Part shown: positions 1 to 34,267 of the stretch, in pieces | How positions within the stretch are numbered: position 1 is the stretch's first letter | How the letters are laid out: each line of letters starts with the position of its first letter | NCBI GenBank assembly: GCA_902386205.1 | Contig: CABMIH010000013.1 | Span: 1-34,267, forward strand | DNA length: 34,267 nucleotides | Origin: an uncultured archaeon | GTDB lineage: Archaea; Halobacteriota; Methanosarcinia; Methanosarcinales; Methanoperedenaceae | Direction: 5' to 3' | Notes under the pieces: generated by a model | What the model saw: only the letters and a program-made list of their open reading frames with translations | Database searches by the model: none | What the model was told of the DNA's origin: nothing | Translations under genes and position numbers: made by a program

Positions 1-580
1 CCTGTCTTGGGGATGCCTTGGCATCGATCGACTGGGCTGTGAGCGTGTATCCGTCTCCCATATCCCATGTCTCGCCTATTGCCAGGGTCTTCTTATCGGC
101 TTCAGCCTGTTCTACAATCAACTTTGCAAGCTTGTTGTTCTTGCCGTTGATTCCTACGTATTTATCTGCAAGCCATCCTACAGTTGCGTAGTAGCCGGCA
201 CCAGTAGAGACTGATGAGGACAAATCTGCATTCATACCGTACTCAACAGTTCTGTTCTTCTTTTCTGCTACTTTATACTGAACAGCCTGTTTTGTTGTAT
301 TGTACCATAAGTACTCTTTTGGAATGGTTCTTCCAGATATCGACAGTATTGTTAAGGTTTCTGAAGTCTTGTTATTCTTCAGGTCATACCAGAATCCTGC
401 GAAATTCGTAGCATTCCAATTGGATATGGTAATGTCAGATACGTTAAATGGATTCGCTCCATCAGTAACGTTCCTTGACACTGTACCGCGAATCTCCACA
501 GTTGTTTGCGCACTTGCCGGTAATGCTACAACTAATAACATTAACGCTGCTAATACAAGTGCTGTTATTTTTTTACTCAT
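1..580 (-). CDS. S-layer protein, N-terminal part (cut by window edge)
   Basis: The minus strand reads from ATG at 580 to the window edge, about 193 codons without a stop. The product starts MSKKITALVLAALMLLVVALPASA, a typical Sec signal peptide with a likely cleavage after ASA (about residue 24). The mature part begins QTTVEIRGTVSRNVT and has many N-x-S/T sequons (NVT, NVS, NAT, NKT, NTT, NRT), as expected for a glycosylated surface protein. The pattern of residues about 30-190 (SNWNATNFAGFWYDL, then a TWDMGDGYTL block) fits the Methanosarcinales S-layer duplication domain, which forms the outer lattice. A GGAGGT ribosome site at 594-589 lies 8 nt before the ATG. The C-terminal part lies outside the window. 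Family call is from pattern recognition; the secreted, sequon-rich nature is direct. Confidence 0.88.
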   Translation of the reverse strand, partial: MSKKITALVLAALMLLVVALPASAQTTVEIRGTVSRNVTDGANPFNVSDITISNWNATNFAGFWYDLKNNKTSETLTILSISGRTIPKEYLWYNTTKQAVQYKVAEKKNRTVEYGMNADLSSSVSTGAGYYATVGWLADKYVGINGKNNKLAKLIVEQAEADKKTLAIGETWDMGDGYTLTAQSIDAKASPRQ

Positions 581-1019
581 TCTTCTTTACCTCCATATTT
601 TATATGGTTTATTTTCTCCTTCGAGATGCCGATTTACGGCAAGAGTGATAGTAATTTAAGACAGAACTTTTATGTCCCGTCGCCATCGCTAAACCATCTC
701 TGCCATAATGCCAATTATATGGCAGTGTATCAGAGACGATTTCATCACCCTCTATTAATCCCGTCATGGATTACATACCTTCTACATAAGGCTATACTTA
801 AATCTTTTTTGGTCGCTTTTGAGGAAAAATATGCATGCATGGGCACAATTGACGATTGAGGTTTCACTTATTGTCGAACCTGACAGCAAATAAGCACTGC
901 CTTATGTTTTTAGCTAAAGAGAGAAAAAATCTTTAATTTGTGGATATTCTCCATATCCAACCGAAAACAATGTAAATCCACCAGAAGATTGATGAGATAG
1001 TGGTATGTAATAAAATATT
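581..1019. promoter_or_regulatory. Divergent intergenic region with S-layer promoter and leader hairpin
   Basis: This 439-bp gap separates the divergent S-layer and substrate-binding-protein genes; I see no gene in it. On the minus strand GATTTAAGTATA (804-793) preceded by an A-run is a plausible archaeal BRE/TATA box. It would give a leader of roughly 190 nt. Within that leader CTGCCATA (700-707) and TATGGCAG (718-725) can form an 8-bp stem with a 10-nt loop. The S-layer Shine-Dalgarno is at 589-594. Plus-strand ORFs here and across the S-layer gene are shadows. No clear ribosome site precedes the 1020 ATG. Confidence 0.5.
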
Positions 1020-1946
1020 ATGCATAAACCTTCCAGACTCAATATCGGCCATCTCTCAACAATCTACCACACATCATTTATCTTGATGGGCACGGACTCA
1101 CTTGATAAGGCTGGCATCCAGGCAAACTGGAAACTTTTTGCCTCAGGCCCGGATATGGTCAGGGCTTTCTCAACCGGGGATATCGATATAGGGTATATCG
1201 GCCTGCCCCCCGCGATCATAGGCATCGACCGCGGAATCACCATCATATGCGTAGGCGGCGGGCATGTTGAAGGAACCGTACTGGTCGCCGGGAAAGAATA
1301 CCTCAGCCGGGGCGATCTTTCAGACACCGATATAGTTCTCTCGCAGTTTGAAGGGAAGGTGATCGGTTCCCCACCCAGGGGCTCGATCCATGACGTCATA
1401 ATCCACGATGCCCTGGATAAAGCAAACGTGAATGCCACGGTAAAGAACTTTGCATGGACAGATTTTGTCCTGGAGGCGCTGGTGGATGGCGAGATCGACG
1501 CCGCTGTCGGGACACCATCTCTTGCCGTAGCTTCTGCACGCGCCTGCGGGGCCAAGATTATAGTTCCCCCGCATGCTCTCTGGCCCGATAACCCAAGCTA
1601 CGGGATAGTAATCAGGAATGATTTGCGCAAGTTTCCAAGTATGATAACAGATTTTCTAAGAGAGCACGAAAGAGCAAGTAATTTCATAAAGGCATATCCA
1701 GAGGGTGCGGCAAGGATCGCCTCAAATGTCACGGGATTCGTGGATGAAGATTTTGTCCTGGAGGCATATAAGATCTCACCAAAATACTGTGCTGCGCTTT
1801 CTTCCGAGTTTGTCAGTTCCACCATGGCATTTGTGCCCGTACTTCGCAGATTGGGATACATCACACAAAGCTTAAACGAAAAAGAGATATTTGATTTTAG
1901 TTTTATCAGAGAAGCCCACAAAGAACAGCCGCATTACAATTTGTGA
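1020..1946 (+). CDS. Substrate-binding-fold protein (SsuA/THI5/NMT1-like) without signal peptide
   Basis: A 308-residue protein with the type II periplasmic-binding-protein pattern. It starts with a beta strand (LNIGHLSTIYHTSFIL), then FASGPDMVRAFSTGDIDIGYIGLPPAIIGIDRG, a classic motif of SsuA/NMT1-like proteins. Residues about 110-180 (GKVIGSPPRGSIHDVIIHDAL ... EALVDGEIDAAVGTPSLAVAS) are the second-lobe hallmark. There is no signal peptide, lipobox or nearby permease/ATPase gene, so an ordinary ABC-transport role is not supported here. The next gene is mqnE, 49 nt downstream. MqnA and MqnD of the futalosine menaquinone pathway share this fold, so an enzymatic role in that pathway is possible, but I do not see the specific MqnA or MqnD N-terminal motifs. 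The fold call is firm and the function is open. Confidence 0.75.
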   Translation: MHKPSRLNIGHLSTIYHTSFILMGTDSLDKAGIQANWKLFASGPDMVRAFSTGDIDIGYIGLPPAIIGIDRGITIICVGGGHVEGTVLVAGKEYLSRGDLSDTDIVLSQFEGKVIGSPPRGSIHDVIIHDALDKANVNATVKNFAWTDFVLEALVDGEIDAAVGTPSLAVASARACGAKIIVPPHALWPDNPSYGIVIRNDLRKFPSMITDFLREHERASNFIKAYPEGAARIASNVTGFVDEDFVLEAYKISPKYCAALSSEFVSSTMAFVPVLRRLGYITQSLNEKEIFDFSFIREAHKEQPHYNL

Positions 1947-1995
1947 TTGCAAAAAACGATGCCCTTATTTACCATCCGCATATACAGACAATCCG

Positions 1996-3087
1996 ATGGA
2001 AGAACTCTATCAGATAATAGAAAAAATAAAGATTTCAAAGGAACTGGATTTTGAAGACGGCATGCTCCTCATGGAATCAAGAAACCTCCCGCTCATCGGG
2101 GCGCTTGCGGATTACGTACGCAAAAAAAGCGTGGGAGAAAGGGTCTTGTTTATAAATAACTACCACATAAACTATTCCAACGTCTGCACTTCAAAATGCA
2201 GGTTTTGCGCATATTTCAGGGAAGAAGGACAGGAAGGGGCTTTTACTCTTACAGTTGACGAGATAATGGAAAAAGCAGAAAAAGCCAGGAGCTTTGGCGC
2301 TACAGAACTGCACATCGTGGGCTCGCTCAATCCCGGGCTTCCTTTTGAATATTACGAAAATGTGCTCAGAAGTGTTCATGAAAAGTATCCTTCGATGTCC
2401 CTTAAGGCATACACGGCAGTTGAGATCGCCTACCTTGCAGATACAACAGGGATGGGCGTCAGGGAAGTATTGCTGCGCCTGAAAAAAGCAGGGCTCAGCG
2501 GTCTTCCTGGAGGGGGAGGGGAGATTTTCAATGAAGAGACACGAAAAAAGGTCTGTCCTGAAAAGATAAGCGGTGAACGATGGCTTGATATCATGGAAAC
2601 CGCCCACAGGCTGGGAATAAAAAGCAATGCTACGATGCTATACGGCCATATCGAAACGCCGGAGGACATTGTAGACCATATACTCAGGATAAGAACACTC
2701 CAGAAAAAGACGGGCGGTTTCCAGGCATTTATCCCTTTAAGATTCCATCCCGATAACACGGAGCTTCAAAAAAACGGGATCGTCAGATTCGGCCCCACAG
2801 GTTTTGACGACCTTAAGGTGATCGCAGTTTCACGCCTTTTATTGAACGGCTATGTCAACAATATCAAGACATACTGGGTCATGGTTGGCGAGAAGCTTGC
2901 GCAGGTCGCGCTCCATTACGGTGCGAACGATATCCATGGTACTGTCATGGAAGAACGCATTACGCATGCAGCCGGGGGTGCCACGCCTGAGTATATGCCA
3001 AAAGAAAGGTTGATCCATTTAATAAGGAACGCCGGCAGGATACCTGTGGAAAGGACTACGAATTATGAAGTGATATGCGAGTATTGA
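1996..3087 (+). CDS. mqnE: Aminofutalosine synthase MqnE (radical SAM)
   Basis: From ATG 1996 the product is 363 residues, the usual MqnE size; an upstream in-frame TTG at 1891 would overlap the previous gene and add an unrelated-looking tail. The radical SAM cluster motif CTSKCRFC gives Cys64, Cys68 and Cys71. Later family blocks are ELHIVGSLNPGLPFEYY, KAYTAVEI, GLPGGGGEIF, ATMLYGHIETPEDIVDH, KKTGGFQAFIPLRFHP and YWVMVGEKLAQVALHYGANDIHGTV, which distinguish MqnE from MqnC and CofH. MqnE joins a chorismate-derived enolpyruvyl benzoate to SAM to form aminofutalosine, an early step of menaquinone synthesis in the cytoplasm. Menaquinone is typical of Methanoperedens and not of most methanogens, which use methanophenazine. 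Confidence 0.92.
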   Translation: MEELYQIIEKIKISKELDFEDGMLLMESRNLPLIGALADYVRKKSVGERVLFINNYHINYSNVCTSKCRFCAYFREEGQEGAFTLTVDEIMEKAEKARSFGATELHIVGSLNPGLPFEYYENVLRSVHEKYPSMSLKAYTAVEIAYLADTTGMGVREVLLRLKKAGLSGLPGGGGEIFNEETRKKVCPEKISGERWLDIMETAHRLGIKSNATMLYGHIETPEDIVDHILRIRTLQKKTGGFQAFIPLRFHPDNTELQKNGIVRFGPTGFDDLKVIAVSRLLLNGYVNNIKTYWVMVGEKLAQVALHYGANDIHGTVMEERITHAAGGATPEYMPKERLIHLIRNAGRIPVERTTNYEVICEY

Positions 3088-3095
3088 GATATAAT

Positions 3096-3172
3096 GAACC
3101 TGATGCGAACCTCATCGAACCCCGGAGAACCTCGAGCGAACATTTTATGAATTTAGAGAACATAATATGAAC
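3096..3172 (+). promoter_or_regulatory. Helically phased GAAC(C) array upstream of and into the RHH gene start
   Basis: GAACC occurs at 3096, 3107, 3117 and 3127, and GAAC at 3138, 3158 and 3169; a degenerate GAATT sits at 3149. Spacings are 11, 10, 10, 11, 11, 9 and 11, a mean near 10.4, which is one B-DNA turn. All copies lie on the same strand and therefore on one helix face. The last box overlaps the ATG of the downstream ribbon-helix-helix gene (3167). The array fits a cooperative operator for that protein, since RHH repressors often bind iterated direct repeats. The spacing is direct observation; autoregulation is inference. Confidence 0.6.
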
Positions 3173-3535
3173 ACAATGAAAACCTTCTCTATCAGGCTCG
3201 ATGAAGAGCTTTTTCAAAAATTGGAATCGGGGAGAGGAGAAAAACCAAGGGCCGATTATATAAGAGAGGTTCTCTTATTGCATTTTAAAGAACCTGATGC
3301 GAACCCCATCGAACCTCAAACGAACCTCATTAACGAAATTGATTCTTTAAAAGGTGAATTAACACACAAAGAACAAATAATCAAAATAATGGATGATAGA
3401 GTAAAAGACCTGCAAAATCACAATGGCTTTTTGATCAGTGAGTATAGCAGGTTAACCAGGTTAAACGAACAATTACTCTTGCCACCTCCACCAATTGAAC
3501 CTGTTAAAAAATGGTGGCAAATCTGGAAGAAATGA
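3167..3535 (+). CDS. Ribbon-helix-helix protein with coiled coil and aromatic-basic tail
   Basis: A 122-residue protein in three parts. Residues 4-42 (KTFSIRLDEELFQKLE ... RADYIREVLLLHF) match a ribbon-helix-helix (CopG/Arc-type) DNA-binding domain. Residues 43-56 are an E/N-P-rich linker encoded by a second GAACC array. Residues about 57-105 are a heptad-like coiled coil, and the end is PPPPIEP followed by KKWWQIWKK. A Trp-rich basic tail after a coiled coil occurs in several plasmid and mobile-element proteins, but I cannot name the family. ATG 3167 and ATG 3176 are both possible starts; no strong ribosome site is seen. It sits alone between mqnE and a convergent membrane gene. A self-regulating DNA-binding protein is the simplest reading, and a partition or element-maintenance role is an alternative. 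Confidence 0.75.
   Translation: MNTMKTFSIRLDEELFQKLESGRGEKPRADYIREVLLLHFKEPDANPIEPQTNLINEIDSLKGELTHKEQIIKIMDDRVKDLQNHNGFLISEYSRLTRLNEQLLLPPPPIEPVKKWWQIWKK
3290..3326 (+). repeat. Intragenic copy of the GAACC array
   Basis: GAACC at 3290, 3301, 3311 and 3322 (spacing 11, 10, 11). Positions 3290-3316 match 3096-3122 at all but two sites, including an identical 16-nt start GAACCTGATGCGAACC. It encodes the linker EPDANPIEPQTN between the RHH domain and the coiled coil. Confidence 0.8.
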
Positions 3536-3564
3536 AAACTTCGGAACCAAATTTTATCATCGCT

Positions 3565-4032
3565 TTATTTTAGGAACAGCGTCCACCAATCTATTATTAT
3601 GATAGAGAGATAAACAACCCCCATACTCTTAAAAATATTTGCAATTGAAATTACGATCAAGAACCGTTTCGAGTCATAATTTTGTATTCCTGCCACCATA
3701 GGAGCAAGGTCAACAACAAATGGGATCCATGGCGAAATCAAGAGGAACAATGCGCCATATCTCCGAAAATACATATCTGTATTTTTTTCTTTTTCCTTAT
3801 TTTTATGAAATTTGATTAGTTTTGTAAGTCCATGTTTTCCCATGAAATAGCCTGCGGATGCGCCCAATATTGAACCTGAAGTCAGAGTTATAAATATATA
3901 TCCGGGATTTCCTCCTGCACCAAGTAGTCCGAATACCACAGGCTCGGTTGGGATCGGTATGATGGATGAAATAAAGCTAATGATAAAAAGCCCGATCATG
4001 CCATAAAATATAAAAACATCAAATACTTCCAT
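3565..4032 (-). CDS. VTT-domain (DedA/YqaA-like) membrane protein
   Basis: A 155-residue integral membrane protein. Hydrophobic segments lie at about residues 8-27, 32-62, 90-112 and 124-150. The SFISSIIPIPTEPVVFGLLGAGG block (about 19-41) is the YqaA/VTT signature with its Pro-x-Pro-x-Glu turn. GSILGASAGYFMGKHG and the later SPWIPFVVDLAPMVAG are the second reentrant-loop signatures. Family members are linked to lipid scrambling or flipping and envelope homeostasis. The substrate here is unknown. It is convergent with the RHH gene and divergent from the rubrerythrin cluster. The start is ATG at 4032; no strong ribosome site is visible. Confidence 0.8.
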   Translation of the reverse strand: MEVFDVFIFYGMIGLFIISFISSIIPIPTEPVVFGLLGAGGNPGYIFITLTSGSILGASAGYFMGKHGLTKLIKFHKNKEKEKNTDMYFRRYGALFLLISPWIPFVVDLAPMVAGIQNYDSKRFLIVISIANIFKSMGVVYLSIIIIDWWTLFLK

Positions 4033-4115
4033 TCTTGCTTAGTCTTTCATTTGAAATTACAAAAACGTTTTTGTGTATTTTGTGTAAATAGGGAGAACAT
4101 ACCAGGATTTTAATA

Positions 4116-4157
4116 CACCTATTCCGAAGCCATGGATTTTCGAATCCGAAATAGGTG
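4116..4157. promoter_or_regulatory. Nested inverted repeat in the divergent promoter region
   Basis: Outer arms CACCTATTCCG (4116-4126) and CGAAATAGGTG (4147-4157) pair with one mismatch. Inside lies GGATT-TTCG-AATCC (4134-4147), a 5-bp stem closed by a TTCG tetraloop. The element lies about 94 bp upstream of the rubrerythrin-like ATG and 84 bp upstream of the divergent VTT gene, so it is not an ordinary 3' terminator. GGATATATTTAAC at 4176-4188 is a possible TATA box for the rubrerythrin-like gene. Confidence 0.45.
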
Positions 4158-4250
4158 ATTTTAAGTTCGTACAGGATATATTTAACATGGGAGTTCATAA
4201 AATGTCGAAATTCATATATGATGCATACTATTCTCTCAGCGGGTGGTAAA

Positions 4251-4631
4251 ATGCAGACGGTGGAGATAATGGAAAAAACCTTCGAGGCCGAATCAGGCGA
4301 TATAGCACTATACCTTGCCATGTCGCAAAAAGCAGCGGATGAAGGCCATCCCGAAATAGCCCTGTACCTCTATCATGTTGCCATGGATGAAGCCCGCCAC
4401 GCCGCCGAGTTTGCCGCACTGCTTGGCAAAGTAAAGGATACAAGATCAAATCTAAAGATGATGCTCGATGATGAAATTAGAACGGAAAAAGATAAAGAAG
4501 AAGCTGCAAGAATTGCCATTACCGAAGGGAATGAAGATGCTTATAAGTTCTTTGAGAGTTCGAAGCATGATGAGACAAGGCACAAAGCCGGCATCAAAGC
4601 CGCTCTCTTGAAGTTGCAGGAAAAGGATTAA
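4251..4631 (+). CDS. Rubrerythrin-like ferritin-fold protein (no rubredoxin domain)
   Basis: A 126-residue four-helix di-iron protein. The ATG at 4251 follows GGGTGG with usual spacing and fits the family start (MQTVEIMEKTFEAESGDIALYL); an upstream in-frame start at 4155 would add a 32-residue tail unlike the family. Iron ligands are visible as Glu in FEAES, ExxH in MDEARHAAEF, Glu in the second half and ExxH in HDETRHKAG. The C-terminal rubredoxin domain of classical rubrerythrin is absent. Such proteins reduce hydrogen peroxide using electrons from rubredoxin, and a rubredoxin domain is encoded at the far end of this cluster. It leads the co-directional redox run to 10538. Cytoplasmic oxidative-stress defence is the likely role. 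Confidence 0.85.
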   Translation: MQTVEIMEKTFEAESGDIALYLAMSQKAADEGHPEIALYLYHVAMDEARHAAEFAALLGKVKDTRSNLKMMLDDEIRTEKDKEEAARIAITEGNEDAYKFFESSKHDETRHKAGIKAALLKLQEKD

Positions 4632-4668
4632 GTCAATTATAAACAATGATAATATGGGAGAAGAAAAT

Positions 4669-5064
4669 ATGGAACCCAAGAAAGTAATTGAAAGCATAGA
4701 CGATAAAATGGGATTTACACCTGAGATAATGAACATGATGGGGGAGATGAATCCCGAATTATTCGAACATTATAAGAAATGTGACGACGGCATCCAGCAG
4801 GACGGCGCGCTTTCCGCAAAAGTGAAAGTCCTGATGTCTCTTGCAGTAATGGCATCGCAGAGATGTGAGGTATGCTGCGAATCCCAGATGAGAAGCGCCC
4901 TGAACCACGGGGCCACAAAGGAAGAAATAATGGAAACGATGAACGTCATTTTCATCACATCCGGCGCGCCCGGTGTGGCCTCATGTAGGAAAGCCCTCCT
5001 TCACTTTCAGGGCAAAGAGGGGCAGGGCGGTCATGGCTGCATGCCGGGTAAAAGACCGGGATAA
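4669..5064 (+). CDS. Carboxymuconolactone decarboxylase/AhpD-like protein
   Basis: A 131-residue protein of the AhpD/CMD alpha-helical fold. The core SAKVKVLMSLAVMASQRCEVCCESQMRSALNHGATKEEIMETMNVIF holds the CxxC redox pair (CEVC) followed by the helix that normally carries the catalytic His, here replaced by the ESQM segment, with His further on in ALNHGAT. AhpD-type proteins relay electrons to peroxiredoxins or act as peroxidases. The tail is Gly-rich with an extra Cys (GQGGHGCMPGKRPG), which is unusual. ATG 4669 is preferred because GGGAGAAG (4656-4663) is a good ribosome site for it; ATG 4654 is also in frame. It follows the rubrerythrin-like gene by 37 nt and is probably co-transcribed. 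Confidence 0.82.
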   Translation: MEPKKVIESIDDKMGFTPEIMNMMGEMNPELFEHYKKCDDGIQQDGALSAKVKVLMSLAVMASQRCEVCCESQMRSALNHGATKEEIMETMNVIFITSGAPGVASCRKALLHFQGKEGQGGHGCMPGKRPG

Positions 5065-5088
5065 CTGAAAAGTTAAAATACTATGTGT

Positions 5089-5106
5089 TCATTGATTTAT
5101 CAATGA
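5089..5106. promoter_or_regulatory. 18-bp dyad (candidate operator) before ferritin-like gene
   Basis: TCATTGATTTATCAATGA has two perfect 8-bp arms around a central TT. It lies just after an AT-rich TATA-like stretch (GTTAAAATACTA, 5072-5083) and 24 bp before the ATG at 5131. This is where a repressor operator would overlap the transcription start. It may make the downstream ferritin-like/mcrC run independently controlled. An RNA hairpin is an alternative. Confidence 0.5.
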
Positions 5107-5130
5107 GATAAAGTTTTAAAGGAGGATAAT

Positions 5131-5550
5131 ATGAGCAACAAAATAATAGACGCATTGAACAAAGACCGTGAAGATGAGTTGAGCGCCATAATACAGTATA
5201 TGAAGCATCATTACGAGGGGGAAGGAATGGAAAGCCCGGCCATACTTGAAGTATTCAAATCCACAGCAAAAGACGAGATGAAACATGCCGAGAAGCTGGG
5301 TGAGCGCATAAATTACCTCGGTGGGGTCCCGACAAAGAAAACATCGCCCATAGTGGAAGGCGGCGACCTTAAGAAAATGGTCCAGGACGACCTTGCAAAA
5401 GAGAACGGGGCAATCAAGCAGTATAAGGAACATATAAAGCTAGCCATCGAAGAGAACGACCCCGTGACAAGGCTCATGCTCGAAGAGATCCTCTCAGACG
5501 AAGAAGGTCATGCAGATACGTGGGAGACCACGCTTGGAATAAAGAAATAA
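5131..5550 (+). CDS. Ferritin-like di-iron protein (bacterioferritin/Dps-like)
   Basis: A 139-residue ferritin-fold protein preceded by a strong AAAGGAGG site (5119-5126) before ATG 5131. Helices with ligand-type residues are REDELSAIIQYMKHHY, KDEMKHAEKLGERINYL (ExxH), LAKENGAIKQYKEHIKLA and LEEILSDEEGHADTWE (ExxH). The length and the YLGGVPT turn fit small bacterioferritin-related proteins that store iron or remove peroxide. It is the second di-iron protein in the cluster, separated from the first by the AhpD-like gene, and it ends 2 nt before the mcrC start. This spacing implies co-transcription with mcrC. Iron storage versus peroxidase activity cannot be decided from sequence. Confidence 0.85.
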   Translation: MSNKIIDALNKDREDELSAIIQYMKHHYEGEGMESPAILEVFKSTAKDEMKHAEKLGERINYLGGVPTKKTSPIVEGGDLKKMVQDDLAKENGAIKQYKEHIKLAIEENDPVTRLMLEEILSDEEGHADTWETTLGIKK

Positions 5551-5552
5551 AC

Positions 5553-6248
5553 ATGTTCGGAAGAGATACACAATTAGTGGATTGCAGGGAAGCGATGGGG
5601 CTTGGCCGCGGAGGCGGTATAGCCCAGCGCGGAACCCTGTCAGAGGCTGCCAGACCCGATGTTGTTGCGATCGCGATGACCCCGGGCAGGCGGCATATCA
5701 CAAAACCTGTATGCGAGATCACATATGGATTAAGGAGAGAAGGGATACAGGTAAGTGTTCTTGTGCTTGAGGCAGGCGCGGGCATCCCGATGGATGAAGT
5801 CGGTGCATCTACATCATCGAGGGGCTACGGGCCGAAGTTCGGCCTTACTGCAAAAGAGATCGACCAGATAGCCAGGCACAAACTTGTGCTGATACACATG
5901 GGCAACGTGAATTCCCACATAATCCTCAAGACGAAAAAAATCCTGAAGTACGTCAATATACCTGCTGTGATTGCCTGTGAATATCCGATTGATTATGAGG
6001 ATTTCGCAAAAGAAGGTATTAAGACAAAATTCGTGAAACCCAAAAAACCTGAGACCGAAGGCACAGTTGTTGCTATCGTGAGCGGCATAACAAGAGGTGA
6101 GACCTGCTCAAGAGGCAACCTCAATGAACTGGTAAAAGAGATCCGTCATGTACTGGGCCAGAAGATTGAGGAAACACATGCGGTAAGGAGTGATCTGCTG
6201 ATACAGGAAGGACTTCTGGCGAGTGAAGAAACTATGGAGAGTGAATAA
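5553..6248 (+). CDS. mcrC: McrC, methyl-coenzyme M reductase-associated protein C
   Basis: A 231-residue protein that matches McrC over its whole length: GRDTQLVDCREAMGLGRGGGIAQRGTLSEA at the N-terminus, then AMTPGRRHITKPVCEITYGLRREGIQVSVLVLEAGAG, GLTAKEIDQIARHKLVLIHMGNVNSHIILK and VVAIVSGITRGETCSRGNL. McrC is known from the complex that reductively activates methyl-coenzyme M reductase (nickel F430). ATG 5553 fits the family start; the in-frame GTG at 5520 lies inside the previous gene. The context is telling: no mcrA, mcrB or mcrG is nearby. Instead it lies among peroxide-defence proteins, pyruvate:ferredoxin oxidoreductase and a ferredoxin-thioredoxin reductase. A link between reductase activation and low-potential electron supply is inference. 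Confidence 0.93.
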   Translation: MFGRDTQLVDCREAMGLGRGGGIAQRGTLSEAARPDVVAIAMTPGRRHITKPVCEITYGLRREGIQVSVLVLEAGAGIPMDEVGASTSSRGYGPKFGLTAKEIDQIARHKLVLIHMGNVNSHIILKTKKILKYVNIPAVIACEYPIDYEDFAKEGIKTKFVKPKKPETEGTVVAIVSGITRGETCSRGNLNELVKEIRHVLGQKIEETHAVRSDLLIQEGLLASEETMESE

Positions 6249-6249
6249 A

Positions 6250-6462
6250 GTGAAATGTTATGTATGCGCTAAAATGGGAAAAGATACAGACGCTGTGGCA
6301 GCCTGTATCGTTTGCGGGATGGGTGTATGTATGGAGCATGCAATCTATGAGGTGACACCTGTCTGGAAGGGTGATTATCCTGTGAGGCTTGAAAAGGATA
6401 TTGAGAACATGAGACGGATACTGTGCCCGCCCTGCCATGAAGCTCTCAAGGAGAACTGGTGA
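6250..6462 (+). CDS. DUF2180 zinc-ribbon protein, copy 1
   Basis: A 70-residue protein with paired Cys motifs: VKCYVCAKMGKDTDAVAACIVCGMGVCMEHAIYE, then RILCPPCHEALK. The CxxC...CxxCGxGxCxxHA order is the DUF2180 pattern, probably binding one or two zinc ions. The start is probably GTG 6250, preceded by GGAGAG; GTG 6241 is an alternative. It begins one base after the mcrC stop codon, so the two are translationally linked. The function of DUF2180 is not known. Being tied to mcrC suggests a role near methyl-coenzyme M reductase maturation, which is inference. Confidence 0.85.
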   Translation: MKCYVCAKMGKDTDAVAACIVCGMGVCMEHAIYEVTPVWKGDYPVRLEKDIENMRRILCPPCHEALKENW

Positions 6463-6467
6463 TATTT

Positions 6468-6689
6468 ATGCTCAGATGTTACGAATGCACTGAAAATGGA
6501 TCTGTTGAAGAGGCAGTTGCCATATGCATAATGTGTGGTAAGGGAATATGTATGGAACACGCCCACAGGATCGATCTGCCGATTTGGGAAGGGGGATACC
6601 CCGCGCCCGTAAAGATCTTAAAAAAAGGCCTTCCAAGATTCGTGTGCCGAGAATGCGGCAATATCTTACTGCCCGGTTCGTGCGAGTAA
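6468..6689 (+). CDS. DUF2180 zinc-ribbon protein, copy 2
   Basis: A 73-residue paralogue of the preceding gene: MLRCYECTENGSVEEAVAICIMCGKGICMEHAHRIDLPIWEGGYP, then RFVCRECGNILLPGSC. Both copies share the CxxC, CxxCGxGxCxEHA and a GxYP block, so they come from tandem duplication. ATG 6468 is preferred over the in-frame start at 6459, which overlaps the first copy's stop. The C-terminal cysteines are retained, so both copies look intact. It is followed 6 nt later by the porGD fusion. Unknown function; probably metal binding and cytoplasmic. Confidence 0.84.
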   Translation: MLRCYECTENGSVEEAVAICIMCGKGICMEHAHRIDLPIWEGGYPAPVKILKKGLPRFVCRECGNILLPGSCE

Positions 6690-6695
6690 AAATGC

Positions 6696-7595
6696 ATGTT
6701 TGAGGTACGCTTTCATGGGAGGGGCGGGCAGGGTGCTGTAATGGCCGCCCAGACGCTTGCAGAAGCTGCAGTAATTGAAGGTAATTATGCTGTCGCTTTT
6801 CCCTTTTTCGGGGCTGAAAGGCGCGGCGCTCCCGTGCTTGCTTTTACAAGGATAGACAATAAGAAAATATATAGTAAAACGCAGGTCTATGCCCCCGACT
6901 GCGTGGTCGTACTTGACGATACACTTCTTGATACCATCGACGTAGTGGCGGGATTAAAACCCGAAGGGATAGTGGTCATAAACTCAAAAGACAAACCTGA
7001 GGACATAGACCTCGGGAAAGAATTAAGGACAGGCGCAATAAATGCAACATCTGTGGCGCTTGAGATTTTAAAAGCTCCTATAACCAACACCACAATCCTG
7101 GGCGCATTTGCAAAAGCCACCGGGATCATTAAAATAGAATCCCTGGAAGAAGCCATCAAGCGAAGGTTCGGTGAAAAGCTGGGGGCTCTGGTGGGAGAGA
7201 GGAATGCCCTTGCTGCGAGGACAGCTTTTGAAAAAACGGTCATCGGTAAAAGTAAAGGGATAAAAAAGCTTGAACCCAGAAAGCAATGGCTTCCCACTTA
7301 CCAGGAGCTCCCTGTCGGCGGCGCCCTGGTTGAAGGTAAAACCGACGCAGGCCTTATCGGGCCGGGAAGCTTTATCGAGAACAAGGTCATGGGGTGGGCT
7401 ACATTCCGACCCCTTCGGGATAAAGAGAAATGTACCATGTGTCTTTTATGCTGGTTCTACTGCCCTGAAGGAACAATCGTTCGCATCTCTGACAGGGGAG
7501 ACCTGATGACCAATTATGATTATTGCAAAGGATGCGGCGTGTGCGCAAACGAGTGTCCGGTTGATGCAATAAAAATGGTGAGGGCGAGAGTTTGA
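6696..7595 (+). CDS. Pyruvate:ferredoxin oxidoreductase, fused gamma-delta subunit
   Basis: A 299-residue fusion. Residues 1-180 are the gamma subunit ([41 protein letters not shown]). Residues about 230-299 are the delta ferredoxin-like subunit with two 4Fe-4S motifs: [14 protein letters not shown] and [16 protein letters not shown]. In many archaea porG and porD are separate genes, so the fusion is a lineage trait. The complex interconverts pyruvate, CoA and ferredoxin with acetyl-CoA and CO2. The stop TGA (7593-7595) shares a base with the ATG of porA. Assignment to pyruvate instead of another 2-oxoacid rests mainly on the beta chain. Confidence 0.9.
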
Positions 7596-8812
7596 TGAAT
7601 CCAGAGACATCCCCAAATTCTCCCCGGACTCATCAACAACCGAAAAAGGTGATCACTGGAGACCATGCAGTCGCAATAGGCGCAAAACTCTGCCGTGTGG
7701 ATGTGGTGCCTGCCTATCCCATCACGCCGCAAACCCTTATTATCGAGCATATAGCGGATTTTGTTAGCGATGGGGAACTGGATGCAAAGTTCCTCACAAT
7801 GGAGTCGGAGCATAGCGTCATGAGCGCCGCTGCTGCCGCTTCTGCCTCGGGAGCAAGGGTATTCACAGCAACGTCGTCCCAGGGACTGGCCTTCATGCAT
7901 GAGATGCTTTATGCTACCGCGCCCCTTCGCCTTCCAGTAGTGATGGCGAACGCCAGCCGAACGTTAGGAGGCCCGCCGGGTATCTGGTGCGAGTACAATG
8001 ATTCCATGGGAGCGCGGGATTCAGGGTGGCTCCAGCTTTACGTGGAAGACAACCAGGAGGCGCTGGATATGGTCATCCAGTGTTTCAGGATCGCAGAGGA
8101 CAAACGGGTACTGCTGCCGGTAATGCCATGCCTTGACGGTTTCGTGCTCACTCATACGGTCGAGCCGGTGGAAGTCCCGGAACAGGAGGAGGTGGATTTA
8201 TTTTTGCCTGCTTATATACCGGATATTACACTTGACCCTGCAAGACCTTCAATGATCGGGACGTTCATGCCCGCAGAGTACATAATGGAACTGCGCAGGC
8301 AGACTGCCGGAGCCATGGAATCTGCAAAGAAAGCCATCGGGGAAATAAATGATGAATTTGCCAGGAGGTTTGGAAGGAATTACGGCGGGCTGATCGATAC
8401 GTACCGGATGGAGGATGCAGAGATTGCATTGATAACCATGGGTACTGTTACCAGCACCTCGCGCGATGTAGTTGATGAACTGCGAAGGGAGGGAAGAAAG
8501 GTGGGCCTTGTAAAGCTTCGTTTCTTCAGGCCGTTCCCGTCCGAGGAATTGAGAAAAGTCTTATCAGGCGTAAGCGCTGTCGGGGTCTTTGACCGTTCGA
8601 TATCCTTTCAGGGAGGGGGGCAGTCGTATAATGAGGTTCGTTCTGCGCTTTTTGGTATGACAATTCCGATTATCAATCATCTTGCCGGCCTTGGCGGGAG
8701 GGACGTTACAAGGGAGCAGATAATGAAAATGTTCGAGATAACGCTTAAAGCTGCAAAAGGTGAAAAAGTGAACCTGGTGAACTGGCATAACACGCGAGGT
8801 GAGACTTTATGA
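7595..8812 (+). CDS. porA: Pyruvate:ferredoxin oxidoreductase alpha subunit
   Basis: A 405-residue alpha chain starting at ATG 7595, which overlaps the porGD stop by one base; a TTG one codon upstream is the alternative. Key blocks are GDHAVAIGAKLCRVDVVPAYPITPQTLIIEHIADF, MESEHSVMSAAAAASASGARVFTATSSQGLAFMHEML and VMANASRTLGGPPGIWCEYNDSMGARDSGW, which form the pyrimidine-binding side of the thiamine diphosphate site. The C-terminal half has the transketolase C-like domain (GTVTSTSRDVVDELRREGRKVGLVKLRFFRPFPSEEL, then GVFDRSISF). It is part of the cytoplasmic POR complex with porGD and porB and uses ferredoxin. ATGA overlap with porB indicates coupled translation. Confidence 0.93.
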   Translation: MNPETSPNSPRTHQQPKKVITGDHAVAIGAKLCRVDVVPAYPITPQTLIIEHIADFVSDGELDAKFLTMESEHSVMSAAAAASASGARVFTATSSQGLAFMHEMLYATAPLRLPVVMANASRTLGGPPGIWCEYNDSMGARDSGWLQLYVEDNQEALDMVIQCFRIAEDKRVLLPVMPCLDGFVLTHTVEPVEVPEQEEVDLFLPAYIPDITLDPARPSMIGTFMPAEYIMELRRQTAGAMESAKKAIGEINDEFARRFGRNYGGLIDTYRMEDAEIALITMGTVTSTSRDVVDELRREGRKVGLVKLRFFRPFPSEELRKVLSGVSAVGVFDRSISFQGGGQSYNEVRSALFGMTIPIINHLAGLGGRDVTREQIMKMFEITLKAAKGEKVNLVNWHNTRGETL

Positions 8813-9771
8813 TCACTATCAAGGAACTGTCTGATGACAATCTCTTCACGGCAGGCCATACGGCTTGTCCTGGATGCGGCGTTGCGATGTCCATAAGGAA
8901 TGCTATACGCGTTCTGGGGAAGGATGCGGCTGTGTACGTCCCCGCAAGCTGCGCGGTCGTGTTTGGTACCACGTTCCCTTATGGGGCGTGGAAAGTGCCC
9001 TTCTTCCACACAGCCTTTGAGAATACAGGCGCATGTTTAACGGGCATGCAGGCTGCATTTGAAAAGAAAGGAAAACAGGTAATTTCTGTCGGGTTTGCAG
9101 GGGATGGGGGAACGTATGATATCGGTCTCCAGAGCATGTCGGGGGCTGCCGAGCGAAATGAGGATGTACTTTATATCTGCCTCGATAATGAAGCTTATAT
9201 GAACACGGGAATACAGCGAAGCGGCGGAACACCCTTCGGTGCATGGACCACGACCACGCCCGTGGGCACTAAGATCCAGGGCAACCGGAGGTTCAAGAAA
9301 AACCTTGGCGACATTGTGGCCGCGCACGAGATACCTTATTATGCCACGCTTTCCATCGGCCATCCGCTTGATTTCATAAGGAAAGTGGAAAAGGCAAAGA
9401 ACATCAGGGGATTCCGTTTCCTCCATATGTTCACGCCATGCATCCCGGGCTGGAAGATGGATCCTGCAAAGACCGTAGAGGTCACAAAACGCGCGGTGGA
9501 AAGCGGGATGTGGACACTCTACGAGGTCGAGAACGGCGAGAAAAAGATAACCTATAAGCCTGGGAAGATGAAATCGGTGAAAGACTATTTGATGATGCAG
9601 GGAAGGTTCAGGCACATGAGCGAGGAAGACATAAAGAAACTCCAGATGTGGGTGTGCAGGAAATGGAACCTACATTATAAGGAAAAAGGGGCGCCACAGA
9701 TATGCGAGATTGCGCCCCCCGAGGAACATCATGCTGTCACAGAAGAACACAGGGAGATGCACGGACCATGA
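8809..9771 (+). CDS. porB: Pyruvate:ferredoxin oxidoreductase beta subunit
   Basis: A 320-residue beta chain. It carries the thiamine diphosphate motif VGFAGDGGTYDIGLQ with the downstream DNEAYMNTGIQRSGGTPFGAWTTTTPVG, a stretch typical of PorB. Cluster-ligand cysteines are seen in CPGCGVAM, in PASCAVV and in FTPCIPGW. GAGGTGA (8796-8802) precedes ATG 8809, which overlaps the porA stop (ATGA). The tail is His/Glu-rich. With porA and porGD it completes a POR that can supply reduced ferredoxin or make pyruvate from acetyl-CoA. Confidence 0.93.
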   Translation: MITIKELSDDNLFTAGHTACPGCGVAMSIRNAIRVLGKDAAVYVPASCAVVFGTTFPYGAWKVPFFHTAFENTGACLTGMQAAFEKKGKQVISVGFAGDGGTYDIGLQSMSGAAERNEDVLYICLDNEAYMNTGIQRSGGTPFGAWTTTTPVGTKIQGNRRFKKNLGDIVAAHEIPYYATLSIGHPLDFIRKVEKAKNIRGFRFLHMFTPCIPGWKMDPAKTVEVTKRAVESGMWTLYEVENGEKKITYKPGKMKSVKDYLMMQGRFRHMSEEDIKKLQMWVCRKWNLHYKEKGAPQICEIAPPEEHHAVTEEHREMHGP

Positions 9772-10025
9772 AAAAAAATATCAGACCTAAGCTTTATACG
9801 CTCAGCACCTGCATGCACTGCAGGGCAACGAAACGTTTTTTAAAAGAACATGGGATTGAATACGACTTTGTGGACGTGGATAAACTAGATGGAAGGGAGA
9901 AAGAAGAGGTTCTTTCAGAAGTCAAGAGTATAAGCGGAGGAGTGAGGTTCCCGACGATCGTAATAGGTAGCAAGGTCATAGTTGGGTTTTATGAGGATAA
10001 ATTGAAAAAGGCGTTGGGTATATAA
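9768..10025 (+). CDS. Glutaredoxin-like protein
   Basis: An 85-residue thioredoxin-fold protein: PKLYTLSTCMHCRATKRFLKEHGIEYDFVDVD, with the CxxC site CMHC, and the cis-proline block GGVRFPTIVIGSKVIVGF. Length matches glutaredoxin/NrdH-type proteins. ATG 9768 overlaps the porB stop (ATGA) and follows GGGAG at 9752-9756; the longer reading from 9702 is only overlap with porB. The next gene encodes a ferredoxin-thioredoxin reductase catalytic chain, so this protein is a plausible acceptor of electrons from that enzyme. Cytoplasmic thiol-disulfide exchange is the likely role; the physiological target is unknown. Confidence 0.88.
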   Translation: MKKNIRPKLYTLSTCMHCRATKRFLKEHGIEYDFVDVDKLDGREKEEVLSEVKSISGGVRFPTIVIGSKVIVGFYEDKLKKALGI

Positions 10026-10028
10026 AAT

Positions 10029-10538
10029 GTGCCTCGAGGTGTTATGAGAACAATTTCTGACATGTTCGCAGAAATGAAGAAAATCGCAGACGAAGAAGGC
10101 TACCAGTTCAACCCGGACAGTATACAACTTAACGACATCCTCGACGGCCTCTGGGAGAACGAGCACAGGTACGGCTATCCATCATGCCCGTGCAGGATAG
10201 CGAAGGGCGTGCTGGCCGACGACATGGATATGATATGCCCGTGCAATTATCGCGACGCCGACGTGGAGGAATATGGCTGCTGCCTGTGCGTGCTATACGT
10301 GAGCGATGACTGGGCAACCAGGAAGCATGACCCGATACCCGAGCGGCGCCCGCAGGAGTATTACGAGAAAGGTTATCCGGCTATTTTAGAACAAAAAGGA
10401 GCAGGAGGTGGAGATATGGTTGAGGTTTACAGGTGCACAGTGTGCGGCTACCTCTGCGGAAGGGAAGAGCCGCCTGACCTGTGCCCGATTTGCAGGGCGA
10501 AGAAGGAGAGATTTGAGAAGTTTGATAAAATCTACTAA
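10029..10538 (+). CDS. Ferredoxin-thioredoxin reductase catalytic chain fused to rubredoxin
   Basis: Numbered from GTG 10029 the product is 169 residues; ATG 10044 is another possible start, with GAGGTG very close before it. Residues 10-100 are the FTR catalytic chain with CPCR (Cys53, Cys55), CPC (Cys70, Cys72) and YGCCLC (Cys84, Cys85, Cys87), which hold the 4Fe-4S cluster and the active disulfide. Residues 131-169 are a rubredoxin domain: CTVCG (Cys136, Cys139) and CPIC (Cys152, Cys155). The link is a Gly-rich stretch. FTR passes ferredoxin electrons to thiols of thioredoxin-type partners, and the glutaredoxin-like gene sits just upstream. The rubredoxin domain could feed the rubrerythrin-like proteins at the start of the cluster. 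An internal start may also release it as a free protein. Confidence 0.92.
   Translation: MPRGVMRTISDMFAEMKKIADEEGYQFNPDSIQLNDILDGLWENEHRYGYPSCPCRIAKGVLADDMDMICPCNYRDADVEEYGCCLCVLYVSDDWATRKHDPIPERRPQEYYEKGYPAILEQKGAGGGDMVEVYRCTVCGYLCGREEPPDLCPICRAKKERFEKFDKIY
10416..10538 (+). CDS. Possible independently translated rubredoxin (internal start)
   Basis: Within the FTR-rubredoxin gene, ATG 10416 begins a 40-residue peptide MVEVYRCTVCGYLC...CPICRAKKERF, a complete rubredoxin-like domain. It is preceded by GGAGGTG (10404-10410) with 5 nt spacing, a very good match to the archaeal anti-Shine-Dalgarno sequence. This is clearly stronger than the signal for the full-length start. The Gly-rich linker (GAGGGD) is exactly what this ribosome site encodes. 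Two products from one gene are therefore plausible; it remains unproven. Confidence 0.45.
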   Translation: MVEVYRCTVCGYLCGREEPPDLCPICRAKKERFEKFDKIY

Positions 10539-10557
10539 TTTATTTTTAGATTAAACT

Positions 10558-11435
10558 TTAGGCGATTCTGAACATTCCATCGATTCAATACACATACATA
10601 TTCCCATACGGTCGATGCGACAGCAGCACCAGTTTCGTGAACTTCCCACTCCTAACTTCATTGAAATCGAACCCGAAATGCTCACAATAGTCCCTAAGAG
10701 ATTAATGAAAAAATGAAAACAAATGGCATGATAATAGTATTTTCAGGTAGAAAATACGTAATAATTGATACTACCGCAGTTCCAGTTGACATCAATACAT
10801 GGAGAAAAAGGTTCGAGATCGGTAAAGGCAAAAAATATACCTGGTCTTATTCATCATCCTGCGGCTATTATGTGGGCTGCAAGCTCATCCTGGCGATTGA
10901 TGCCATAACCTACGATATATTGGGTTTTGAGATCTACGATGGTTCCCCGAATGATGCAAAACTCCTGGAAAGATTTATCGAACATCTCTGTAATTCCAGA
11001 AAACTGAGAATGGGAGACTTTGTAATTTGTGATAGAGGTTTTACTTCGAAGGAGAATTACCATATTTTGATCAGCAGATTTTTATTGGTTCCTATGATAT
11101 TTGCCAGAAAGAACACTGATCTAAAGCGAATATTGGCAACCCTAACGCCGCCTCTCGATATCTGGAATGGTAAGCCATATTTATTAGATATTTGGAAGAA
11201 GATTGTTAGAGAATTTATTCAAATCGCAGAAATATGGCCAGGTTTTAAAGAGATCAGATCAAATATTGAACTTTTTTTCAATGTCGCAAAAAACTGTGTG
11301 CGGCTGAACAAGGTTCACCAGTTCACAAAAGAAAGTATATTAAAGAAGGTTATTAGAGCTTTTCATTTAACTTCTGAGCTCATAAGAACCGCTAAATTGT
11401 TTAATATAGGCGTCAGAGAGCTTGCCGAGATGTAG
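10558..11435 (+). pseudogene. Degenerate DDE transposase (IS4/IS5-type), frameshifted
   Basis: The open part from 10713 encodes 240 residues with DDE blocks: VIIDTTAVPVD (first Asp), FEIYDGSPNDAKLLERFIEHL, MGDFVICDRGFTSKENY (second Asp) and IRSNIELFFNVAKN (candidate Glu). Just upstream, frame 10558-10710 reads a protein-like stretch including MRQQHQFRELPTPNFIEIEPEMLTIVPKRLMKK and then hits TGA. The two pieces are in different frames, so the N-terminal part has been cut off by a frameshift, and the true start is missing. I could not identify terminal inverted repeats or a target duplication. The copy is probably inactive. It separates the redox cluster from the minus-strand rhomboid group. Confidence 0.75.
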
Positions 11436-11600
11436 GTTCTGAGAGGGGGCTAAATAATATGTATGCTGAGATTTTTTTCAGATTTAGGAGGGATTTGGGA
11501 AAAACCATATAAATAAGAAAATAGTTGTGGATGATGAGGAGCTTTTCCTATCCTATCCAATAAAATCAAACTAATTTTTCGGCTCCTCCTATCCTAAAAT

Positions 11601-12431
11601 TCAGCCGCGGAGATACTTTCCCTTCTTCTTGATATACCAACCTAATATCAACCCCGCGATAACTCCACTTAAATGTGCGCTCCGGGCAATCGGGTCCCCT
11701 GACCCTATTAACAAAAGATCGAGCAGGGCGAAAAATATTAATGCTTCGGTGATCCTCATCGGGATGAAAATAACATATACACGCATATGGGGGGCAAGGA
11801 TAGTAAGGCATGCGAATATGCCAAAAATCGCCCCGCTGGCCCCGATCGCTGAAACAAGCGGCTTGTCAAAAACAAAAAATGTGAAAAATGACCATAAAGT
11901 ATAACCTATCGCGGCGATTATCCCGGAAATGAAAAATACGGCAAGGAACCTTTTTCCGCCTATGCGCCGCTCAAGTTCCGGCCCAAAGAAAAACAGGAAC
12001 AACATATTAAAAAAAAGATGCCATGCGTCACCATGCAGGAAGATATGGGTCACAAGGTTTATTGCGAATTTCCAGGGTTGATTAAAAATATCTGACGGGG
12101 AAAGGGCAAAAAAGTTAGAATAGCCCGGGATGTACTGCAATACGAACGATATGATGGCTATTACCAGGATCGTAAGCGAGTAATTGCTTTTGATAACTGA
12201 TAACGTATTGGCCAGCGACCTGAAAATGGGGTCCCTGCGTTTCCTCGCCATCATATCCGGTTCTTTTTGGGATAATTTTCCACTCACGCGGACCCTTTCC
12301 TTGTATGATGCAAGCCCGGGACAATTATGAGATTCCGGCAAACGGTGATTATAGCAGAACGAACTGCCGCAAAACTTGCAGGTAAATGGCATCGGATCCC
12401 GAAAACCGCAGTATTTACATTCTTTTGACAT
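11601..12431 (-). CDS. Rhomboid intramembrane serine protease with AN1 zinc finger
   Basis: A 276-residue protein. Residues 1-45 form an AN1-type zinc finger (CKYCGFRDPMPFTCKFCGSSFCYNHRLPESHNC). Residues about 80-270 are a rhomboid domain with about six membrane segments. The catalytic serine is Ser199 in GASGA and the histidine is His253 in SAHLSG; HLFFNM (His138, Asn142) is the oxyanion-site motif. It therefore looks catalytically complete. Rhomboids cleave membrane-protein segments in the bilayer, and the cytoplasmic AN1 finger may recognise substrates or partners. It ends the minus-strand block starting at 13160. The substrate is unknown. Confidence 0.93.
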   Translation of the reverse strand: MSKECKYCGFRDPMPFTCKFCGSSFCYNHRLPESHNCPGLASYKERVRVSGKLSQKEPDMMARKRRDPIFRSLANTLSVIKSNYSLTILVIAIISFVLQYIPGYSNFFALSPSDIFNQPWKFAINLVTHIFLHGDAWHLFFNMLFLFFFGPELERRIGGKRFLAVFFISGIIAAIGYTLWSFFTFFVFDKPLVSAIGASGAIFGIFACLTILAPHMRVYVIFIPMRITEALIFFALLDLLLIGSGDPIARSAHLSGVIAGLILGWYIKKKGKYLRG

Positions 12432-12455
12432 ATTTCTATTGATTGTGTCTTTATA

Positions 12456-13160
12456 TCATTTGGGGTTAATAATTTGATTGGAAATAATTTCTTTCACAAA
12501 TATCCCCTTAAAGAACACATATACTTCTATTTCTTTTCCCTTTCCAAAATCTCTCATCCGCCTGTCGTACATCTGCTGGCTTTGCCTGAGAGCATGTTTC
12601 CTGAAAAGGTCCCTGATTGCATGCAGGAACCTGATTTTTTGCTCCAGGAAACCGGATTCGTACTTTTTTACTTCCTTTACGATTTCTTTACATGTTCTAT
12701 CGTTTATATCACTATGATAAAAACCGTGCCGGTCCAGCCCGCTTATCTGCCTCCACTCAACATTTCCGTCATCATCGGCTTCCCTGTGAAGCATGTATGG
12801 GTATATCCTGCAAACCAGAGGGCGAATATTATAAATCTCACACCTGCTCCTGGTATAGAATATACAATTTCCGCCGGGTTTATTCTTTAAAGCATAACCT
12901 GAAACATAGAATCTGCCAAGGTTATCGCAAAAATCATAATAAGGCGCAGGCCGAAGACACTCCCTGCCTGAATGTTCTATTATCCTTTGCGCATCTTCAT
13001 CCAGAAGGAAAACATGGTCATTGAATTCACTTGTACAGCATTTCCCGCAACGATCACATTCAAATCCGACTTCCCGGATTATTTTTGTAAACTGCCCTTC
13101 AGGGAATGATATTATGCCTTTTATTTCTTTTTCAATCTCATCCGTTTTTGTCAAATCCAT
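12456..13160 (-). CDS. YkgJ-family cysteine cluster protein
   Basis: A 234-residue protein with the YkgJ (CxxCxxCC) motif: FECDRCGKCCTSEFNDHVFL near residues 33-52, then GGNCIFYTRSRCEIYNIRPLVCRIYPY, which adds the remaining cysteines. This arrangement probably binds a metal, zinc or an Fe-S cluster. The C-terminal third is helical and basic. The family is common and has no settled function. Start is ATG at 13160; 24 nt separate its stop from the start of the rhomboid gene, so they may be co-transcribed. Confidence 0.85.
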   Translation of the reverse strand: MDLTKTDEIEKEIKGIISFPEGQFTKIIREVGFECDRCGKCCTSEFNDHVFLLDEDAQRIIEHSGRECLRPAPYYDFCDNLGRFYVSGYALKNKPGGNCIFYTRSRCEIYNIRPLVCRIYPYMLHREADDDGNVEWRQISGLDRHGFYHSDINDRTCKEIVKEVKKYESGFLEQKIRFLHAIRDLFRKHALRQSQQMYDRRMRDFGKGKEIEVYVFFKGIFVKEIISNQIINPK

Positions 13161-13177
13161 TTTTCAAAAGAACTTGT

Positions 13178-13495
13178 TTATTCCCGTGTGAAATACAACA
13201 GGATGCTCAAAGCTATGAATTCAAGCGCGTCCGGGATCACCACATATATCGGATTATATCCCAACAAATTGACGATTATTGGATATAAGTGTGGCTCAGG
13301 CGGGTTCTGGATAATCAAAAGCAACAGTACCGCACGTGAAAGACTCTGCAGCAAAAGCGCGATCGTAAATATGATAAGGCCAAGCGTAAAGTTGGATTTG
13401 ATTTTCCTGTATATTTCAAGATAAGAAACTAAAAGCACAAGTAATAACACGACATTTCCAGCCGTGATATAATATGCGACCTCTGTTATCTGAAT
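13178..13495 (-). CDS. Small membrane protein, probably starting at ATT
   Basis: No ATG, GTG or TTG occurs in frame before GTG 13450, which would cut the first membrane helix. Extending upstream gives IQITEVAYYITAGNVVLLLVLLVSYLEIYRKI, a complete helix followed by two or three more (about residues 40-60, 72-90 and 92-105). An excellent AAGGAGG lies 7 nt before an ATT at 13495, and no other start fits that site. I therefore place the start at ATT 13495 (105 codons). It resembles small membrane partners of winged-helix regulators in archaea, and the regulator gene ends only 15 nt upstream. Function unknown; membrane sensing or modulation of the regulator is a guess. Confidence 0.6.
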   Translation of the reverse strand: MQITEVAYYITAGNVVLLLVLLVSYLEIYRKIKSNFTLGLIIFTIALLLQSLSRAVLLLLIIQNPPEPHLYPIIVNLLGYNPIYVVIPDALEFIALSILLYFTRE

Positions 13496-13510
13496 AAAAT
13501 TTCCTCCTTC

Positions 13511-13804
13511 TTATGTTCTTTTACTCTGTTTATCAATTTTTTCCCAAATTTGGTTGAATTCATCTATATTTGCCTCCATTGCCTTAGAAAGGAAATACAT
13601 TGCTCCATATTTGTCGCCTTCCATTGTTATCACTCCGTTTTTAGTAAGTATTTCAAGATGGTGCCTGATAGTTTTATAATCCATATTCATAGACTCGGCT
13701 AACTGGTTTGCATTATATGGCCTGTCCATGAGAAGTTTTAGTATCAATGCGCGGGTCTGCCCTCCGCGTGTTCCGGCAATCAGATACCACAATAATTTCT
13801 TCAG
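13511..13804 (-). CDS. Winged-helix transcription regulator, probably starting at CTG
   Basis: The core is an ArsR-like winged helix: GGQTRALILKLLMDRPYNANQLAESMNMDYKTIRHHLEILTKNGVITMEGDKYGAMYFLS, followed by a helical tail. The first standard start (TTG at 13792) is about 19 nt from the strong GGAGG site, too far. CTG at 13804 is 7 nt from GGAGG and gives (M)KKLLWYLIAGTRGG, the expected N-terminus of this family. The start is therefore called as CTG, giving 97 codons. It probably controls itself and the downstream membrane gene. Its ligand is unknown. Confidence 0.72.
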   Translation of the reverse strand: MKKLLWYLIAGTRGGQTRALILKLLMDRPYNANQLAESMNMDYKTIRHHLEILTKNGVITMEGDKYGAMYFLSKAMEANIDEFNQIWEKIDKQSKRT

Positions 13805-13873
13805 AGTTTATCCTCCTACCCGAATTAAGCAGGATAAATGAATCTCTTATTTATATAACTTATGGTAAAAAGT

Positions 13874-14488
13874 TTATACTGGGCCGCCGTATCCCCTGAC
13901 TTTGAAATCTGCACAATATTCCTTTGCTATCCCCCTGCATTTTTCGATATCCACCACAGGCAAGTTTACAACAGTGAACCTGAGTTCCATTCCTGCGTTT
14001 GAAACTTCCCTGGCGAACTCCAGCATTTTTAGATAAGAATTCCTGGATTTCGGTGCGCATAATCGATTATATGTTTCCTCATCCTGCGCATTCAGGCTGA
14101 TCGAAACAATTTTCATACCCGCATCTGCAAGCTCTTTTGCCACATTCCTGCCAGGATACAGGAGCCTGGCATGGCCGATGGTATCAAGACGCACCAGCAT
14201 ACCGCGGGTCGCAAGCCATTTCGTGACCCCAAGGACTTCATCCAGCCGCACCAGGGGTTCCCCCAGGCCCGTAAATACCACTTCCCTGTATTGCGAGAGG
14301 TCAATTTTTGAAAGTTCGTTTATGATCCCGGAAAGAGTGGGTTCCTTCGAAAGGCGCAGATTATAACCATACACGCCATCCGAATACCGCTTTATGCAAA
14401 ATACGCACTCGGCACTACATCTATTTGTAATATTGAGATACAGGTTCTCATGTGCTGCATAAATTATAGTATCTTTTACTCTGTTCAT
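13874..14488 (-). CDS. Radical SAM protein, TatD-associated type
   Basis: A 204-residue minimal radical SAM protein. The cluster motif CSAECVFC gives Cys24, Cys28 and Cys31; VVFTGLGEPLVRLDEV is the SAM-binding GGE-type block (here GLGEP). Later blocks are RLDTIGHARLLYPGRNV and KIVSISLNAQDEETYNRLC. Short length and these blocks match radical SAM proteins often found beside TatD nuclease genes, although no tatD gene is present in this window. The reaction is unknown. It lies downstream of the methionine aminopeptidase gene with about 54 nt between. Confidence 0.82.
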   Translation of the reverse strand: MNRVKDTIIYAAHENLYLNITNRCSAECVFCIKRYSDGVYGYNLRLSKEPTLSGIINELSKIDLSQYREVVFTGLGEPLVRLDEVLGVTKWLATRGMLVRLDTIGHARLLYPGRNVAKELADAGMKIVSISLNAQDEETYNRLCAPKSRNSYLKMLEFAREVSNAGMELRFTVVNLPVVDIEKCRGIAKEYCADFKVRGYGGPV

Positions 14489-14542
14489 ATCCGAAATAAG
14501 TATTAGGCTTCTTTATTCATATTACTTTGTATCATTATGACT

Positions 14543-15379
14543 TTAAGTAATTACCTCACACCCGTTTTCATTGATGATCATCGTGTGTTCCGACTGTGCG
14601 ACGATCTCATTCCCGATTTCGATAATTTCAAGATATTCCCTTAATCCTGTACTGTCCTCGATTTTAATCCCCGGGATCCAACGGAGTGCAAAAGGCAGGG
14701 GGCCAAAAAGCTTTCTTATTTCAGGATTTACTTTTGTATCGCTCCTCCCGTTTATTGCATAAATGTGTGGTTTCCCGTATTTGATGTTGCCTTTACCATA
14801 TGTTGCGAACGGTTCGATGGCAAAAACCATGTCCTTCCTTATTTTCTGGCTGAATATACTCCTGTAATTTGGGATTGTGACGCCTGCATGCAGTTTGTAC
14901 CGTTCCAGGCTGTGCCCGGTTAAATCCCTGACAGGATTGAAACCGTGTTTTTTGATAGTGGTTTCGATAATCCCTCCTATCGTCCTTGTCTGTGTATTAT
15001 CTTTAATTAAAGAGATAGCGTTCTTGAGCGCTTCTTCGCATGCATGGATCAAACTCCTGTGATCCTGCGTCCCGACCTCGATCGAGGTTGCCGTATCCGC
15101 GATAAATCCTTCGATGTGGGCCCCTATATCGATCTTGACAACATCCCCCCTTTTAAAGCGCGGTATATTATCTTCAGGCGTGTAATGGGAAGCTATCTCA
15201 TTAATCGAGATGTTGGCCGGGAATGCAGGCTTTGCGCCGAGCTCTTTTATCCTGTTTTCTATAAATTCCGCGATCTCAAGGAGCGGGATATCTTCTTTTA
15301 CCCTGGCTGCCGCTTCCTCCCTCACCTGCGCGGCAATTTTTCCCGCTTCCATATAATGATCATGAACGATTTCATTCAT
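14543..15379 (-). CDS. map: Methionine aminopeptidase, type II
   Basis: A 278-residue enzyme of the archaeal type II class. The dinuclear-metal ligands are visible: Asp and Asp in VVKIDIGAHIEGFIADTA, His in LTGHSLERYKLHAG, Glu in FAIEPFAT and Glu in AQSEHTMII. The His in ASHYTPEDN is the conserved substrate-side histidine. It removes the initiator methionine from new proteins in the cytoplasm. ATG 15379 overlaps the stop of the upstream EamA gene (ATGA), which implies coupled translation; a TTG one codon upstream is less likely. Confidence 0.95.
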   Translation of the reverse strand: MNEIVHDHYMEAGKIAAQVREEAAARVKEDIPLLEIAEFIENRIKELGAKPAFPANISINEIASHYTPEDNIPRFKRGDVVKIDIGAHIEGFIADTATSIEVGTQDHRSLIHACEEALKNAISLIKDNTQTRTIGGIIETTIKKHGFNPVRDLTGHSLERYKLHAGVTIPNYRSIFSQKIRKDMVFAIEPFATYGKGNIKYGKPHIYAINGRSDTKVNPEIRKLFGPLPFALRWIPGIKIEDSTGLREYLEIIEIGNEIVAQSEHTMIINENGCEVIT

Positions 15380-16239
15380 CAATCTCTTGTAACTAATGCG
15401 GCTGCTGCCAATATAAGCGCTCCGCCGGCAATGACTGGTATCGAGATTTTCTCACCAAGGATAAGCATCGCAAGGAAAACAGCGCTTGCAGGCTCTATTA
15501 ATCCCAGGATGCTGGCGTTCTGGGCCCTGACTTTTTTTAGTCCGTTAAAATACAATGATATAGATAATATTGTTGGGAATATCGCAAGGAGCAAAAGGAA
15601 TGGCATATTGTCAATAACCACGTTCGTGGGGGCAAGTCCCCAGGGCAGGAGAATGAAAGTAGCAACAAAGAAGCTCCAGAATGCCTGGCTGTATCCGGTA
15701 TATGTGTCGCTGATATATTTTGACGTTATTATCTGGAAAGCATATGACAGGCCGGCAGCGATCCCTGCCAGTATCCCGATCGAACGTGTGAAATCAAGTT
15801 TTTCAGGGTCAACAATGAGCACGACGCCGGCAATAGCTAAAATAAGGGCGATAACTCCTTTTTTCGTTGAGTTTTCTTTCAGGAGCAGGGGTGAGAGCAC
15901 TGTCACATACACAGGCGCGGTGTAAAGCAAAAGCACCGCAACCGAGACTGATGTGTTCAATATCGATACAAAGTATGCCAGCATGGTCGCCAGTTGCAAT
16001 AAGCCAAATAATAGCAGGTATTTTTTCTTTTCCTTAAGTTTTATTTTATCCAGGTTCCCTGAGATCAATAAAACCATGAATAATATGACCAGCGCAAGAC
16101 CCATCCTGTAAAAAATAATGCCTGGCACCCACATCCCTGATATTTTCTTTGCAAGTATCCCAACGAAACCCCACAGTATGGCGGCTGTGATTATTTCTCC
16201 ATACCCTTCGAAGGTATTGCGATTCGGGATGAGATTCAT
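15379..16239 (-). CDS. EamA/DMT-superfamily transporter
   Basis: A 286-residue protein with about ten membrane helices in two EamA repeats. The first covers about residues 13-137 (ITAAILWGFVGILAKKI, ending VYVTVLSPLLLKENSTKKGVIALILAIAGVVLIV). The second covers about 153-284 (GILAGIAAGLSYAFQIITSKYI ... GLIEPASAVFLAMLILGEKISIPVIAGGALILAAAALV). The GLIEP-VFLAML-LGE-I pattern is diagnostic of drug/metabolite exporters. The substrate is unknown. It is the first gene of the EamA-map pair, with ATG 16239. Confidence 0.92.
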   Translation of the reverse strand: MNLIPNRNTFEGYGEIITAAILWGFVGILAKKISGMWVPGIIFYRMGLALVILFMVLLISGNLDKIKLKEKKKYLLLFGLLQLATMLAYFVSILNTSVSVAVLLLYTAPVYVTVLSPLLLKENSTKKGVIALILAIAGVVLIVDPEKLDFTRSIGILAGIAAGLSYAFQIITSKYISDTYTGYSQAFWSFFVATFILLPWGLAPTNVVIDNMPFLLLLAIFPTILSISLYFNGLKKVRAQNASILGLIEPASAVFLAMLILGEKISIPVIAGGALILAAAALVTRD

Positions 16240-16341
16240 CTGCTTCTGGATATTCTATAAGGCAAAATACCTTACGGGGGCAAATATTAATAAGTCTCAC
16301 TGAGTGTAGGAGAAATACGAAGTCATGGAATCGGGATTATT

Positions 16342-17121
16342 ATGAAAAGCTTCCCAAAATGGTCGTTAACTTTGAAAGTCTTGCCTCTGGTAGTATTGAT
16401 CATCGTTTTAAAACTCGCTGCTCATCAATACGGCCTGGAATTCATTTCCCTGAATCCGTTATTTACCGGTGTGGTTACAGCTAATATATTTATCCTGGGC
16501 TTTCTCCTTGCCGGGGTTCTGGCGGATTATAAGGAGAGTGAAAAATTACCCGGGGAATTAGCTGTCAGTTTTGAAGCCATCGTTGATGAATGCCTTATAA
16601 TATACAAGAACAAGAAAGCTAAGCCGGCTGAAGAATGTTTACAGTATGTTTTCGATATGACAAGTTCCTTAAACGACTGGTTTTACAAAAAAGAACGAAC
16701 CCGCGTAATGATGGAAAAAATAGATGGCCTGAATGATTTTTTTCTTGCATTTGAACCCCTGACGCAGGCTAATTTCATAGCCCGGTTAAAACAGGAACAA
16801 AGTGCTATCAGGCGTATGTTAATCCGCATCCATACCATCCGGGAAACTTCATTTGTTTCAGGTGGATACGCGATTGCGGAAGCCATCACCTTTCTCCTTG
16901 TCATCGGGCTCCTGTTTGTCAGGATAGACCCGTTTTATGAAGCTCTCTTTTTTGTGAGTGCTATCTCTTTTTTACAGACGTATATGATCGCGCTGATAAA
17001 AGACCTGGACAACCCGTTCGATTATAATGAACAAAAAAGGGGACCTGATGAGGTCTCATTAAAGCCCCTGGAAGATCTGAAAATGAGGATTGAAAAGAAA
17101 ATACAATCACTTAAAAACTAA
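16342..17121 (+). CDS. Bestrophin-like (DUF4239-type) membrane protein
   Basis: A 259-residue protein with two N-terminal helices (about 10-32 and 38-62), a long soluble helical middle (about 65-172) and two C-terminal helices (about 174-195 and 200-218). It ends with the DLDNPFDY block and a basic tail. The FTGVVTANIFILGFLLAGVLADYKESEKLPGE segment and the DLDNPF motif resemble bestrophin-like proteins, which may form anion channels. This homology is by pattern and is moderate. The stop overlaps the convergent UPF0210 gene by 4 bp. A GGGAT site lies before ATG 16342. Confidence 0.65.
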   Translation: MKSFPKWSLTLKVLPLVVLIIVLKLAAHQYGLEFISLNPLFTGVVTANIFILGFLLAGVLADYKESEKLPGELAVSFEAIVDECLIIYKNKKAKPAEECLQYVFDMTSSLNDWFYKKERTRVMMEKIDGLNDFFLAFEPLTQANFIARLKQEQSAIRRMLIRIHTIRETSFVSGGYAIAEAITFLLVIGLLFVRIDPFYEALFFVSAISFLQTYMIALIKDLDNPFDYNEQKRGPDEVSLKPLEDLKMRIEKKIQSLKN

Positions 17122-18473
17122 TTCCTCATACTCGTGATCGGGCTTGGCATCCTGCCGCCGCGCAGTATGAAATCCCTGGAACTGAAACTGCTTATGCCCA
17201 TAATATATGTCTCCCCGAGCAGCCCCCCGAAATTCACATAATCGCCAGCTTTTTTACCCGGCACCGGAATAAGCCGGACGCCAGTGGTCTTCCCGTTCAC
17301 AACGCCTATGGAGAGTTCGTCTGCGATGATCGCCGATATGGTCTCGGCAGGCGTATCACCGGGGATGGCTATCATATCAAGGCCCACCGAGCACACTGCT
17401 GTAAAGGCTTCAAGTTTTTCTATCGAAAGCGCACCTTCCCTGACCGCCCTGTTCATTCCCGAATCCTCACTGACCGGAATAAAAGTCCCGCTCAGGCCGC
17501 CAACGTTGCCTGAAGCCATGGCCCCGCCTTTCTTCACAGCATCAATAAGGAGCGCAAGCGCTGCGGTGCTTCCCGGCGCCCCCATCCTTTCGATGCCCAT
17601 GAGTTCAACTATCCCGGCCACAGAATCCCCAACCTTCGTGGTTGAAGCAAGCGAGATATCCACTATCCCGAAAGGGACATTCAAATTCGTGGCAAGCTCC
17701 CTGCCTATAAGTTCGCCGGCCCTTGTTATCTTGAATGCCGTGCGCTTGATGACCTCTGAAAGACCCGTCAGGTCGCATTTCGTGTTCTTCTCAACCACGC
17801 TTCTCACGACGCCGGGGCCGCTTATGCCGATGTTGAGTGAAAAATCCGGCTCTCCTATCCCGTGGAAAGCTCCCGCCATAAAAGGATTATCTTCCGGGGC
17901 GTTTGAAAATACTGCAAATTTCGTGCATCCAAGCCCGTTATCCGTCCTGCCCGCAATATCCTTGATGATAATTCCAAGCTTTATCACAGCATCCATGTTC
18001 ATACCCGATATTGTCGAACCCACATTCAGGAAGGCGCATACTCTTTCGGTGAGGGACAAAACATCAGGGAGCGAGTTTATGAGCCGCTCATCCGCCCTTG
18101 TCATGCCTTTCTGGACCAGCGCCCCGTATCCGCCGATGAAGTCAATACCTGCGTCCCTGGCCGCTTTATCCAGCGTCATTGCAAGCTCAAGCGGCGCATT
18201 ATCGGCACAGGACTCTGTTATCAGGGAGACAGGAGTCACGGAGATCCTTTTATTGATTATCGGGATGCCGTATTTGTCCTCAAGTTTTCCTGCTTCAAGC
18301 ACAAGCTTTTTCCCGTAACCTGTGACCCTGTCATATACTTTTGATTTAAAAATCCCAAGATCTGAGTTGATGCAATCTTTAAGGTTAATCCCCAGCGTTA
18401 CGGTCCGGATATCAAAATTATGATACATTGTCATCCTGACCGTTTCCATGACCTCTTCGAGTGAGTATTCCAT
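17118..18473 (-). CDS. UPF0210/PFL-family protein
   Basis: A 451-residue soluble protein matching UPF0210 across its length: MEYSLEEVMETVRMTMYHNFDIRTVTLGINLKDC at the start, then ISVTPVSLITESCADNAPLELAMTLDKAARDAGIDFIGGYGALVQKGMT, LGCTKFAVFSNAPEDNPFMAGAFHGIGEPDFSLNIGISGPGVV and AVCSVGLDMIAIPGDTPAETISAIIADE. The structure resembles formate-lyase-like folds, but the reaction is unknown. It is nearly always paired with an ACT-domain protein, as here (3 nt separation), suggesting amino-acid-linked control. A 344-codon open frame on the opposite strand is a shadow. Confidence 0.93.
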   Translation of the reverse strand: MEYSLEEVMETVRMTMYHNFDIRTVTLGINLKDCINSDLGIFKSKVYDRVTGYGKKLVLEAGKLEDKYGIPIINKRISVTPVSLITESCADNAPLELAMTLDKAARDAGIDFIGGYGALVQKGMTRADERLINSLPDVLSLTERVCAFLNVGSTISGMNMDAVIKLGIIIKDIAGRTDNGLGCTKFAVFSNAPEDNPFMAGAFHGIGEPDFSLNIGISGPGVVRSVVEKNTKCDLTGLSEVIKRTAFKITRAGELIGRELATNLNVPFGIVDISLASTTKVGDSVAGIVELMGIERMGAPGSTAALALLIDAVKKGGAMASGNVGGLSGTFIPVSEDSGMNRAVREGALSIEKLEAFTAVCSVGLDMIAIPGDTPAETISAIIADELSIGVVNGKTTGVRLIPVPGKKAGDYVNFGGLLGETYIMGISSFSSRDFILRGGRMPSPITSMRN

Positions 18474-18476
18474 ACC

Positions 18477-18755
18477 TTACACCCTGTGCATGGCCTTGAA
18501 AATATTCTCGTGCTGGACCTGTATCTTAAGCTCCATATCGGTTTCTATTTGCGCCAGTTCTTTTTTCAAATCCCCTATTGTTATCCCGGAATCCGACATG
18601 TCTGCAACCATGGTCATCACAAAATAGCCCCCCATTATTTTCTGGTTAAGGTCCTCGATATTGATATTGTGTTTGAAAACGGCATTTGATATTCTTGCTA
18701 TTATTCCTTTCTGGTCTTTACCTATTACTGTTATAAATACAAGGTCTTTGGTCAT
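18477..18755 (-). CDS. ACT-domain protein (UPF0237)
   Basis: A 92-residue single ACT domain: DLVFITVIGKDQKGIIARISNAVFKHNINIEDLNQKIMGGYFVMTMVADMSDSGITIGDLKKEL. ACT domains bind small ligands, usually amino acids, and regulate partners. GGAGG lies 6 nt before ATG 18755. It is the first gene of a two-gene unit with the UPF0210 protein and probably modulates it. Confidence 0.93.
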   Translation of the reverse strand: MTKDLVFITVIGKDQKGIIARISNAVFKHNINIEDLNQKIMGGYFVMTMVADMSDSGITIGDLKKELAQIETDMELKIQVQHENIFKAMHRV

Positions 18756-18887
18756 AGAAGCCTCCGGTATGTCCGATTAATAGCAAAAGGATGGTTTAAG
18801 TATTGTTATGGGGATCTATGAAAAAACATCATCATAATAATAATTATTAGAAACGTTTATTATGTTACATGCTAATAAAAAAATATT

Positions 18888-19304
18888 GTGCCAGGCAAAA
18901 AAAGAAGAGTTGAAGTGATCACATGGAATAAGACAAGCGGCAGTTTTTTCCAGGAGATCAATACAATTTCTGATGTCACGATGGTTTTGACCTCTGACAA
19001 TCCTTCGCGTTTTGATGTGTCGTTCCCTGCAATAAACGCTGCCAACCATACTGTTTCCACAGGCAGGAGCACAGGTCTTATTGATTTTCATGGAACGATC
19101 AAAATTATCAGGATATTGGGATTGATGGCTCTGATAAGCTATATGGTAGTGATACTTTTCACATGGATATATGCAAATTCAGAAGGCTATGTTTATTTTT
19201 CGGCCGGTGAACCTGAATTATTTATAAAATATACAGAGTGGGCTCTGGGATTCATAGGAATTTTTGTTGCAGTGGATTTCCTGAAGAAAGAACTGAAAAG
19301 TTGA
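18888..19304 (+). CDS. Hypothetical membrane-anchored protein
   Basis: A 138-residue protein I do not recognise. The N-terminal half is soluble (VEVITWNKTSG, then IDFHGTIKIIRI). Two hydrophobic segments follow, at about 75-97 (IIRILGLMALISYMVVILFTWIY) and 115-132 (TEWALGFIGIFVAVDFL). It ends KKELKS. The first start is GTG 18888 without a visible ribosome site; GTG 18915 is an alternative. It is followed 46 nt later by the diadenylate-cyclase-domain gene, and a link is possible but unsupported. Confidence 0.6.
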   Translation: MPGKKRRVEVITWNKTSGSFFQEINTISDVTMVLTSDNPSRFDVSFPAINAANHTVSTGRSTGLIDFHGTIKIIRILGLMALISYMVVILFTWIYANSEGYVYFSAGEPELFIKYTEWALGFIGIFVAVDFLKKELKS

Positions 19305-19350
19305 ACCCAAACCAAAAGTTTTAACAATCCCTGTTTACAAGTATGCCATA

Positions 19351-19983
19351 ATGAAAAATACGGAAAAAAAGACTGATAACAGGTCAGAAGTAATGCGGGT
19401 GCTGCTCAATATCTCAAAGAGTCTTGCTAAAGAGCAGCAAGGGGCTCTCTTTGTCATAGCCGACCGCGAGAAGATCGATGGTAATTATCGTCCCCATTAC
19501 CCCCAGATAGAATTCGCAGGCAATATCCTTACAAAAGGCATGGATTCTGTGGTAGAGAAGCTTGCTACGCTTGACGGCGCGGTCATTTTTACGCCAGAAG
19601 GGGAAATGGTGGCCTACGGTTCAAGGATACTGAAATCTGAAACGCTGCTTGGTTTTGGCACAAAGCATGCAGCCGCCAGGGGAATAACATTATTCGATAC
19701 GACCTTCACGGCAATACTTGTCTCGGAAGAAACAGGCTGGATAAAGGTTTTCCAGAAAGGTGATATCGTTCTTGAGACCGATGCTGTGGATATAGAACCT
19801 TCAACGCTTGAGAAAGTTTCCCGTTTCCTTACGAACCAGGACATGGCGTTGCTTGCAAGCGCAGGGATAGCCGCGGCCACGATTGGCGCTCCGGCCGTAC
19901 TGATAGTGGGAGGGGCATATATGGTCGTAAGAACAGCAGGCTCGATGATCTCTTCGGCTTTAAAGAAGGACAAGCACAAATGA
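19351..19983 (+). CDS. Diadenylate cyclase-domain (DisA_N) protein with membrane tail
   Basis: A 210-residue protein. Residues about 30-150 form the DAC domain that makes cyclic di-AMP: LATLDGAVIFTPEGEMVAYGSRIL carries the DGA motif (75-77) and GFGTKHAAARGITLFDTTFTAILVSEETG is the block that usually holds the RHR motif. Here that motif reads KHA (105-107), so two of its three residues differ. Activity may be changed or the archaeal consensus may be looser. The tail (about 164-197) has two Gly/Ala-rich hydrophobic segments (ALLASAGIAAATIGAPAVLIVGGAYMVV), probably membrane inserted. ATGA overlap couples it to dapF. Confidence 0.8.
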   Translation: MKNTEKKTDNRSEVMRVLLNISKSLAKEQQGALFVIADREKIDGNYRPHYPQIEFAGNILTKGMDSVVEKLATLDGAVIFTPEGEMVAYGSRILKSETLLGFGTKHAAARGITLFDTTFTAILVSEETGWIKVFQKGDIVLETDAVDIEPSTLEKVSRFLTNQDMALLASAGIAAATIGAPAVLIVGGAYMVVRTAGSMISSALKKDKHK

Positions 19984-20798
19984 TCCCCTTTACAAAACTC
20001 CACGGCAATGGAAATGATTTCATCCTCATAGACGAGTACAGAAGAGAGATCATCCCGGCAGTGGAAAAGGCATCTTTCGCAGTAAAATATTGCGACAGGC
20101 GTTTCGGGATTGGCGCAGACGGGGTATTATATCTTGGCAGGTCGGATAGAGCGGACCTAGGAATGAGGATATTCAATTCAGACGGCACCGAGGCCGAGAT
20201 GTGCGGCAACGGGATCCGATGTCTTGTGAAATACGCACTTGATAAAGGTTATGTCAAAAAGGAGGGGAGCGTGGAAACCCTTGCCGGGGTTCTTCCCATA
20301 AGCTCGCACGTGGAGGACAGGACATGGATCAAGGTGAACATGGGCAGGCCCCAGTTTGCCAGGGAGAAAATCCAGGCCAAAGGAACAGGTGAATTTCTTG
20401 AAGTTAACCTGCACGGATACGAAGTCTCGGCTGTGAATACCGGAGTTCCGCATGCTGTAATATTTGTGGATTCACTTGAAAATGACCTGATCTTAACAGC
20501 GCCCCGGATCCGGTACGACCCTGTTTTTCCAAAAGGGACGAACGTAAATTTCGTAAGGGTGGACTCGGATAATGAGATCACAATACGCACTTATGAACGC
20601 GGGGTGGAAGCTGAAACTTTAAGCTGCGGTACAGGTTGTGTGGCCTCTGTCGCGATAGCCAACAGGCTTGGCAAAACTGGTAAAAAGGTAAAAGTGAATA
20701 CAAAAGGCGGGGAATTAAGGATCACCCTTGCCGATGATGCGGCTTTCATGGAAGGCCCGGCAGAGCGGGTGTTCGATGGTTCGATTCAGGATTTTTGA
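19980..20798 (+). CDS. dapF: Diaminopimelate epimerase
   Basis: A 272-residue enzyme. It starts MIPFTKLHGNGNDFILID and carries both catalytic cysteines: Cys75 in EMCGNGIRC and a second near residue 218 in LSCGTGCVAS. VNTGVPHAVIF and NFVRV-ITIRTYERGVEAET are further family blocks. It converts LL- to meso-diaminopimelate in lysine synthesis, in the cytoplasm. ATG 19980 overlaps the previous stop. No other lysine genes are near. The enzyme is complete. Confidence 0.96.
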   Translation: MIPFTKLHGNGNDFILIDEYRREIIPAVEKASFAVKYCDRRFGIGADGVLYLGRSDRADLGMRIFNSDGTEAEMCGNGIRCLVKYALDKGYVKKEGSVETLAGVLPISSHVEDRTWIKVNMGRPQFAREKIQAKGTGEFLEVNLHGYEVSAVNTGVPHAVIFVDSLENDLILTAPRIRYDPVFPKGTNVNFVRVDSDNEITIRTYERGVEAETLSCGTGCVASVAIANRLGKTGKKVKVNTKGGELRITLADDAAFMEGPAERVFDGSIQDF

Positions 20799-21002
20799 AA
20801 ACAATTAATAGAGGGAAGACCCGGCATTTTTCTGGAGGCTTGAATAAGCACCAATCCGAAAAAGAGCCACAATTTGCCGGATCTTTAGTGATAACTTTGC
20901 ATTTATGGGATATATAATTATCTATTGTATCATGATAAATCATTATAATTAAGCCGGGTTTGTGTAAAACCATTTAAAGTAAGAAAAATATGTGAGGTGA
21001 TT

Positions 21003-21917
21003 ATGGTCAAAGTTGATAAATTCATTCATGACAGCATCGGGAAAATCAAAAATGGAGTTAAAGGGCGGGCTATAATCGCGCTGTCCGGAGGAGTTGACAG
21101 CTCTGTCTGTGCTGTGCTTTCAAACAGGGCAATTGGCGATTTGCTAACGCCTGTTTATATAGATACGGGGCTTATGCGAAAGGGAGAGACTGAACGGATA
21201 AAGAAGATCTTTGCTGATATGAATCTCCTTGTTATAGACGGGAAGGAGAGTTTCCTGGGGGCATTAAAAGGCAAGACCGACCCTGAGAAAAAAAGAAAGG
21301 CTGTGGGTGAGGCTTTCATAAGGGAATTTGAGAAAGAAGCGCGGAAACTGGGTGCAAGGTACCTTATCCAAGGGACAATATATCCCGACAGGATCGAGTC
21401 CGAAGGAGGTATCAAGAGCCACCATAATGTCGGCGGCCTCCCCTCTGTCATTGATTTTGAAGGTATTGTCGAGCCACTGGCCGATCTTTACAAGGACGAG
21501 GTAAGGGAAGTGGCAAGGGCGCTTGGTCTTCCGAGGGAGATATCAGACAGGATGCCGTTTCCAGGGCCTGGCCTGTCGGTCAGGATAATCGGTGAAGTAA
21601 CAGAAGAAAAGCTGGATGTCGTCAGGGCCGCCAATGCGATAGTGGAGGAGGAACTGGTCGAGCAGTTCGCTCCCTGGCAGACGTTTGCAGCATTGATCGA
21701 AAAAGGGACGGGGGTAAAAGGCGATATCAGGGTACACGGATGGATAATAGCCGTGCGCGCCGTGGAATCAAGGGACGGGATGACCGCCGAGGCGATGGAA
21801 CTTCCCTGGGAGGTACTGAAAAACATCGAATCCAGGATCACAAGCGAGATACCCAATGTTTCAAGAGTGCTCTATGACCTTACGCCGAAACCTCCGGCAA
21901 CTATTGAGTTTGAATAA
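21003..21917 (+). CDS. guaAB: GMP synthase subunit B (ATP pyrophosphatase)
   Basis: A 304-residue protein that converts XMP to GMP together with a separate glutaminase subunit, the archaeal arrangement. It has the ATP-pyrophosphatase P-loop [16 protein letters not shown] (about 26-41), [28 protein letters not shown] and [20 protein letters not shown]. The C-terminal dimerisation domain ends [19 protein letters not shown] 21003 follows GAGGTGATT; an in-frame GTG two codons upstream is less likely. The 204 bp before it hold no gene that I see. RaSEA starts 4 nt after its stop. Confidence 0.96.
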
Positions 21918-21921
21918 TACC

Positions 21922-22947
21922 ATGTCTCTTACAAAAGTTGTGCGTAATATTCGCGCGAGGCAGAAAATAAAGTTCAACGCACCGGACAGGCCTACAGCGG
22001 TATGGGTGGGTAAGGATCTGCTTGATGGCAGGCCCATTGCGTCGCTCACTGTGATATTCCAGACCACAGGATGCAGGTGGAATAACTGCACTATGTGCGG
22101 ATACATCTATGACAGCGCAAAAAAACCTCCGTCGCATAATGATTTGATGAAGCAGTTCGAATATGCAATGTCGCGCTGTAAAGATGAAGAGTTCATTGTG
22201 AAGATATTTACTTCGGGAAGCTTCTTTGACGAAAGCGAGATAGGTACACCAACACGGGATGAAATGCTTTTACGCCTGGGGAAAGATACCAGGGTGAAAA
22301 AAGTCATTGCAGAGACAAGACCTGAATACGTGACAGAGGAAAGGTTGTCCGGGGCGGTATCGGCTCTTGGCAAACCTTTTGAGGTCGCTATCGGGCTTGA
22401 AACCAGTAATGACATAATACGGAAGGATTGTATCAATAAAGGTTTCTCGTTCTCTGATTTTACGGAAGCAAGCAGTATTGCACGAAAACATGGCGTCACA
22501 GTAAAAGCCTACCTGCTTCTCAAGCCTGTATTCCTTTCTGAAGGTGCAGCGATCAGCGACATGATATCTTCAATAAATGATACGGCTTCCTGGGCGGGGA
22601 CTATATCGGTCAATCTCTGCAATGTGCAGAGAGGAACACTTGTGGATGAGATGTTTGAGAGGGGAGATTACCGCCCTCCCTGGTTATGGAGCGCCGTGGA
22701 AGTCCTGAAAAAAGGGAAGGAATCCGCTCCCGGTACGATCATAATGTCTGACCCAGTGGGTGCAGGTTCGGCGCGAGGCCCTCATAATTGCGGCAAATGC
22801 GATGATGATGTAGCTTCTGCCATACGTATTTTTTCCCTCACCCAGGATACCGCGATCTTTAATGGACTTGACTGCCAGTGCAGGGAACTATGGAAAAAAG
22901 TGGTTGAGCTTGAAGGATTCGCATTCGGACCACCTCTTGTGAAATAG
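21922..22947 (+). CDS. raSEA: Archaeosine biosynthesis radical SAM protein RaSEA
   Basis: A 341-residue radical SAM protein. The start at ATG 21922 gives MSLTKVVRNIRARQKIKF and avoids overlap with guaAB. The cluster motif CRWNNCTMCGY gives Cys51, Cys56 and Cys59. Further blocks are VKIFTSGSFFDESEI, IAETRPEYVTEERL, EVAIGLETSNDIIRKDCINKGFSFSDF and VKAYLLLKPVFLSEGAAI. RaSEA works with ArcS to turn the lysine adduct on tRNA position 15 into archaeosine. The tail CGKCDDDVASAIRIFSLTQD is family-like with extra cysteines. Co-transcription with guaAB is likely. Confidence 0.9.
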   Translation: MSLTKVVRNIRARQKIKFNAPDRPTAVWVGKDLLDGRPIASLTVIFQTTGCRWNNCTMCGYIYDSAKKPPSHNDLMKQFEYAMSRCKDEEFIVKIFTSGSFFDESEIGTPTRDEMLLRLGKDTRVKKVIAETRPEYVTEERLSGAVSALGKPFEVAIGLETSNDIIRKDCINKGFSFSDFTEASSIARKHGVTVKAYLLLKPVFLSEGAAISDMISSINDTASWAGTISVNLCNVQRGTLVDEMFERGDYRPPWLWSAVEVLKKGKESAPGTIIMSDPVGAGSARGPHNCGKCDDDVASAIRIFSLTQDTAIFNGLDCQCRELWKKVVELEGFAFGPPLVK

Positions 22948-23005
22948 TTGAGCCCAAAGCAAATCTGATAAAAAAGCTTAAAAATCCAAAATAATTCATA
23001 TCATT

Positions 23006-23131
23006 ATGAACAGAAAAAATCCAACAAGTCCTCCCAGAACAGGTTTTGATTATCAGGAATATTGGGGTTTAAAACTTATCGCAGAATGGTTTGATCCCAC
23101 ATTCCGTACCCTCAACTCTTACAAATTTTAA
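23006..23131 (+). pseudogene. Truncated gene 5' end (N-terminal GFDYQ motif)
   Basis: ATG 23006 opens 41 codons: MNRKNPTSPPRTGFDYQEYW then GLKLIAEWFDP, followed by residues encoded by an inverted repeat and a stop at 23129. A TATA-like GCTTAAAAATCC lies upstream (22976-22987). The protein-like start with a G-F-x-Y-Q motif followed by a helix recalls the N-termini of DUF4297/Cap4-like nuclease effectors; this is a weak, pattern-based match. The reading frame enters the left end of the 229-bp element exactly where the protein-like sequence ends, so the gene was probably cut by its insertion. I found no continuation beyond 23323. Confidence 0.5.
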
Positions 23132-23323
23132 TTTAAGTGTATAGTCTTTACATCTCGATTTGAAATTTCTATTTTAAATACACTTAGGTAAAATATTAAT
23201 CGTTGAATGCGAAAATATGCCCATTTTCCACATTTTGTATAAAACATATATACGCTGTTAAATTTTAAAACCAAGTGCGGTAAAATTATTTTTCACTTCC
23301 TAAAAAGGGTACGGAATATGGGA
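23095..23323. mobile_element. MITE-like element with 18-bp terminal inverted repeats
   Basis: TCCCACATTCCGTACCCT (23095-23112) and AGGGTACGGAATATGGGA (23306-23323) are reverse complements with one mismatch. They bound 229 bp of AT-rich sequence with no coding capacity. Inside, TAAGTGTAT and ATACACTTA form a smaller inverted repeat (about 23133-23188). I could not see a clear target duplication. A non-autonomous insertion-sequence derivative is the simplest reading. From 23324 to 23411 I see nothing recognisable. Confidence 0.6.
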
Positions 23324-23411
23324 TGTAAAGAGGAAAAAATGTGCAATAGAGAGCGGTAGGTCAGTATTATATTCCTGTGATATGCTTTCTTGAATCTATA
23401 AATTAAGACAG

Positions 23412-25151
23412 TTATTTTGAAAATCGATAGTTATACAAAGATAATATTGAAGCTATTTTATGCCTGAATGTTATATCCTTATTAATATCTCTTTTAATTA
23501 ACGACATTAAAATATATATTATGGATGAATCAGAATTGAAATTGGAATTGATTTCAATTATTTCCCCTCCGTTTAATTTTTGGTCGATTTCATTTAGACA
23601 TTCATATTTCATATCATCCTTCAAAAGAATATCAAGATTAGTCAAAATTTTATCGACAGTTTCAAAATAAGGGAAAAATGTTTGGTATTTGATGATATGA
23701 ATCCTGTCTTTAAAATAAATTTCATCATATTTATTTAAATTGCGAATATTTTTGATAGCGTTTAACAAAACTATATCCTTTTCAACGCCTCTTTTATCAA
23801 TATGCTCACTTATGGAAATAACCCTAATAAGTCTGGTTTCAGACAAAATATCATATCCTCGACCGTGTAAATAATTTAGTGTACAATTTAAAAAAGAATT
23901 CCAATCCGAAAAAAAGACTATCTTGAAGTTTAAGTAGTCAGAACATATTTCTATAATGTTCTGATTAATAAATTCATATTCTCTGTTTCGATATTCATCC
24001 AAAATTTCTTTATCATAGACATTTATTTTCGCAATATCTTTACTAAAATTTTCAAAATCCTTATCAAAATTCATTTTAATAATATCATTAAATTCATTAA
24101 AAATTTTACATTTCATTCGATTCATTAACAGATGCCCAATCTCATGACCTAAACCCCACCATTTTTCAGGTTGATATTTGTACTCAAATGGTATTGAAAT
24201 AACCTCTCCGACAGTTTGTGAAATGAAATCTGGTTCTGAACCAAAAACACAAAATCCTTTCCAATTTTGTTCTAATGTTCTATTAATTATTTGCTTCGGA
24301 ATTGCTTCTGTGGCTAAAATTATTCTTTGAATTCCTCCAAATTTCTCAAATCCTGTATTTTTAGATTCCATCAAATAACTCATTTGCATTCCTGAAATAC
24401 GTTGATAAATGGAAAATTCTATACTTTGAATGATTTTTTTTAATTGTTCCAATAAACTAGCCAGTTCTCTTTTTTGACTTAAATTATTTGAGTTTTTGAC
24501 TTTTATTTCTAATTCTTTGGCATAATTAATATTAAAATCCAAGTCCTTGAAAAAATCCTTTAAATCAAAATAGAGCGATTTAGTATAGTCATCATTTTTT
24601 AATTCTTGATATTCATTATTCAAATGTTGAATTTCTTTTTCTAGTAGGTCTATTACTTTGCTTTCTCTTTTGGATATTTGAATTTCGATATTTTTTTCAT
24701 ATTCACCCTTTTCTAAGGTATCACTTAATAAATATGTTTGAAGATTCGTTTGAAGATTTACTTTAGATAGATTTTTATCTGAAGGTATTTGCATAGCTGA
24801 AAAAATTGTATTGGTTTTAGTAATAGTTTTGATTTTCCTAAGTCCCAATATATATCCTACAATATTATTCAGTTCTGAATTAATAATTGACAACTTTATA
24901 TCAAAACCCCCAAAAATTAATCCTATATCTTCTTGACCTTTTTTTTCAAAAGAAACATTAAATTTTTCTGCAAGTAAAATTACTATTTCTCTTATTGGAT
25001 AATCCCTTTTTGAACGATGTGTTATTAATATTTGACAGTTAGGAATTTTTTCTAATTTTTGATGGTTCCAACAACCCCATTCAACCGCAGGAATTGTCGA
25101 TATGTCTAATATATCATCAAAAACTCTTATATTATATACGAATTCCGATAT
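23412..25151 (-). CDS. HExxH metallopeptidase with RAM/ACT-like domain (-1 frame continuation)
   Basis: The frame is open from 25151 to 23412, but the first standard start (TTG 24893) cuts a domain in half. Counting from TTG, the last 493 residues contain a long helical region and WWGLGHEIGHLLMNRM (His250, Glu251, His254), the zinc site of gluzincin-type peptidases, with NIIEICSD (Glu315, Asp319) as candidate third ligand. The 86 codons before the TTG read ISEFVYNIRVFDDILDISTIPAVEW and then CQILITHRSK ... GLIFGGFDIKLSIINSEL, which complete one beta-alpha-beta domain and start another. The natural N-terminus is therefore the gene at 25127-25954 joined by a -1 shift. No relative is known to me, and the gene is much more AT-rich than the core. 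Confidence 0.7.
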   Translation of the reverse strand: MSEFVYNIRVFDDILDISTIPAVEWGCWNHQKLEKIPNCQILITHRSKRDYPIREIVILLAEKFNVSFEKKGQEDIGLIFGGFDIKLSIINSELNNIVGYILGLRKIKTITKTNTIFSAMQIPSDKNLSKVNLQTNLQTYLLSDTLEKGEYEKNIEIQISKRESKVIDLLEKEIQHLNNEYQELKNDDYTKSLYFDLKDFFKDLDFNINYAKELEIKVKNSNNLSQKRELASLLEQLKKIIQSIEFSIYQRISGMQMSYLMESKNTGFEKFGGIQRIILATEAIPKQIINRTLEQNWKGFCVFGSEPDFISQTVGEVISIPFEYKYQPEKWWGLGHEIGHLLMNRMKCKIFNEFNDIIKMNFDKDFENFSKDIAKINVYDKEILDEYRNREYEFINQNIIEICSDYLNFKIVFFSDWNSFLNCTLNYLHGRGYDILSETRLIRVISISEHIDKRGVEKDIVLLNAIKNIRNLNKYDEIYFKDRIHIIKYQTFFPYFETVDKILTNLDILLKDDMKYECLNEIDQKLNGGEIIEINSNFNSDSSIIYILMSLIKRDINKDITFRHKIASILSLYNYRFSK

Positions 25152-25954
25152 TTTTTTAGTGATGGAGAATTTATAATTATGATTAATTCGTTCCAGCCTA
25201 AACCTCCAAAAACTTTTATTTTGATATTATCTTTATTTGAAATTTCAATAATCTTTTTTATAACTTCTTTTTCAATTTTAATGGGATTTAGAGCACCTGT
25301 GTGGTATATACTTAGCTTGCTTTGCTCCATAACAACATTGAATTCATCCATTCTATTTTCATTGATATTCAGGATTGCCTTACTTTTTTCATTGTTGAGC
25401 TTAAGTGAAAGAGAATTCCTTTCACCAGATAAATTAATTGTCCTACCGTCGTTGCTTTTCTTAATTTGTGCCTTTTTTACCCAGTCTATATCAAAATTTT
25501 TTATTAAATATTCTATAAATAGAATACTATCGTTTCCTGGAATTTCGTTCCAACTAAACAGATACCTATCACGAATATCCAATTTTATAGAACTTATTCC
25601 CCAACAGAAATCTATACCTTTAATATCCATAAAATAATCCCACGAATAACCAACTATGGTATTTGAATCGGTTATATATTCAATCTTTGAGATTTCTTGA
25701 TTTATTTTTTCAAAAGAATCAATATTAATTTCTAAGTTGTCAAGATTGAAAAGAATGGCAACATCAAAATGTCCGAAACATTTTAATACTTTTATGAATT
25801 TTAAATTTAAGGGAATACCTTTTAGTTTAATTTCTGATAGTGTATTATTTATATTTTTGATTATTCCTTCTTCATATCCAGCTTTTGTTTGTAAAAAAAT
25901 AGAGAAAAATGGCTTATCACTTATTAGAAAATCTTCGGTATTTACATTATGCAT
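25127..25954 (-). CDS. Tandem RAM/ACT-like domain protein, 0-frame N-terminal part
   Basis: A 275-residue product starting MHNVNTEDFLISDKPFFSIFLQTKAGYEEG. Residues about 15-105 form a ferredoxin-like repeat: a beta strand (FFSIFLQT), a helix, IKVLKCFGHFDVAILFNLD, a helix (SFEKINQEISKI), then ITDSNTIVGYS. From about residue 214 a second copy begins (LSIYHTGA ... IKVFGGLGWNELIIIINSPSLKK) but ends abruptly in YRNSYII. The missing second helix and last strand occur in the -1 frame of the following gene. The fold recalls Lrp/AsnC ligand-binding (RAM) or ACT domains, suggesting a ligand sensor. The family is unknown to me. Confidence 0.72.
   Translation of the reverse strand: MHNVNTEDFLISDKPFFSIFLQTKAGYEEGIIKNINNTLSEIKLKGIPLNLKFIKVLKCFGHFDVAILFNLDNLEINIDSFEKINQEISKIEYITDSNTIVGYSWDYFMDIKGIDFCWGISSIKLDIRDRYLFSWNEIPGNDSILFIEYLIKNFDIDWVKKAQIKKSNDGRTINLSGERNSLSLKLNNEKSKAILNINENRMDEFNVVMEQSKLSIYHTGALNPIKIEKEVIKKIIEISNKDNIKIKVFGGLGWNELIIIINSPSLKKYRNSYII
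25151..25159 (-). other. In-phase A_AAA_AAA slippery heptamer
   Basis: On the minus strand codons 266-268 read CTA AAA AAA, so the heptamer A_AAA_AAA stands in the exact phase needed for -1 slippage. The 0-frame stop TAA comes 7 codons later (25129-25127). A -1 shift yields an 847-residue fusion with the metallopeptidase. Homopolymer error or a real one-base deletion could also explain it. Confidence 0.5.
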
Positions 25955-26107
25955 ATTTCATGATACATGTTTCTGTCTGAATAAATACTCTCGTAATTTC
26001 ATAATGATTTTGAAAATCTCCCTTCTGACACCACTAATTTTTTTACAATTATCTAAAATCGAACAAATTAGTTGAGAAAGCTCCCTGGAATTTAATAAAA
26101 TATAAAA

Positions 26108-26392
26108 TTAATATCTTCTCAATATAGAATTACTTCTAATGAAATCATATCTTATTAGTGATTTACTTTTTGGTTCCTTGAAGGCAGTTTGCCCCCCAGT
26201 AAAAAATGCTATAGGTCTAATGAAACGATTTGGAGAAGTATCTATAACTCTTGGATATTTAATGAATTCAGAAACCGCATGTTTTCTTGAAATATGTTCA
26301 TAATTAGCAATTACAAGTTTAATAATTTTAATTATAATAAAAAGTATTATTAATACAGCAAATATAATTGGTATAATTTCTATTACAGGCAC
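26108..26392 (-). CDS. Small single-pass membrane protein
   Basis: A 94-residue product with one long hydrophobic helix (IIPIIFAVLIILFIIIKIIKLVI, about residues 6-28) and a basic C-terminal part. It begins with GTG 26392. TTTATATAC lies about 24 nt upstream (near 26412-26420 on the minus strand), so the transcript may be leaderless. It resembles no family that I recognise. It lies in the AT-rich island with the 175-residue membrane protein upstream. Function unknown. Confidence 0.5.
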   Translation of the reverse strand: MPVIEIIPIIFAVLIILFIIIKIIKLVIANYEHISRKHAVSEFIKYPRVIDTSPNRFIRPIAFFTGGQTAFKEPKSKSLIRYDFIRSNSILRRY

Positions 26393-26423
26393 ATATATTA
26401 TTACATGCTTAAAGTATATAAAT

Positions 26424-26951
26424 CTATCTAAATATAAAAGATTTTTCGACCTTTGAACGAATATCTGACTTAAAGTTATTGAATTTTTTAATTAAAAAAG
26501 CAAGGTCTTCAATCCAAATTAGAACTATAGAAAACATAATTAAGAGAAATCCACTCCCTGAAACAAATACACTAACCAGGTTATATGAAAAAAGAGTGGG
26601 ATTTAATATTGTCAAATAAAAAATTATAAATATATTAGTCAAAAACCAACCTGTTATACAACTTATTGAAATTTTAATTGTTAGTATATCGAATTTGTCC
26701 GTTTCAGGATTACCTTTTAAGGTAGATAATTTCGTTTTTAAATAGATTATCGCACCAAATGGGATAGTAAAAATAATTACCAATATTGAACTGAAATAAT
26801 TATTTATAAATTGATATGAATTTGTAATGCTATAATTTGAAAAATTGTTAAGAGTTTCAATTTTATTATTTGATAGATTATTTATTGTGAGAGAGATATT
26901 TTGTGAAATATTATTCGATAGATTATTCAAAGTTACGTTTGAATCATTCAT
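26424..26951 (-). CDS. Three-helix membrane protein with sequon-rich N-terminus
   Basis: A 175-residue product. The first 46 residues are almost only Asn, Ser, Leu, Ile and Thr and hold eight N-x-S/T sequons (at Asn 2, 5, 10, 14, 18, 25, 36 and 39), with a repeated INNLSNN-like unit. Three hydrophobic segments follow, at about 53-72, 92-112 and 124-148. It ends in a basic tail (KKFNNFKSDIRSKVEKSF). If the N-terminus lies outside the cell it would be heavily glycosylated. It has no known relative that I recognise. It precedes the 94-residue membrane gene and may be co-transcribed with it. Confidence 0.55.
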   Translation of the reverse strand: MNDSNVTLNNLSNNISQNISLTINNLSNNKIETLNNFSNYSITNSYQFINNYFSSILVIIFTIPFGAIIYLKTKLSTLKGNPETDKFDILTIKISISCITGWFLTNIFIIFYLTILNPTLFSYNLVSVFVSGSGFLLIMFSIVLIWIEDLAFLIKKFNNFKSDIRSKVEKSFIFR

Positions 26952-26977
26952 TTCAACACTTGATATTCACAGAACTA

Positions 26978-27175
26978 TTAATTAATATCGTTTCTTAGGC
27001 AATTATAATTGGATATATTTAACTTTGTTTTTATATAGACTGGTCTTTTTGTCAGTATTTCCTGTTCTCCTGTCGAATCGGCGCCTCTGCCTGTAATTTC
27101 TAATGAAAATAAGTATTTTTTTTGCTTAAAATTACAAAATAAAGAATAGTATTCAATTTGCCAAAGCTCAGTCAT
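26978..27175 (-). CDS. Doubtful small ORF overlapping queH stop
   Basis: A 65-codon frame whose ATG (27175) overlaps the queH stop as ATGA. The product MTELWQIEYYSLFCNFKQKK and the rest show no domain, helix or signal. The overlap favours coupled translation, but the AT-rich island border lies here. It may be a remnant. Kept only as a possibility. Confidence 0.25.
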   Translation of the reverse strand: MTELWQIEYYSLFCNFKQKKYLFSLEITGRGADSTGEQEILTKRPVYIKTKLNISNYNCLRNDIN

Positions 27176-27705
27176 TTACCTTTCTTCAGATACCGCTCTT
27201 TTTCGCTGAAGATGCATCCGCAGTACTTTTGCATGTAAAGGTCAAGCGCTCTTGCCATCTCGCGGGATTTCCCGTATCCGATCCTGAAATCTTCATAATA
27301 AAACACGATGCCGTATTCACCAGCGATTTTTTTCCCGGCACTGGCAAGAACTTCATGTTTCTGGTACGGCGAAATCAAAAGCGTTGTGGTGAATGCGTCA
27401 AAACCGAGCGATTTTGCGGCAATGGCGGTTTCTTTTAGCCTCATGTTATAGCAGAATTCGCACCTGTCACTGGATCCCAGCGCACCGCGAAGATAGCTCT
27501 CGATATCATAATCGTTCTTATAAATGATCCGGGTTCCTTTTAATTCCGCATATTTCTCAAGCGATTCCATGCGTTTCTTATATTCTGAATAAGGATGTAT
27601 GTTCGGATTAAAAAAAAAGCCTGTCACGTCGTGCCCTTCCCCGATCAATCGTTCATGTGGATACGTGAAGCAGGGCGCACAGCAGATATGGACAAGAATT
27701 CGCAT
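27172..27705 (-). CDS. queH: QueH-family (DUF208) protein
   Basis: A 177-residue protein with the full QueH cysteine set: HICCAPCFTYP near the start, RCEFCYNMRLKETA (about 81-94) and LYMQKYCGCIFSEKERY near the end. NPNIHPYSEYKKR and TTLLISPYQKHEVLASAGKKIA are further family blocks. In bacteria QueH reduces epoxyqueuosine to queuosine with an Fe-S cluster and an adjacent metal site. Archaea normally make archaeosine, so the substrate here is uncertain. It ends where the AT-rich island begins. It looks complete and functional. Confidence 0.9.
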   Translation of the reverse strand: MRILVHICCAPCFTYPHERLIGEGHDVTGFFFNPNIHPYSEYKKRMESLEKYAELKGTRIIYKNDYDIESYLRGALGSSDRCEFCYNMRLKETAIAAKSLGFDAFTTTLLISPYQKHEVLASAGKKIAGEYGIVFYYEDFRIGYGKSREMARALDLYMQKYCGCIFSEKERYLKKGK

Positions 27706-27750
27706 GATATTAACTATGCTTACCTTGTCTTAAAAGTATAGTAAAAAAAA

Positions 27751-28014
27751 TTAGATAAACGCATTTGCGCTTATCTCTGAAAAGGAAATATCCATTTCCA
27801 GTTCGTTAACCATCGGATCTATCTGGGCAAGGTCATTATCCAGCCCGAATTCGTCATTTTCTGCTATGGGGTTTGAAGTTGCCGGGTTTTCAGAGGGGGG
27901 TGCAGGTGTATTGGATACTGGCACTTTCGAAGAGGGGTCTGGCCCCTTTTTGTCCACGCAACCCAGTACCGATGCTGCAACCACAAGCAACAATAAAATA
28001 TAGGCGGCTTTCAT
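27751..28014 (-). CDS. Small lipoprotein
   Basis: An 87-residue protein with signal sequence MKAAYILLLLVVAASVLGC ending in a lipobox (SVLGC), so Cys19 would be lipid modified. The mature part is Pro/Ser/Asn-rich, then acidic (NDEFGLDNDLAQIDPMVNELEMDISFSEI). GGAGGG lies just before ATG 28014 within the end of the upstream gene, and the two genes are 1 nt apart, so they are co-transcribed. No domain is recognised. It is probably anchored at the outer face of the membrane and may partner the coiled-coil secreted protein. Confidence 0.75.
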   Translation of the reverse strand: MKAAYILLLLVVAASVLGCVDKKGPDPSSKVPVSNTPAPPSENPATSNPIAENDEFGLDNDLAQIDPMVNELEMDISFSEISANAFI

Positions 28015-28015
28015 A

Positions 28016-29236
28016 TTATCCCTCCTTCTGCCATTCGCCGCTTACAACGAAACTTTTTTCAGTGCTGTACGTTCCCCTGCCGTTAAGGACCGCAGAACCC
28101 GTACCTTCTGCCGTAAGGGTGATGTCGTTGCCTGATATATCTATCCTGATATTTTCTCCGGTTATTGTTGCAGAACCGAATCCAATGTATTTTACATCCC
28201 CATTACCCAGGGTCTCTTTAGTTCCTGTTCCATCGGTTGTGACTTTAGCATCACTTGAAACTATCAATGTGGCATTCCCTGAAACTGTTGCTGTTACGTT
28301 TCCCCTGATCAATGCCCTGCCGCTCCCGTTGGCTTCAAGCCTGCCTGTGCCGCTTACAATGACTTTTCCGCCCGATAGTTTTCTATATTCTTTGACAAAG
28401 TCGAGTAGTTCCCTGCTTGCAGCTTTTAATTCCTGGACGGTTTCCTTCTGGAGGCTATTGCCCTGATTTACAAAAGCTTCCGCCTCCTTATTATCTGTCA
28501 CAGTGCCATCCGGGGCAAAACCTTTATGTTCTTCAAACAGGTCCTGGATATTTTGGTAACTATCTTTTGCTTCTTTCATCAAATTCTTGAAACTTGCAGC
28601 TTTCTCCTCAAGTTTTGATGTATCTTTTCCCTGTTCTTTCAGGTTCTGGATAGCAGCATCGATTCTTATTGAGACATTATCCGCCTTTTCAATGAAATTG
28701 CTTATCCTGTGGTTGAGCACTATCCCGATATAATAGCGGGTTTCAAGCCTCACCTTTATCCACAGGTCCTTAAGATCGTTATATGCGTCCAGCAATTCCC
28801 TGTCTGTGTCGGCCTGCTGTACCTTTGCTCTTATCTGTTCGAGTTGTGTTAAATGGGCATCGATGTTCCCGGATGCATCAAAAGGAAGAAGCGCCTGGTT
28901 TTCCGGAAGTTCTGCCCTGTACTTGAGGACTTCAAGATGCGAGACCCCATGATCTATTGCTTTAATCAGGTAATCCCTGAATTTGAGCCTCAGTTCATCT
29001 TTTGATTGGTTATTTTTTGTTTCCCTGAATTTCTTTAAGGCTTTTTCGAATAAGTCTTTTGCTTCATCAAATTTTTCTTTTGTCCTGTCATATTTATCCT
29101 TGTGTACCTGGTATTGTTGTGTGGCTTTTTCGTACTGTTCCTCAGGGGTTTGCGCTGCCGCAAGCCCTGTGAACAGGCCCAGTATGAACATCGTAACAAC
29201 AAGCGATGTTAATATTTTGAACCTGTTATTTTTCAT
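28016..29236 (-). CDS. Secreted coiled-coil protein with beta-rich C-terminal domain
   Basis: A 406-residue protein. Residues 1-29 are a signal peptide (MKNNRFKILTSLVVTMFILG, cleavage likely after LAAAQ). Residues 30-290 are helical and highly charged (EEQYEKATQQYQVHKDKYD onwards), with long coiled coils. Residues about 295-400 are short Gly/Thr/Ser beta repeats (GKVIVSGTGRLEANGSGRAL, ATVSGNATLIVSS, SATITGENIRIDISGN), like an adhesin head or GIN-type beta-helix. GGAGG precedes ATG 29236, and a leader hairpin lies upstream. It is probably at the cell surface. It forms an operon with the lipoprotein gene and is divergent from a membrane-anchored regulator. Its function is unknown. Confidence 0.78.
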   Translation of the reverse strand: MKNNRFKILTSLVVTMFILGLFTGLAAAQTPEEQYEKATQQYQVHKDKYDRTKEKFDEAKDLFEKALKKFRETKNNQSKDELRLKFRDYLIKAIDHGVSHLEVLKYRAELPENQALLPFDASGNIDAHLTQLEQIRAKVQQADTDRELLDAYNDLKDLWIKVRLETRYYIGIVLNHRISNFIEKADNVSIRIDAAIQNLKEQGKDTSKLEEKAASFKNLMKEAKDSYQNIQDLFEEHKGFAPDGTVTDNKEAEAFVNQGNSLQKETVQELKAASRELLDFVKEYRKLSGGKVIVSGTGRLEANGSGRALIRGNVTATVSGNATLIVSSDAKVTTDGTGTKETLGNGDVKYIGFGSATITGENIRIDISGNDITLTAEGTGSAVLNGRGTYSTEKSFVVSGEWQKEG

Positions 29237-29261
29237 TTTATTTCCTCCTTGTATATTCTCT

Positions 29262-29286
29262 CAATTGCAGGGATGTCCCGCAATTG
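29262..29286 (-). promoter_or_regulatory. Leader hairpin before the coiled-coil surface-protein gene
   Basis: CAATTGC (29262-29268) pairs with GCAATTG (29280-29286), and GGG (29270-29272) pairs with CCC (29277-29279). This gives a 10-bp stem with one bulged base and a 4-nt loop. It lies 26 nt before the ATG and just upstream of the GGAGG site, where it could affect translation, mRNA stability or serve as an operator. Confidence 0.5.
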
Positions 29287-29410
29287 CCTACCCAATATTA
29301 TAATTATTTATTAGATAAAGATACTTTTATTTGATAGGAAATTAAAGTTTTATTAAGCACTATAATCATTTACAAACCTTTATTAACACTTTTTTAACTT
29401 TATAACAAAC

Positions 29411-29418
29411 TATATATA
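29411..29418 (+). promoter_or_regulatory. TATA box for membrane-anchored regulator gene
   Basis: TATATATA at 29411-29418 is centred about 29 bp before ATG 29444. An archaeal start would then fall within a few bases of the ATG, so the mRNA is probably leaderless or nearly so. The only purine-rich stretch before the ATG is AGAGAAG. Confidence 0.55.
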
Positions 29419-29443
29419 CCGTGCTTTAAAATTAAGAGAAGAT

Positions 29444-30199
29444 ATGGTCAAGATAAGAACGGCGCTCATAATAATCCTTTTATCAGCGATTCTTATCAAC
29501 GGTGCGGACGCAGCCACCATGTATGGAACTATTTATGAATGGTCTGATTTTGAAAAGCCTCTTAAGAATGCCATAGTAGAGGTGAATTCCACACCACCGC
29601 AATACATGGTCTCAACGACAGGAACATACTCGTTTAATCTCTCACCCGGAAATTATTCTATCAGGGCCAAATACTACAGGAACAACATTCTCGAATATGC
29701 AGCAGAAGAGGAAATGATTATCGACAGGGAGGGGGATTTTATTCATGATATCCTCCTGTTTCCCCCGACCGAATCAGAATATGAGATGCTTGGCGATATC
29801 AACCTGACAAAAGACGTTGAATTGAAAAACGATCCGGAGCTAAATAGTTATTTTGTTTTTATTTTAATGTTCGTGCTTCTTGTTATCCTGGTTTTCTACA
29901 AGTTAAGGAAGAAAAAGCCTGTGAGCCCGGTTCCGGATGAACCCCTGGAAATCCCTTCAGTAAAGACCCCGGAGAATATGGAAGAACTCAAAACCATAGA
30001 ACTCCCGGCGGACTTAAAAAACCTGTATGATTTGATACTGGGCATGGGAGGGAGAACGACACAAAAGGAATTGAGGAAAAAGATCGCATTCTCGGAAGCA
30101 AAGGTCAGTTTGATGATCGCAGACCTTGAGGACAGGGGATTGATCAAGAAAATCAGGCGTGGGCGTTCCAATATAATAATCGCTGAAACTAAAAAATAG
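29444..30199 (+). CDS. Membrane-anchored winged-helix regulator with extracellular beta domain
   Basis: A 251-residue protein in four parts. A signal/anchor helix (7-23) is followed by an extracellular carboxypeptidase-regulatory-like/CNA-B-type beta domain (about 25-110; GTIYEWSDFEKPLKNAIVEVNSTPPQYMVSTTGTYSFNLSPGNYSIRAKYY). A second membrane helix (about 134-152) leads to a Pro-rich linker and a cytoplasmic winged helix (about 188-250; LKNLYDLILGMGGRTTQKELRKKIAFSEAKVSLMIADLEDRGLIKKIRRGRSNIII). The layout is that of archaeal one-component membrane-bound regulators. It is divergent from the coiled-coil surface operon, a natural target. The signal sensed outside the cell is unknown. Confidence 0.85.
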   Translation: MVKIRTALIIILLSAILINGADAATMYGTIYEWSDFEKPLKNAIVEVNSTPPQYMVSTTGTYSFNLSPGNYSIRAKYYRNNILEYAAEEEMIIDREGDFIHDILLFPPTESEYEMLGDINLTKDVELKNDPELNSYFVFILMFVLLVILVFYKLRKKKPVSPVPDEPLEIPSVKTPENMEELKTIELPADLKNLYDLILGMGGRTTQKELRKKIAFSEAKVSLMIADLEDRGLIKKIRRGRSNIIIAETKK

Positions 30200-30206
30200 C
30201 TTTGGC

Positions 30207-31217
30207 TCATTTTTCAAGGACGCAAATTCTCCTCGTAAGGCTTTTATGAACCCTGTGCAAATGGATCCCGATAACTTTGAACCCGGCTTCTTCTGCTATC
30301 CCTTCAATTTCGCGTTCCGAAATAAAGACCGCCCTCTTATTCATTTTTAGCACCCTGTAGATCTCCTGCAAGGAGCCGGAAAGAAGATTCCCGAGCGATT
30401 CGGCCCTTATCGCCGCCGACCTGCCATAAGGAGGGTCGGTAACTACCGCATCCACGCTCTCATCCCGCAGCGCCATGCGGCAGGCGTCCTGGTACATCAG
30501 GGAATAAGAGGCATTGTAATGATCAAGGTTCATTCTGGCACCGAGCAATAATTTTCGCTGTACGTCGCCCCCTATGACTTCCAGGCCGATGAACCCGGCT
30601 TCAACGAGGATGCCGCCTGTGCCGCAGAAAGGGTCAAGTAAATACTTCTCAGGCTTTGACAGGTTCACAAGCGCAAGGGCGATACGGGGCATAAGGACAC
30701 CGGGATAAAAAAAAGGTTTATAATGGGGTTTTCGCGATTCGAACCTGCTCCTGTCTATGGAACCTGAAACAATCCCAAAAATGCTCTTATCTTCAGTGAG
30801 AAGCATCCTGAATTTAATTTCAGGATTTCCAAGGTTTGCTTTAAATCCTTTTCGATAAAAAACTCCTCCTATTCGCTGTTCCATTTTTTCTGTGTTTATT
30901 TTTGAATATTCTTTAACACGTTTGACCCTGATACTGTAGGTTCCTTTGAAATCAATGTTCACGTTTTTCACGACTTCAAGGATAGCTTCTTCACCCGGCC
31001 CCCCGATTCCTAATACTTCGATGATGTGATGCGTCATCGCAAGCCTTTTTGAAAGGGCTTCAACGAGGCCGCCCGCCCCGCTCTTCAGGTCAATTACCAG
31101 GCATCCGTCAAGCGCGAGATGAACTTTAAAATCAGCATTCAGCAGCTCAAGACATGAAAGCGCCTCTGACGCCGGGATGGTGTTGTGTTCACCTGAGAGT
31201 TCAAAAGCAAGCAGCAT
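30207..31217 (-). CDS. trmG10: tRNA (guanine(10)-N2)-dimethyltransferase, Trm-G10 type
   Basis: A 336-residue enzyme. The N-terminal half (about 1-150) is a THUMP-type RNA-binding region. The C-terminal Rossmann methyltransferase begins KPHYKPFFYPGVLMPRIALALVNLS and has motif I LLDPFCGTGGILVEAGFIG and motif IV VVTDPPYGRSAA. It ends LHRVHKSLTRRICVLEK. It methylates the N2 of G10 in tRNA with SAM. ATG/TTG near 31217 starts the frame; its stop is 8 bp from the convergent regulator. The truA gene ends 8 bp upstream, so co-transcription with truA is likely. Confidence 0.93.
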   Translation of the reverse strand: MLLAFELSGEHNTIPASEALSCLELLNADFKVHLALDGCLVIDLKSGAGGLVEALSKRLAMTHHIIEVLGIGGPGEEAILEVVKNVNIDFKGTYSIRVKRVKEYSKINTEKMEQRIGGVFYRKGFKANLGNPEIKFRMLLTEDKSIFGIVSGSIDRSRFESRKPHYKPFFYPGVLMPRIALALVNLSKPEKYLLDPFCGTGGILVEAGFIGLEVIGGDVQRKLLLGARMNLDHYNASYSLMYQDACRMALRDESVDAVVTDPPYGRSAAIRAESLGNLLSGSLQEIYRVLKMNKRAVFISEREIEGIAEEAGFKVIGIHLHRVHKSLTRRICVLEK

Positions 31218-31224
31218 ATTTGAC

Positions 31225-32034
31225 CTATAAGGTCATGCTTTCCTTTAATTCTTTTATCATTTCTGCCATAACGCCATGCCAGAAAAATAATTCCTCCAGG
31301 TTCTCAGATATTATCTTTTTTGTGTACGCATCTACGTTCCAGGCTACATTCCCATATTCCACGTTTTTTAAGATCAAACCGTACGCAGGGGAAGGCTCAA
31401 GCCCCTCGGTAAATTCCTCAGGATTGAGCATTTGCTCAAGCCATGATATTTCCCGCGTCCCATGTCCTATCATTTTCATTGCAGTGGCGATCTTTCGTAC
31501 CATATGCCAGAGAACATGGTCTGCCTTGATATCCATGATAGTGAATTCCCTTTCCACCCGCATCTCTATCCTGTCCACCTTGCAGACATTTGTCATGTCT
31601 TTTTCGGGTGTTGCGAAGTTTGAAAAATCGTGTTCTCCTTTTAACACCTTGGATGCGTTCCTGAGGAGGGATATGTTGTATTTGCCGCACATTATATACT
31701 TGTACTCCCGGCTCAGGGCATCACGGCGCGGGTCAAAATCAGGAGGAACATGCGCACTTGCCCACACCCATATCGAGGGAGGAAGCTTGCCGTTAATAGC
31801 CATGGGCTGGGCAACATCGGGATTATCGGTATCGAATGCTATCACCTGGGAGATCGCATGAACACCCTTATCAGTCCTGCCTGATGCCATAAAGTTGGCT
31901 TTATGTGGATCGCCTGTGAGGCCTAATTCCCCAAATACTTTGAAGAGCTCACCTTCCACTGTCCTGACACCAGGCTGCACCTGGAAGCCGTGATAATCAG
32001 TGCCAATGTATGCAACTTTTAGCGCAATTCGCAT
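31225..32034 (-). CDS. truA: tRNA pseudouridine synthase A
   Basis: A 269-residue enzyme starting MRIALKVAYIGTDYHGFQVQPG. The catalytic aspartate is Asp55 in ASGRTDKGVHA. RREYKYIM-type (SREYKYIMCG), HDFSNFATPEK and DHVLWHMVRKIATAMKMIGHG are further family blocks. It isomerises uridines 38-40 in the tRNA anticodon arm. It leads the minus-strand pair with trmG10. Length is usual and all motifs are intact. Confidence 0.95.
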   Translation of the reverse strand: MRIALKVAYIGTDYHGFQVQPGVRTVEGELFKVFGELGLTGDPHKANFMASGRTDKGVHAISQVIAFDTDNPDVAQPMAINGKLPPSIWVWASAHVPPDFDPRRDALSREYKYIMCGKYNISLLRNASKVLKGEHDFSNFATPEKDMTNVCKVDRIEMRVEREFTIMDIKADHVLWHMVRKIATAMKMIGHGTREISWLEQMLNPEEFTEGLEPSPAYGLILKNVEYGNVAWNVDAYTKKIISENLEELFFWHGVMAEMIKELKESMTL

Positions 32035-32228
32035 GGGTATTTAATTGATGTGTAGATATATAAATATTAGCTAAATAAATGGAATAATTATGGTAAGGCT
32101 TGAGGCTCAACTTTACAGCCGTTCCATGTTGAAGCCCTACACCGGCGCTTTTGAATATATGAATAGTTTCGCCTTGCTCTCAGTATTGTATTATATGCAG
32201 ATGAACCTGTGAAAGCCCTGGTGGTAAT

Positions 32229-32640
32229 ATGAACAGGAAAGATTTCCGTCACGACAGGCATACGGTATCGCTGCTGACGGATCATATGGTTTTCACCCCG
32301 AAATACAGGGGAAAGATAATGGTTGGCGATGATACGCGAGGGTATAATTTGTAAGACCTGTGTGGAGATGGATATTGAGATAATCGAAATTGCGGTCAAT
32401 CCCGACCATGTGCATATTTTCTTTAAATACACTCCGAAGTATTCTTTGAGTTACATCGCAAAGAAGATAAAAGGGGTTTCGAGCAGAATCTTAAGGAAAG
32501 AATTTCCTCACCTTCAGGAATGGTGTGGAGATCATCTCTGGGCGCCGAGTTGTTTCCATGGGTCTGTGGGCTAGGGATGGGATGTTGTGGAAAAGTATAT
32601 TCGTGAGCAGGATAAGTACGAATATAATAGAGAGAAATAA
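32229..32640 (+). pseudogene. tnpA: Broken IS200/IS605 TnpA transposase
   Basis: Three pieces of one TnpA are seen. Frame 32229 gives MNRKDFRHDRHTVSLLTDHMVFTPKYRGKIMVGD, then TAA at 32253+. After a one-base shift, frame 32323 gives CVEMDIEIIEIAVNPDHVHIFFKYTP with the HUH motif (His-Val-His), KIKGVSSRILRKEFPHL and LWAPSCFHGSVG, ending at TAG 32572. In the same frame after the TAG is GWDVVEKYIREQDKYEYNREK with the catalytic tyrosine region. One frameshift and one stop codon make it inactive. No intact tnpB follows; 32641-32889 is short and holds only a doubtful fragment. I did not identify the terminal hairpins. Confidence 0.85.
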
Positions 32641-32889
32641 GGAAAACGATAGCTACAGGCCTCGGAACATTTGTACTGGGTATACCGTAGTGACTGTTCG
32701 CGATAGAACCCTAATGCTCCCGAAAGGCGATAGAAAGTTACTTAACCTTTGAAATACCGAAAATTGGGCGCCCATTACCACAAAAGTTTTATTAGTTTCA
32801 GTTATTATCTTATTAGAAAAATCTATAGACCCAGGTAGCGAGGATGTATGCAATTAGGGAGGATTAATTAAAATCCAAATAGGTGAATT

Positions 32890-33855
32890 ATGGTCAGACC
32901 AAGAATCTTTGTAAGTTCTACGTATTATGATTTAAAGCACATCAGATCATCTCTCGAAAACTTTATTGAGGCAATGGGTTTTGAGGCAATTCTTTCAGAA
33001 AAAGGGAACATAGCCTTTTCTCCAGAAATTCCTCTTGATGAGTCTTGCTTTAGAGAGGCTGAGAATGCCGATATTTTTGTAATTATAATTGGCGGGCGTT
33101 ATGGCTCGGAAAGAAGCGGAAGCAAGGAACAAACCAAGAAACAATTCTATGACCGATGTGAGAGTATTACCAAGAAAGAATATTTCGTCGCAGTCAAGAA
33201 AAACATTCCTACGTATATTCTTGTAGAAAGATCGGTCTACGTTGATTATGAAACGTTCTTGAAGAATAAAGTCAATGAATCAGTCAATTACGCTCATGTC
33301 GATTCAGCAAATATTTTTTATTTAATTGAAGAAATTCTTTCACAACCCAAAAATAACCCTGTTCACCAATTCGATCGTTACAGTGATATTGAGGCTTGGC
33401 TTAAAGATCAATGGGCAGGATTATTTCGAGAATTAATAAATCAGCGCTCTAAACAGACTCAAATCAGTTCTTTGGCTTCTCAAGTTAGCCTACTCGCTGA
33501 GATCAATGAAACGCTTAAACGTTATATGGAAGAGATCATGTCGAAAGTATCGCCAGAATCATTAGAGTTGATTTCTAATGAGTCGAAACGACTTGATAGC
33601 TTTAAGCAAGATAAGGAATTAGAAAAAAGTATGATATATGGTTTTCTCATTGGCTATGGAATCTTGATGGATGATTTAAAGAATGCACTAATTACCAGTA
33701 AGTCTATAGAGGATTTTATTGAAAATGTGGTAAAAAAAGCTGATCCAGATTCTACATATAAACTTCAAGAAATACTCCTAGAAGATTGGATGATTGATAT
33801 TAATAAAGCAAGGAAAATATTGGGTCTTGATCCTTTGATTTATATTGGGTCTTGA
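32890..33855 (+). CDS. DUF4062-domain protein
   Basis: A 321-residue protein. Residues 1-110 match DUF4062: RPRIFVSSTYYDLKHIRSSLENFIEAMGFEAILSEKGNIAF, then CFREAENADIFVIIIGGRYGSE. This domain has a TIR/SIR2-like Rossmann fold and is common at the N-terminus of NLR-like and other defence proteins. The remainder is helical (about 180-240 with coiled-coil character). It ends with a short helical domain (KARKILGLDPLIYIGS). AGGTGA precedes ATG 32890. It stands alone beside a broken IS200 and an IS256-like fragment, so it may be horizontally acquired. A signalling or immune role is inferred from domain context elsewhere. Confidence 0.85.
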   Translation: MVRPRIFVSSTYYDLKHIRSSLENFIEAMGFEAILSEKGNIAFSPEIPLDESCFREAENADIFVIIIGGRYGSERSGSKEQTKKQFYDRCESITKKEYFVAVKKNIPTYILVERSVYVDYETFLKNKVNESVNYAHVDSANIFYLIEEILSQPKNNPVHQFDRYSDIEAWLKDQWAGLFRELINQRSKQTQISSLASQVSLLAEINETLKRYMEEIMSKVSPESLELISNESKRLDSFKQDKELEKSMIYGFLIGYGILMDDLKNALITSKSIEDFIENVVKKADPDSTYKLQEILLEDWMIDINKARKILGLDPLIYIGS

Positions 33856-34191
33856 TTTTTTGATTTTAAATTGACAGTGATTTAAATAGCGCCCGAATGA
33901 GATATAGAGATAGCTAAGAAACCTATGGAATTACCAAAACCTAAAGCATTCATGCCGATGCATATTCATCGCGGTGTCAGTAACTGCATCCATACCAGTT
34001 CTCATGCTTGGCTATAAAAATCCAATTAAAATTTTCTCGATATGCTATAAAGGCGCAAAAGAGGCTTTTAAATTTCCGTGTTAAAAAATTATACGATGAA
34101 AATAAAGAGCAATTACCCTATTCCCATTAATTTATTTATCGGGAGTGTAACCGTTTTTGCTGAAACTTTGAATCTTCATTTCTCACCATCC
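33856..34191. other. Intergenic, no recognisable feature
   Basis: An AT-rich 336-bp stretch between the DUF4062 gene and a transposase fragment. I see no gene, tRNA or clear inverted repeat. A region near 33930-34020 is less AT-rich and may be a decayed coding remnant, but no family is recognisable. Confidence 0.4.
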
Positions 34192-34267
34192 CTATAAATA
34201 TCCATCCACTCGTTCATCGAAGTACACTCTAAGCTGGTTAAGGATTGTACCCCAATTCTGAAGAGGC
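34192..34267 (-). pseudogene. C-terminal end of IS256/mutator-type transposase (cut by window edge)
   Basis: The minus strand from the window edge reads PLQNWGTILNQLRVYFDERV followed by DGYL and a stop at 34194-34192. The W-x-x-x-L-x-Q-L-x-x-x-F-x-x-R pattern is the usual C-terminal end of mutator (IS256) transposases. Only 24 codons are visible, so whether the gene is intact cannot be judged. Confidence 0.5.

Follow-up and report, generated by a model that had tools for sequence, protein, structure and literature searches.

What purpose is served when a short DNA repeat, phased with the helix, occurs both in front of a gene and again among its codons? This question is raised by a small gene of the ribbon-helix-helix (RHH) class in the stretch of archaeal DNA analysed here (34,267 nucleotides, hereafter the window). 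The layout of the gene and of its relatives suggests that such proteins bind their own genes, which they probably regulate, and perhaps anchor or share out plasmids at cell division.

Two helically phased arrays at one gene

The gene (3176 to 3535, + strand) encodes a protein of 119 residues, composed of an RHH domain (residues 1–37), a linker, a coiled-coil helix (45–101) and the tail KKWWQIWKK. The upstream array (3096 to 3172, + strand) contains GAACC boxes at 3096, 3107, 3117 and 3127, GAAC boxes at 3138, 3158 and 3169, and a degenerate GAAT box at 3149. It fills the gap between the CofH-like gene, with its stop at 3087, and the start codon. The internal array (3290 to 3326, + strand) consists of GAACC boxes at 3290, 3301, 3311 and 3322. 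An earlier sequence-only reading had claimed upstream spacings of 11, 10, 10, 11, 11, 9 and 11 bp, which our recount reproduced exactly. Its four internal boxes, spaced by 11, 10 and 11 bp, were likewise recovered, and the two arrays are identical at 25 of their first 27 positions, in agreement with the claimed match at all but two.

That reading also placed the upstream array over the start codon. An ATG does occur at 3167, but CTG and AAG stand at this place in the two closest orthologues, L021 and L022, while the ATG at 3176 is common to all three genes and the N-terminus of the family is M-K/R-T. The start codon is therefore 3176 and not 3167, so the array lies upstream, as proposed, but ends just before the start. 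Similarly, the internal boxes do encode the linker, yet they extend beyond it: numbered from 3176, they specify residues 39–51, which include the first turns of the long helix.

A TATA-like sequence, TTTTAT (3143 to 3148, + strand), is embedded in the upstream array as a putative promoter element, with five boxes upstream and two downstream. The degenerate GAAT box at 3149 adjoins the TATA-like TTTAT(A). When the whole window was shuffled 300 times with dinucleotides preserved, and a chain was defined as boxes spaced by 9–12 bp, the longest GAACC chain in any shuffle was two boxes, as against two chains of four in the window. GAAC chains never exceeded three in the shuffles, compared with five in the window. 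Of the 5-mers in the window, only GAACC has chains that reach four boxes, the greatest length for a 5-mer. An Rfam scan of the locus gave no match.

The encoded protein

In the AlphaFold2 model of the window protein (mean pLDDT 80.7, pTM 0.38), helices at residues 10–20 and 25–37 are followed by a short linker, the long helix 45–101 and a short helix in the tail. NikR and CopG chains gave weak profile matches over positions 1–48, and one relative, L141, scored above the Pfam RHH_1 cut-off. Together with the β-helix-helix N-terminus, the profile matches assign the family to the RHH proteins (CopG/Arc/NikR), bearing out the identity first proposed; the window protein itself is predicted to belong there by its family and its model. 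Searched alone against Pfam, it matched neither RHH nor DUF536, and a fold search of the PDB yielded no match below E 7. DUF536 was matched by three relatives, all below the Pfam cut-off (best 16.2 versus 20.7 bits) and over half of the profile only. The W-W-x-F-W tail is aromatic, basic and nearly invariant in the family.

The window copy is flanked by a CofH-like radical SAM gene upstream and a VTT-domain gene on the other side. These neighbours are chromosomal, and no partition or replication gene lies beside it. Elsewhere in the window, an ORF at 10713 to 11435 reads like a putative IS transposase.

Conservation in close orthologues

Both arrays are kept in the orthologues from genome G008 (L021, Candidatus Methanoperedens MnB_21; protein 91% identical) and genome G030 (L022; 84% identical). 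Across the trio, whole upstream boxes have been gained or lost and the 9–12 bp steps retained. The TATA-like element lies at −32 in all three genes (TTTATA in both orthologues), as do boxes at −18 and −7, and L021 and L022 bear one additional box at +4. The internal boxes are located at +114, +125, +135 and +146, the first being missing in L022. No triple GAACC array occurs elsewhere in the three genomes. The distance between the upstream and internal arrays amounts to half-integral turns in the trio, about 10.5 or 11.5, so that the two would not form a single continuous face on straight DNA. No RHH gene follows cofH at the other cofH loci compared in the genus. In G030, gene and array have other DNA as their neighbours; the gene and arrays therefore travel together.

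The sequence-only reading had asked whether array, spacing and internal copy are conserved in homologues. They are, in both close orthologues and, with a different box, in many distant relatives. This conservation strongly supports a function of both array copies at the level of DNA, and the encoded RHH protein is their likely ligand.

A second phased repeat, with ACGAACT boxes 10–11 bp apart, is dispersed between genes in the genome of the window (L005, L006, L012–L015 and L019) and is also present on the downstream side of the gene in L070. In L014, L015 and L070, the copies continue into inverted AGTTCGT boxes and are predicted to form strong hairpins (z −3.3 to −7.2); Rfam gave no match on the scanned loci of this repeat. 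We weighed these arrays as additional targets but discarded them, as those examined are intergenic and hairpin-forming and have a different box.

A family with private boxes

Alignment-based searches revealed a family in which an RHH domain is followed by a linker, a coiled coil and a W[WY]x[FIL]W tail. It ranges over the Methanosarcinales and some archaeal viruses and plasmids. Of 31 Methanoperedens genomes, 24 contain relatives, which also occur in Methanosarcinaceae and, in at least one case (L141), in another class of the phylum. The box common to promoter and linker DNA differs from gene to gene. It is GAACC in the window, ATCCCA in L093, GGATA(CA) in L169, GGGAA(A) in L167, AGGAA in L160, CTCCC in L136, GAACCC in L141, GATC[CT] in L158, GAATA(C)(A) in L033, TTTACAA in the viral L198, TAACA in L097 and TAGC in L072. 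These box names were picked by eye after inspection, and the statistical tests are independent of them. The box and the linker peptide co-vary, presumably because the linker is the one place in the protein that tolerates sequence change.

For tests across genes, we used 22 non-redundant members from clusters at 55% protein identity, each cluster being represented by one member as listed, not at random. Upstream DNA matches linker-coding DNA in about half of them, and in the other half the match is not clear. Across this set, the agreement of upstream DNA with the gene's own coding sequence was greater than in any of 20,000 permutations, whether k was 6, 7 or 8, and the own coding sequence ranked first in 9–10 of the 22 genes, where one was expected. 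The upstream DNA of L096 appears to hold a decayed gene copy; without this gene the permutation result stands (105 observed, against 81 in the largest permutation). In seven genes (the window gene, L093, L033, L095, L169, L167 and L198), the own coding sequence also surpassed every DNA tile from the same locus; in a further two it surpassed most of them. When genes were tested singly, by 6-mer matches between upstream and linker DNA against synonymous recoding, the window gene, both of its orthologues, L093 and L072 each gave p = 0.001, L033 gave 0.002 and L096 gave 0.009; many other members were not significant.

The helical phasing is likewise a property of the family. Repeated 5-mers at lags 10 and 11 numbered 41 and 49 in upstream DNA, against about 6 expected, and 52 and 56 in linker-coding DNA, against 9–10 after synonymous recoding. 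Additional excess was found at lags 20–23 and 31–32, and at 42 in the linkers. In control RHH genes without the tail, coding DNA gave counts of 5 at lag 10 and 4 at lag 11, and upstream DNA gave 7 and 18, with some excess at 11, while 142 other ORFs showed a small lag excess at most. The 7-mers that match upstream DNA are densest at codons 46–60 (0.126, versus 0.027 with swapped upstreams). Coiled-coil heptads were rejected as the sole source of the internal periodicity, since neither 10 nor 11 bp is a whole number of codons and the counts exceed those after synonymous recoding.

In L031, L029, L032 and L034, the linkers are built of 21-bp repeats (GAATAAnnnGAAGACnnn) whose number varies by species, and an upstream match is not clear.

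Plasmid and viral settings

Several relatives reside on small contigs, for which circularity was judged by contig ends and repeats only. The 13.2-kb contig of L093 (L214) is probably circular, because its termini overlap by 18 bp, and it encodes a D5_N/DUF5906 protein. Triple ATCCCA arrays in the L093 genome are confined to this contig, where they occupy the promoter, the gene and a third site 2.4 kb away. The third array (11750–11775 of L214) lies in what appears to be the remnant of a further family gene. Seven L214 proteins yielded no actin-like or ParA domain. On the 18-kb contig of L160, which encodes a Toprim primase, the genes recur after about 9.03 kb, a pattern probably due to a circular plasmid assembled twice. 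The family gene on it (L160/L218, G149 C6) harbours two internal AGGAA arrays. The one at 8765–8884 has seven boxes at steady 10–11 bp steps; the one at 9063–9127 has ten boxes, is more loosely started, and lies in another linker, before a Cys-rich end.

Companion genes on other contigs encode Cdc6 (with L169), DNA polymerase A (L167), an integrase (L198) and a terminase (L199). A viral scan with the window protein as query gave no match, and two other queries recovered L198 and L199; a plasmid collection gave no match to two Methanosarcina relatives used as queries. The viral L199 is an RHH, coiled-coil and WWQFW gene preceded by two copies of TTGTTGTATACACAGT, and no upstream-linker match was found in it.

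Comparison with known systems

CopG, ParG and omega are small RHH proteins that repress their own promoters. To our knowledge, they are without a coiled coil and aromatic tail, and we know of no matching array within their genes. RHH autorepressors of the ParG type are treated in PMC5016525.

The ParR/parC pair of ParMRC (R1, pB171, pSK41) also consists of an RHH protein and direct repeats, whose lengths are 10, 11 or 20 bp (PMC9426499, PMC5016525). The R1 partition operon has ten repeats around its promoter, according to a title cited in PMC5016525 and PMC9426499, and the specificity of ParR/parC differs between plasmid families and sets incompatibility (PMC9426499). The window gene shares the RHH protein and the promoter repeats, here flanking the TATA-like element in steps of 9–12 bp. 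In contrast to ParMRC, the present family adds an array in the coding sequence, the coiled coil and the W-W-x-F-W tail, and no gene for ParM or another ATPase lies beside the genes inspected; specifically, a ParM-like ATPase was found neither next to the window gene nor among seven L214 proteins.

In pSK1 Par and RocS, too, a DNA-binding domain precedes a coiled coil, there associated with DUF536, and the protein ends in a short tail that is aromatic or amphipathic; pSK1 Par is a single-protein partition system (PMC11500499). The tail of RocS binds the membrane, joining DNA to it (PMC13042908). The DNA-binding domain of these proteins is a winged HTH, whereas that of the present family is RHH, with DUF536 matched below the cut-off only. 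The internal array, present in our family, is not described for pSK1 Par or RocS in PMC11500499 and PMC13042908.

Binding sites for the encoded protein inside its own gene are known from lambda O (PMC5043065), which the putative sites reported here resemble only in their position within the gene. The lambda sites are 19-bp replication repeats, whereas those described here are boxes of 5–8 bp, one turn apart and repeated at the promoter. Borg elements, which are linked to Methanoperedens, also carry DNA repeats inside genes that make linkers (PMC9879509), and such repeats are reported to be virtually absent from the genomes of the Methanoperedens hosts (PMC9879509). They are identical, in-frame units joined head to tail, unlike the alternating 10 and 11 bp steps here (11, 10, 11 in the window), which are off the codon register and match the promoter, with family lags of 10 and 11 in excess of synonymous recoding.

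Proposed mechanism and alternatives

We propose that a dimeric RHH protein binds two clusters of gene-specific boxes, one helical turn apart, in its own gene. The upstream cluster flanks the TATA-like element, and protein bound on either side of this element would block TBP and TFB and thereby repress the gene. The second cluster lies in the linker-coding DNA, and, with both occupied, a nucleoprotein patch would arise in cis. Multimerisation would be due to the coiled coil, while the aromatic, basic W-W-x-F-W-K tail would probably attach this patch to a surface, for which the membrane is the most likely candidate. On plasmids and viruses harbouring relatives, this arrangement could work like a centromere that needs a single protein, partitioning or anchoring each element by means of its private box; the window copy, in its chromosomal setting, would then be a resident or domesticated version. 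A partition role like that of pSK1 Par and RocS is suggested because several members are found on small plasmids or viruses. Autorepression is likely, and membrane attachment and partition are possible. We regard this explanation as a whole, from self-binding to partition, as somewhat favoured. More tentatively, and with doubt prevailing, the linker codons might be constrained to spell out the protein's own phased sites, so that coding DNA would form part of the centromere and gene, operator and centromere would change specificity together. The family would then be a class of archaeal segregation systems made of one protein, each plasmid with a code of its own.

Against the main explanation speak the half of the non-redundant members in which upstream and linker DNA do not clearly match, the chromosomal setting of the window copy, the half-turn offset of the arrays in the trio, the missing ATPase partner at the genes inspected and the DUF536 matches below cut-off. 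A chromosomal copy also fits with pure autoregulation, in which both arrays are operators, the internal one strengthens repression by looping or by blocking RNA polymerase, and the tail, with no part in partition or anchoring, is used for multimerisation or turnover. It is well known that RHH repressors act on repeated operators, and here the arrays frame a TATA-like element and are found at this gene only. This account nevertheless leaves unexplained why the W-W-x-F-W tail is so strict and why relatives on small plasmids and viruses have private boxes, and we consider it rather unlikely, though of some weight.

Two further explanations carry far less weight. The internal array could be a replication origin, with the RHH protein as the initiator or the initiator's regulator, given that the lambda origin lies inside the O gene, that plasmid iterons are often helix-phased (PMC5043065) and that some relatives are near genes for Cdc6, primase or DNA polymerase A. 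The family, however, has no initiator or helicase-loading domain, the elements bear replication genes of their own and the window copy is chromosomal, which makes this reading highly improbable. Alternatively, the linkers might have grown by neutral tandem repetition, the upstream array being a duplicated piece of coding DNA with no binding function. Strong 21-bp lags in linkers favour this, as do the four genes with 21-bp linker repeats and no clear upstream match, the apparently decayed copy upstream of L096, and the tandem repeats gained inside genes by Borg elements (PMC9879509). Yet the lags of 10, 11, 22 and 32 bp exceed synonymous recoding and would not arise from repeats of whole codons, the box varies by gene but agrees between its two places, and the phasing is kept while whole boxes come and go. 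We therefore hold neutral expansion to be very unlikely.

In these arrays, coding DNA obeys helical phasing as an additional constraint, which sequence alone is enough to reveal. The family also supplies many protein-box pairs for studying how RHH specificity evolves (GAACC, ATCCCA, GGATACA, GGGAAA, AGGAA, GAATACA, TTTACAA and CTCCC). If the partition role is true, methanogens and methane-oxidising archaea could keep plasmids by a system without an ATPase of its own, which would offer a simple test bed for one-protein partition.

The Methanosarcina genomes G165, G159, G149 and G155 each contain 10–19 matches to the family. Many of these are short or interrupted by stop codons, which looks like the trace of numerous elements that arrived and then decayed.
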